Shown: piece after piece, positions 1-41,176 of the stretch | Numbering within the stretch: the stretch's first letter is position 1 | Layout: each line of letters opens with the position of its first letter | Source: Bifidobacterium breve | Lineage (GTDB): Bacteria; Actinomycetota; Acidimicrobiia; Acidimicrobiales; Ilumatobacteraceae | Length of the DNA stretch: 41,176 nt | Assembly (NCBI GenBank): GCA_945901725.1 | Contig: CAMDLK010000009.1 | Span: 1 to 41,176 of the forward strand | Direction of reading: 5' to 3' | The notes under the pieces: model-generated | Databases searched by the model: none | Told to the model about the DNA's origin: nothing | The model's input: only the letters and a program-made list of their open reading frames with translations | Program-made: the position numbers and the translations under genes

Positions 1-46
1 TGAGGGTGAGGTCCATGCTGGGGTTGGGGAGAGATGCGGTTGCCAC
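1..46 (-). CDS. N-terminus of an unidentified protein, cut by the left window edge
   Basis: Only about 15 codons are visible, reading V-A-T-A-S-L-P-N-P-S-M-D-L-T-L from a GTG at 44-46 on the minus strand. The call rests on the promoter: TAGCGT on the minus strand at 54-59 lies exactly 7 bases before this GTG, the same arrangement as the divergent gene at 79. No function can be given. An alternative start is the ATG ten codons further in. Confidence 0.4.
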   Translation of the reverse strand, partial: MATASLPNPSMDLTL

Positions 47-50
47 GGCT

Positions 51-74
51 TCAACGCTAGTTCAGTAGCGTTGA
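51..74. promoter_or_regulatory. Bidirectional promoter made of two head-to-head TAGCGT boxes
   Basis: TCAACGCTA at 51-59 and TAGCGTTGA at 66-74 form a perfect inverted repeat with 9-base arms and a 6-base centre. Each arm contains a TAGCGT -10-like box: 54-59 for the minus-strand gene and 66-71 for the gene at 79. Each box is 7 bases from its start codon. Promoter function is inferred from the window-wide pattern. Confidence 0.6.
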
Positions 75-78
75 GAAC

Positions 79-885
79 ATGCACCCCATCGAGCATCTCC
101 GTTATGTGGCGCGAGCCCACGGGGCAGACCCGGTGGAGGTTGCGATGGGGGCAGCCGATGCTCTTGCGGGCATTTCCCGCGATCCGGCAGCTGCCTTGGT
201 GGCCGCTCGTCGGTTGGTGGAACATCACCCCACAAACGCTCCGTTGTGGTCTGTGTGTGCCCATGCAGTGACTTCAATGGACCCGTACCGCGATGTTGAT
301 GATCTGGCGCGTCGTATTGCGAATGACGTCACAGCCACGAATCTTGTCGATGCTCTTGATGGCGCGTCAACCATTTGCATGATCGGATGGTCTGGTCATC
401 TTGTTGATGCGCTCGCACGACGCGGTGACATTCACGCTCTTGTGGTTGATTCTTTGGGCGACGGACAAGATGCATTGCGTTACTTGTCACGTCGTGAAGT
501 GAGTTGTGAGTTGGTTGCACCTGAGGGTCTTGCGTCGGCAGCTGAATGCGCTGATGCAACAATTTTGTCTGCGCTCGCAGTGGGTAACGACAGTGTGTTG
601 TGCGCAGGTGGTTCGTTAGCGCTTGCCTCTGTTGCATATTGCGTCGAGCAGCCAGTGTGGATGGTTGCATCAGAAGGCACACGCTTGCCAGACGGATTGT
701 TTACAGCAATGGTTGCCGGAGTGCGCGATCGCCCAGACCCATGGGCGTCAGGGTTTGATGTTGTGCCGCACGCGCTCATCACTTCCGTGTTTGGGCCAAC
801 CATTACGTCAGGTGCTGCTGACACTCTTGCCCGCATGAAGGCATGCCCCGCTGCCGATGAGCTTCTTCGGCGCAGTGTTGTGTGA
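79..885 (+). CDS. Initiation factor eIF2B/IF-2B-like family protein
   Basis: This 268-residue protein matches the eIF2B alpha/ribose-1,5-bisphosphate isomerase fold in its C-terminal half, at about residues 155-205. There an acidic residue in a C-A-D-A-T stretch is followed by S-A-L-A-V-G, a glycine-rich segment and V-W-M-V-A with a following S-E-G-T-R-L-P. Family members bind sugar phosphates or act as isomerases, but bacterial actinobacterial homologues of this short type have no settled role. The N-terminal half is helical and Ala-rich. The ATG at 79 follows TAGCGT by 7 bases, so the mRNA is probably leaderless. The next gene has its own promoter-like box and ribosome binding site, so it need not be co-transcribed. 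The family assignment is fairly firm; the substrate is unknown. Confidence 0.7.
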   Translation: MHPIEHLRYVARAHGADPVEVAMGAADALAGISRDPAAALVAARRLVEHHPTNAPLWSVCAHAVTSMDPYRDVDDLARRIANDVTATNLVDALDGASTICMIGWSGHLVDALARRGDIHALVVDSLGDGQDALRYLSRREVSCELVAPEGLASAAECADATILSALAVGNDSVLCAGGSLALASVAYCVEQPVWMVASEGTRLPDGLFTAMVAGVRDRPDPWASGFDVVPHALITSVFGPTITSGAADTLARMKACPAADELLRRSVV

Positions 886-895
886 CCGTTCCGTC

Positions 896-924
896 TAGTT
901 TGGGAATCTCGAATCAATAAGGAG
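896..924 (+). promoter_or_regulatory. -10-like box and ribosome binding site of the dienelactone hydrolase gene
   Basis: TAGTTT at 896-901 could serve as a -10 box, giving a short leader. AAGGAG at 919-924 is a clear Shine-Dalgarno site 7 bases before the ATG at 932. This is one of the few leadered genes in the window. Confidence 0.5.
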
Positions 925-931
925 TTTTCTG

Positions 932-1600
932 ATGGGCGAAATGGTCGAATTCAAAAGCAATGGCGGAACATGCACTGGCTATCTTGCAGGCACAAGTGGC
1001 CCCGGCGTCATTGTTATTCAAGAATGGTGGGGCTTGGTTCCACACATCACTGACATTGCTGATCGTTTCGCTGCAGAAGGTTTTGTCGCTCTTGCGCCTG
1101 ACATGTATCACGGCGAAATGACTGATGAGCCAGACATGGCTGGCAAGTTGCTGATGAGCATGAATCTTGCAACAGCAGGGAAAGATCTCAGTGGTGCAGT
1201 TGATTTGCTGCAAGAACGTACTGGTCGCACCAAAGTTGGTGTCACTGGATTCTGCATGGGTGGCGGGCTCGCTCTGATGGCTGCTTGTTTGCGTCCTGAT
1301 GCAATTGCGGCCGCTGCACCGTTCTACGGCGGCATGCGCCCAGACGCTGTTATTGAGTGGGACAACTTGGCAGCAGTAGTTGAAGGCCATTACGCCGCAA
1401 CAGACCGTGGCACTGCTGCACCAGAGGCTGTGAAAGAACTAGAGGCCACATTGCGCGCCAAAGGCAAGAACGCGACGTTCCATGTGTACCCCGGAACACA
1501 GCATGCATTCTTCAATGACACTCGCCCTGAGGTGTATGACGCCGCAGTTGCAAAAACTGCATGGGATCGCACACTCGCGCTATTCCGCGCGAATCTCTAA
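932..1600 (+). CDS. Dienelactone hydrolase family protein
   Basis: This 222-residue alpha/beta hydrolase resembles carboxymethylenebutenolidase, a cytosolic enzyme that opens dienelactones in aromatic ring degradation. The N-terminal part carries the family's V-I-V-I-Q-E-W-W-G-L segment, where the Glu sits near the active site. The nucleophile is the cysteine of G-F-C-M-G-G, in the position of Cys123 of classical DLH. The probable catalytic histidine is in T-Q-H-A-F-F-N-D near the C-terminus. Length is normal for the family. The start is fixed by AAGGAG at 919-924. It converges with the CitE-like gene, with only 9 bases between the stop codons. No other ring-cleavage genes are nearby, so the physiological substrate is open. 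Confidence 0.9.
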   Translation: MGEMVEFKSNGGTCTGYLAGTSGPGVIVIQEWWGLVPHITDIADRFAAEGFVALAPDMYHGEMTDEPDMAGKLLMSMNLATAGKDLSGAVDLLQERTGRTKVGVTGFCMGGGLALMAACLRPDAIAAAAPFYGGMRPDAVIEWDNLAAVVEGHYAATDRGTAAPEAVKELEATLRAKGKNATFHVYPGTQHAFFNDTRPEVYDAAVAKTAWDRTLALFRANL

Positions 1601-1609
1601 CTCAACAAA

Positions 1610-2476
1610 CTAAGCAAGTTCGGCGATTGCATCTGCAATTGCAATAGCGCGTTGCGCGTTTGCAACGTGCAAATTCTCAATCATGCGACCGTCAAGTTGT
1701 ACAACGCCCTTGCCTGCTGCAAGTGCTTCGTCGAATGCAGCAATAACTTTGCGCGCATGTTCCACTTCAGCTTCGCTTGGTGACCACACGTCATTAGCAA
1801 CGCCTACTTGATCTGGGTGAATCAGGGTTTTTCCGTCAAAGCCCATCTCTGCACCTTGAACACACTCTGCACGGAATCCGTCTGCATTCTTGATGTCGTT
1901 GTACACGCCGTCGAGAATTGTCTTACCTGCTTCACGTGCCGCAAGAAGTGCTGTGTGAAGGCTTGGGTACAACGGTGCGCGACCAGGTACTTGCGCTGCG
2001 CGCAATTCCTTTGCCAAGTCATTGGTTCCCATAACAAGAACTGCAACGCGTGGGTGGGCGGCGATTTCACGGCAATCAAAGATTGCTGTGGGGGTTTCGA
2101 TCATCGCCCAAATCATCATCTCTTTTGGTGCGCCAGCGGCATCTAGAGCAGCAGATACTTCATTCACTTCAGCAACAGAGTTGATCTTTGGAATAACAAC
2201 TGCTGACACGCAAGCCTTCGCAGCTGCTGCAACATCTGCATGACCCCATGGAGTTGCAAGAGCATTACAACGAATGGTGAGCTCGCGCTTGCCGTATTCG
2301 CCGGAGTTGACTGCTGCAATTGCTTGCGCACGTGCAATGTCTTTCGAATCTGGCGACACTGCGTCTTCAAGGTCGAAGATGATCGCATCGGTTGAAATTC
2401 CTTTAGCTTTTTCTAGCGCGCGCTCGTTAGCGGCGGGCATATACAAAGCGGAACGGCGTGGACGTTGTGCAGACAT
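1610..2476 (-). CDS. CitE-like HpcH/HpaI family protein, candidate (3S)-malyl-CoA thioesterase (Mcl2)
   Basis: This 288-residue TIM-barrel protein belongs to the CitE/HpcH-HpaI family. Visible are A-L-Y-M-P-A-A-N near the N-terminus, the Mg-binding I-I-F-D-L-E-D-A-V, the arginine in R-C-N-A-L, V-V-I-P-K-I, M-I-E-T-P and V-M-G-T-N-D-L-A. It lies 25 bases downstream of the malyl-CoA lyase gene on the same strand, so the two form an operon. In the ethylmalonyl-CoA pathway Mcl1 makes malyl-CoA and the paralogue Mcl2 hydrolyses it to malate and CoA; this pair fits that partnership. A citramalyl-CoA lyase role is the main alternative and cannot be excluded from sequence. The ATG is supported by GAGGAG on the minus strand (2482-2487). 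Confidence 0.8.
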   Translation of the reverse strand: MSAQRPRRSALYMPAANERALEKAKGISTDAIIFDLEDAVSPDSKDIARAQAIAAVNSGEYGKRELTIRCNALATPWGHADVAAAAKACVSAVVIPKINSVAEVNEVSAALDAAGAPKEMMIWAMIETPTAIFDCREIAAHPRVAVLVMGTNDLAKELRAAQVPGRAPLYPSLHTALLAAREAGKTILDGVYNDIKNADGFRAECVQGAEMGFDGKTLIHPDQVGVANDVWSPSEAEVEHARKVIAAFDEALAAGKGVVQLDGRMIENLHVANAQRAIAIADAIAELA

Positions 2477-2501
2477 GGAGTCTCCTCAGTGTTGTGGGGG
2501 T

Positions 2502-3551
2502 TTAGAAACCGTATGAAGCGGCAAGAGCAGGGTCGCGCTCTGCCAATTGACGAGCGAGCTGAACGACAACTTTGCACTGCTTTACAGATGCGTCGTCTTC
2601 CATTTTTCCGTCAAGCATGACAGCGCCGGTGCCGTCGCCCATTGCGTCAATGACGCGCTGTGCTTGCAATACGTCTGAAGGACGAGGACTGAACACGCGC
2701 TTAGCAATATCGATCTGTACTGGGTGAAGGCTCCATGCACCAACGCAACCAAGAAGGTAGGCATTGCGGAACTGATCTTCACACGCAACGGTGTCTTTGA
2801 TGTCGCCGAATGGGCCATAGAACGGAAGAACGCCATTCATCACGCAGGCATCAACCATGCGGGCAAGTGTGTAGTGCCACAAATCTTGTTGGTACACGGT
2901 GCGTGCGCCTTCGTAATTGTCGCCCTCTGGGTCTGCACGCACGATGTAATCAGGGTGGCCACCACCAACGCGGGTGGTCTTCATGCGGCGGTTCGCTGCA
3001 AGGTCTGCAGGTCCGAGTGAAATTCCCTGCATGCGAGGTGATGCAGCACAAATTTCTTCAACGTTTGCTACGCCACGAGCTGTTTCGAGAATTGCATGAA
3101 GAAGCAATGGCTTTTTCAAACCGGCACGTGCTTCAAGTTGTGCAAGAAGGCGATCGACATAGTGAATGTCTTCTGGGCCTTCCACCTTTGGAATCATGAT
3201 GACGTCGAATTTGTCTCCGGCTTGAGTGACGATGTCGATGATGTCATCAAGGAACCATGGAGAGTCGAGGCTGTTGACGCGTGTCCACAATTGTGTGGTG
3301 CCGAAGTCGAGTGTGTTGGCAACCTTGATAAGGCCTGCGCGCGCTGCAGCTTTGTCGGCCATCGGAATCGCATCTTCCAAGTTGCCGAGAATGATGTCGA
3401 CGTTTGGAATGGTGTCAGGAAGCTTCGCAACCATCTTTTCGTTATGAGGCGGAAAGAAGTGAATGACACGACTGGGCTTGAAAGGAATCTCTTGGACAGG
3501 GGCAGGAGCTCCGGCGGCAAGGGGTTTGAAAAAGTCACGAGATGGGCGCAC
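2502..3551 (-). CDS. mcl1: L-malyl-CoA/beta-methylmalyl-CoA lyase (Mcl1/MclA type)
   Basis: This 349-residue protein resembles, from memory, the Chloroflexus-type malyl-CoA lyase over its whole length, including the opening [10 protein letters not shown] and the R-V-I-H-F-F-P-P-H segment. Other family residues are G-N-L-E-D-A-I-P-M (Mg-binding Glu/Asp), W-T-R-V-N, I-P-K-V-E-G-P, L-E-T-A-R-G and S-L-G-P-A-D-L-A. It cleaves beta-methylmalyl-CoA to glyoxylate plus propionyl-CoA and interconverts malyl-CoA with acetyl-CoA plus glyoxylate. The GTG start matches the family N-terminus and lies 6 bases after TACGAT (minus strand, 3558-3563), so a leaderless transcript is likely. It is the first gene of an operon with the CitE-like gene. 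Confidence 0.92.
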
Positions 3552-3557
3552 GTGTTA

Positions 3558-3563
3558 ATCGTA
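3558..3563 (-). promoter_or_regulatory. -10-like box TACGAT of the malyl-CoA lyase operon
   Basis: TACGAT on the minus strand is followed by 6 bases and the GTG start at 3551. No Shine-Dalgarno site is visible, consistent with a leaderless mRNA. Confidence 0.55.
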
Positions 3564-3607
3564 TGGGGGGACTGACTCTGCGGAAACATTGCCATTAAGG
3601 ATGCCTA

Positions 3608-3634
3608 TATATACACATAGAAGTTATGGATATA
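3608..3634. promoter_or_regulatory. Imperfect dyad, candidate VapB operator
   Basis: TATATACACATA and the facing TTATGGATATA form an imperfect inverted repeat with 8 matching pairs in the outer 10 positions. It overlaps the putative -10 box TATACT (3631-3636), 7 bases before the vapB ATG at 3644. VapB antitoxins usually repress their own operon at such dyads; operator function here is inferred. Confidence 0.45.
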
Positions 3635-3643
3635 CTTGATGCT

Positions 3644-3838
3644 ATGACCAAACGCCTAGTGGAAATACCCGATGAACTGCTCATGGCTGCCCAGGCCGCA
3701 CTTGGCACAGCCACCATGAAAGACACCATTAATCGGGCGCTCATGAATTCCGTATCTGAAGCTGAACATGAACTCGATAAAGCGCTTCGCTTTGCTTCAA
3801 CATTCGAAACGAGCGGCAATGAGAGCGCATGGCGCTGA
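3644..3838 (+). CDS. vapB: VapB-type antitoxin
   Basis: This small protein of 64 residues opens with M-T-K-R-L-V-E-I-P-D-E-L-L, the ribbon-helix-helix-like start of type II VapB antitoxins, followed by a helical C-terminal part that would wrap the toxin. The ATG at 3644 is chosen over an in-frame ATG at 3626 because TATACT at 3631-3636 is 7 bases before it, matching the leaderless pattern of the window. The last codons overlap the toxin start by 10 bases, the usual translational coupling of antitoxin and toxin. The pair sits between the malyl-CoA lyase and methylsuccinyl-CoA dehydrogenase genes. Confidence 0.8.
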   Translation: MTKRLVEIPDELLMAAQAALGTATMKDTINRALMNSVSEAEHELDKALRFASTFETSGNESAWR

Positions 3839-4242
3839 AGTATCTCATCGACACAAGCGTTCTTCACCGTCTAAAGAGCGACGAAGTGCTAACAAAAGTT
3901 CGAGCGTTGACATTGAACGGAGAAATTGCACGGTGCTCAATAACGGATCTCGAGTATCTGTATTCCGCGCGCAATGAAGACGAATGGGAAGGTGCTTCAC
4001 ATCTGTTGTCACGATTCTTCAACATCGAAGTTCAACCTGAACATTTCACGCGTGCTTTGCAGGTGCAAAGAATTCTCGCGCAAAAATCTCAGCGCGGTCG
4101 AAAGATTCCAGATCTCATCATTGCTGCAGTCGCAGAACAACTAGACCTCACGTTGTTGCACTACGACATTGACTTTGACCATATTGCAGAGATCACAGGT
4201 CAGCGTGCCGAATGGGTCATTCCTGCAGGCCAAATCTCCTAG
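3829..4242 (+). CDS. vapC: VapC-type PIN-domain toxin (ribonuclease)
   Basis: This 137-residue PIN domain carries the expected acidic active site: D8 in L-I-D-T-S, E42 in T-D-L-E-Y, D95 in I-P-D-L-I-I-A-A and D113 in H-Y-D-I-D-F-D. VapC toxins are Mg-dependent endoribonucleases, usually cutting tRNA or rRNA, and are held inactive by VapB. All active-site residues are present, so the toxin looks intact. Its stop codon TAG (4240-4242) is also the first half of the TAGAGT box that precedes the next gene, a sign of tight packing. Confidence 0.9.
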   Translation: MALKYLIDTSVLHRLKSDEVLTKVRALTLNGEIARCSITDLEYLYSARNEDEWEGASHLLSRFFNIEVQPEHFTRALQVQRILAQKSQRGRKIPDLIIAAVAEQLDLTLLHYDIDFDHIAEITGQRAEWVIPAGQIS

Positions 4243-4245
4243 AGT
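4240..4245 (+). promoter_or_regulatory. -10-like box TAGAGT of the HAD hydrolase gene
   Basis: TAGAGT ends 7 bases before the ATG at 4253, and its first three bases are the vapC stop codon. It supports the ATG at 4253 against longer in-frame starts inside vapC. Confidence 0.5.
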
Positions 4246-4252
4246 CGTTCGC

Positions 4253-4933
4253 ATGAGCCAGCAATACGACGCCATTCTTTTTGATGCCGGGGGAGTATTC
4301 CTTATCCCGGACCCCACTGTACTGGCGCCGACCCTTGCCTATTACGGCGCTACGTCTGACCAGGACGTATACGTTCGCGCTCACTACGGCGCAATGGCGG
4401 CTAAATCACGACAGGGTTCTGGCGAAGATGATTGGTCGCACTACAACACTGCGTATGTGCAACTTGTGGGTGTACCCGAACACAATCGTGAAGCCGCAAC
4501 GTTTGTGCTGTCACGTACTCGTCATGCCCATTTATGGCGTGCGCCTCTTGCCGGTTCTGCCGAAACACTTCGTGGGCTGAATGCTGCAGAAGTCCCCATT
4601 GGAATTGTCAGTAACGCAAGTGGGCAGATTGAAGAGATTCTTGGTCGCAGTGGCATCTGTCAAGTGGGAGATGGCCCGTTAGCCAGTGTTCGGTGCATTG
4701 TTGACAGTCATGTTGTGGGGGTAGCAAAACCAGACCCACACATTTTTGATTTCGCGTTGCCGTTCTTTGCGGACATTGACCGATCACGAATTGCATACGT
4801 GGGCGACAGCGTGGTGATGGACGTCGGTGGAGCAACTGCAGCAGGACTCATCCCAATTCTGGTTGACCCGTATGACGATGCTGCAGACCTTGTGACGTGT
4901 CGCAGAATTGCTTCGCTCCTCGAGCTGTTGTGA
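4253..4933 (+). CDS. HAD-superfamily hydrolase (phosphatase-like)
   Basis: The 226-residue protein has the four HAD motifs: I-L-F-D-A-G-G with nucleophile D11, I-V-S-N-A-S as motif II, V-A-K-P-D-P with the motif III lysine, and Y-V-G-D-S-V-V-M-D as motif IV. The second motif I aspartate is replaced by glycine (D-A-G), as in many HAD-IA members written D-A-G-G-T. A helical cap lies between motifs I and II. It probably hydrolyses a small phosphorylated metabolite; the substrate is unknown. The start follows a TAGAGT box. It ends directly against the stop codon of the minus-strand dehydrogenase, with no gap. Confidence 0.85.
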   Translation: MSQQYDAILFDAGGVFLIPDPTVLAPTLAYYGATSDQDVYVRAHYGAMAAKSRQGSGEDDWSHYNTAYVQLVGVPEHNREAATFVLSRTRHAHLWRAPLAGSAETLRGLNAAEVPIGIVSNASGQIEEILGRSGICQVGDGPLASVRCIVDSHVVGVAKPDPHIFDFALPFFADIDRSRIAYVGDSVVMDVGGATAAGLIPILVDPYDDAADLVTCRRIASLLELL

Positions 4934-6535
4934 TTATTTCTTAGTGTCGCAAAGGTTCTTTGCAATCACCTTCAGGCACAGAGTTTCGTCTGCGCCTTCA
5001 AAGATTGACAACACGCGAGCATCGACATACAAACGGCTGACGCTGTATTCCTCTGCATAGCCGTAACCGCCATGAATCTGGAGAGCTTCACGTGTCACCC
5101 ATTCGGCTGCACGGCATACATATGCCTTCACCATGCTGGCTTCCATTGCACCTTCACCCTTGCCCATAAGGCCGGCTACTGAATAACAGAACTGACGTGA
5201 CGCCTGAATGAGCACGGCCATGCGGCCAAGCTTCACTTGCGTGAGTTCGTATTGCGAGATGGGCTGACCGAATACTGTGCGGTTGTTCGCGTAGTCAACT
5301 GCTGCTTCGTACGCGGCCTGCATAACGCCAACTGCACGAGCAGCTGTTTGCAAACGACCATTCTCAAACCCAGCCATCTGCAGGTAGAAACCTTTGCCAA
5401 GTCCGTCTTCTTCACCAATGAGGTTTGCAGCAGGGACCCACCAGTTCTCGATAGCAATTTCGTAACTGTGCATTCCGCGATAACCAATGGTGTCAATTGG
5501 GCTGCCGTCCATCTTTCCGCCGCCGTCTTGGCTGAACGTGAATCCGTGTGAATCACCCAGTGGTTTTGGAACGATGAATAGCGACAACCCGCGGTGAGTC
5601 TTTGAGCGGTCTGGGTCTGTACGTGCAAGAAGCATCAGCACGTTTGCACGCGCACCAAATGTGCACCATGTCTTCACGCCGTTAATGATCCAGCCTGCTT
5701 CGCCGTTGGGTCCTGTACCGCGAACTGCAGTTGTCTTCAGGCTTGCAACATCGGAACCGTAGTCAGGTTCTGTTACTGCAACTGCTGACATGACTTCTGT
5801 GCTGGCAAGTTTTGGAAGCCATTCAAGTTTCTGAGCTTCTGTGCCACCCTTAACAAGTGCGCGCGTGAGAATTTCAGGACGAGTGATTAACGAACCACCG
5901 ATGCCAAGCGAACCGCGAGACAATTCTTCAGTCGCGATGACGGAAGCCATGTATTCGCTTTCGCCGCCCTCACTAAAACCTTCGTACTCAACCGGGACGC
6001 TGAGACCAAACGCGCCAATTTCAGCGAGTCCAGCAATGATTTCTTCTGGCACGTCTCCGTTGTGACGGTGTACATGCTCGGCTTGAGGCGCGATGACTTT
6101 GTTTGCGTATGAACGGAAAGTGTCTTGCACCATTTCAAAGTCGCTTGCCAAATGGCGAGGCCCTTGAACTTCTGCAAGTGATGCGAGGAAACCTGGTGCG
6201 CGATATGTCTGAACAAAGTCGTGTGCAGAAGAAAACAGCGAAGGGTCAACACCCCATGCCTGTTCACGGCCGATGAGGCGCGAAACGAAGTCATGCACCA
6301 TGTCGGCAGTGAATGCGCACGTGATGTTTCCTTCGGCTACACCCTTGGCGCCGTAGGGAAGAAGATATTTAGCTGTCGAAACAGCTGCTGCTACGTGAGC
6401 AATGTCGTATGCCAATGTTTGATTCTTGTCAGGGCCACCTTGCGCAACAAGAGACGCAATTGCGGTGTCAACCATCGCTGAGGCAGTGGAAATCACCGAG
6501 GCGGCTGTCTGGATATCGGGGGCAGTCGTTGTCAT
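4934..6535 (-). CDS. mcd: (2S)-methylsuccinyl-CoA dehydrogenase
   Basis: This 533-residue FAD-dependent acyl-CoA dehydrogenase is longer than ordinary members (about 380-400) because of an N-terminal helical domain of roughly 130 residues, a hallmark of Mcd. Recognisable Mcd stretches are W-I-I-N-G-V-K-T-W-C-T-F-G-A-R-A, T-H-R-G-L-S-L-F-I-V-P-K, I-D-T-I-G-Y-R-G-M-H-S-Y-E and N-W-W-V-P-A-A-N-L-I-G-E-E. The catalytic glutamate is probably E513 in I-F-E-G-A-D-E. It oxidises (2S)-methylsuccinyl-CoA to mesaconyl-CoA in the ethylmalonyl-CoA pathway. An open frame extends 67 codons further upstream, but those residues are Arg/His-rich and atypical; TAGCGT (6544-6549, minus strand) lies 8 bases before the chosen ATG. 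Confidence 0.9.
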   Translation of the reverse strand: MTTTAPDIQTAASVISTASAMVDTAIASLVAQGGPDKNQTLAYDIAHVAAAVSTAKYLLPYGAKGVAEGNITCAFTADMVHDFVSRLIGREQAWGVDPSLFSSAHDFVQTYRAPGFLASLAEVQGPRHLASDFEMVQDTFRSYANKVIAPQAEHVHRHNGDVPEEIIAGLAEIGAFGLSVPVEYEGFSEGGESEYMASVIATEELSRGSLGIGGSLITRPEILTRALVKGGTEAQKLEWLPKLASTEVMSAVAVTEPDYGSDVASLKTTAVRGTGPNGEAGWIINGVKTWCTFGARANVLMLLARTDPDRSKTHRGLSLFIVPKPLGDSHGFTFSQDGGGKMDGSPIDTIGYRGMHSYEIAIENWWVPAANLIGEEDGLGKGFYLQMAGFENGRLQTAARAVGVMQAAYEAAVDYANNRTVFGQPISQYELTQVKLGRMAVLIQASRQFCYSVAGLMGKGEGAMEASMVKAYVCRAAEWVTREALQIHGGYGYAEEYSVSRLYVDARVLSIFEGADETLCLKVIAKNLCDTKK

Positions 6536-6543
6536 GGAATCAA

Positions 6544-6549
6544 ACGCTA
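6544..6549 (-). promoter_or_regulatory. -10-like box TAGCGT of mcd
   Basis: TAGCGT on the minus strand ends 8 bases before the mcd ATG at 6535, identical to the box at the MaoC-like gene (8849-8854). No ribosome binding site is visible. Confidence 0.5.
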
Positions 6550-6603
6550 GTGAATAAGTCACGGGTTTAGAGCACCCGTGATGCCGGTTTCGGCCGTCAC
6601 GCC

Positions 6604-6609
6604 TAGTCT
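6604..6609 (+). promoter_or_regulatory. -10-like box TAGTCT of the serine hydrolase gene
   Basis: TAGTCT is followed by 6 bases and GTG at 6616. The spacing favours that GTG over the TTG at 6610. Confidence 0.45.
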
Positions 6610-6615
6610 TTGGAT

Positions 6616-7665
6616 GTGGCATTTGACACTTTCCCCACGGTCGATTGGCTCGACGGCGAACTAGACCCATTGGTCGATGTGGAAGCTCTTGATGGTGTCG
6701 TCTCACTTTTGGCCTCGCAGCCGCCTGACCTAGCAACCACGTTGGCTCTTGTAGTTATTCATAACGGTCAGGTGGTTCGTGAAATGTATGGCCCGGACAC
6801 AGATGCCTCAACCACCTTGATCTCATGGTCTATGGCTAAAAGCATCACGCAGGCGCTCGTGGGAATGGCAGTGGGCGACGGACTGCTGTCGATTCATGAT
6901 GATCATCTATTTCCTGAATGGGAAAACGATGAGCGCGCTCACATCACCCTCGGCAATCTGTTGAATATGACGAGCGGTCTTGAGTGGCTCGAAGACTATG
7001 TGGACGACAAAGCGTCAGACGTGATCGAGATGTTGTTCGGTGATAAGAAATTTGTTGGAGACCATGCGGCGTATGCAGCATCAAAAAACTTGGAAGCAAA
7101 ACCAGGGACGAAGTATTTGTATTCATCTGGCACAACCAATCTTGTAACCAAAATTCTGTCTCGTGCACTGGGTGAGAAACCTGGTTCCACAGATGCAATG
7201 TCAAAATTTATGCAGCAACGTTTGTTTGATCCGCTTGGTATGCGCTCGGCAATCCCACGCTTCGATGCCTCAGGCAATTTTGTTGGTTCGTCATTCGTGT
7301 ATGCAACGGCCCGTGACTTTGCACGATTCGGTTATCTGTATCTGAACGATGGAATGTGGAATGATTCACGTCTGTTGCCCGAGGGTTGGGTGGATTACTC
7401 GCGCACTCCAATCGCCCGTGACCCGGACAATGATCTTGATTACGGAGCTCACGTGTGGATGTTTCCGAACGACCCCGGCTCTATTGCAGCGCTTGGGTAT
7501 GAAGGGCAGTTCACGTGGGCGTCACCTAGGCGAAACCTTGTTGTTGTGCGGCTTGGAAAGACCAATGCCGAGTACGCGCCTAGGTTGCGGGCTGAATTAT
7601 CGAGAATTGTTCACGCATTCCCAACACAAGCGTCCGATTTCGGCAACGATGGTTACTGTGGCTGA
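6616..7665 (+). CDS. Beta-lactamase-family serine hydrolase (class C/penicillin-binding fold)
   Basis: The protein (349 residues from GTG 6616) has the S-x-x-K motif in I-S-W-S-M-A-K-S and the Y-x-N-like motif in Y-L-Y-S-S-G-T-T-N. It ends with a G-Y-E-G-Q-F-T-W segment typical of the esterase/DD-peptidase branch of the class C fold. There is no clear signal peptide, so it probably acts in the cytoplasm as an esterase or amidase on an unknown substrate rather than as a secreted beta-lactamase. A TTG at 6610 is an alternative start. Its 3' end overlaps the following membrane-protein gene by 17 bases, so the two are likely co-transcribed. Confidence 0.85.
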   Translation: MAFDTFPTVDWLDGELDPLVDVEALDGVVSLLASQPPDLATTLALVVIHNGQVVREMYGPDTDASTTLISWSMAKSITQALVGMAVGDGLLSIHDDHLFPEWENDERAHITLGNLLNMTSGLEWLEDYVDDKASDVIEMLFGDKKFVGDHAAYAASKNLEAKPGTKYLYSSGTTNLVTKILSRALGEKPGSTDAMSKFMQQRLFDPLGMRSAIPRFDASGNFVGSSFVYATARDFARFGYLYLNDGMWNDSRLLPEGWVDYSRTPIARDPDNDLDYGAHVWMFPNDPGSIAALGYEGQFTWASPRRNLVVVRLGKTNAEYAPRLRAELSRIVHAFPTQASDFGNDGYCG

Positions 7666-8851
7666 TGAAGTACAGCGCCGCTGGCGCATCAGTAGGGCTT
7701 TGCAGTTCGTACTGCTCGGCGCAATCGTGTACTTTTTTGTGTTGCCCCTTATCCCAGGGTTTCGCGACGCAATACGCGATCTGAAAAATGTTGACCCGAA
7801 TTTATTGTTTGTTGCAATTGGCCTCCAAGGGTTTTCATTACTCGCATATTCCATGTTGACCAGAGCTGCGCTTGGTGAGCACGGAGCCGGTATCAGTGTC
7901 TTGCGGTTGTTCCGTATTCAACTCAGCACAAAGGCATTAGGAAATATTGTTCCTGGTGGAAGTGCGGCTAGCTCGGCGCTCGGATTCAGGCTTATCACGA
8001 TGTGTGGCGTTAAAGGGCCAGATGCAGCATTCGCATTGGCGACTGCTGGTGTTGGTTCAGCAGTAGTTCTGAATTTTATCTTGTGGTTCGGATTGATCAT
8101 TTCTATTCCTACTCGTGGTGTCAACGCTGCGTACGGAACAGCAGCGATTGTTGGTATTTTGCTAATGGCATTTGCTGGTTTCATAATTTTTGGGCTTGTC
8201 GAAGGTCAAGGACGTTCGGAACGCTTGGTGCGGTCCGTTGCCCGACGATTGCGATTCGATGAAGACCACGCGGCTTCCGTACTTGAGCATCTGGGAAACA
8301 GGATCGAAGGACTGTTTACGGACCGTGCGTTGATGCAGCGAGTCGTCGGGTGGGCCACCTTGAACTGGGCGCTCGATGCGTTGTCATTGTGGGTATTTCT
8401 GAGGGCGTTTGGTGGCAATCTTGGTTTTGATGCGCTCGTCGTGTCGTTTGGAATCGCCAATGTGTTTTCAGTTATTCCGATAACTCCGGGTGGATTAGGA
8501 ATTATGGAGGGCATCTATATTCCAACCCTCGTCGGATTTGGACTTGGACGTCCGTTGGCCACTGTTGGTGTTTTGTCGTATCGCGTGGGGCAGTATTGGT
8601 TGCCAATAATCGTTGGTTGGTTGTGTTATTTGTCGTTGCGTGTCGGCCCGTTCTCCATTGACCGCAAACACAAGTTGGGGACATTGCCGCGTGTTGCCAC
8701 GTCACAAGCACAACGTGGCCTCACCACGGTTGATTGGGTGGAGAAATTTGCTCCGCGTGACCGTACTGGGCAGTTTCCGATGCCAGTGTTTGATCCAACT
8801 GATCTTGAATTCTCAGATGACGATACGGATGGCACACTAAAACCTGAGTAG
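7649..8851 (+). CDS. Flippase-like/lysylphosphatidylglycerol synthase transmembrane domain protein
   Basis: This 400-residue integral membrane protein belongs to the UPF0104/AglD-like family (the membrane half of MprF). About eight hydrophobic segments run between residues 20 and 345, with P-G-G-S-A-A-S-S-A-L-G-F near the middle and I-P-I-T-P-G-G-L-G-I-M-E-G near the end, both typical of the family. The family is linked to lipid or polyprenyl-linked substrate flipping; no aminoacyl-transferase domain is attached. The last 60 residues form an acidic cytosolic tail ending in S-D-D-D-T-D. The ATG at 7649 overlaps the preceding gene; a GTG three codons later is possible. The frame stays open 100 codons upstream, but those lie inside the hydrolase gene. 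Confidence 0.85.
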   Translation: MVTVADEVQRRWRISRALQFVLLGAIVYFFVLPLIPGFRDAIRDLKNVDPNLLFVAIGLQGFSLLAYSMLTRAALGEHGAGISVLRLFRIQLSTKALGNIVPGGSAASSALGFRLITMCGVKGPDAAFALATAGVGSAVVLNFILWFGLIISIPTRGVNAAYGTAAIVGILLMAFAGFIIFGLVEGQGRSERLVRSVARRLRFDEDHAASVLEHLGNRIEGLFTDRALMQRVVGWATLNWALDALSLWVFLRAFGGNLGFDALVVSFGIANVFSVIPITPGGLGIMEGIYIPTLVGFGLGRPLATVGVLSYRVGQYWLPIIVGWLCYLSLRVGPFSIDRKHKLGTLPRVATSQAQRGLTTVDWVEKFAPRDRTGQFPMPVFDPTDLEFSDDDTDGTLKPE

Positions 8852-8854
8852 CGT
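8849..8854 (+). promoter_or_regulatory. -10-like box TAGCGT of the MaoC-like gene
   Basis: TAGCGT is followed by 7 bases and the ATG at 8862. Its first three bases are the stop codon of the membrane-protein gene. Confidence 0.55.
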
Positions 8855-8861
8855 TGGAGTC

Positions 8862-9377
8862 ATGACAACACATGAACGCCCCTTTGGTCGCTGCTTAGAA
8901 GATTTTGTTCCTGGAGACGTTTTTCGTCACTGGCCGGGTAAGACCATTACCGAATATGACGATCATCTCTTCTGCATGATCACCATGAATCATCACCCAC
9001 TGCACACCAACGATTGGTTTGCAAAGGAAAGTGTGCAAGGTCGCAATGTTGTTGTTGGCAATCTCGTCTATTCGTTGGTGCTCGGCATGAGCGTTCCTGA
9101 CATCAGTGGTGCAGCTATCGCAAACCTTGAAGTTGAAACGCTTCAGCACAAGTTCCCAACTTTCCATGGCGACACAATTCATGCTGAGACCCGCGTTCTT
9201 GAGACGACCGAGAGCAAGTCAAAGAATGATCGCGGCACAGTGCTGGTTGAGACCAAAGGTTTTAACCAAGATGGCAAAGAAGTCTGTTACTTCCGACGTC
9301 GCGTCATGGTGTGGAAGCGTGAGTTTGCTCCAGACCGTCGCCGTCCATATGACGGACAGGACGTGTGGGCCGACTAA
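8862..9377 (+). CDS. MaoC-like hydratase, candidate mesaconyl-CoA hydratase (beta-methylmalyl-CoA dehydratase)
   Basis: This 171-residue single hot-dog protein belongs to a MaoC subfamily with the segments H-W-P-G-K-T-I-T-E-Y-D-D-H-L-F, T-M-N-H-H-P-L-H and P-T-F-H-G-D-T-I. As I recall, close relatives occur in actinobacterial ethylmalonyl-CoA gene clusters. There they would hydrate mesaconyl-CoA to beta-methylmalyl-CoA, the step between Mcd and Mcl1, and both of those genes are within 7 kb here. The aspartate of the usual hydratase-2 motif (G-D-x-N-P-x-H) reads as asparagine. Proteobacterial mesaconyl-CoA hydratase is about twice as long, so the assignment rests on subfamily and context. The last 13 bases overlap the mutY start. 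Confidence 0.75.
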   Translation: MTTHERPFGRCLEDFVPGDVFRHWPGKTITEYDDHLFCMITMNHHPLHTNDWFAKESVQGRNVVVGNLVYSLVLGMSVPDISGAAIANLEVETLQHKFPTFHGDTIHAETRVLETTESKSKNDRGTVLVETKGFNQDGKEVCYFRRRVMVWKREFAPDRRRPYDGQDVWAD

Positions 9378-10228
9378 GTCGCAATGACTGCATTGCGGCC
9401 AGTCTGATTGAGTGGGGCAGCGGTTCGTTGCGTGACTTGCCCTGGCGTCGCACAAATGATCCGTGGCGCGTACTTGTAAGTGAAGTGATGTTGCAACAGA
9501 CATCTGTTGCGCGCGTCATGCCAAAGTACGAGGCTTTTCTCGAGGCCTTTCCAACGCCAGGCGCATTGGCGGAGGCACCATTAGGCGATGCATTACGTCT
9601 GTGGTCTGGTCTCGGGTATCCGCGGCGCTGTCGCAATCTGCAAGCAACTGCAGTGGTGTTGCATGAACAATTTGATGACCACATGCCGGATTCAATTGAC
9701 GAGTTGCTAAAGCTTCCAGGCATCGGCCAATACACCGCTCGCGCCGTTTTGGCATTTGCGCACCGAATGGATGTTGCAGTTGTTGATGTCAATGTCTCGC
9801 GCGTGTTGTCGCGACTTGAAGGCGTTCCAATGAAGGCTCGTGCTTTGCAAACCTTTGCTGATGAATTGGTTCCGCAAGGGCTTGGGTGGGAATGGAATCA
9901 AGTGATGATGGATTTCGGCGCACGACACTGCACTGTGCGTTCGCCATTGTGTGATTCATGCCCCGTGCGAACCCAGTGCAAATACAAGGGCGTTGGTGAT
10001 GACCCAGCCCAACTGTCTGCTGGTGTCAGTAAACCCCAACCTCGGTTTGAAGGGTCTGATCGTCAGGCACGGGGACGTGCATTGCGTGCAGTGGGGGATG
10101 GCTCACATCGAATAGTTGACGTGATCAAAGAAATGCGTGTTGATGAGGGTCGTGCAGAAAAACTGATTGCATCGCTGGTGGAAGAAGGATTATTTCAGCG
10201 CACCGGCAACACGGTTACTTTGCCGTAA
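9365..10228 (+). CDS. mutY: A/G-specific adenine DNA glycosylase MutY
   Basis: MutY removes adenine mispaired with 8-oxoguanine. The 287-residue product shows catalytic E40 in S-E-V-M-L-Q-Q-T, the helix-hairpin-helix L-P-G-I-G-Q-Y-T-A-R-A (117-127), catalytic D141 in V-V-D-V-N-V-S-R, and the iron-sulfur cysteines C189, C196, C199 and C205 spaced C-x6-C-x2-C-x5-C. It is shorter than E. coli MutY (350) and lacks an evident NUDIX-like 8-oxoguanine recognition domain, having instead a small C-terminal R-Q-A-R-G-R region common in actinobacteria. The GTG start lies within the preceding MaoC gene (13-base overlap), indicating translational coupling. The 3' end overlaps the convergent hydrolase gene by 14 bases. 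Confidence 0.93.
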   Translation: MGRLSRNDCIAASLIEWGSGSLRDLPWRRTNDPWRVLVSEVMLQQTSVARVMPKYEAFLEAFPTPGALAEAPLGDALRLWSGLGYPRRCRNLQATAVVLHEQFDDHMPDSIDELLKLPGIGQYTARAVLAFAHRMDVAVVDVNVSRVLSRLEGVPMKARALQTFADELVPQGLGWEWNQVMMDFGARHCTVRSPLCDSCPVRTQCKYKGVGDDPAQLSAGVSKPQPRFEGSDRQARGRALRAVGDGSHRIVDVIKEMRVDEGRAEKLIASLVEEGLFQRTGNTVTLP

Positions 10229-11093
10229 TCCAATCAATAATCAGCTTGTTCACTTCTGCAGGCTTTTCTAATTGCATGAAGTGACCAGCACCTTCAACTA
10301 TTTTCACTTCGGCCCAAGGGGACATAGCCCGTGCCAACTCAGCAACTTCCATTCCGATGCAACCATCGTTTGATCCATGCAAGTACAACGTTGGCTGAGT
10401 TAGTTCTCCACCACCAGCTGCTTGAATTGCATCATATTTCTCACTGCGCGCACCAGTGCCAAGAGTTGCGCGGTAATAACCAAGAGCAGCGGCCATGTGT
10501 GCTGGGTCGCGCAAACATGCTTTGCAATTTTCTGAATCGATTGCGCCGTCATAACCAGGTGACCAATCACGCCACAACATGTCGATGAACGCAAGATCGT
10601 TTGCGGGCACAACCATGTCAGACAATGGATGTTGGAAATAGAACATGTACCAACTGCGTTTTGTTTGTTCGAGGTTGGTTGCGAATGACATTCCCATTGC
10701 AGCGCCCGGAGGCACTGCCATTCCAACGACGCGCTTCCAGCGTTGCGGTTCGCTCGCTGCTGCACCGTAAACACTTGGTGCTCCCCAGTCGTGCCCAATC
10801 AAAACTGCATCACCATCGCCACCAAGGGCCTCATGCAAAGCATTGGCGTCTGCGGACAAGGCGCCTGTTTGGTAGATGCCGTCTGGTGCCGTTGACGTTG
10901 GTGCATAGCCGCGAGTAAATGGCGCTACCGCTCGGTAACCGGCAGCAGCAAGTTCGGGCATGAGGTGGCGCCAACTATGTGCTGAATCGGGGAAACCGTG
11001 AAGACATAGGGCTAATGGGCCGGTGCCGCACTCTAGATAGGTGAAGTCGATGCCATTAGCGGTGACGGTATGTGTGGTGATCTCATGAGCCAT
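10215..11093 (-). CDS. Alpha/beta hydrolase, epoxide hydrolase-like
   Basis: The 292-residue protein has L-H-G-F-P-D-S at the oxyanion region, the nucleophile elbow G-H-D-W-G-A with an aspartate rather than serine, and the histidine of V-E-G-A-G-H-F near the end. Asp nucleophile plus H-G-x-P is the signature of epoxide hydrolases and haloalkane dehalogenases. The substrate is not evident. TACCGT (minus strand 11100-11105) is 6 bases before the ATG, so it is probably a leaderless single gene. The stop region overlaps mutY on the opposite strand. Confidence 0.85.
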   Translation of the reverse strand: MAHEITTHTVTANGIDFTYLECGTGPLALCLHGFPDSAHSWRHLMPELAAAGYRAVAPFTRGYAPTSTAPDGIYQTGALSADANALHEALGGDGDAVLIGHDWGAPSVYGAAASEPQRWKRVVGMAVPPGAAMGMSFATNLEQTKRSWYMFYFQHPLSDMVVPANDLAFIDMLWRDWSPGYDGAIDSENCKACLRDPAHMAAALGYYRATLGTGARSEKYDAIQAAGGGELTQPTLYLHGSNDGCIGMEVAELARAMSPWAEVKIVEGAGHFMQLEKPAEVNKLIIDWITAK

Positions 11094-11099
11094 ATCCGA

Positions 11100-11105
11100 A
11101 CGGTA
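11100..11105 (-). promoter_or_regulatory. -10-like box TACCGT of the epoxide hydrolase-like gene
   Basis: TACCGT on the minus strand is followed by 6 bases and the ATG at 11093. Confidence 0.5.
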
Positions 11106-11166
11106 CTCGGCTGTGGTGCGACACGCGTCACTCTAAGAATTTGTGTACTTCACGAGCGAACATGCG

Positions 11167-11172
11167 TAGCGT
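11167..11172 (+). promoter_or_regulatory. -10-like box TAGCGT of the metallo-beta-lactamase-fold gene
   Basis: TAGCGT is followed by 7 bases and the ATG at 11180. It decides between this ATG and an earlier in-frame ATG at 11141, whose 13 extra residues do not resemble the family. Confidence 0.55.
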
Positions 11173-11179
11173 TAGGGAA

Positions 11180-12019
11180 ATGGGGTCAGAGCAACTACGC
11201 GTCACGTTTCACGGCGTTCGTGGTTCAACACCATGTCACGGGCCCACCACAATGAAATACGGCGGTAACACTGCCTGCGTTTCGGTACAGGCTGATGGTC
11301 AACGCCCACTTCTTCTAGACCTCGGAACTGGCCTTCGTTATTTCGGAAACCAATTTGTTGAAAAAGATGCGCCTGTTAATGCGGTGGCATTAGTAACGCA
11401 TTTGCATTGGGACCATATTCAAGGCCTTCCATTTTTTGCACCGGTGTTGAAACCTGATGCACGGCTTGAAATGTTTGGACCGGTCCAAGAAGACGGCACC
11501 AGCTTTATGGAATCCGTAAAGAACATTGTTCGTCCGCCAACTTTCCCCGTTGACCTCTCAGGTTTACAAGGGCGTTTTTCGTTTCATGATGTAGCTGATA
11601 ATGATTTTGCAATTGATGGGTACTCCATCAAGTCACGTCTGGTTCCTCACATTGGACCAACAGTTGGGTATCGCATTGAGTTTGGCGGAGTCTCGGTCGC
11701 ATACATCTCTGATCATCAGCAGCCGCTTGATGGTTCGTTTGCCATTGCAGACGGAGTTCGTGAATTAGTTGAAGGCGTCGACCTACTCATTCATGATGCC
11801 CAATACACGCCTGCCGAGTTTGTGACTAAGGCTCATTGGGGTCACTGCACCACAGAATTCGCTGTTGGTGTTGCGATGTCATGCGGCGCAAAGCGATTGG
11901 CCCTCTTTCATCATGATCCAGAGCGCACAGATGCTGAACTTGATGCCACGAAGGCATGTTCAGATTCTGCAGGAGTTGAAGTTTTTGTAGCCCGTGAAGG
12001 CGCAACAATCAACTTGTGA
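11180..12019 (+). CDS. Metallo-beta-lactamase-fold hydrolase
   Basis: The 279-residue protein begins with F-H-G-V-R-G-S-T-P and Y-G-G-N-T-A-C, the opening of PhnP/RNase Z-like MBL enzymes. The metal motif H-L-H-W-D-H gives H74, H76, D78 and H79. Later metal ligands are probably the histidine of V-P-H-I-G, the aspartate of I-S-D-H and the histidines of H-W-G-H-C and L-F-H-H-D. This sub-branch usually acts on phosphodiester bonds or cyclic nucleotides, but the exact substrate cannot be read. The start is set by a TAGCGT box. The flavin reductase gene follows after 23 bases with its own box. Confidence 0.85.
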   Translation: MGSEQLRVTFHGVRGSTPCHGPTTMKYGGNTACVSVQADGQRPLLLDLGTGLRYFGNQFVEKDAPVNAVALVTHLHWDHIQGLPFFAPVLKPDARLEMFGPVQEDGTSFMESVKNIVRPPTFPVDLSGLQGRFSFHDVADNDFAIDGYSIKSRLVPHIGPTVGYRIEFGGVSVAYISDHQQPLDGSFAIADGVRELVEGVDLLIHDAQYTPAEFVTKAHWGHCTTEFAVGVAMSCGAKRLALFHHDPERTDAELDATKACSDSAGVEVFVAREGATINL

Positions 12020-12030
12020 CCCATTGCGTC

Positions 12031-12036
12031 TAATCT
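12031..12036 (+). promoter_or_regulatory. -10-like box TAATCT of the flavin reductase gene
   Basis: TAATCT is followed by 6 bases and the ATG at 12043. Confidence 0.5.
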
Positions 12037-12042
12037 GAACTC

Positions 12043-12537
12043 ATGTCTGCATCTTTTGATTCTGCTCAGTTTCGCGCCGTTCTCGGCCATGTACCGACCT
12101 CAGTTGTCGTGGTGACTGGTCTTAATGCGCAGGGCACAGCATTTGGTATCACTATTGGATCCTTTGCATCCGTTTCACTTGATCCGCCACTAGTTGGTTT
12201 CTTCCCTGGTGTCCGTTCGCAGTCATGGGCTGCAATTCGTGAATCTGGTCGCTTCTGCGTGAATGTCCTTGGTTCACACCAAGAAGAAGCTTGCTGGCGT
12301 TTTGCAAAAGAAGGCGACGACAAGTTTGCTGGTGTTGAATGGATTCCATCTGAAGGCGGTAGTCCTGTTTTGCCGGGTTCGATTGCATGGATTGATTGTG
12401 AAATCGATTCAGAGACAGTGATGGGGGACCACACCTGTGTTGTGGGTCGTGTGACTTCGCTTGATCATGCAGAAGAAGTAGAGAACGCCATGGTGTTCTT
12501 TCGCGGCAAAGTCTCAAGCGTGAAGCACGGTGGATAG
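12043..12537 (+). CDS. Flavin reductase-like domain protein
   Basis: This 164-residue FMN-binding split-barrel protein resembles the flavin reductase component of two-component monooxygenases (HpaC/DszD-like). Typical elements are F-R-A-V-L-G-H-V-P-T-S-V near the start, T-I-G-S-F-A-S-V-S-L-D-P-P, and F-C-V-N-V-L at mid-protein, plus a C-terminal G-D-H-T-C-V-V-G-R-V segment. It would supply reduced flavin to an oxygenase or act as a flavoprotein oxidoreductase; no oxygenase partner is adjacent. The MauE-like gene starts 8 bases before its stop. Confidence 0.9.
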   Translation: MSASFDSAQFRAVLGHVPTSVVVVTGLNAQGTAFGITIGSFASVSLDPPLVGFFPGVRSQSWAAIRESGRFCVNVLGSHQEEACWRFAKEGDDKFAGVEWIPSEGGSPVLPGSIAWIDCEIDSETVMGDHTCVVGRVTSLDHAEEVENAMVFFRGKVSSVKHGG

Positions 12538-12922
12538 TAAAGAGATCACGGCTCGCATTTGCGCCGCAGTTGTTGGCGCAACACTTGCACTTGCCGGAGC
12601 CGGGAAATTCACTTCGTGGAATCAGTGGCTTACGAATGCTCGTCGACAGTACCTCTGGAAACTTGTTGCTATTTCGCTTCCTGGGATTGAACTATTACTC
12701 GGTGCTGCACTATTTGTTTTGAAACCAGCCCCCATCGTTCTAGGCCTTGCAACATTGTTGTTGGTTGTATTCACTTCGTTTTTAGCTATGCAGGTCTTGA
12801 CAAAGTCTCAAGTGCCATGCGCATGCTTCGGAGCCCATGTGAATAGACCGCCATCATGGCGTGATGTGGTGCGCAATCTTGGGTTAATTGCACTGATGTT
12901 TACTGCTGCTGCTCTTAGCTAG
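12530..12922 (+). CDS. MauE/DoxX-like integral membrane protein
   Basis: This 130-residue protein has four hydrophobic segments (about 9-24, 44-60, 67-88 and 112-128) and a cysteine pair in V-P-C-A-C-F-G-A in the loop after the third. That C-x-C-F-G signature is typical of MauE-type proteins, which are linked to disulfide formation or methylamine dehydrogenase maturation. There are no mau genes here, so a general thiol-redox role at the membrane is more likely. The GTG start overlaps the flavin reductase gene by 8 bases. Its stop codon directly abuts the stop codon of the minus-strand peptidase. Confidence 0.75.
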   Translation: MDSKEITARICAAVVGATLALAGAGKFTSWNQWLTNARRQYLWKLVAISLPGIELLLGAALFVLKPAPIVLGLATLLLVVFTSFLAMQVLTKSQVPCACFGAHVNRPPSWRDVVRNLGLIALMFTAAALS

Positions 12923-14947
12923 TTATTGAACACAATCAATGGCGAATGACAAAGTTTGTGCTTCGTCACGCCATTGGTCATAACGGCCTGATGGTCCGCC
13001 ATGCCCGGCGCCCATATCGCATTTAAACACCACCGTTGTTTGTGGTGATTCATGGCGCATTCGTGCAATCCATTTGGCTGGCTCGTGATAACTAACGCGC
13101 GGATCGTTCAAGCCCGCAGTGACATATAGCTGTGGGTAATCAACAGCAACAGTGTTGTCATATGGGGAATAACTAGCGATGTATGAGGCGAACGGCTCTG
13201 AGCGTGGATCGCCCCATTCTTCCCATTCAGTAACAGTGAGAGGTAACGACGGATCACTCATGGTGCTGACAACATCAACAAACGGAACTTCCGCAATTGC
13301 ACCGGCAAAACGTGTTGGAGCAATCGTGATGCTTGCGCCCACTGCGAGTCCGCCTGCACTTGCACCACGAATAACCATCTTCGTGCCGTCGCAAACACCG
13401 CTATCTGCCAAATGTGTAGCCACTGCAATGGTGTCTGTAAACGTGTTGCGCTTGTGTTGTAAGCGGCCCTGCAGATACCAGTTGCGTCCCATCTCGCCAC
13501 CGCCGCGAGGGTGAGCAAGTGCCCATATCCAGCCACGGTCAAGTAGCGACAGTCGTGCAACTGAAAACCACGGTGCAACGGAAATTTCGTACGAGCCATA
13601 CACATACACCATTCCTGGTGCAGTGCCATTCAGGGGGGTGTCGCGATGACGAACTATGTCAACTGGAACTCGAGCGCCGTCCTCTGAGGTCGCCCACAAA
13701 CGTTCCGACATGTACATTGACAAGTCACACGAGTTGACACGTACTTGCTTCAATGTTGACACTTCGTTTGAAGCCAGTGAATACCATGCGGTGGTGTGAG
13801 GCACCGTGAGTGATTGATACGACAATCGAACTCCGTCTGTATCGAAGTCTGGATTGGTGTCGAGTTCTACTTCATGGGGTTCATCGAGAATCGCAACGTG
13901 CGAGACAGTCCCGTCACGGTTCACAATGGAAATCACTTGCTGTCCGTTTACCCACCGCTGCATCACAGCAAATGAAGAAAAGCATTCGAACTGGGTGATG
14001 CGTTCGCCGGCGACATGTGCAAGAAATGGAATCCACTCGGATGGGGAAGTAGTTGTAGCGGTCATGACCTGAAAGTCAACTGCATCAAGGTTGGTGGTGA
14101 TAGCTAATTCGGTACCCCAGTGATCAACTGTGTATTCAATGTCATCGCGACGTGGCGCTACACAAAGCAATTCTGCAGTTGGTGTTGATGCATCAAGGAT
14201 CCATGTCTCGCTAGATGTCTTGCTGGACGATTCAATCATGATTAATTGGCCAGAACGACTGGCTGCAACACCGACAAAGAAGCGCTCATCTGCGTCTTCA
14301 TAGACCATCACGTCATCAGTAACCGAAGTGCCAATTTGGTGACGCCACACTTGCCATGGCCGCATTTGTTCATCAGGCGTCACATAAAACAGCCAGTCGT
14401 CATTCGTGCTCCATGCAATGCCACCAAACGCTGTGTCGGCAATTACATCTGGTGCATCATGACCAGTTTCAGTGTCGCGAACGCGCAACGTGTAGTACTC
14501 GCCACCGTCAATGTCACTAGACCAAGCGAGAAGTCGAGTGTTGTTTGAGACTTCGAAGCCTCCCAATGAGAAATAGTCATGGCCGTCAGACTCGACGTTC
14601 TCGTCGATCAAGACATTTTCAGTTGCCGTTGTCGCTGTTCGACCGCGCGAATGAATGGCGTACGCCTTGCCGGTTTCGGTACGTGATGTGTACCACCAGC
14701 CAGAGTGACTGACCGGATGAGACGCATCGTCTTCTTGAATACGTGACTTGATGGTTGAAAAGATCTCGTCCGTCACAGATTTGTGCTGAGAAAACCATTC
14801 TTGTGAATAGATGTTTTCTTCAGAGAGGTACTGCAGAGTCGCAGCATCATCTTTCTGCAACAGCCACGCGTAGGGGTCTTGCACGTCGCCAAATGGCCGC
14901 ACCCATGTATGTGGTCGCCGTGGCGCAATTGGCAGATTCGATGTCAT
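12923..14947 (-). CDS. S9-family prolyl oligopeptidase, oligopeptidase B-like
   Basis: This 674-residue cytosolic serine peptidase has an N-terminal seven-bladed propeller region (about 60-400) and a C-terminal catalytic domain. The catalytic domain has H-P-R-G-G-G-E-M-G-R-N-W, the serine in R-G-A-S-A-G-G, the aspartate in G-L-N-D-P-R-V and the histidine in G-A-G-H-G-G. The opening P-Y-A-W-L is usual for oligopeptidase B, which cleaves short peptides after basic residues. An open frame continues 44 codons upstream of the chosen ATG, but TATCCT (14955-14960, minus strand) lies 7 bases before this ATG and the extension would run into the ferredoxin gene. The length is normal. Confidence 0.9.
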   Translation of the reverse strand: MTSNLPIAPRRPHTWVRPFGDVQDPYAWLLQKDDAATLQYLSEENIYSQEWFSQHKSVTDEIFSTIKSRIQEDDASHPVSHSGWWYTSRTETGKAYAIHSRGRTATTATENVLIDENVESDGHDYFSLGGFEVSNNTRLLAWSSDIDGGEYYTLRVRDTETGHDAPDVIADTAFGGIAWSTNDDWLFYVTPDEQMRPWQVWRHQIGTSVTDDVMVYEDADERFFVGVAASRSGQLIMIESSSKTSSETWILDASTPTAELLCVAPRRDDIEYTVDHWGTELAITTNLDAVDFQVMTATTTSPSEWIPFLAHVAGERITQFECFSSFAVMQRWVNGQQVISIVNRDGTVSHVAILDEPHEVELDTNPDFDTDGVRLSYQSLTVPHTTAWYSLASNEVSTLKQVRVNSCDLSMYMSERLWATSEDGARVPVDIVRHRDTPLNGTAPGMVYVYGSYEISVAPWFSVARLSLLDRGWIWALAHPRGGGEMGRNWYLQGRLQHKRNTFTDTIAVATHLADSGVCDGTKMVIRGASAGGLAVGASITIAPTRFAGAIAEVPFVDVVSTMSDPSLPLTVTEWEEWGDPRSEPFASYIASYSPYDNTVAVDYPQLYVTAGLNDPRVSYHEPAKWIARMRHESPQTTVVFKCDMGAGHGGPSGRYDQWRDEAQTLSFAIDCVQ

Positions 14948-14954
14948 GCACTGC

Positions 14955-14981
14955 AGGATAAGGGCAGGTAAGCGGTACCGT
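14955..14981. promoter_or_regulatory. Divergent promoter pair for the oligopeptidase and ferredoxin genes
   Basis: TATCCT on the minus strand (14955-14960) is 7 bases from the peptidase ATG. TACCGT on the plus strand (14976-14981) is 6 bases from the ferredoxin ATG at 14988. Only 40 bases separate the two start codons. Confidence 0.5.
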
Positions 14982-14987
14982 TTTGTT

Positions 14988-15227
14988 ATGCGCGTGTGGA
15001 TTGACCAAGACCTGTGTACAGGTGATGGACTCTGCGTAGATCTGTGCCCTGATGTGTTTGTGCAGCTTGAGGATGGCATTGCATATGTTGCTGAGCGTGG
15101 TGAACCATTGAATGATCCGGGTGGTGCTGGTTCGTTAGCTGATGTAACTGTGCGTGATTTTTCAGCAGTTGTTCAAGCTGCTGATGTGTGTCCGGGTGAA
15201 TGCATCTTTGTTGAGATCGACGACTGA
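14988..15227 (+). CDS. Small single-cluster ferredoxin
   Basis: The 79-residue acidic protein has cysteines in D-L-C-T-G-D-G-L-C-V-D-L-C-P (C-x5-C-x3-C-P) and in A-D-V-C-P-G-E-C near the end. This matches the actinobacterial single-cluster [3Fe-4S]/[4Fe-4S] ferredoxins that feed electrons to cytochromes P450 or other oxidoreductases. No P450 gene is in the window. The ATG at 14988 follows a TACCGT box by 6 bases; the 14 extra codons of the open frame upstream are not ferredoxin-like. A regulator gene follows after 130 bases. Confidence 0.88.
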   Translation: MRVWIDQDLCTGDGLCVDLCPDVFVQLEDGIAYVAERGEPLNDPGGAGSLADVTVRDFSAVVQAADVCPGECIFVEIDD

Positions 15228-15287
15228 TTTATTTGTCGTAGTGAATTATTCTCACCGCAACAATCGAATTGAACGCTGAGTTAATTT

Positions 15288-15306
15288 CATAGAGCAACGC
15301 TCTATG
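15288..15306. promoter_or_regulatory. Perfect inverted repeat, candidate operator upstream of the HxlR gene
   Basis: CATAGAGC and GCTCTATG flank a 3-base centre (AAC), giving perfect 8-base arms. It lies 39 bases before the -10-like box TAAGGT (15345-15350). No T-run follows, so a terminator is less likely. Autoregulation by the HxlR protein is inferred. Confidence 0.5.
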
Positions 15307-15344
15307 TGCGTTAGAAAACGCAATAGATAGGCACACGCTTCACC

Positions 15345-15350
15345 TAAGGT
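15345..15350 (+). promoter_or_regulatory. -10-like box TAAGGT of the HxlR gene
   Basis: TAAGGT is followed by 7 bases and the ATG at 15358, favouring that start over the GTG at 15349, which overlaps the box. Confidence 0.5.
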
Positions 15351-15357
15351 GAACCGA

Positions 15358-15675
15358 ATGTCACCACGCAAGAACTTCTCGCATCTCGATCATCGCCTCG
15401 CTGATGCGCTTGAAGTGATGGGCGAATGGTGGACACCTTTGATCATTATGGCAGTAAGTAATGGGGCTTTTCGTTTTGAAGCCATTCAGAATTCGTTAGG
15501 TATTGCACGCAATATTCTTACTGATCGTCTGAACACTCTTGTCGCTGGCGGCGTCTTGGAAAAGCGTATGTATACGGAGAAACCGCAACGTTACGAATAC
15601 CACCTCACTGGAAAAGGTGAGGAATTGATTCCTATTCTTAATGATCTCGAAAAGTGGGGCACACGCCACTACTGA
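15358..15675 (+). CDS. HxlR-family winged-helix transcriptional regulator
   Basis: The 105-residue protein fits the HxlR family: a short N-terminus, then L-E-V-M-G-E-W-W-T-P-L-I-I, a recognition region I-A-R-N-I-L-T-D-R-L-N-T-L, and the wing R-Y-E-Y-H-L-T-G-K-G. The usual conserved N-terminal cysteine of redox-sensing members is absent, so a cysteine-based signal is unlikely. A perfect dyad at 15288-15306 upstream is a candidate binding site. Possible targets are itself and the preceding ferredoxin. A start at GTG 15349 is possible but less likely. Confidence 0.88.
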   Translation: MSPRKNFSHLDHRLADALEVMGEWWTPLIIMAVSNGAFRFEAIQNSLGIARNILTDRLNTLVAGGVLEKRMYTEKPQRYEYHLTGKGEELIPILNDLEKWGTRHY

Positions 15676-15730
15676 ACTCAGAAACAATGAGTTCGCCTCG
15701 GTACTAGTACGGTCTCTATTAGAGGTACTT

Positions 15731-16771
15731 ATGAAAATATCAAACAAAGTTTCGCGCCGACTTCAACGGTCGCTAATCGTTTTTCCGGCTCTTGCTCTTG
15801 CGGTCACAGTCGGTTGCGTCAGTTCTTCCGGCGCAGCACCATCGCCAGAGGCAAAGAAGACCACTACAACTCTGAAGAAGAAAAAGGTGGTGACCACCAC
15901 GGTTGTAAAAGGTGTTGTGGGTGCAAATCCAACTGCTCTGTCGGTTCTTTCAACCATTGTTGTGCAGAACGAATACAAGACTGGTTATTCGCGTTCGTTG
16001 TTCAAGCATTGGATCGATGCCAATGGAAATGGGTGTGATACGCGCGAAGAAGTACTTATTGCAGAGTCTCAGAGCAAAGCCCAAGTTGATGCGTATGGAT
16101 GCAAAGTGATTGAAGGTGATTGGTTGTCGCCATATGACAACGTGATGCACACGAATCCGAGTGATCTTGATATTGACCACATGATCCCTCTGAAAGAAGC
16201 ATGGGACTCCGGCGCTTGGAGATGGACTGCAGCTCAACGACAAACTTTTGCAAACGACCTATCTGATGCTCGTGCGCTCATCGCAGTGACCGCTGGTCAA
16301 AACAGATCAAAGTCTGATCGAGACCCCTCGAATTGGATTCCACCACAGAAGTCATATACCTGCACATACCTTTCTGAGTGGGTGGCCATTAAGGCTCGTT
16401 GGAAACTCTCGATGGACCAGAGCGAATTTGGGCGTATCAAGAACTTGCTCACTGCCTCATGTGCGACGGCCACAGTCGCGCCGTGGGGAACCGCACCTGC
16501 GGTTCCGTCAAAATCTGCGACAACGCCGATAACTGAAGACACCATTCCCGCCGTCGCATCGGCAACTACGTTGGCCCCTGTTGCCACCGCACCTGTTGCA
16601 ATCGCAGATCCCGAAGGGGCCAATGGAGCCCGTGAAGTGAAGCCAGTTCGATGCAAGAAGGCCGAGTTTGGCCTAACAGGGCAATATCAGGGTGCCCCGT
16701 ATGTCTGCTCTGATCGTCGCAAAGATGGCACTGCCTATGCGGCTGGCTATTACATGTGGCGGCCGGCGTAA
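15731..16771 (+). CDS. Secreted HNH-endonuclease family protein, probable lipoprotein
   Basis: The protein has 346 residues. Residues 1-28 form a basic start, a hydrophobic stretch and a V-T-V-G-C site resembling a lipobox. A Thr/Lys-rich linker follows (about 40-60). The nuclease-like domain (about 75-230) contains H-W-I-D-A-N-G-N-G-C-D-T-R, D-L-D-I-D-H-M-I-P-L-K-E-A-W-D-S-G-A and N-R-S-K-S-D-R-D-P-S-N-W, all characteristic of the extracellular HNH (GmrSD C-terminal-like) family of actinobacteria. A Pro/Ala/Thr linker leads to a small Cys-containing C-terminal domain ending in Y-M-W-R-P-A. An exported or surface-bound nuclease is likely; its use is unknown. AGAGGT just before the ATG may be a ribosome binding site. 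Confidence 0.85.
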   Translation: MKISNKVSRRLQRSLIVFPALALAVTVGCVSSSGAAPSPEAKKTTTTLKKKKVVTTTVVKGVVGANPTALSVLSTIVVQNEYKTGYSRSLFKHWIDANGNGCDTREEVLIAESQSKAQVDAYGCKVIEGDWLSPYDNVMHTNPSDLDIDHMIPLKEAWDSGAWRWTAAQRQTFANDLSDARALIAVTAGQNRSKSDRDPSNWIPPQKSYTCTYLSEWVAIKARWKLSMDQSEFGRIKNLLTASCATATVAPWGTAPAVPSKSATTPITEDTIPAVASATTLAPVATAPVAIADPEGANGAREVKPVRCKKAEFGLTGQYQGAPYVCSDRRKDGTAYAAGYYMWRPA

Positions 16772-16787
16772 AACTGCTTTGTGGCGC

Positions 16788-16803
16788 TCGGGCTGTTGCC
16801 CGA
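16788..16803 (+). other. Stem-loop directly upstream of the bL37-like gene
   Basis: TCGGGC, the loop TGTT and GCCCGA form a 6-base-pair GC-rich stem. It ends exactly where the -10-like box TAGCCT (16804-16809) begins. No T-run follows, so it may slow read-through from the HNH gene or bind a regulator; this is inference. Confidence 0.35.
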
Positions 16804-16809
16804 TAGCCT
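16804..16809 (+). promoter_or_regulatory. -10-like box TAGCCT of the bL37-like gene
   Basis: TAGCCT is followed by 8 bases and the ATG at 16818. Confidence 0.45.
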
Positions 16810-16817
16810 TGACTCCT

Positions 16818-16904
16818 ATGTCGAAGAAGACCAAAAAGCGTAAGGCGCGCATGCGCCGCTCCAAGGCCAACCACGGCAAGCGTCCAAACATGGGTCGCGG
16901 CTAA
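16818..16904 (+). CDS. Very small basic protein, probable ribosomal protein bL37
   Basis: This 28-residue protein is almost all Lys/Arg in its first half and ends with S-K-A-N-H-G-K-R-P-N-M-G-R-G. The A-N-H-G-K-R-P-N motif is, as I recall, that of the tiny actinobacterial large-subunit protein bL37, which is about 24 residues long. The start ATG has a TAGCCT box 8 bases upstream. Genes this small are often missed in annotation. The other candidate, bS22 (AURKAIP1/COX24 type), has a different K-K-R-R-K-R-M-S-K pattern. The call rests on the motif alone. Confidence 0.7.
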   Translation: MSKKTKKRKARMRRSKANHGKRPNMGRG

Positions 16905-16916
16905 GCCGACACCCAT

Positions 16917-17549
16917 ATGAGCCGCCTCGTTGCACTGCATGCGGGAGGCTCTCGTGAACCCTGGCAGAAGCTGGGGCTTTCATTTACTGGTAACTCTTGT
17001 CTGTTGGCTGATGTTGACCTGACCATCACAGACGACCCTCTCGGGCTCCATTCCTGGACCATTGATGTCGGTATTGATGATGTCTGTGACATCGATGGCA
17101 TTTCCACCACTCTTGTCTCTACCTCTCCTGGTCATCCCGCCACGTCTCGTATCGGTTCTCACACCATCACTGGGCTTGATCACGTAGTTGTCAACACCGA
17201 CAACCTTGATCGCACGTGTGCCGCTATCGAAGCTGTTCTTGGCCTTGATGTGCGCCGCGAACGCGAAGTTGGCAATGGCGTCGTGCAGCGATTCCACAAA
17301 CTTGATAACACCATTATTGAAGTTGTCACAGGGCCACACATCACCACGGTTGGCGCATCGTTGTGGGGCATGGTTGCAAGCATTGATGACTTGTTCGAAT
17401 ACTGCGAATCATTAGGTGATGACATTGCTTCGCCACCAAAGCGTGCAACGCAGCCTGGTCGTTACATCTCAACCGTGCGCGGAGCAACGGGGCTTGGTGT
17501 TCCGTTTGCCATGATGACCCCGCATGTGCCGGGCATGGCAACACGCTGA
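16917..17549 (+). CDS. VOC/glyoxalase-fold protein
   Basis: The 210-residue product has a weakly conserved first half and a clear vicinal-oxygen-chelate module from about residue 83. That module contains I-T-G-L-D-H-V-V-V-N-T, then a helix, L-G-L-D-V-R-R-E-R-E-V, I-I-E-V-V-T-G and a second half with A-S-I-D-D-L. The histidine of L-D-H-V-V and the glutamate of I-I-E-V-V are possible metal ligands. The substrate is unknown. The gene starts 12 bases after the bL37-like gene and may be co-transcribed with it. The stop codon is one base from the stop of the convergent nuclease gene. Confidence 0.75.
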   Translation: MSRLVALHAGGSREPWQKLGLSFTGNSCLLADVDLTITDDPLGLHSWTIDVGIDDVCDIDGISTTLVSTSPGHPATSRIGSHTITGLDHVVVNTDNLDRTCAAIEAVLGLDVRREREVGNGVVQRFHKLDNTIIEVVTGPHITTVGASLWGMVASIDDLFEYCESLGDDIASPPKRATQPGRYISTVRGATGLGVPFAMMTPHVPGMATR

Positions 17550-17550
17550 T

Positions 17551-18540
17551 TTAGTCAGATTCGTCGTCTTCGCCGGCAAGTTGTCGCAAGAACTGCGCAC
17601 CCACTTCACACGAATCATTTGCCGGACACCATCTGCATTGAAAACCGGGTCGAACTTCTGGTTCGCGCGTCTTCAAGACAAGATCTGCAATCAACAAAGT
17701 GCCGTGAGCAGTGCGACGAACAGCTGATTGCAATAAACCTTCTGTGACGTCTTCATCGTCGAGACGTGCTGAGTCAAGTGAATACGACGCAAGTCTGCGT
17801 GGCGCTTGGCGGCTGCGCAATGTTTCGATAAGAGCATAAAAGCGTAAGTCGTCACGATGGGTGGGCGTGAGCCGGCCGGTCTTCAGGTCGATGATGACTT
17901 TTCGCCCTGGCCCTCCGAGAACTAAGTCCATGCGAGACGTAAACAACACTGCACCACCGAATAGTGAATAGGACGCTGAGTATTCAACCATTGGGCGCCA
18001 CTGCGGTTTGACCGGCGGGAAGCATTCAAGGAAATTTGAAACAGCCCCGACAACTGCTCCACGCAATTCAGCAAGTTCATGTGCAGGTAACGAGATAATG
18101 AAATCAGATGCACTCTCGCGTGGGTTTTCCGCAACGCTTGTAATTGCTGCATCAACAATTTCAGAAGGAATTATTGGACCTCGCCAGTTCAGCAACAACT
18201 CAATGCCTTTATGGGCAATGGTGCCGCGCACTGTGTTGATGTTCCACGCGAACTGTGCTTGTCGATTCAATACGTGATACTTCTCACATCCGTGAACAGT
18301 TGCAATGTGGTGCTTGTTTACACGTAACGGATCTTCTGGCGTGAACAAATCTTTGATGGGAGCAAGGGCTTCAACAAGTTGTTCTTCAATTGATTCCACA
18401 ATGTCGATAGACAACGGTTCCCAATCGGTGGGAACGCCAAGTGCCGAAATGACGGCCTGTTGCAACGGGTTGAGTTCTGTATCCACGACGCAGTAACGAT
18501 AGGTCGCGGGAGTGTCGCAGAAGGGGAGAGTGTGCAACAC
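17551..18540 (-). CDS. PD-(D/E)XK nuclease-family protein with iron-sulfur cysteines
   Basis: This 329-residue RecB-like nuclease domain carries H110 in R-G-T-I-A-H-K-G-I-E, D205 in T-S-R-M-D-L-V, and D218 with K220 in V-I-I-D-L-K-T-G, the full active site. One cysteine at C85 (V-H-G-C-E-K-Y) and three at C302, C305 and C311 bracket the domain as in Cas4 and AddB nucleases, where they bind a [4Fe-4S] cluster. There is no helicase domain and no cas gene nearby, so this is a stand-alone exonuclease-like protein with a probable DNA-repair role. The GTG start is the longest choice; no clear promoter hexamer fits it. Confidence 0.82.
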   Translation of the reverse strand: MLHTLPFCDTPATYRYCVVDTELNPLQQAVISALGVPTDWEPLSIDIVESIEEQLVEALAPIKDLFTPEDPLRVNKHHIATVHGCEKYHVLNRQAQFAWNINTVRGTIAHKGIELLLNWRGPIIPSEIVDAAITSVAENPRESASDFIISLPAHELAELRGAVVGAVSNFLECFPPVKPQWRPMVEYSASYSLFGGAVLFTSRMDLVLGGPGRKVIIDLKTGRLTPTHRDDLRFYALIETLRSRQAPRRLASYSLDSARLDDEDVTEGLLQSAVRRTAHGTLLIADLVLKTREPEVRPGFQCRWCPANDSCEVGAQFLRQLAGEDDESD

Positions 18541-18560
18541 CCTTTTGGCAATATGTCTTC

Positions 18561-18935
18561 ATGCGTCCATCAGCCACCACAAAGTTCACAGCAGCAGCCC
18601 GGGTGTTAGCCCAGCGTGCAGCCGAACTTGATCTGGTGGTGCCGGGCTTTCGCAGTCCTCCTCGCATTGTGGGCGTCAACCGCAGCATTAGGCGCTCGCG
18701 CGATAGCGAAGGCGGTGTCGTCGCTGTACGCCTCTCTGACAGGCCATTTACAGCAGCTGTTGGTGACATGATCGAAGGTGTCATCTTCATCAATCGCCTT
18801 GAACCCCCCGAAGCTGACAGGGTCCGCACCCAGTTATGGCGCACCATGCTGCAGTTCACAGTAGAAATTTCAAACGAAGTGTCGAATTCTCCTCACGCCG
18901 CACAGCACGACCACGCCACTACGCGCGTAGCCTAA
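18561..18935 (+). CDS. Conserved-looking hypothetical protein
   Basis: I do not recognise this 124-residue protein. It has a basic, Ala-rich N-terminus, an Arg-rich middle (R-S-P-P-R-I-V-G-V-N-R-S-I-R-R) and a predicted beta-rich region V-V-A-V-R-L-S-D-R-P-F followed by helices. There are no cysteines, membrane segments or signal peptide. It is divergent from the PD-(D/E)XK nuclease gene with only 20 bases between the starts, so they share a control region. A tRNA gene follows 10 bases after the stop. Codon use looks like its neighbours. A DNA- or nucleotide-related role would fit the context but is only a guess. Confidence 0.6.
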   Translation: MRPSATTKFTAAARVLAQRAAELDLVVPGFRSPPRIVGVNRSIRRSRDSEGGVVAVRLSDRPFTAAVGDMIEGVIFINRLEPPEADRVRTQLWRTMLQFTVEISNEVSNSPHAAQHDHATTRVA

Positions 18936-18945
18936 ATACGTTCTC

Positions 18946-19029
18946 GCCCGGATGGCGGAACAGGCAGACGCAGGGGGCTTAAACCCCCCGGAGGGCAACC
19001 TCTTGCGGGTTCGATTCCCGCTCCGGGCA
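18946..19029 (+). tRNA. tRNA-Leu (anticodon UAA)
   Basis: The acceptor stem pairs GCCCGGA (18946-18952) with TCCGGGC (19022-19028). The anticodon stem GGGGG/CCCCC encloses the loop C-T-T-A-A-A-C, giving anticodon TAA, which reads UUA. A long variable arm (class II) and the T-loop G-G-T-T-C-G-A-T-T are present. The 3' CCA is not encoded. It has no neighbouring integrase or direct repeat. Confidence 0.95.
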
Positions 19030-19048
19030 CTAGTTCTTCGGAGGCATA

Positions 19049-20161
19049 ATGCGTATTGAACGAATCAGAGTGGTGCGTGTACCTCTCGTTCTTGTGTCTC
19101 CACTTCGTACTTCAGATGGAGCGCATCAATCGCGGTCAGCAGTTCTGGTTGAGATCACTGACTCTGACGGCTACGTCGGATGGGGAGAAAACGTGGCTCC
19201 AACGGGCGTTGCATATGTCGGAGAGAATGCTGAAGCTTCTTATGCGGCAATGACACAGATGTTGATTCCTGAACTAGTGCAACATGACGTGGCGGTTGCT
19301 GACTTGTTTGCTGACGGATGGTGGGGAGTTGAAGGCCAACACTTTGCAAAGCATGCGCTTGAGTCGGCATTATGGGATGTGCACGCACGTCGCCAAGGTA
19401 AATCTCTGGCCGATGTCGTAGGTGCAGTTGAAACTGAAATTGAAGTCGGCGTAGTGGTTGGAATGCATGATTCCATTGATGATGTTGTTGCGGAAGTGAT
19501 GAAACGAGTTGAAGAAGGGTATGCACGGGTAAAAGTGAAGATTGCACGCGGGCATGATGTAGAAGTGCTTGCTGCAGTTCGTGATGCTGTGGGTGTTGAA
19601 TATGCATTGCAGGCAGACGCCAATGGTGCGTACGGCGCTGATGATATTGACTTGCTTGTTTCTCTTGACAAATTCGCTCTGCAGTTCATTGAGCAGCCAT
19701 TTGCGGCTGATGATTTGGATTCTCACGCTGAACTATTGCATCGGTCGGCCACTTCCGTGTGTCTTGATGAATCGGTGAACTCCATGAGTCAGTTATTGAA
19801 CGCACTGGATCGTGGAGCATGTGATGTGGTCAACATCAAGCCGTCGCGCATCGGTGGTATTCGTGATGCGATAGCTATGCACGATGTTCTTGTTGATCGC
19901 GGAATTGATGCGTGGGTCGGCGGCATGCTCGAATCGGGCATTGGGCGTGCTTCGTGTCTTGCACTTGCTGCGATGCCGGGGTTCACTTTGACTCCTGACT
20001 TGTCTGCTTCCGCCCGTTACTTCGCCTCTGATGTCACACGGCCATTTGTGCTTGAAGACGGCATGTTGCAGGTGCCAACAGGACTGGGTATCGGTGTTGA
20101 GCCCCTACCTGAGGTGCTTGCCCACCAAGATGTTGTTATTGAAACGCTGTTTCAGCGCTGA
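19049..20161 (+). CDS. N-succinylamino acid racemase / o-succinylbenzoate synthase family enzyme
   Basis: This 370-residue enolase-superfamily enzyme resembles, over its full length, the NSAR/OSBS subfamily known from Amycolatopsis and Geobacillus. Active-site residues are the K-x-K pair K162 and K164 in V-K-V-K-I, metal ligands D190 (Q-A-D-A-N), E215 (F-I-E-Q-P) and D240 (C-L-D-E-S), and K264 in N-I-K-P-S-R. The enzyme may racemise N-succinyl amino acids, make o-succinylbenzoate for menaquinone, or both. An M20 hydrolase gene 20 bases downstream favours the racemase role, as in the Geobacillus D-to-L amino acid route; no men genes are visible. GGAGG (about 19038-19042) is a strong ribosome binding site just after the tRNA gene. 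Confidence 0.85.
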   Translation: MRIERIRVVRVPLVLVSPLRTSDGAHQSRSAVLVEITDSDGYVGWGENVAPTGVAYVGENAEASYAAMTQMLIPELVQHDVAVADLFADGWWGVEGQHFAKHALESALWDVHARRQGKSLADVVGAVETEIEVGVVVGMHDSIDDVVAEVMKRVEEGYARVKVKIARGHDVEVLAAVRDAVGVEYALQADANGAYGADDIDLLVSLDKFALQFIEQPFAADDLDSHAELLHRSATSVCLDESVNSMSQLLNALDRGACDVVNIKPSRIGGIRDAIAMHDVLVDRGIDAWVGGMLESGIGRASCLALAAMPGFTLTPDLSASARYFASDVTRPFVLEDGMLQVPTGLGIGVEPLPEVLAHQDVVIETLFQR

Positions 20162-20181
20162 TTCGTGGCACGATTTCACCC

Positions 20182-23004
<2,823 letters not shown>

Positions 23005-23011
23005 ACTCGCC

Positions 23012-23058
23012 ACCGTACTCAGCCTGCCCCTGTGGGAAGTGACACCTATGGATAGCCT
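23012..23058. promoter_or_regulatory. Divergent promoter pair for the membrane protein and GT2 genes
   Basis: TACGGT on the minus strand (23012-23017) is 7 bases from the ATG at 23004. TAGCCT on the plus strand (23053-23058) is 8 bases from the ATG at 23067. Confidence 0.5.
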
Positions 23059-23066
23059 GAATGCGT

Positions 23067-23810
23067 ATGGAAAAGTCGCCATTCAGCAAACTGTCGATCT
23101 TCTTTCCGATGTGGAATGAAGAGTCGTATATCGAACGAGCCATCGATGCAGCGCGTGAAGAGTGCGAAGACCTCATGGCACAGGGTGACATTGCTGATTA
23201 CGAGATGATCGTTATCGACGACGCATCAACTGACAATACATTTGAAATCGCACAACGATTGGCTGCACAAGATCCACGGGTAAAAGTTGTGCATCACCCC
23301 GAGAACCGCAAACTTGGTGGTTCTATGAAGTCCGGCTACGCAGTAGCCAGTGGTGACCTTGTTCTGTACACAGATGCAGACTTGCCATTTGACATGCACG
23401 ACGTTCATAAGGCGATGCGTCTACTTCGTTATTACAACGCAGATGTAGTTAGTGCGTACAGATTTGATCGCACCGGCGAGGGTTACGTACGTACGGTGTA
23501 TTCGTTCTTCTACAACATCATGGTTCGTGTGTTGTTTGGAATTCGCATGCGTGATATCAACTTCGCTTTCAAGTTGTGCCGCACTCGTATTTTTGACCAT
23601 GTTGAATTGAAGAGTGAAGGTTCGTTCATTGATGCCGAACTGGTGGTGAAGGCTCAGAAGTTCGGGTACTCAGTTATTCAATTCGGAGTTGACTATTTCC
23701 CCCGTACGCGCGGGGTCTCGACGTTGTCATCTCCTTCCGTAATCTTGAAGATTTTGAAGGAAGCGCGCCAACTTCGCCGTGAAATCAGAGGCATTTCGCC
23801 CGTTGTTTAG
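23067..23810 (+). CDS. Family 2 glycosyltransferase, dolichyl/polyprenyl-phosphate mannosyltransferase-like
   Basis: The 247-residue GT-A enzyme begins with L-S-I-F-F-P-M-W-N-E-E and has V-I-D-D-A-S-T-D-N-T and the metal motif T-D-A-D-L-P-F-D (D103, D105). No transmembrane helices are attached, so it resembles soluble polyprenyl-monophosphomannose synthases that load a lipid carrier with a sugar. C-terminal R-T-R-G-V-S-T-L fits this group. The ATG at 23067 is preferred to one at 23061 because the TAGCCT box is 8 bases before it. It is followed by the cell-wall L,D-transpeptidase gene, suggesting envelope work. Confidence 0.88.
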   Translation: MEKSPFSKLSIFFPMWNEESYIERAIDAAREECEDLMAQGDIADYEMIVIDDASTDNTFEIAQRLAAQDPRVKVVHHPENRKLGGSMKSGYAVASGDLVLYTDADLPFDMHDVHKAMRLLRYYNADVVSAYRFDRTGEGYVRTVYSFFYNIMVRVLFGIRMRDINFAFKLCRTRIFDHVELKSEGSFIDAELVVKAQKFGYSVIQFGVDYFPRTRGVSTLSSPSVILKILKEARQLRREIRGISPVV

Positions 23811-23839
23811 GCTGAAGGCTCACCAGCCTCTCGCGTTGG

Positions 23840-23845
23840 TAGCGT
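23840..23845 (+). promoter_or_regulatory. -10-like box TAGCGT of the L,D-transpeptidase gene
   Basis: TAGCGT is followed by 9 bases and the GTG at 23855, slightly longer than the usual 6-8. Confidence 0.4.
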
Positions 23846-23854
23846 TTTGGTGCT

Positions 23855-24964
23855 GTGTCTGAACCCCTTGAACCCGAAATTGCATTGCCTGTTCACCAGT
23901 CCTGGTGGGTGAGGTGGCGTCAAGCAATCATTACGTCGGTTCTCTTTGTGATTGTGGGTACCGGGGTGGCCGTTGCCAATAACAACCAAAGCCCGGCAAC
24001 AACTACAACGACTGCGGTTACTGCACCTGGGTTCTGCCCACCTGATGCGCCCATCACGTGTTACACATTGACTCGCACAATTCGCGACGGCATGAAGGGT
24101 GCTGATGTACGCCGATTGCAGCAACGTCTGAAAGATCTCAATTTTGATCCGGGCCGCATTGATGGCATATACGGTGGCGACACGATGATGGCGGTGTGGG
24201 CCTTTCAGGCACTTGTGCAAAAAATGACACGTGACACGATTGTTGATTTTGTGACCCCCGTTCTGTGGGAGTCAATGCGCGGAAATGTAACCATTACTCC
24301 GCGTCGTCAACCTGGGTCACCAAATCATGTTGAGGTGTATCTGCCAGAGCAGGTAATGGCCGTGTTCAAAGGGCAACAACTTCTGCTCGTAACCCACATC
24401 TCTACTGGTACCAACGAGAAGTGGTGCGAAGAGGTAACAATCGACCCAGGCGAAGATGGCAACAAAGGTGCGGTGCCCATTAAGACAGGTGTGTGCGGTG
24501 AAGCAATCACGCCAGGTGGCATCTACTACTTCTATAACCGCAAACTCGGACTACGCGAAAGCAAGCTAGGCACCATGTGGAATCCGGTGTATTTCAACTT
24601 CGGCATTGCGATCCATGGCGCCATGATGGTGCCTAAAGAACCCGCGTCACATGGTTGCGTGCGTATTCCAATCTTTATCTCGAATTATTTTCCTGCATTG
24701 GTGCAATACAACGACCGTGTCTATGTGTTTGATGGCGTGAAAGAACCAGAAGACTATGGCTCTGTGACGCCACCGTGGGATAAGAAAGATCCGAACTACA
24801 CCACGACGACATCTTCGACGACATCAACAACTGTGCCGAAAACAACAACTGTGCCGGGAGTGGTAATTCCACCTGTAACAACTGTTGTACCAAAGACAAC
24901 TGTGCCGAAAACTACTGTTGCACCCACGGTGACTACCACCGCAACGACGGCTGTTCCTTCTTAG
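23855..24964 (+). CDS. L,D-transpeptidase with peptidoglycan-binding domain
   Basis: This 369-residue protein has a cytosolic start, a membrane anchor at about 22-40, a Thr-rich linker, a peptidoglycan_binding_1 domain at about 75-122 (D-G-M-K-G-A-D-V-R-R-L-Q-Q-R-L) and a YkuD domain at about 157-300. The catalytic cysteine is C268 in S-H-G-C-V-R, preceded by I-H-G at 253-255. L,D-transpeptidases make 3-3 cross-links in peptidoglycan outside the membrane. The final 60 residues are a Thr/Val/Pro-rich repeat-like tail. The start is GTG, 9 bases after TAGCGT. The stop overlaps the convergent ppx stop by four bases. Confidence 0.93.
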   Translation: MSEPLEPEIALPVHQSWWVRWRQAIITSVLFVIVGTGVAVANNNQSPATTTTTAVTAPGFCPPDAPITCYTLTRTIRDGMKGADVRRLQQRLKDLNFDPGRIDGIYGGDTMMAVWAFQALVQKMTRDTIVDFVTPVLWESMRGNVTITPRRQPGSPNHVEVYLPEQVMAVFKGQQLLLVTHISTGTNEKWCEEVTIDPGEDGNKGAVPIKTGVCGEAITPGGIYYFYNRKLGLRESKLGTMWNPVYFNFGIAIHGAMMVPKEPASHGCVRIPIFISNYFPALVQYNDRVYVFDGVKEPEDYGSVTPPWDKKDPNYTTTTSSTTSTTVPKTTTVPGVVIPPVTTVVPKTTVPKTTVAPTVTTTATTAVPS

Positions 24965-26505
24965 GTAGCAATTGCAACTGTGACGTTGCATTCAAATACG
25001 TCAGCAAGAAGAGCTATGCGTTGTTGTGTGGCGTACAAATTCAGATCAAGATCTTCATTCTTCTCGCTTTCAAGAAGGAGATGAAGTGATTTGTTCTTCT
25101 GACTCACAGAAATTGAGGTCGTTCGCCCATCATGTGTGCGGTCTAATCCGATAGCAATTCGAAGAATCGCTGACAGCATTCGAACTGTGTGTTGATCTTC
25201 TTCTGACAACGCTGCGAAAGCTGCATGTTGAAGCTTGGGCTCGCTCTTTCTGTGATAGCGAGCGATTTGCGCAATTAACTCAATTTCATGATCAGTGAAA
25301 CCCACTAGGTCCGCATTGCGCACGATGTAATAGGTGTGCAAATGGTGGCGCGCGTGTGAGACCACAAGGCCAACGTTTGCCAGCACGGCGGCCGCCTCTA
25401 GATACAGACGGTGATGTGGGTCGAGTTCATACGAATGTGAGAGTTCGTCAAAGAGCATGCACGATAGACGGGCAACGTTGAGGCTGTGGGACGGGTCATC
25501 GTCGCAGCGTTCGGCCAACTTGCGAGCGCTCTGTATTGCCACATTGTGAAGGTCATTGTTGACATCGGGGTCTAGGCGTTGTGCAGCGTCAAGAAGAACG
25601 CCTTCTCGAAGTGCGTAGTCGCAGTACATGAATGATGTTATGGCGAACGATTTCGCCAAGGTGTCGAGAATAAGTGCGCCCGCCAAGATGATGTCGACTC
25701 GATCAGCATCTAGTCCGTCCAGTTTTCCGCGTTCATCCATCGTAGAAGATGCGATTTTTGCTGTTACTTTTCGCAGTTCCTCTGAGGAAAAGGTGACACC
25801 ATTCATCGATCGAGGTGTCTCATCGTGGGTCAACATCCAACACATTCGAGCAAGTGTCTCGCCAGTTCCTGAAGACACGATGGCGACTTCATGACCAAGT
25901 TTGAGAATCTCTCGCTTTACCGGTTCAACGGTTGACGCAATGAATTTTGAACACGAAGGGACGGAAGCAGGGTGAGTGGAACTAAACGGAAAGAATCGAT
26001 TTGAGAGGCGAACAGCACCGATTTTGAAACTGCGAACAAACAGTTCTTCCGTGTGGTCAAAAATAACAACTTCGGTTGACCCACCACCGATGTCGATTAG
26101 TAGCGAACGCTTGTCGGACAGCGGAAGGGCTTGCAGGACGCCTAAATGAATTAGGCGAGCTTCTTCGACTCCAGAAATAACTTCGATATCAATTCCGGCC
26201 TCAATGGCAACTCGGTCGACGAAGTCTGAGGAGTTCTTGGCTTCGCGGACTGCACTAGTTGCAACGGCAAAGACACTCGCTCGGTGGGCATCAGCAATTC
26301 TGCGCATGTTACGTAGGGCTTCAACTCCACGTTCAATAGCTTCGGGGCTCAACATTTTCATGTCTCCACCACCTTCGCCAAGGCGCGTATTGTCTTTTTC
26401 TCGAGCAATCACCTCAAAGCCTGAATCGCTAACTTTTGCGACGACCATATGGATGCTGTTGGTGCCGATATCTATGGCAGCAATGACGCTTGGAGAAATG
26501 CTCAT
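24961..26505 (-). CDS. Ppx/GppA-family exopolyphosphatase/guanosine pentaphosphatase
   Basis: The 514-residue protein has the actin-like ATPase fold: A-A-I-D-I-G-T-N-S-I-H at the N-terminus, S-G-V-E-E-A-R-L-I at mid-domain, the D-I-G-G-G-S-T-E phosphate loop and V-S-S-G-T-G-E-T. An additional helical, HD-like C-terminal region starts at about residue 330 (R-Y-H-R-K-S-E-P). The enzyme releases phosphate from polyphosphate or converts pppGpp to ppGpp; sequence does not separate these. The open frame extends 28 codons upstream, but the chosen ATG gives the standard start. No hexamer fits at 6-9 bases; TAAGTT about 25 bases upstream suggests a short leader. Confidence 0.9.
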   Translation of the reverse strand: MSISPSVIAAIDIGTNSIHMVVAKVSDSGFEVIAREKDNTRLGEGGGDMKMLSPEAIERGVEALRNMRRIADAHRASVFAVATSAVREAKNSSDFVDRVAIEAGIDIEVISGVEEARLIHLGVLQALPLSDKRSLLIDIGGGSTEVVIFDHTEELFVRSFKIGAVRLSNRFFPFSSTHPASVPSCSKFIASTVEPVKREILKLGHEVAIVSSGTGETLARMCWMLTHDETPRSMNGVTFSSEELRKVTAKIASSTMDERGKLDGLDADRVDIILAGALILDTLAKSFAITSFMYCDYALREGVLLDAAQRLDPDVNNDLHNVAIQSARKLAERCDDDPSHSLNVARLSCMLFDELSHSYELDPHHRLYLEAAAVLANVGLVVSHARHHLHTYYIVRNADLVGFTDHEIELIAQIARYHRKSEPKLQHAAFAALSEEDQHTVRMLSAILRIAIGLDRTHDGRTTSISVSQKNKSLHLLLESEKNEDLDLNLYATQQRIALLADVFECNVTVAIAT

Positions 26506-26557
26506 GCTGTGACAATGGTCCCGAGGGGAAAACTTATCTTCAGGAATGTCACAGTAG

Positions 26558-26563
26558 TAGCGT
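26558..26563 (+). promoter_or_regulatory. -10-like box TAGCGT of bioY
   Basis: TAGCGT is followed by 7 bases and the ATG at 26571. Confidence 0.5.
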
Positions 26564-26570
26564 AACGGGA

Positions 26571-27182
26571 ATGTCAAACGCAGTACCAACCGTTCTTACA
26601 GACCTCATTCCGATGCCACGCATCATGGAAAAATCAGTGGCGCGAGATGTCACACTGGTCGTCGGTGGAGCTTTATTCACCGCATTGTGCGCCCAGATAG
26701 TTATTCATCTTGGTTTTACCCCTGTGCCCATCACCGGTCAGACATTCGCAGTGCTTGCTGTTGGTGGTGCTCTTGGCTCACGCCGCGCAATCGCTAGCCA
26801 GGCGCTCTACTGGCTTCTTGGTGCAATCGGATTGCCCTTCTACGCCGATGCATCAGGTGGTTGGAGTCGTGCAACAGGATCAACGTTTGGTTACTTCGTT
26901 GGTTTCATTGTTGCTGCTGGCATTGTGGGTTGGTATGCCGATCATCGCAATGACCGCAACTTCGTGATGTCGCTATCAGCAATGGCGTTGAGCACAACTG
27001 TCATTTACTTCTTCGGTGCGCTGTGGTTGGCACATTCGATTGGTGTCCCAGTTGCATCTGGTGAAACAAACGCCATCTCCCTTGGAGTAGCGCCTTTCCT
27101 TGCAGGAGATGCAGTGAAGTTGCTGCTGGCGGCGCTTATTAGCCCCGTTGGCTGGGCTTTGTACTACGCAAAACCACGCTAA
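26571..27182 (+). CDS. bioY: BioY biotin transporter (ECF S component)
   Basis: The 203-residue membrane protein has six hydrophobic segments and the BioY hallmarks G-F-T-P-V-P-I-T-G-Q-T-F-A-V, G-A-L-G-S-R-R-A, G-L-P-F-Y and the C-terminal F-L-A-G-D-A-V-K. BioY is the biotin-binding subunit of an energy-coupling-factor importer. No BioM/BioN ATPase or T subunit is adjacent, so it probably works alone or with a shared ECF module elsewhere. The ATG at 26571 is chosen over a start 27 codons upstream because of the TAGCGT box and because upstream residues are Cys-rich and atypical. Confidence 0.93.
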   Translation: MSNAVPTVLTDLIPMPRIMEKSVARDVTLVVGGALFTALCAQIVIHLGFTPVPITGQTFAVLAVGGALGSRRAIASQALYWLLGAIGLPFYADASGGWSRATGSTFGYFVGFIVAAGIVGWYADHRNDRNFVMSLSAMALSTTVIYFFGALWLAHSIGVPVASGETNAISLGVAPFLAGDAVKLLLAALISPVGWALYYAKPR

Positions 27183-27215
27183 ACCTCTAGCGATAGTTTT
27201 GGGTCATACTTGGTT

Positions 27216-27860
27216 ATGGCTGATCAATCAATAAACAAGACCTACGTGGTCAGCCGTAAGCGTGGTCGGCCTGCCGACACAGACTCGACCGATACTCGCG
27301 ACCGAATCGTTGTGTGTGCGCGAGAACGTTTTGCAGCTGAAGGATTCGAAGGTACGACAAATCGTGAGATTGCTGAAACAGCAAAAGTCTCTAGTGCGGC
27401 GCTGTATCACTACTTCCCCTCGAAGGTAGATATCTACATTGCAGTGTGCGACTCAATCACTGAGATTTTCGTAGACGTTTTTGCCCGAGTGAAGGCAACT
27501 GAAACAACTCTTGAAGGCCGACTCGTTGCGCTCTTTACTGAAGTCGGAACTCTCGGAGCAAATGCACCGTCCACTGTCGGATTCATCACTGGAATTTCAG
27601 CAGTAGTTCAAAAGCATCCTGAGGTGTCAAAAGGTACCGATGTCTTCGGTAAGGAATTTGGTCGAAATATTGTTGACCTCATTGCGACAGCAGATGAAAC
27701 TGATCGAATTTTGCAGGGCACAACAGTTCAATCATTTGCCGATCTTGTGTCGTCGGTTTTGGCCGGATTGGGCAGAATGAGTGCCCGCGGAGACCAATCA
27801 CGCCATGTTGCAGTGGCTGCCGCCTTCTTAAGACTGATTCATACTGCTGCACAGAAGTAA
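27216..27860 (+). CDS. TetR-family transcriptional regulator
   Basis: The 214-residue protein has a basic N-terminus (R-K-R-G-R-P) and the TetR helix-turn-helix at about 28-70, with A-R-E-R-F-A-A-E-G-F-E-G-T-T-N-R-E-I-A and S-A-A-L-Y-H-Y-F-P-S-K. The C-terminal ligand domain is not recognisable. The TTG at 27210 could also be used. A CATACT sequence 5 bases before the ATG is a weak version of the box seen elsewhere. It precedes pgi by 9 bases and may be transcribed with it, though pgi has its own hexamer. The target is unknown. Confidence 0.88.
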   Translation: MADQSINKTYVVSRKRGRPADTDSTDTRDRIVVCARERFAAEGFEGTTNREIAETAKVSSAALYHYFPSKVDIYIAVCDSITEIFVDVFARVKATETTLEGRLVALFTEVGTLGANAPSTVGFITGISAVVQKHPEVSKGTDVFGKEFGRNIVDLIATADETDRILQGTTVQSFADLVSSVLAGLGRMSARGDQSRHVAVAAAFLRLIHTAAQK

Positions 27861-27863
27861 GTT
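27858..27863 (+). promoter_or_regulatory. -10-like box TAAGTT of pgi
   Basis: TAAGTT overlaps the end of the TetR gene and is followed by 6 bases and the pgi ATG at 27870. Confidence 0.4.
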
Positions 27864-27869
27864 GGCGTC

Positions 27870-29423
27870 ATGGACGCCGAGGTATTTCACTCACTGAAGA
27901 ATTTGACTCAGGGCGTCGCTTCTCTTGCTGAGTTATTTCAAACAGACTCTTCCCGCAGCCAATGGTTGACAGTGGATGCATGTGGTATTCATGCCGACTT
28001 CTCCCGTCAGCGCATCAATAAGAGCTTGTACGAAGCATTGGTCCATTGCGCAGACGTTGTTGATGTCCAAAGGTCTTTCAAGAAAATGATGGCCGGTGAC
28101 GTTATGAATGCAACCGAAGACCGCGCGGTTGGGCATATGGCATTGCGTGCACCCGCAAAGTCATCGCCAATGGCGCAGCAGGCGTCAGGGCAATTAGAGC
28201 GAGGAAAAACCTTAGCCAATGGTGTCCGTTCGGGTGCAGTATGCGGCGCAACCGGAAAACATTTTGCGACGGTTATCAATATTGGTATTGGCGGTAGTGA
28301 CCTGGGTCCGGCCATGGTGGCTCGTGCTCTTCGTCGGTTCGCCAATGGGCCTGTTGTGAAATTCGTTTCCAATATTGATTCTGCAGATCTTGACGAAGCG
28401 CTACATGGCGCGGATCCTGAAACCACATTGTTCGTCATTTCATCAAAGACATTTACAACTCTTGAAACGATGCACAATGCAGAACGCGCACGACGATGGG
28501 TGCAGGCAATCATCCCGCGTTGGGCTCAACATTTCGTGGCCGCAACGTCGCATGCTGAGGCGGCTCTGAATTGGGGAATCCAAAAAGATCGTTGTCTTGA
28601 ATTCTTTGACTGGGTTGGTGGACGATTTTCATTGTCGTCTGTTATCGGTTTCCCGATTATGTGTTCAATTGGGGGAGACCAATTCAGCGAATTTCTGTCC
28701 GGAATGTCCGAGATGGATCACCATGTCGTGACTGAAGCAACCGACCGCAATTTGCCAGTGATGCACGCATTGATGTGGTGGATGAATAGCGCACTTCATT
28801 CGTTTCCGACTGTTGCTGTTATCCCGTATAGCCATGACTTGGCACGACTACCTGCGTATCTTCAGCAATTGATCATGGAGAGCAATGGAAAATCTGTAGG
28901 GGTAGATGGTCGTTCAGTTCTTGGCGGCACAAGCCCCGTCGTCTGGGGTGAAGCAGGAACGAATGGCCAACATGCGTTCTTTCAAATGTTGCACCAGGGA
29001 ACCCAAATTGTTCCGGTTGAGTTCGTGACAACGGGGGCGTCCCTTGGCGAAGATGACGAAGCGCATGACTTGCTATTCGCCAATGTGATTGCTCAATCCG
29101 AAGCGTTGGCAGCAGGGCGAACTCACAGTGAACCACATAAGGCATTCGAGGGAAATCGGCCAAGCAGTGTTCTTGTTCTTGATGAGCTCTCTCCTCAATG
29201 TCTTGGATCATTAATCGCGATGTACGAGCATTCGACGACAATTCAAGGCTGGCTAATGGGGGTCAATAGTTTTGACCAGTGGGGCGTGGAATTGGGCAAA
29301 ATCTTGGCAGTAGATGCAGCAAAAGCAATTGCTTCTGGCAAGTCTGGAGATGAACAAACCATGACACACCCCCTGCTGAATTGGTATTTATCAATTCGAA
29401 AAAAACTGCCACGCAACCAATAA
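27870..29423 (+). CDS. pgi: Glucose-6-phosphate isomerase
   Basis: This 517-residue enzyme interconverts glucose-6-phosphate and fructose-6-phosphate in the cytosol. Family blocks are I-N-I-G-I-G-G-S-D-L-G-P, S-S-K-T-F-T-T-L-E-T, W-V-G-G-R-F-S-L-S-S-V-I-G, the catalytic region M-E-S-N-G-K-S-V, Q-H-A-F-F-Q-M-L-H-Q-G-T with its histidine, and S-F-D-Q-W-G-V-E-L-G-K near the end with the final lysine. Length is slightly below the usual 550. It lies between a TetR gene and the pafB-pafC pair with no other glycolytic genes. The gene looks intact. Confidence 0.96.
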   Translation: MDAEVFHSLKNLTQGVASLAELFQTDSSRSQWLTVDACGIHADFSRQRINKSLYEALVHCADVVDVQRSFKKMMAGDVMNATEDRAVGHMALRAPAKSSPMAQQASGQLERGKTLANGVRSGAVCGATGKHFATVINIGIGGSDLGPAMVARALRRFANGPVVKFVSNIDSADLDEALHGADPETTLFVISSKTFTTLETMHNAERARRWVQAIIPRWAQHFVAATSHAEAALNWGIQKDRCLEFFDWVGGRFSLSSVIGFPIMCSIGGDQFSEFLSGMSEMDHHVVTEATDRNLPVMHALMWWMNSALHSFPTVAVIPYSHDLARLPAYLQQLIMESNGKSVGVDGRSVLGGTSPVVWGEAGTNGQHAFFQMLHQGTQIVPVEFVTTGASLGEDDEAHDLLFANVIAQSEALAAGRTHSEPHKAFEGNRPSSVLVLDELSPQCLGSLIAMYEHSTTIQGWLMGVNSFDQWGVELGKILAVDAAKAIASGKSGDEQTMTHPLLNWYLSIRKKLPRNQ

Positions 29424-29432
29424 CAAAGGGGA

Positions 29433-29438
29433 TAACCT
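29433..29438 (+). promoter_or_regulatory. -10-like box TAACCT of the pafB-pafC operon
   Basis: TAACCT is followed by 7 bases and the ATG at 29446. Confidence 0.5.
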
Positions 29439-29445
29439 GCCTGCA

Positions 29446-30408
29446 ATGGCAAGTGCATCTTCGAAGCCCATCATCAATTCAGCGGAGCGGATGTTGAATC
29501 TCGTTGCGCTGCTGACTGAATCCAATCGTCCGTTGACATTGGAAGAAATCGGCGATTTCATGGCGAATCAGTATCCGGTGAAAGCTGAAGCGCGCCGTAC
29601 TGCATTCGAACGTGACAAGAAATCACTTCGTAAATTGGGTGTTCCCATCACTAAGCAAGTGCTTGGCGGAAACGATGCAGGTAAGACCGCCTATTCAATT
29701 GACCGCACAGAATACAAACTGATCAACTTTGATCTCACTGAAGATGAGTTGTCAGCATTGCAGCAGGCCGCAGCACTGGTTCAGATCGATACACAATGGG
29801 GAAAGCAAGCTGTTCAATGGCTTGGCGGTGACATTGATGAGTCTCCTTCACATACCGTTGCGCACGTAGATGCCCGTTCTCAAGAATTGCCTCTGTTGTG
29901 GTCTGCCATTGCAAAGAGTTGCCAAATTTCGTTCCCGTATCACGGCAGTGTTCGTAAGGTTCATCCGTATGGTCTTATCTCTCGCAATGGGTTCTGGTAC
30001 CTCGTTGCTTTTGACACTGACCGTCAAGCGCAAGTTACGTACCGTGTCGATCGGTTCGAAGACGCGGCCACGATTGGTGCGCCAGAATCATTTGTTCGGC
30101 CAGCAGATTTCAACCTTGCAACAGCGTTTGAACGTGATCCAAAAGCTTTTGCTAGTGCAGATACAGAAGTAGCGGTAGTGCGACTTGATAGCCGTATTGC
30201 TCCAGGTGTCGTGCGAGAACTTGGCGATGATGCTGTTGTTAGTCGCCGCAACGATGGTTCTGTCGATGTTGAAGTGGCATGTGGCAATCGGATGGCTTTT
30301 CGTTCGTGGCTATACGCAATGGTTGATAGGGCTGAAGTTATTTCTCCTGAATCAGTGCGCAGTGAAATCGTGGCTGATTTGGTACGACTTGCCGGAGGTA
30401 AATCATGA
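29446..30408 (+). CDS. pafB: WYL-domain transcriptional regulator, PafB-like
   Basis: The 320-residue protein has an N-terminal winged helix (about 10-75, R-M-L-N-L-V-A-L-L-T with R-R-T-A-F-E-R-D-K-K-S-L-R-K-L-G) and a WYL domain (about 145-210). The WYL domain contains I-S-F-P-Y-H-G, V-H-P-Y-G-L-I-S-R-N-G-F-W-Y-L-V-A-F-D and Y-R-V-D-R-F. PafB and PafC form a DNA-damage-responsive activator in mycobacteria, in which the WYL part senses a nucleic-acid signal. The stop overlaps the pafC start by four bases (ATGA), so the two are translationally coupled. The usual neighbours, the Pup-proteasome genes, are not in the window. Confidence 0.85.
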   Translation: MASASSKPIINSAERMLNLVALLTESNRPLTLEEIGDFMANQYPVKAEARRTAFERDKKSLRKLGVPITKQVLGGNDAGKTAYSIDRTEYKLINFDLTEDELSALQQAAALVQIDTQWGKQAVQWLGGDIDESPSHTVAHVDARSQELPLLWSAIAKSCQISFPYHGSVRKVHPYGLISRNGFWYLVAFDTDRQAQVTYRVDRFEDAATIGAPESFVRPADFNLATAFERDPKAFASADTEVAVVRLDSRIAPGVVRELGDDAVVSRRNDGSVDVEVACGNRMAFRSWLYAMVDRAEVISPESVRSEIVADLVRLAGGKS

Positions 30409-31361
30409 GTGCAAGGCGTGGTCCTCGATCTTCAGAAGTACGCGTCAGTGGTTTGCTGCGCATGCTGCCGTGGTTAATGAAACAAGAGCGTGTATCAGTA
30501 GCCAAAATGGCGAAGCAGTTTTCAATGTCAGAATCAGATCTAATTGAAGACATAGAAATGGCCTCAATGTGTGGAGTGCCTCCGTACACGCCTTTTGAAC
30601 TCACTGATATCTATATCGATGAGGGCTACATCTTTGTTGGGGCGAACAAGCGATTTGAACGCAGTTTAGAATTGACGGCGTCTGAGGCTTTTGGGTTGAA
30701 CCTCATGGCGGCGGCCGCAAAGGAATTACCTGGTTTTTCTCGGGGTAAGGATTTGAAAAGTGCAGTCAAGAAATTGCGCAAAGTCCTTGGGGACGATGTT
30801 GTTGATGTTGATATCGAATCACCGACCTTCTTGGCTGTTGTAACTGAGGCTGCGTCTTCCGGACAGCGTTTGCGAATCAGGTATTGGACTCCGGCTCGTA
30901 ATGAAGAATCGGAACGCACAATCACCGTGCGTACTGTTTTTGTTGACCGTGGACATTGGTATGTTCGTGCCGATGATGATGCATCAAACGACAGTCGACA
31001 TTTTCGTGTTGACCGCATTCGCTCGGTAACGCCTCTTGATGAGTTCGTTACAGTCTCAGAGACTGCGGCTCAAGTACCTGTGTGGTTTGCCGATGCGTCG
31101 GGCAGTGAAACGATTACAGCTGAAGTTGCAGCCACTGCGGCTTGGGTAGTTGAAACATATCCGTGCACAGTGCGAGAAGAACGTCCAGACGGCACGTACC
31201 TCATTGACATCGTGTCAAATAGTGAGCATTGGCTTGGGCGTCTGTTGCTTCGTGCAGGCGGGGCAATCACCGTGGTTGCACCAATTGAAATGGCATCGGT
31301 TCAAGCCCGCACGGCCAATGCTGTGTTGGCGCGTTACGACGTGAACAGTTCAGCTACCTGA
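30405..31361 (+). CDS. pafC: WYL-domain transcriptional regulator, PafC-like
   Basis: The 318-residue partner of PafB has the same order: winged helix (about 12-70, R-M-L-P-W-L-M-K-Q-E-R-V-S-V), a linker with L-T-A-S-E-A-F-G-L-N-L, then a WYL-like domain (about 150-210). The WYL-like domain includes I-R-Y-W-T-P, R-T-V-F-V-D-R-G-H-W-Y-V-R-A and H-F-R-V-D-R-I, followed by a C-terminal WCX-like region. It probably pairs with PafB to activate damage-response genes. The 3' end overlaps the convergent exonuclease gene by 28 bases. Confidence 0.85.
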   Translation: MSARRGPRSSEVRVSGLLRMLPWLMKQERVSVAKMAKQFSMSESDLIEDIEMASMCGVPPYTPFELTDIYIDEGYIFVGANKRFERSLELTASEAFGLNLMAAAAKELPGFSRGKDLKSAVKKLRKVLGDDVVDVDIESPTFLAVVTEAASSGQRLRIRYWTPARNEESERTITVRTVFVDRGHWYVRADDDASNDSRHFRVDRIRSVTPLDEFVTVSETAAQVPVWFADASGSETITAEVAATAAWVVETYPCTVREERPDGTYLIDIVSNSEHWLGRLLLRAGGAITVVAPIEMASVQARTANAVLARYDVNSSAT

Positions 31362-31936
31362 TCAGGCGTTTCAACGCCTAGTTCTTTGATGAGGTGCATC
31401 AGAAGTTGTGCCGTAGCGGTGGCGTCTGACTTTGCATCATGCTCTTTGTCTCGTTTGATGCCGTAGTGCTCGCATAAAGCAAAAAGATTATGTTTACGTG
31501 TGGTGTCGGCACCTGTGGTGCGCCGTGCAAGTTCCAATGTGTCAACGTGGACATCAACGTGGCCTTCTAGCCCAACTCGTTTTGATTCGGCATGAAGAAA
31601 GCCGAGATCAAAAGCAGCGTTATGGGCAGTGAATACATGCCCTGCGTTGATGCTCCAGAGTTGTTCGAGAGCCTTTCGTAAAGGCATTCCGCTAGAGACC
31701 TGTTCGGCCGAAATACCGTGGATATGTTCTGCCCCATGCTGGTATTCGTCAGGGCTTTCGGGTCTCACAATTGTGTCGAAGGAATCAACTATGTGGCCTT
31801 CTCCATTCACAATGACCGCAGCTAACTGCACGATGCGATCTATTTCTGGGTTGAGGCCAGTTGTTTCGAAGTCGACAACTGCAAATGAAACATTGCGCAT
31901 TGTGTTTGGTGCGGTGGATAGTTCTTGCGATGTCAT
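31334..31936 (-). CDS. DEDDh 3'-5' exonuclease, DNA polymerase III epsilon-like
   Basis: The 200-residue protein has Exo I V-V-D-F-E-T-T-G (D22, E24), Exo II A-H-N-A-A-F-D and Exo III H-D-A-K-S-D-A, the full DEDDh active site. It is a single-domain exonuclease that could proofread for the replicase or trim DNA in repair. The open frame runs 19 codons further upstream, with ATG choices at 31990 and others; TAAGGT (31944-31949, minus strand) is 7 bases before the ATG at 31936 and settles the choice. It converges with pafC, and the repair theme fits. Confidence 0.88.
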   Translation of the reverse strand: MTSQELSTAPNTMRNVSFAVVDFETTGLNPEIDRIVQLAAVIVNGEGHIVDSFDTIVRPESPDEYQHGAEHIHGISAEQVSSGMPLRKALEQLWSINAGHVFTAHNAAFDLGFLHAESKRVGLEGHVDVHVDTLELARRTTGADTTRKHNLFALCEHYGIKRDKEHDAKSDATATAQLLMHLIKELGVETPDQVAELFTS

Positions 31937-31943
31937 TGATTGC

Positions 31944-31949
31944 ACCTTA
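31944..31949 (-). promoter_or_regulatory. -10-like box TAAGGT of the exonuclease gene
   Basis: TAAGGT on the minus strand is followed by 7 bases and the ATG at 31936. It decides the start among several in-frame ATG codons. Confidence 0.5.
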
Positions 31950-31989
31950 GAGCGGGGGTGGGGCATGGTGTCGGAATCATTGTGTGACA

Positions 31990-32391
31990 TCAACCTGCAG
32001 GCGGTGTCATTACTTCAATGATGGTCTGTTTATCGAAGTAATCGCGCCACAAAGAAATCTTTCCATCACGGATTTCAAATACTCCGGCGACAGGCAGGGT
32101 TGTCCATCTGCCATGAATCTCAATTCTGTCGTCGCGTTCGTTCAGCACAGTGCCAGATTCGAGCGTTCCGCTTGATGTTTGACGGAGAATCACCCAGTCG
32201 ATACCGGTACACATGCCAAAGAAACCACTCAGTGTTTTTTCAATGGCCTCTGGACCGAATGTCTTGCCCATTGGTCCATTGTCATATTCGAAATCATTTG
32301 TAACCATCGCTGCTGCCGTTGATAAATCGCGTGACACCAATAGTGAAATGAATTCCCGAACGAGCGAATCAGGTGTGTGAGAAGTTGTCAT
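31990..32391 (-). CDS. Limonene-1,2-epoxide hydrolase-like (SnoaL/NTF2 fold) protein
   Basis: The 133-residue cone-shaped-fold protein shows Y36 and N38 (F-E-Y-D-N-G-P-M), V-L-N-E-R-D-D-R and S-L-W-R-D-Y-F-D near the end. The Tyr/Asn pair and the Arg-Asp of W-R-D-Y-F-D correspond to the water-activating set of limonene-1,2-epoxide hydrolase, so catalysis on an epoxide is plausible. The natural substrate is unknown. The start codon is part of a perfect 20-base dyad (32389-32408). The exonuclease gene starts about 53 bases downstream with its own box. Confidence 0.8.
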   Translation of the reverse strand: MTTSHTPDSLVREFISLLVSRDLSTAAAMVTNDFEYDNGPMGKTFGPEAIEKTLSGFFGMCTGIDWVILRQTSSGTLESGTVLNERDDRIEIHGRWTTLPVAGVFEIRDGKISLWRDYFDKQTIIEVMTPPAG

Positions 32392-32408
32392 GACACGATT
32401 GTGTCATG
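32389..32408. promoter_or_regulatory. Perfect dyad covering the start codon of the epoxide hydrolase-like gene
   Basis: CATGACAC, four central bases GATT, and GTGTCATG form perfect 8-base arms. The minus-strand ATG (32389-32391) is the outer edge of one arm. On the minus strand CACAAT lies 6 bases before this ATG and may be a weak -10. A repressor site or mRNA hairpin is inferred. Confidence 0.45.
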
Positions 32409-32413
32409 TGGTG

Positions 32414-33787
32414 CTACAAAAGTTCTGCTGCGAGACTTGCCACTTCACTGCGCTCACAGGCTGCAAGGGTGACGTGGCCGAAGCACTGCTGGTCTGCAAA
32501 GGCGTGAATCAGAACTGCAAGGGCATTGTTTGACTCACCCATATAGGGGGCATCGATCTGGCTAGTGTCGCCCGTAAAGACAACCTTCGTACCCTCGCCT
32601 ATGCGGGTAAGGATTGTCTTCAATGTGGTGGGTTCAAGGTTCTGAGCCTCGTCGACCACAACAAACTGGCGATGCAGTGATCGGCCGCGTAAGAAAGTGA
32701 CAGATTCAAGGGTGAGTTGTGAACGAGCAGTGAGGTCTTCAATGAGGCGCTTCGCATCGTTGCTTGAACGTTGATCAGTCAGCGCCACAATTGCGTCGTG
32801 AATAGCTGACATCCACGGGTCAAGTTTTTCGTCTAATCCACCAGGGAGGAAACCGACATCGGCTCGACCTACTGGTACTAGCGGGCGATAAATCGCAAGT
32901 TTTTCGTACGTGCGAGATTCAACTACTTGTTCTAAGCCAGCTGCGATGGCCATCACGGTCTTGCCGGTTCCAGCGCGGCCGTCAAGAGCAACCACGCTCA
33001 CGTCTGGGTCCATCAGAAGTTCAAGTGCAAACCGTTGTTCTTTTGATCGGGAACGAAGTCCCCACGCCTCTGGCGACGTAGTGGCAAGAAGTTCCACTGT
33101 TTCGCCAGTGCTGCGAACCAGTGCTGATTGTGAGCCAGAACGAACAACAGCAAATTCATTTGTCGTTAGGTGAGTTTCAGCGTCGAACGCCTCTGACGGG
33201 ATTTCACCGTGTTCATACAGTGCATCGACAACCGCTGACGACACTTCCAAAGTGAACCATCCCATTGGACGAGTATGGGCAGATCTACCGACAGGCTGAT
33301 GCTCAGCTGCAACAAGGCCAAGATGAGCGGCCTTGATGCGCAAACCGGCGTCATTTGAAATGATCTGTGTTGGCGCTTTAAGTGATTGACCGAGAGCTGC
33401 CCCAATGATTCGATTATCTGGAATCTCTGGGTTCAATCCGTTCTCTACTAAAAGATGTCTTTGAATACCATTTACTTCAATGTGAACTGTCGCTCCGCCT
33501 GGTTCCTGATTCAAAGGAACAGGAAGGTGAATAGAACCACCGGCTCTTCGGCGCAAATCTTCAATAGTGCGCAATGCAGTTCGTGCAGCACGACCCACAT
33601 CATCTGGGCGGCTCTTCAAGCCATCAAGTTCTTCCACCACAGTGAGTGGAATAACTACGTCGCAACCAGGAAAAGAGTGGAGACAACCAGGGTCCGCAAC
33701 AAGAACTGAAGTATCGAGAACTATGCGAGTACGCACGCCAATTGGGTACTCCGAAGTGCTCGTCATGGTGTCATCTGGTGACTCCAT
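32414..33787 (-). CDS. PhoH-like protein with N-terminal PIN domain (PhoH2 type)
   Basis: The 457-residue protein joins a PIN domain (about 18-150, with V-L-D-T-S-V-L-V, V-V-E-E-L-D-G-L and later N-D-A-G-L-R) to a PhoH ATPase domain (about 235-455). The ATPase shows Walker A G-R-A-G-T-G-K-T and Walker B-like F-V-V-V-D-E-A-Q-N, then G-D-T-S-Q-I-D. PhoH2 proteins act as sequence-specific RNA helicase/ribonucleases. The mycobacterial antitoxin partner that normally precedes phoH2 is not seen. The start may also be seven codons in (M-T-S-T-S). No -10-like box at standard spacing is visible. Confidence 0.9.
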   Translation of the reverse strand: MESPDDTMTSTSEYPIGVRTRIVLDTSVLVADPGCLHSFPGCDVVIPLTVVEELDGLKSRPDDVGRAARTALRTIEDLRRRAGGSIHLPVPLNQEPGGATVHIEVNGIQRHLLVENGLNPEIPDNRIIGAALGQSLKAPTQIISNDAGLRIKAAHLGLVAAEHQPVGRSAHTRPMGWFTLEVSSAVVDALYEHGEIPSEAFDAETHLTTNEFAVVRSGSQSALVRSTGETVELLATTSPEAWGLRSRSKEQRFALELLMDPDVSVVALDGRAGTGKTVMAIAAGLEQVVESRTYEKLAIYRPLVPVGRADVGFLPGGLDEKLDPWMSAIHDAIVALTDQRSSNDAKRLIEDLTARSQLTLESVTFLRGRSLHRQFVVVDEAQNLEPTTLKTILTRIGEGTKVVFTGDTSQIDAPYMGESNNALAVLIHAFADQQCFGHVTLAACERSEVASLAAELL

Positions 33788-33971
33788 ATCGGCACCGATC
33801 TGCTCCGCAACATGATCGATATGTCATCTTTGCATTACCGAATTACCTAAGTGGTGGATGCTGGGCCTGGCAGCCAAAGTATTCATGTCGTCGTAACTTT
33901 TGCACCTTCCGACATGTGCACAAATTGAAAAAGTGTGTTCAGCATTTCGCTGCATGGATGAATTTTGGTGG

Positions 33972-33999
33972 TTTTTAAAATATTTTTTAAAATATTTTT
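33972..33999. repeat. 12-base tandem repeat in an A/T tract
   Basis: Two perfect copies of TTTTTAAAATAT (33972-33983, 33984-33995) are followed by a partial third (TTTT). Such phased T/A runs bend DNA, and the location upstream of a nucleoid-protein gene is suggestive. Confidence 0.8.
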
Positions 34000-34329
34000 C
34001 GGCCCGATTTTTCCAAAATTTTGTACACGATGAACATGTTGAGCCGCACCAATCGAGCGCGTGTGACAATTGCCGAAAGCATTAATCATGACTTGGTGCA
34101 TCATGTGAAATGTTCAAATATGAATCAAAATCGCGCGGTGTTCAATCTTCCGAAAGTCAAGCGCAGTAAGGGTTTGCGGGGGAATATGCGTCTGCATACT
34201 CATGTGTAATTGATTTTCGGTTTTAATAAACGATCTCAGACATGTGAGCAACTACACAGTGTCCATACGCCAGTAAATGCATCGCAATGTGCACGCGCGC
34301 GCTGAATTCAAAAACACCAAAAAATCAGA

Positions 34330-34347
34330 TAGTTGCATTTGCAACTA
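34330..34347. promoter_or_regulatory. Perfect inverted repeat upstream of the HU gene
   Basis: TAGTTGCA, two bases TT, and TGCAACTA give perfect 8-base arms, about 75 bases before the HU start. A protein-binding site is likely but unproven. Confidence 0.45.
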
Positions 34348-34357
34348 GTCGAATGCT

Positions 34358-34377
34358 TGCTTTTTGTGATCAAAGCA
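34358..34377. promoter_or_regulatory. Second inverted repeat upstream of the HU gene
   Basis: TGCTTT and AAAGCA are separated by 8 bases. It lies 10 bases after the first inverted repeat and about 45 bases before the HU start. Confidence 0.3.
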
Positions 34378-34405
34378 GTTCAAATTGTTTGACAACTCCG
34401 ATTCC

Positions 34406-34412
34406 GGGGAGG
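34406..34412 (+). promoter_or_regulatory. Strong ribosome binding site of the HU gene
   Basis: GGGGAGG lies 8 bases before the ATG at 34421. It is among the strongest Shine-Dalgarno sites in the window and fixes the start, removing 12 upstream codons of the open frame. Confidence 0.75.
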
Positions 34413-34420
34413 AATACACA

Positions 34421-34705
34421 ATGACAAAAGCAGAACTCATCGAAGAGGTATCAAAGGCAGCAGAGTGCTCGAAGGCAGACGCCGAGCGCACTCTTGCAGC
34501 GTTCTTTGACCTAATTGTTGCTTCTACTAAGAAGGGCGAAAAAGTGGCATGGCCGGGCTTCGGCTCGTTCAGTACCACCGATCGCAAGGAGAGGACTGGC
34601 CGTAACCCACAAACGGGTGCAGCAGTAACAGTCCCCGCCTCAACCGCGATGAAATTCACAGCGAGCTCTACATTAAAAGCTCAGCTGAACCCAAACCGTA
34701 AGTAA
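34421..34705 (+). CDS. hup: HU-family DNA-binding protein
   Basis: The 94-residue nucleoid protein shows the whole HU/IHF fold: the N-terminal helices M-T-K-A-E-L-I-E-E-V, then G-E-K-V-A-W-P-G-F-G-S-F, the DNA-binding arm R-K-E-R-T-G-R-N-P-Q-T-G and a closing helix. HU bends and compacts DNA. Unlike mycobacterial and streptomycete HupB/HupS it has no lysine/alanine tail; a separate Lys/Ala protein is encoded 27 bases downstream. It is translated from a strong ribosome binding site with a leader, unlike most genes here. Confidence 0.97.
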   Translation: MTKAELIEEVSKAAECSKADAERTLAAFFDLIVASTKKGEKVAWPGFGSFSTTDRKERTGRNPQTGAAVTVPASTAMKFTASSTLKAQLNPNRK

Positions 34706-34732
34706 CCACTTACACAACGAGAGGAAACTCAA

Positions 34733-34966
34733 GTGGCAGCAAAGAAAAAAGCAGCAGCTAAAAAAGCTCCTGCACGCAAGAAGAAAGCAGCAGCTAAGAA
34801 AGCTCCTGCACGTAAGAAGAAAGCAGCAGCCAAGAAGGCTCCTGCAAAGCGCAAGAAAGCAGCCAAGAAGGCTGCTCCTGCACGCAAGAAAAAAGCAGCA
34901 GCTAAAAAGGCTCCTGCACGCAAGAAGAAGGCCACTCGCAAGAAGGCCGCTGCAAAGAAGGCCTAG
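34733..34966 (+). CDS. Lysine/alanine-rich histone H1-like repeat protein
   Basis: The 77-residue protein consists of Lys, Ala, Arg and Pro apart from its start residue and one Thr. It is built from six units of 12 residues (first unit K-K-K-A-A-A-K-K-A-P-A-R), residues 4-75. This matches the DNA-condensing tail that many actinobacteria fuse to HU, and histone H1-like proteins of other bacteria. The GTG start has AGAGGA a few bases upstream. It lies 27 bases after the HU gene and is probably in the same operon. The protein is likely disordered and binds DNA without sequence preference. The stop codon sits in the centre of a perfect palindrome. Confidence 0.85.
   Translation: MAAKKKAAAKKAPARKKKAAAKKAPARKKKAAAKKAPAKRKKAAKKAAPARKKKAAAKKAPARKKKATRKKAAAKKA
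34742..34957 (+). repeat. Six tandem 36-base coding repeats
   Basis: Six 36-base units encode the K-K-K-A-A-A-K-K-A-P-A-R type repeat. Units 1-3 and 5 are nearly identical, unit 4 is permuted (R-K-K-A-A-K-K-A-A-P-A-R) and unit 6 is degenerate. Copy number could vary by slippage or recombination. Confidence 0.85.
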
Positions 34967-35050
34967 GCCTTCTTTTCAACTTCAAATCAGTAGAACCCTT
35001 GGGTTCGGAGTGTCGGAATGGAGGGCGAAAGCCCTCCATTTCACTTTCTC
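34954..35050 (+). terminator. Terminator region after the Lys/Ala protein with three hairpins
   Basis: A 22-base perfect palindrome (34954-34975) covers the stop codon TAG. GAACCC/GGGTTC forms a small hairpin at 34993-35006. AATGGAGGGC, loop GAAA and GCCCTCCATT (35017-35040) form a strong 10-base-pair stem followed by a pyrimidine-rich run TCACTTTCTC. The last is the best intrinsic terminator candidate in the window. Confidence 0.7.
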
Positions 35051-35091
35051 CGGACAAGTTCTCACCGTTGCATTTCAGGCACACTTGTGGA

Positions 35092-35880
35092 ATGCCTAGC
35101 AACACTGACCATGTACTGACAGATCTCATTGCCGAGGTAGCAGCTCTCGATGCGCACCTGTCAGCAATGTCTGAATCTGATTGGTCTGTTCCAACACCCG
35201 CGCCAGGTTGGGACGTAGCTGACCAGGTCATTCACTTAGGACTTATTGATCGTCGCGCAATGTGGTCAATGGTTGACCCTGATCGTTTTACCAGCGATAT
35301 GGCGTCGATGATGACTTCAGGCGGGTTGGACGCAATCCAAAATGCCGAGCGTGAAAAGTCACCACAACAGTTGATCGAGTGGTGGCGCGAAGGTGCAGCT
35401 GATCTTGCGCGAGCAGCGGAATCTATTGATCTGTCAGCGCGGTGCAAATGGTATGGGCCATCAATGTCCGGCACTTCTATGTTGACCGCTCGCTTAATGG
35501 AGACGTGGGCCCATGGGCAAGACATCGCAGATGCTCTGAGGTGGTCACGTGCGTCGACTGACCGTTTGAAGCACATTGCTCATATTGGGGTTCGTGCGAT
35601 GCCGTTTGCATTCGCTTCGAACAAGTTGCTGGCTCCAGAAGGAAAAGTGTTTGTCGCACTGACTAGTCCGAGCGGTGATAGGTGGACATGGGGCGATGAG
35701 TCTGCAGATTCATCAGTCACGGGGTCTGCGTTGGGTTTCTGTTTAGCAGTGACACAACGTCGCCACATCGATGACTGTGGGTTAACAACAGTGGGAGAGC
35801 CGGCATCGACATGGATGCCAATTGCGCAGAGTTTTGCGGGGCCGCCAGGTGTTGGCAGAGTTGCAGGGCAGTTCTCTTAA
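35092..35880 (+). CDS. DinB-fold metal-binding protein of the mycothiol-dependent maleylpyruvate isomerase type
   Basis: The 262-residue protein has the N-terminal MDMPI/DinB four-helix domain with W-S-V-P-T-P-A-P-G-W-D-V-A-D-Q-V-I-H-L and a second metal-binding segment M-E-T-W-A-H-G-Q-D-I. The three expected ligands (His, Glu, His) are present. The C-terminal half is the wider TIGR03084-type domain with F-V-A-L-T-S-P-S-G-D-R-W-T-W-G. Members use mycothiol or a related thiol as cofactor. The ATG at 35092 is chosen; upstream codons fall in the terminator hairpin. Substrate unknown. It ends stop-to-stop with PIG-L, overlapping four bases. Confidence 0.82.
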   Translation: MPSNTDHVLTDLIAEVAALDAHLSAMSESDWSVPTPAPGWDVADQVIHLGLIDRRAMWSMVDPDRFTSDMASMMTSGGLDAIQNAEREKSPQQLIEWWREGAADLARAAESIDLSARCKWYGPSMSGTSMLTARLMETWAHGQDIADALRWSRASTDRLKHIAHIGVRAMPFAFASNKLLAPEGKVFVALTSPSGDRWTWGDESADSSVTGSALGFCLAVTQRRHIDDCGLTTVGEPASTWMPIAQSFAGPPGVGRVAGQFS

Positions 35881-36650
35881 AGCCTGTTCATGAGGTGAAA
35901 GATTTCAGCTGCTGCGAAACCATGTGGTGCACCAAGATCGCTCATGCGCTGACGCATCCGTGAACGGAACACTTCCATGCCGTCTTCATCTGTTGCCTTC
36001 ATTGTTGATTCAAACTGGCTTTCATGGCGTTCTAAAGCTGTGAGTTTCACTGGCACCAATGGGGAAATGTCTTCCACATGATTTGGTTCGTCTGCTTCCC
36101 ACAAGAGCAATGCATCAGGGCGATGATGAACAACGCCGTGATCAGTGAAGTGATGCTTTAAGAAATGTGGGTCACGTGCAGCAACGATGGCATCGCACAC
36201 GTTGAGACCAGTATTGCGGTGGTCTGGGTGAAGGCGATAGCGCTTCCATGGATCATGCGATAAGACCACGTTTGGCTTCAGTGTTCGAATAGCAAGAGCG
36301 ATGCGATCTATTGCTTCTTTTGAATGTTCGAGTTCGCCGTCGATATAGCCAAGAAAAGACACCGTGCCGGAAGTGCCAAGCGCACTGGCTGCATTGCGTT
36401 GTTCAACTTGTCGTGACTGAACGAGTGCTGCGGTGTCTGCGTCAGGGTTCCACGTGCCCTTTGAACCGTCGGTGCACACAAGGTGGTGCACTACTGCTCC
36501 TTCTGCAGACCATTTGGCAATAGTTCCTCCACAACCGAACTCAATATCATCGGGGTGCGCACCAATTGCAAGAACAATCTGTGGCGTTGCGAGATTTGAT
36601 GTGAAGGTAGTTGCAGTTACTGGTGGCTGACCTGGGTCATTTGCGCTCAT
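35877..36650 (-). CDS. PIG-L-family deacetylase
   Basis: The 257-residue protein has the zinc motif A-I-G-A-H-P-D-D-I-E-F and a later H-P-D-H-R-N-T-G with a third histidine, the pattern of N-acetylglucosaminyl deacetylases such as MshB and mycothiol conjugate amidase. It may take part in mycothiol-type thiol metabolism or act on another N-acetyl sugar; MshB itself is usually longer. The start overlaps the stop of cofC by four bases (ATGA), so they are co-translated. The neighbouring MDMPI-type gene hints at low-molecular-weight thiol chemistry, but this is only suggestive. Confidence 0.85.
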   Translation of the reverse strand: MSANDPGQPPVTATTFTSNLATPQIVLAIGAHPDDIEFGCGGTIAKWSAEGAVVHHLVCTDGSKGTWNPDADTAALVQSRQVEQRNAASALGTSGTVSFLGYIDGELEHSKEAIDRIALAIRTLKPNVVLSHDPWKRYRLHPDHRNTGLNVCDAIVAARDPHFLKHHFTDHGVVHHRPDALLLWEADEPNHVEDISPLVPVKLTALERHESQFESTMKATDEDGMEVFRSRMRQRMSDLGAPHGFAAAEIFHLMNRL

Positions 36651-37222
36651 GATTGTTCCGTTTCTCTTCGTGCTAATTCACTTAAATCGTCTGCTGTATC
36701 AAGGTCAAGTGCCAAAGCGTTATCAACGATGATTTCATATTCAAGTCCAGCATCTATTGCGAGACGAATGTGATTGTCGCAACTGCCCGGGCCATACGCG
36801 GTTGTGAAAGAACTGCTGGCAGGAAAGCTAAGAACATTGGTGCCATCGCGATGACGATCGGGTACGAGACTTACTTTTCCTTCGCGTGCAATGTGGTTGA
36901 AACTGATTGCTAGGGGAAGATCTGCATGGGCAACGATGATGTGGTCTGCGCCGTCAGCTTCGGCAACTGCGCGTCCGGTTGCAACCGCGATATCAAGACC
37001 AGGTGTTTGGCAATCAACAACGTGTGCGCCAAGTGCTGAAGCCCACGATGCAACACCTTCGTCTGAGCACACCACGTAGGTGGGCAATGACAGTGCTGCT
37101 CGCACCACAGTCTCTGCACACGATTGGGCAAGCGCAGAACGTTGTGCTGCGGTCAGGGTGTCAGCAAGACGCCCTTTGGCCATGGTGAATGACTTCACGG
37201 GGATCACGACGGCGAGATGCAC
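36647..37222 (-). CDS. cofC: 2-phospho-L-lactate guanylyltransferase (coenzyme F420 synthesis)
   Basis: The 191-residue nucleotidyltransferase shows V-V-I-P-V-K-S-F-T-M-A-K-G-R-L at the N-terminus, V-A-H-A-D-L-P at mid-protein, and D-R-H-R-D-G-T-N-V-L, which form the CofC/FbiD family pattern. It activates a phospholactate or phosphoenolpyruvate unit with GTP for F420 assembly. Other F420 genes (fbiA, fbiB, fbiC) are not in the window. The GTG start is fixed by TAGGCT (37229-37234, minus strand) exactly 6 bases upstream. It leads an operon with the PIG-L gene. Confidence 0.88.
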   Translation of the reverse strand: MHLAVVIPVKSFTMAKGRLADTLTAAQRSALAQSCAETVVRAALSLPTYVVCSDEGVASWASALGAHVVDCQTPGLDIAVATGRAVAEADGADHIIVAHADLPLAISFNHIAREGKVSLVPDRHRDGTNVLSFPASSSFTTAYGPGSCDNHIRLAIDAGLEYEIIVDNALALDLDTADDLSELARRETEQS

Positions 37223-37228
37223 CTAGTC

Positions 37229-37263
37229 AGCCTACGAACACTGTTGCCCTTGTGACCTACGCT
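37229..37263. promoter_or_regulatory. Divergent promoter pair for cofC and gpsA
   Basis: TAGGCT on the minus strand (37229-37234) is 6 bases from the cofC GTG. TACGCT on the plus strand (37258-37263) is 6 bases from the gpsA ATG at 37270. Confidence 0.55.
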
Positions 37264-37269
37264 AGAGAT

Positions 37270-38271
37270 ATGGCAGAGATTCGTATGGCAGTGGTGGGTG
37301 CCGGTTCATGGGGCACCACGGTCGCCTCGTTGGCTGCAGCTAATACACCCACGGTTTTGTGGGCTCGTCGCGAGTCTGTTGTGGAAAGCATCAACATAAA
37401 TCATGTCAACCCTGATTACCTCAGTGGTGTTGCGCTTTCGCCACAACTTCGGGCAACGGCGTCTCTCAGCGAAGCAGTGAGCACAGCAGACGTTGTGGTT
37501 ATGGCTGTGCCGTCTCAAGGTTTTCGTCAAGTTCTCAACGAAGCAAAATCACACATTCGTCCGTGGGTGCCAATAGTCAGTTTGGCGAAAGGTCTTGAAG
37601 CAGGCTCAATGTTGCGCATGTCGCAAGTTGCCAATGAAGTGATGCCTGGCCACCCTGTTGCAGTTTTGACAGGGCCAAACCTTGCATCAGAAATTTCCGT
37701 TGGTCAACCGGCTGCCAGTGTTGTTGCTATTGATGATGCAGTCATCGCTACTGCACTTCAAGAACTGTTCTCTACGCCAACCTTTCGTGTGTACACGAAC
37801 CCCGATGTTGTCGGATGTGAAATTGCCGGCGTTGTAAAGAACGTCATCGCTATCGCAGCAGGTATGGCAAAGGGAATGGGATTCGGCGACAACACGCGGG
37901 CAACACTCATCACTCGTGGGCTTGCAGAAATGACACGGCTTGCTGTTGCGTTAGGTGGAGACCCGGTATCTCTTGCTGGTCTTGCTGGTATGGGAGACCT
38001 CATCGCTACATGTTCCTCACAGAGCAGCCGAAACACGTCGGTCGGTATGCGCCTCGGCGCAGGGGAGGCGTTGGCTGACATTCTTGGTTCAACCACCATG
38101 GTTGCTGAAGGTGTGCGTAGTTCAGCAATAGTTCTTGAATTGGCGCAGCAATACGGCGTCGACATGCCGATCACCGAGCAAGTAGTTGCCGTGTGTCACA
38201 ACGGATTGTCCGCATCTGAAGGTTTACTGGCACTGATGTCTCGTCGTTCACGTCCAGAAGCCAAACCATGA
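37270..38271 (+). CDS. gpsA: NAD(P)-dependent glycerol-3-phosphate dehydrogenase
   Basis: This 333-residue enzyme makes sn-glycerol-3-phosphate for phospholipids. The Rossmann motif is V-V-G-A-G-S-W-G-T-T at the N-terminus; other blocks are S-L-A-K-G-L-E, L-T-G-P-N-L-A-S-E-I, the catalytic lysine region G-V-V-K-N-V-I-A-I-A-A-G and G-L-A-G-M-G-D-L-I-A-T-C. The open frame begins 27 codons earlier, but TACGCT is 6 bases before the ATG at 37270 and gives the family's normal start. The following unknown gene overlaps it by four bases. Confidence 0.95.
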   Translation: MAEIRMAVVGAGSWGTTVASLAAANTPTVLWARRESVVESININHVNPDYLSGVALSPQLRATASLSEAVSTADVVVMAVPSQGFRQVLNEAKSHIRPWVPIVSLAKGLEAGSMLRMSQVANEVMPGHPVAVLTGPNLASEISVGQPAASVVAIDDAVIATALQELFSTPTFRVYTNPDVVGCEIAGVVKNVIAIAAGMAKGMGFGDNTRATLITRGLAEMTRLAVALGGDPVSLAGLAGMGDLIATCSSQSSRNTSVGMRLGAGEALADILGSTTMVAEGVRSSAIVLELAQQYGVDMPITEQVVAVCHNGLSASEGLLALMSRRSRPEAKP

Positions 38272-39437
38272 GTCGCGTTATTGGTAACCGTGGTGGCACG
38301 TGGCGTGGAACAGTGTCCGAACACGGCACTCTGATCCCAGCTGATGGTGGACGAGAACTTGCATGGCATGTTGCAGGCGACGACCGGTGGTATTCACCAG
38401 CGGCAGAGCCGACACTTCGTCAGAAGTGGTACGCAGGGTTCCCCGTATGTGAGACGCGAATTCGTGTTGGCAATGGCGACATTGTGCAACGCATGTATTG
38501 CGTGGCCGACAGTGGCGGAATGACTGTCATTGAATTTGAAAATGAGTCAACTCTTCCAGTTGCTATCGCCGTCACTCGTTCCGATGTATTGACTACGCGT
38601 AAACCAATTGATAATCCGCCTGCCGGAATTGATTTGCCTGCTGGCTCAATGGTGATCCCTCTTGGACACAAGAGCACCGCGCGCATTGCTTTGGCGCACA
38701 TCAATCCGTCGTCTGGACCGTTGCCAGATGACGTTCCAGATCATCAACAAGTCGTGCGTGGTTGGGAAACTGCCTGTGATCTTGCGTCGCGCATCACCAT
38801 GCCAGACCATTCGGTGGTGGCGGGCATTGCCCGAGTGCGAAGCGATCTGTTGTTAGGTGTTGGCGCAACAGAAGATGCTTCAATCGAATTGGTTCGCCTT
38901 GCTGAAACACACCGAGATTCAATCGTTGACGTAGTGGAAGCTGTGCAGCGCCGGGTGAAAGTAGAAAAGCGCGCCAAAGTGTTGCAGTGGGACACGCCGC
39001 ATCTCATGGCGTCTGCTGCACGAGCATGTGTATTGCTTGATGATGAAGTTGCAGCGAACGACATTGGTTCTACGTGGTTGCGCATGGCTGATCGTGACGT
39101 AGCGGAACTTCCTATTGAGATCCCTGGCGGACTCAGAGCAATTGCATGGGCCGAATCTTTGTTGGCACAGGCATCACCAAGTGGCGGGCAGTGCGTGTTG
39201 CTTCCTCATGGCATTCCAGAGACCTGGTGGGGCTCAGCATTTGAAGCGCACGGCTTGACTGCAGACCCGTATCGAACGATTTCTTTTGCAGTTCGTTGGC
39301 ATGGGCCGCGACCTGCCGTGTTGTGGGAAATTACGGGTGCAGCCGGCTTGTTGATTACGGGTGGCGCAGCTGATCCGTCCTGGCACACCACAGATGCTTC
39401 AGGTGAAGCACTGCTGGCAGCGCCAGTCCCTGCTTAG
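38268..39437 (+). CDS. Unknown 389-residue protein coupled to gpsA
   Basis: I do not recognise this protein. Its first 140 residues look beta-rich, with R-W-Y-S-P-A, T-L-R-Q-K-W-Y-A-G-F-P-V-C-E-T-R-I-R-V and V-I-E-F-E-N-E-S-T-L-P-V-A-I-A-V-T, like the N-terminal domain of some glycoside hydrolases and debranching enzymes. The remainder is helical with Trp-rich segments (E-T-W-W-G-S-A-F-E, A-V-L-W-E-I-T), which would fit an alpha/alpha-barrel. No signal peptide is seen, so it is probably cytosolic. It starts inside the gpsA stop (ATGA overlap), so its product is made together with GpsA. Function unknown; a carbohydrate-active role is a guess from the fold impression. Confidence 0.7.
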   Translation: MSRVIGNRGGTWRGTVSEHGTLIPADGGRELAWHVAGDDRWYSPAAEPTLRQKWYAGFPVCETRIRVGNGDIVQRMYCVADSGGMTVIEFENESTLPVAIAVTRSDVLTTRKPIDNPPAGIDLPAGSMVIPLGHKSTARIALAHINPSSGPLPDDVPDHQQVVRGWETACDLASRITMPDHSVVAGIARVRSDLLLGVGATEDASIELVRLAETHRDSIVDVVEAVQRRVKVEKRAKVLQWDTPHLMASAARACVLLDDEVAANDIGSTWLRMADRDVAELPIEIPGGLRAIAWAESLLAQASPSGGQCVLLPHGIPETWWGSAFEAHGLTADPYRTISFAVRWHGPRPAVLWEITGAAGLLITGGAADPSWHTTDASGEALLAAPVPA

Positions 39438-39486
39438 AACGCGTTACAAGCGCTCTGAACGCTGTTCAGATGATGTCAGCGGCAAC

Positions 39487-40281
39487 TTAGCGGTCGGTGA
39501 ATAACTCGAACGTGTCATCGACTGCAATGTCGCCACACGTGGTGACCATCGCATAGAGACGGCATTGATCACCGCGTTCATGGCTCATGCGTTTGAAGTC
39601 TTTGTTGAGAAACCAGTCGTTGTTCTGCTTGCACGGAATCGCATACGACGTTAAGAATCCGCGCACGGAGCCGATGCGAAAGTGTGCACCGGGGCGAAAT
39701 GCTTCAGCTGGAATGCCCGTAACTGTGATGTTTTCTCCGGCGAATCCTGGGCTGATGGGGTGACCCTCTGCTCGCAGTGTGTCGATGGCATCTGTTGACC
39801 AGATACACAGTGCTTGCCATGGTCGTCCATGACCAACACGCCACGACTGCACGTCACCTTCAACACCCTTCCAACCGACCACAGCAGAATCAAGTGGCTT
39901 CTTCGGCAGTCCTTTGGATGCATGTAAGTGGGCAACTGTTCCTACATGATCAATCGCAAGAGAACGCATAGTGGGAAAGAATCTCCACATAGCTGCAAGC
40001 AGTGACTCAATCTGCGGGTCAGTGAGTTGATCGTATCTCTCCATCACAGACGCATGGACTGCTGCGAATGCGTTATCAACATTCTCAAGCGACGGCAATG
40101 AGATTCCTGCAAGCGATGACATCTCTGCGAGATACCCGCGTGCTCCGGCAAGCCAGCCGTCGGGGATTGAGGACTTATGTGTGTGGTGGCCCCAAATATC
40201 GTTCAACTCGTCAAGGGTGCCCTTTGCATCTTGAGCCGTGTACACATAGTTGCCGACAGTGATCGATGCGGGGCGAGTCAT
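39487..40281 (-). CDS. MOSC-domain protein with a distinct N-terminal domain
   Basis: The 264-residue protein has a helical N-terminal part of about 130 residues that I do not recognise and a C-terminal MOSC domain. The MOSC domain contains G-V-E-G-D, P-I-S-P-G-F-A-G-E-N-I-T-V, G-A-H-F-R-I-G and the conserved cysteine of A-I-P-C-K-Q-N-N, the predicted sulfur-carrying residue of molybdenum-cofactor sulfurases and YiiM-type enzymes. The fusion is uncommon. TAGGCT (40288-40293, minus strand) lies 6 bases before the ATG, overlapping the -10-like box of the divergent RNase HII gene. Confidence 0.82.
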   Translation of the reverse strand: MTRPASITVGNYVYTAQDAKGTLDELNDIWGHHTHKSSIPDGWLAGARGYLAEMSSLAGISLPSLENVDNAFAAVHASVMERYDQLTDPQIESLLAAMWRFFPTMRSLAIDHVGTVAHLHASKGLPKKPLDSAVVGWKGVEGDVQSWRVGHGRPWQALCIWSTDAIDTLRAEGHPISPGFAGENITVTGIPAEAFRPGAHFRIGSVRGFLTSYAIPCKQNNDWFLNKDFKRMSHERGDQCRLYAMVTTCGDIAVDDTFELFTDR

Positions 40282-40287
40282 GTTCGA

Positions 40288-40297
40288 AGCCTACGCT
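40288..40297. promoter_or_regulatory. Overlapping divergent -10 boxes for the MOSC and RNase HII genes
   Basis: TAGGCT on the minus strand (40288-40293) and TACGCT on the plus strand (40292-40297) share the two bases TA at 40292-40293. The boxes are 6 and 7 bases from the starts at 40281 and 40305, so only 23 bases separate the two genes. Confidence 0.6.
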
Positions 40298-40304
40298 TCA
40301 CCGT

Positions 40305-40928
40305 ATGGCACGACCAGTTCCCACTCTTGATTACGAGCGCGAACTCATGGCAACTGGCGCACGCATCATTGCAGGAATGGATGAAGTGGGTCGCGGCGCA
40401 ATTGCAGGGCCAGTCACCATCGGGGTGGTTGCTATCGATGCAACTATTGGCGTAGTGCCTGAAGGTCTAGCCGATTCGAAATTGATGACACCGAAGCGCA
40501 GAGAAGCAATGGTGCCCGTTGCAAAAGAGTGGGGTCTTGCGTGGGCAACAGGTTCTGCAACAGCAGCCGAAATCGACAAGTACGGAATTATGACTGCGCT
40601 CAGTCTTGCGGGTAGTCGGGCATTGACGGCGCTTGGGTTGCGACCAGACATCATCATCCTTGACGGCAACAACAGTTTCCTTCTTGAAGAAGATGATGGG
40701 CCGCGCATTGTGACACGCATCAAGGGGGACCAAAATTGCGCAAGTGTGTCAGCAGCAAGCGTGATTGCCAAAGTGGAACGTGATGCGTTGATGACGGAAT
40801 TACACGAACAGTTTCCGCACTACGGATGGAGCGGTAACAAGGGTTACGGCGCAGCAGTACACACTGATGCAATAAAGATTCACGGAGTCACTGACTTGCA
40901 TCGCAAGTCGTGGAACTTGGGTGTTTAG
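40305..40928 (+). CDS. rnhB: Ribonuclease HII
   Basis: The 207-residue enzyme removes ribonucleotides from DNA. The active-site acids are visible as D26 and E27 in I-A-G-M-D-E-V-G-R-G, D120 in I-I-L-D-G-N-N and D142 in K-G-D-Q-N-C-A-S-V-S-A-A-S-V-I-A-K. A-D-S-K-L-M and the C-terminal G-Y-G-A-A-V-H are also standard. The ATG at 40305 follows a TACGCT box by 7 bases; 13 upstream codons of the open frame are not conserved. The stop overlaps the stop of the convergent dehydrogenase by four bases. Confidence 0.95.
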   Translation: MARPVPTLDYERELMATGARIIAGMDEVGRGAIAGPVTIGVVAIDATIGVVPEGLADSKLMTPKRREAMVPVAKEWGLAWATGSATAAEIDKYGIMTALSLAGSRALTALGLRPDIIILDGNNSFLLEEDDGPRIVTRIKGDQNCASVSAASVIAKVERDALMTELHEQFPHYGWSGNKGYGAAVHTDAIKIHGVTDLHRKSWNLGV

Positions 40929-41176
40929 CCTTTAGCGCCTGAAACTTTGATGTCTTTGAAAGGAGACACGGAATCAATTCCCATGTCTTTTGGAAGACCA
41001 AGCACGCGCTCACCAACGATGTTGCGCATCACTTCGTCTGAACCACCGGCAATACGAAGGCCAGGTGCGCCAAGAACGAAGTTTGACCATGCGTAGGTGC
41101 CCCACTCGCCGCTGTCTGCGATGAGCTTTGGTCCGAGAACATGTGACACGAACTTCACAAGACGAGCTTGGTTGTT
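40925..41176 (-). CDS. C-terminal fragment of an acyl-CoA dehydrogenase, cut by the right window edge
   Basis: The last 83 residues of a minus-strand gene are visible, beginning N-N-Q-A-R-L at the edge. The segment L-R-I-A-G-G-S-D-E-V-M-R-N-I-V-G-E-R-V-L-G-L-P resembles the C-terminal FAD- and substrate-contact region of FadE-type acyl-CoA dehydrogenases, after the W-S-N-F-V stretch. It differs from mcd and probably serves fatty-acid or sterol degradation. The full gene cannot be judged. Confidence 0.88.
   Translation of the reverse strand, partial: NNQARLVKFVSHVLGPKLIADSGEWGTYAWSNFVLGAPGLRIAGGSDEVMRNIVGERVLGLPKDMGIDSVSPFKDIKVSGAKG

Follow-up and report, generated by a model that had tools for sequence, protein, structure and literature searches.

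What lies between the divergently read genes for a PIN-PhoH protein and for HU in a member of the Ilumatobacteraceae, where 633 nt (33788-34420) carry no convincing gene? HU is among the most abundant bacterial DNA-binding proteins, and to our knowledge the setting of its dose in Actinobacteria is poorly known. Many of the genomes compared here are lake-derived, and we know of little work on gene control in lake members of this lineage. The window, i.e. the whole stretch of 41,176 nt that was analyzed, is contig C9 of a 1.9-Mb genome that is 87% complete.

Extent, coding content and conservation of the gap

A crude ORF pass with a 75-aa cut-off left no other gap of more than 269 nt in the window, which bears out the claim of an earlier note on this DNA that the region is its only long non-coding gap. 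The same pass itself calls a spurious 81-aa frame within the 633 nt. The earlier note had named two findings that would speak against a functional non-coding region, namely a conserved protein in one of its small reading frames, or no conservation at all among close relatives. Nine frames were followed in seven close relatives, and no conserved small frame was found among them: eight are interrupted by stops or by indels that change the frame in six or more of the seven relatives, and the ninth (34287-34418) keeps its length yet contains stops in four. Because of these breaks, a coding region was rejected.

As for conservation, both ends of the gap are conserved among the same seven relatives and the middle drifts. 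Measured in 30-nt steps, the PhoH start has 0.94 identity and the middle (33998-34327) 0.31-0.62, followed by 0.97 over 34328-34357, 0.83 over 34358-34387 and 1.00 over 34388-34417. Searching the window gave no Rfam match in the gap, and no tRNA there either; in 19 loci, Rfam returned five weak matches (E up to 2), all outside the gap.

On the minus strand, a 16-codon frame (33813-33763) in the conserved PhoH leader ends with an ATGA that lies over an internal ATG of PhoH. As judged from the sequence, this internal ATG may be the true PhoH start. Apart from the HU-proximal end, the gap consists of the PhoH leader and a fast-drifting middle bearing two further positioned elements. Coordinates of all features are collected in Table 1.

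Table 1. Features in and next to the gap, with positions in the window.
Feature	Position	Strand	Remarks
PIN-PhoH protein	32414..33787	-	PhoH match in 89/118 HU loci
PhoH leader/start region, conserved	33788..33907	-	identity 0.66-0.94 (7 close relatives, 30-nt steps)
AT tract TTTTTAAAATATTTTTTAAAATATTTTT	33972..33999	no strand	position conserved in small-genome genera
Central dyad AACCCTTR-N5-YAAGGGTT	34153..34175	no strand	right half TAAGGGTT (34167-34174) alone intact in the window
Putative 18-bp operator TAGTTGCATTTGCAACTA	34330..34347	no strand	consensus T-N2-TTGCA-WW-TGCAA-N2-A
-35-like TTGCTT	34357..34362	+	inside conserved AATGCTTG; TTG 12 nt after operator core
-10-like TCAAAT (consensus TYNGAT)	34380..34385	+	17 nt after -35-like element
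Inferred HU leader	34392..34420	+	Shine-Dalgarno GGGGAGGA at 34406-34413; start inferred from -10 position
HU protein, 94 aa, PF00216	34421..34705	+	E 9.3e-31, residues 1-90
Lysine/alanine-rich PAKKA-type protein, GTG start	34733..34966	+	follows HU in the inferred operon; without Pfam match

A putative operator and promoter of an HU-PAKKA operon

We consider it very likely, from comparison of the sequences, that the gap ends on its right in the promoter and operator of a two-gene HU-PAKKA nucleoid operon under a putative dimeric regulator. The evidence centers on a dyad with 8-base arms that the earlier note had reported at 34330-34347. It is perfect as claimed (TAGTTGCA-TT-TGCAACTA) and is the best-supported feature of the gap. 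Its 12-nt core alone is not rare, as the window holds three perfect copies of TTGCANNTGCAA, so that the significance of the dyad rests on conservation and not on rarity.

HU upstream regions were gathered by DNA similarity, protein similarity and the pattern itself, leaving 118 distinct Ilumatobacteraceae regions after removal of identical ones. In 90 of them, TTGCANNTGCAA was found within 250 nt, and 88 of the 90 have a TTG exactly 12 nt downstream of the palindrome. The means of 100 dinucleotide shuffles were 0.08 for the palindrome and 0 for palindrome plus TTG. The count of 90 includes 27 regions that were fetched by the pattern (27/27 positive); without them, the palindrome is present in 63/91, made up of 38/45 regions from similarity searches and 25/46 from the protein search and its follow-up, which fetched mainly genera not yet sampled. 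L175 and L227 (weak HU alignment) and L228-L230 (no HU match) were left out of the 118; checked separately, L227-L230 lack the palindrome. The HU loci from other phyla (L068-L111) form a separate set.

In the logo of these regions the palindrome arms are invariant by construction (27/118 regions differ from the 15-base composite at one position). The flanking T (position -2, 78/88) and A (position +15, 79/88) are symmetric about the same center. The distance from the operator to the HU start varies from 87 to 200 nt, whereas the spacing of operator, -35-like and -10-like boxes is fixed: an extended -35-like element RRTRC-TTGYA is followed by 17 nt and then by TYNGAT. Conserved symmetric half-sites at a fixed position to the promoter are as found in operators of dimeric proteins, and the comparison establishes both the candidate operator and its fixed spacing to the boxes. 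Such spacing is expected from a regulator that meets RNA polymerase at a fixed angle.

TTGYA-17-TYNGAT is conserved and has its hexamers within the 16-18 nt of main-sigma-factor promoters, while a sigma-70 consensus scan reports 0 promoters in the HU upstream region. The scan requires A as the second letter of the -10 hexamer, a position at which this element has C or T. From the -10 position we infer a start site that puts the operator center (34338.5) at about -53.5. A dedicated dimeric regulator would bind the 18-bp site upstream of the HU promoter; we infer its existence and the co-transcription of HU and PAKKA, and its sign of action is probably that of an activator, as far as the arrangement of the sites tells.

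The start site leaves a leader of about 29 nt, so that the long 5' leader suggested earlier is unsupported. All 29 columns of this leader are invariant in eight close loci. Another dyad reported at 34358-34377 (TGCTTT...AAAGCA) is present in the sequence; its conservation is limited to L002 (the window), L003 and L004 of the eight close loci, and it was rejected as a conserved element.

Two side observations concern the same stretch. In HU loci L058, L062, L063, L065, L167, L168, L170-L174, L177, L178 and L232-L235, a leader hairpin GATACC-CGGA-GGTATC (or GATAC...GTATC), its stem kept with few changes, would cover part of the Shine-Dalgarno sequence; in the window, a Shine-Dalgarno hairpin of the HU leader is weak (z -1.0). 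On the minus strand of 34330-34357, TTCGAC...TATCTG-like boxes can be seen by eye, and the operator could serve a leftward promoter.

The palindrome folds as a hairpin in the window, as it would if it acted in the RNA of a longer leader or small RNA and not as a DNA site. We regard this as most improbable, since the arm letters and the flanking T and A are retained and do not covary (with the arms invariant by construction in the logo set), and since the palindrome stands at a fixed distance upstream of the -35/-10-like boxes.

The putative operator is a feature of the family. Its composite with the promoter-like box was found in 100/200 sampled family genomes and 20/27 genera (some matches being non-HU). 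A stricter composite occurs in 6/297 genomes of the order, all six Ilumatobacteraceae, and in 0/284 genomes of other families; a looser one, counted irrespective of its context, occurs in 9/347 genomes of the class outside the family. The palindrome is present in 0/43 HU regions of other phyla. Within the family it is found in 27/28 regions of the window's own genus, in all mapped regions of genera g13, g14, g51, g52, g54 and g55, and in 6/10 regions of g11, the other four having one mismatch. It was found in 0/20 regions of g3 (1), g4 (5), g6 (9) and g10 (5), in 0/2 of g56, and neither in L029 nor in L030 (g1, g2). Because of these absences, the operator cannot be essential for HU expression. 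The g4, g6 and g10 regions retain a TTGCAAT-like second element. The genus labels of L050, L052 and L054 were inferred from sequence likeness.

Near-identical HU genes are found in records titled Ilumatobacteraceae, Acidimicrobiaceae, acIV, Actinomycetota and the like. Four records (L032, L035, L050, L055) with HU 73-100% identical are titled Bifidobacterium breve, Acidobacteria and Ferrithrix, and look mislabelled.

No regulon is visible in the own genome and, among the matches listed, in 12 others. The own genome has 24 perfect palindromes, 23 of them within ORFs, the HU copy alone being outside; second-element strings are intragenic in 6/6 cases. Among the matches listed for the 12 other genomes there are 33 full operators, nine of them at HU. 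The 21 examined of the 24 non-HU sites are all intragenic (the other three are G045:C73, G099:C397 and G114:C43), as called by a crude ORF caller with a 60-75 aa cut-off, which can produce spurious ORFs. As far as could be checked by sequence, the operator thus appears restricted to the HU-PAKKA operon in these genomes. Within its reach, a literature search gave no account of such an operator. The 12-nt word, in one of its four spellings, turns up in seven papers, none with HU or Ilumatobacteraceae in the title.

The candidate element depends neither on the upstream neighbor nor on the HU gene itself, as the comparison of loci establishes. The palindrome is present in 22 of the 24 loci that lack a PhoH match although 500 nt or more of their upstream sequence is available. 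HU belongs to the HU/DNABII family, with PF00216 spanning the whole protein, and a lysine-rich PAKKA ORF follows it in 78/101 loci (25 of the 101 have short contig ends). In genus g55, 8/15 loci (L330, L331, L332, L333, L340, L341, L342, L343) are without HU, and the operator and promoter-like boxes lead directly into the PAKKA ORF. The gene after PAKKA has an MDMPI domain in 3/3 HU-less g55 loci tested, as in the window. All eight were found with the pattern, and their perfect arms are therefore a selection effect. Since these loci keep both operator and promoter, the promoter would serve the HU-PAKKA operon as a whole, and HU is dispensable for retention of the operator.

The same loci bear on self-control, which is common among nucleoid proteins: HU, or the products of the operon, might bind the operator and repress their own promoter. 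That no other target was found in the own genome and 12 others would fit. Operator and promoter are nevertheless kept in the eight g55 loci without HU. At E 1e-10, no HU match was found in genomes G085 and G140, and the sole match in G103, G150, G160 and G170 is a 38% paralog (the search covered the HU-less genomes except G189 and G230). In the HU-less g55 genomes, the PAKKA protein could still act as regulator of its own operon. Taken together, we hold repression by the operon's own products to be very unlikely. Of the protein-binding regulatory region that the earlier note had proposed next to HU, the binding site is thus supported at the first dyad; HU autoregulation is unsupported, because the operator is kept where HU is gone.

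In G099, the HU frame appears degenerate. Part of the family has a second HU-type protein, about 37-38% identical and encoded by open frames of 145-214 aa (G003:C4, G007:C34, G103:C55 and others); for the genome of the window, the search reported none.

The drifting middle of the gap

The 12-base tandem repeat noted earlier at 33972-33999 repeats without error (period 12, 2.3 copies, 100% matches), and is the sole stretch of 28/28 A/T in the window. This AT tract was rightly flagged, because it is conserved in position: in 30/30 PhoH-HU gaps examined, the 30 nt richest in A+T are found 416-455 nt ahead of HU (A+T 0.67-1.00, weak in L022, L029 and L030). Similar tracts were seen in loci of g2, g3, g4, g6 and g10 and are absent from larger-genome genera; within 300 kb of a relative, the tract is unique. 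The central dyad follows about 175 nt beyond it in most loci, with at least one half-site of at most one mismatch in 46/49 loci. Tract and dyad are kept in place in six small-genome genera, with the DNA between them drifting. In several lineages, the lengths of the 5' and 3' arms change in step. Across the gap, 37 extra AACCCTT half-sites were counted, versus 31 expected.

A replication origin was considered and rejected, as there is no DnaA box cluster by the AT tract, and no sign change of GC skew in the 41-kb window or in 300 kb of a relative. In 49 loci there are 14 perfect DnaA boxes versus 5.35 expected (at most two per locus, none in the window's gap), and 113 boxes with one mismatch versus 91 expected. 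L009, L012, L013 and L014 contain a second hairpin-like repeat, whose loop carries a perfect DnaA box (TTATCCACA); this repeat is located some 41 nt upstream from the central dyad.

Tract and dyad might form a loop or bend site at the DNA level, with two proteins on one face of the helix controlling HU or PhoH, an idea that we find doubtful. Apart from the retention of dyad half-sites, it draws on the distances from dyad to promoter, which cluster about 11 bp apart (168, 176-178, 188-191, 197-202, 212, 234) and show phasing at 10.5 bp (R 0.60; p ~0.0002 with 24 representatives and with no correction for descent or for the choice of period). However, few independent indels underlie these clusters; from tract to dyad the phasing drops to R 0.40, and no period shows in the distance from tract to promoter (R 0.12).

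More broadly, the ~450 bp upstream of HU could be a single helically phased control structure in small-genome aquatic Ilumatobacteraceae, which we judge rather unlikely. The elements spaced in whole turns of DNA would then be the AT tract, the central dyad and, for part of the clade, the operator of 18 bp, and dedicated proteins would loop the DNA and so set the dose of the main nucleoid proteins. If this were true, HU control would be a two-tier switch of its own, sharing none of its sites with other parts of the genome.

The near-constant distances of tract and central dyad, kept though the intervening DNA is unalignable, and the joint shrinking of the arms in several lineages would also fit a structured RNA gene reaching from the AT tract to the operator, for example one of 6S/Ms1 type with the tract as promoter upstream element. 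Alignment folding by cluster gave z values from 0.6 to -6.3, the latter for the minus strand of cluster B1 (three sequences), and pairs flanking the central dyad gave z 2.8. Against such a gene, the mean fold z is -0.99 and -0.8, the rod band has z 1.6-2.4, and Rfam has no match in the gap. The arm duplex has z -0.21 versus its own shuffles (-3.8 versus partners from other loci, in a control that does not fix base composition). Compensatory changes, which had been proposed as a check, were sought in aligned relatives, and the core of the central dyad showed no covariation (z -1.3). Six near-identical of the 49 loci were dropped for the arm-pairing and fold analyses, and ten for the rod band. 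On this evidence, which points both ways, we see such a gene as distinctly unlikely, and the small RNA gene suggested in the earlier note is not established.

Significance and comparison with known systems

The putative operator and promoter at the right end of the gap, our preferred reading, are new as an instance and ordinary in kind, being those of one operon across most of a family. What could prove stranger are the upstream elements of the small-genome genera, with their possible phasing. Most of the family keeps one site for one operon, despite changes of neighbor and loss of HU, which makes the question of HU dose testable, and the HU-PAKKA proteins seem, from the sequences compared, to be served by a dedicated switch.

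Operators of CopY, BlaI and MecI (RNYKACANNTGTMRNY; PMC7253601) resemble the HU operator in having two half-sites that flank 2 bases and an A/T-rich center; they differ in the half-site, which is TTGCA at HU and KACA in theirs. Because of this shared geometry, the BlaI/CopY family (PF03965) was tested as regulator and rejected: 42/200 family genomes match (38 above cut-off), and the domain is missing from the own genome (G000), from the near-complete operator-bearing relatives G031 and G022, and from 17/22 sampled genomes of the window's genus. AtsR, a TetR-type protein of Corynebacterium glutamicum that controls its own drug-response operon, binds TGCAA-N2-TTGCA (PMC9210681). Its operator has the same two half-site words as the HU operator, with 2 bases between, and is a different site because the half-sites stand in opposite order. 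A Streptomyces MarR site (PMC3737563) was compared as well and does not match.

Ms1 RNA of Actinobacteria has a HAD hydrolase among its flanking genes (PMC9130861). A weakly conserved intergenic RNA of this kind would resemble the middle of the gap, but the flanking genes differ, and rod-like pairing was not clearly found there (band z 1.6-2.4).

The closest parallel to the operon itself is mycobacterial HupB, which joins an HU domain and a C-terminal PAKK/KAAK tail in one protein (PMC5676037). As with HupB, HU and a PAKKA-rich basic segment would be made together from one locus. Unlike the single HupB polypeptide, HU (94 aa) and PAKKA are here two ORFs, 27 nt apart in the window, and HU can disappear while the PAKKA gene remains, as in g55. 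The split of HU and PAKKA and the loss of HU from one lineage amount to a natural experiment that asks which HupB half is indispensable.
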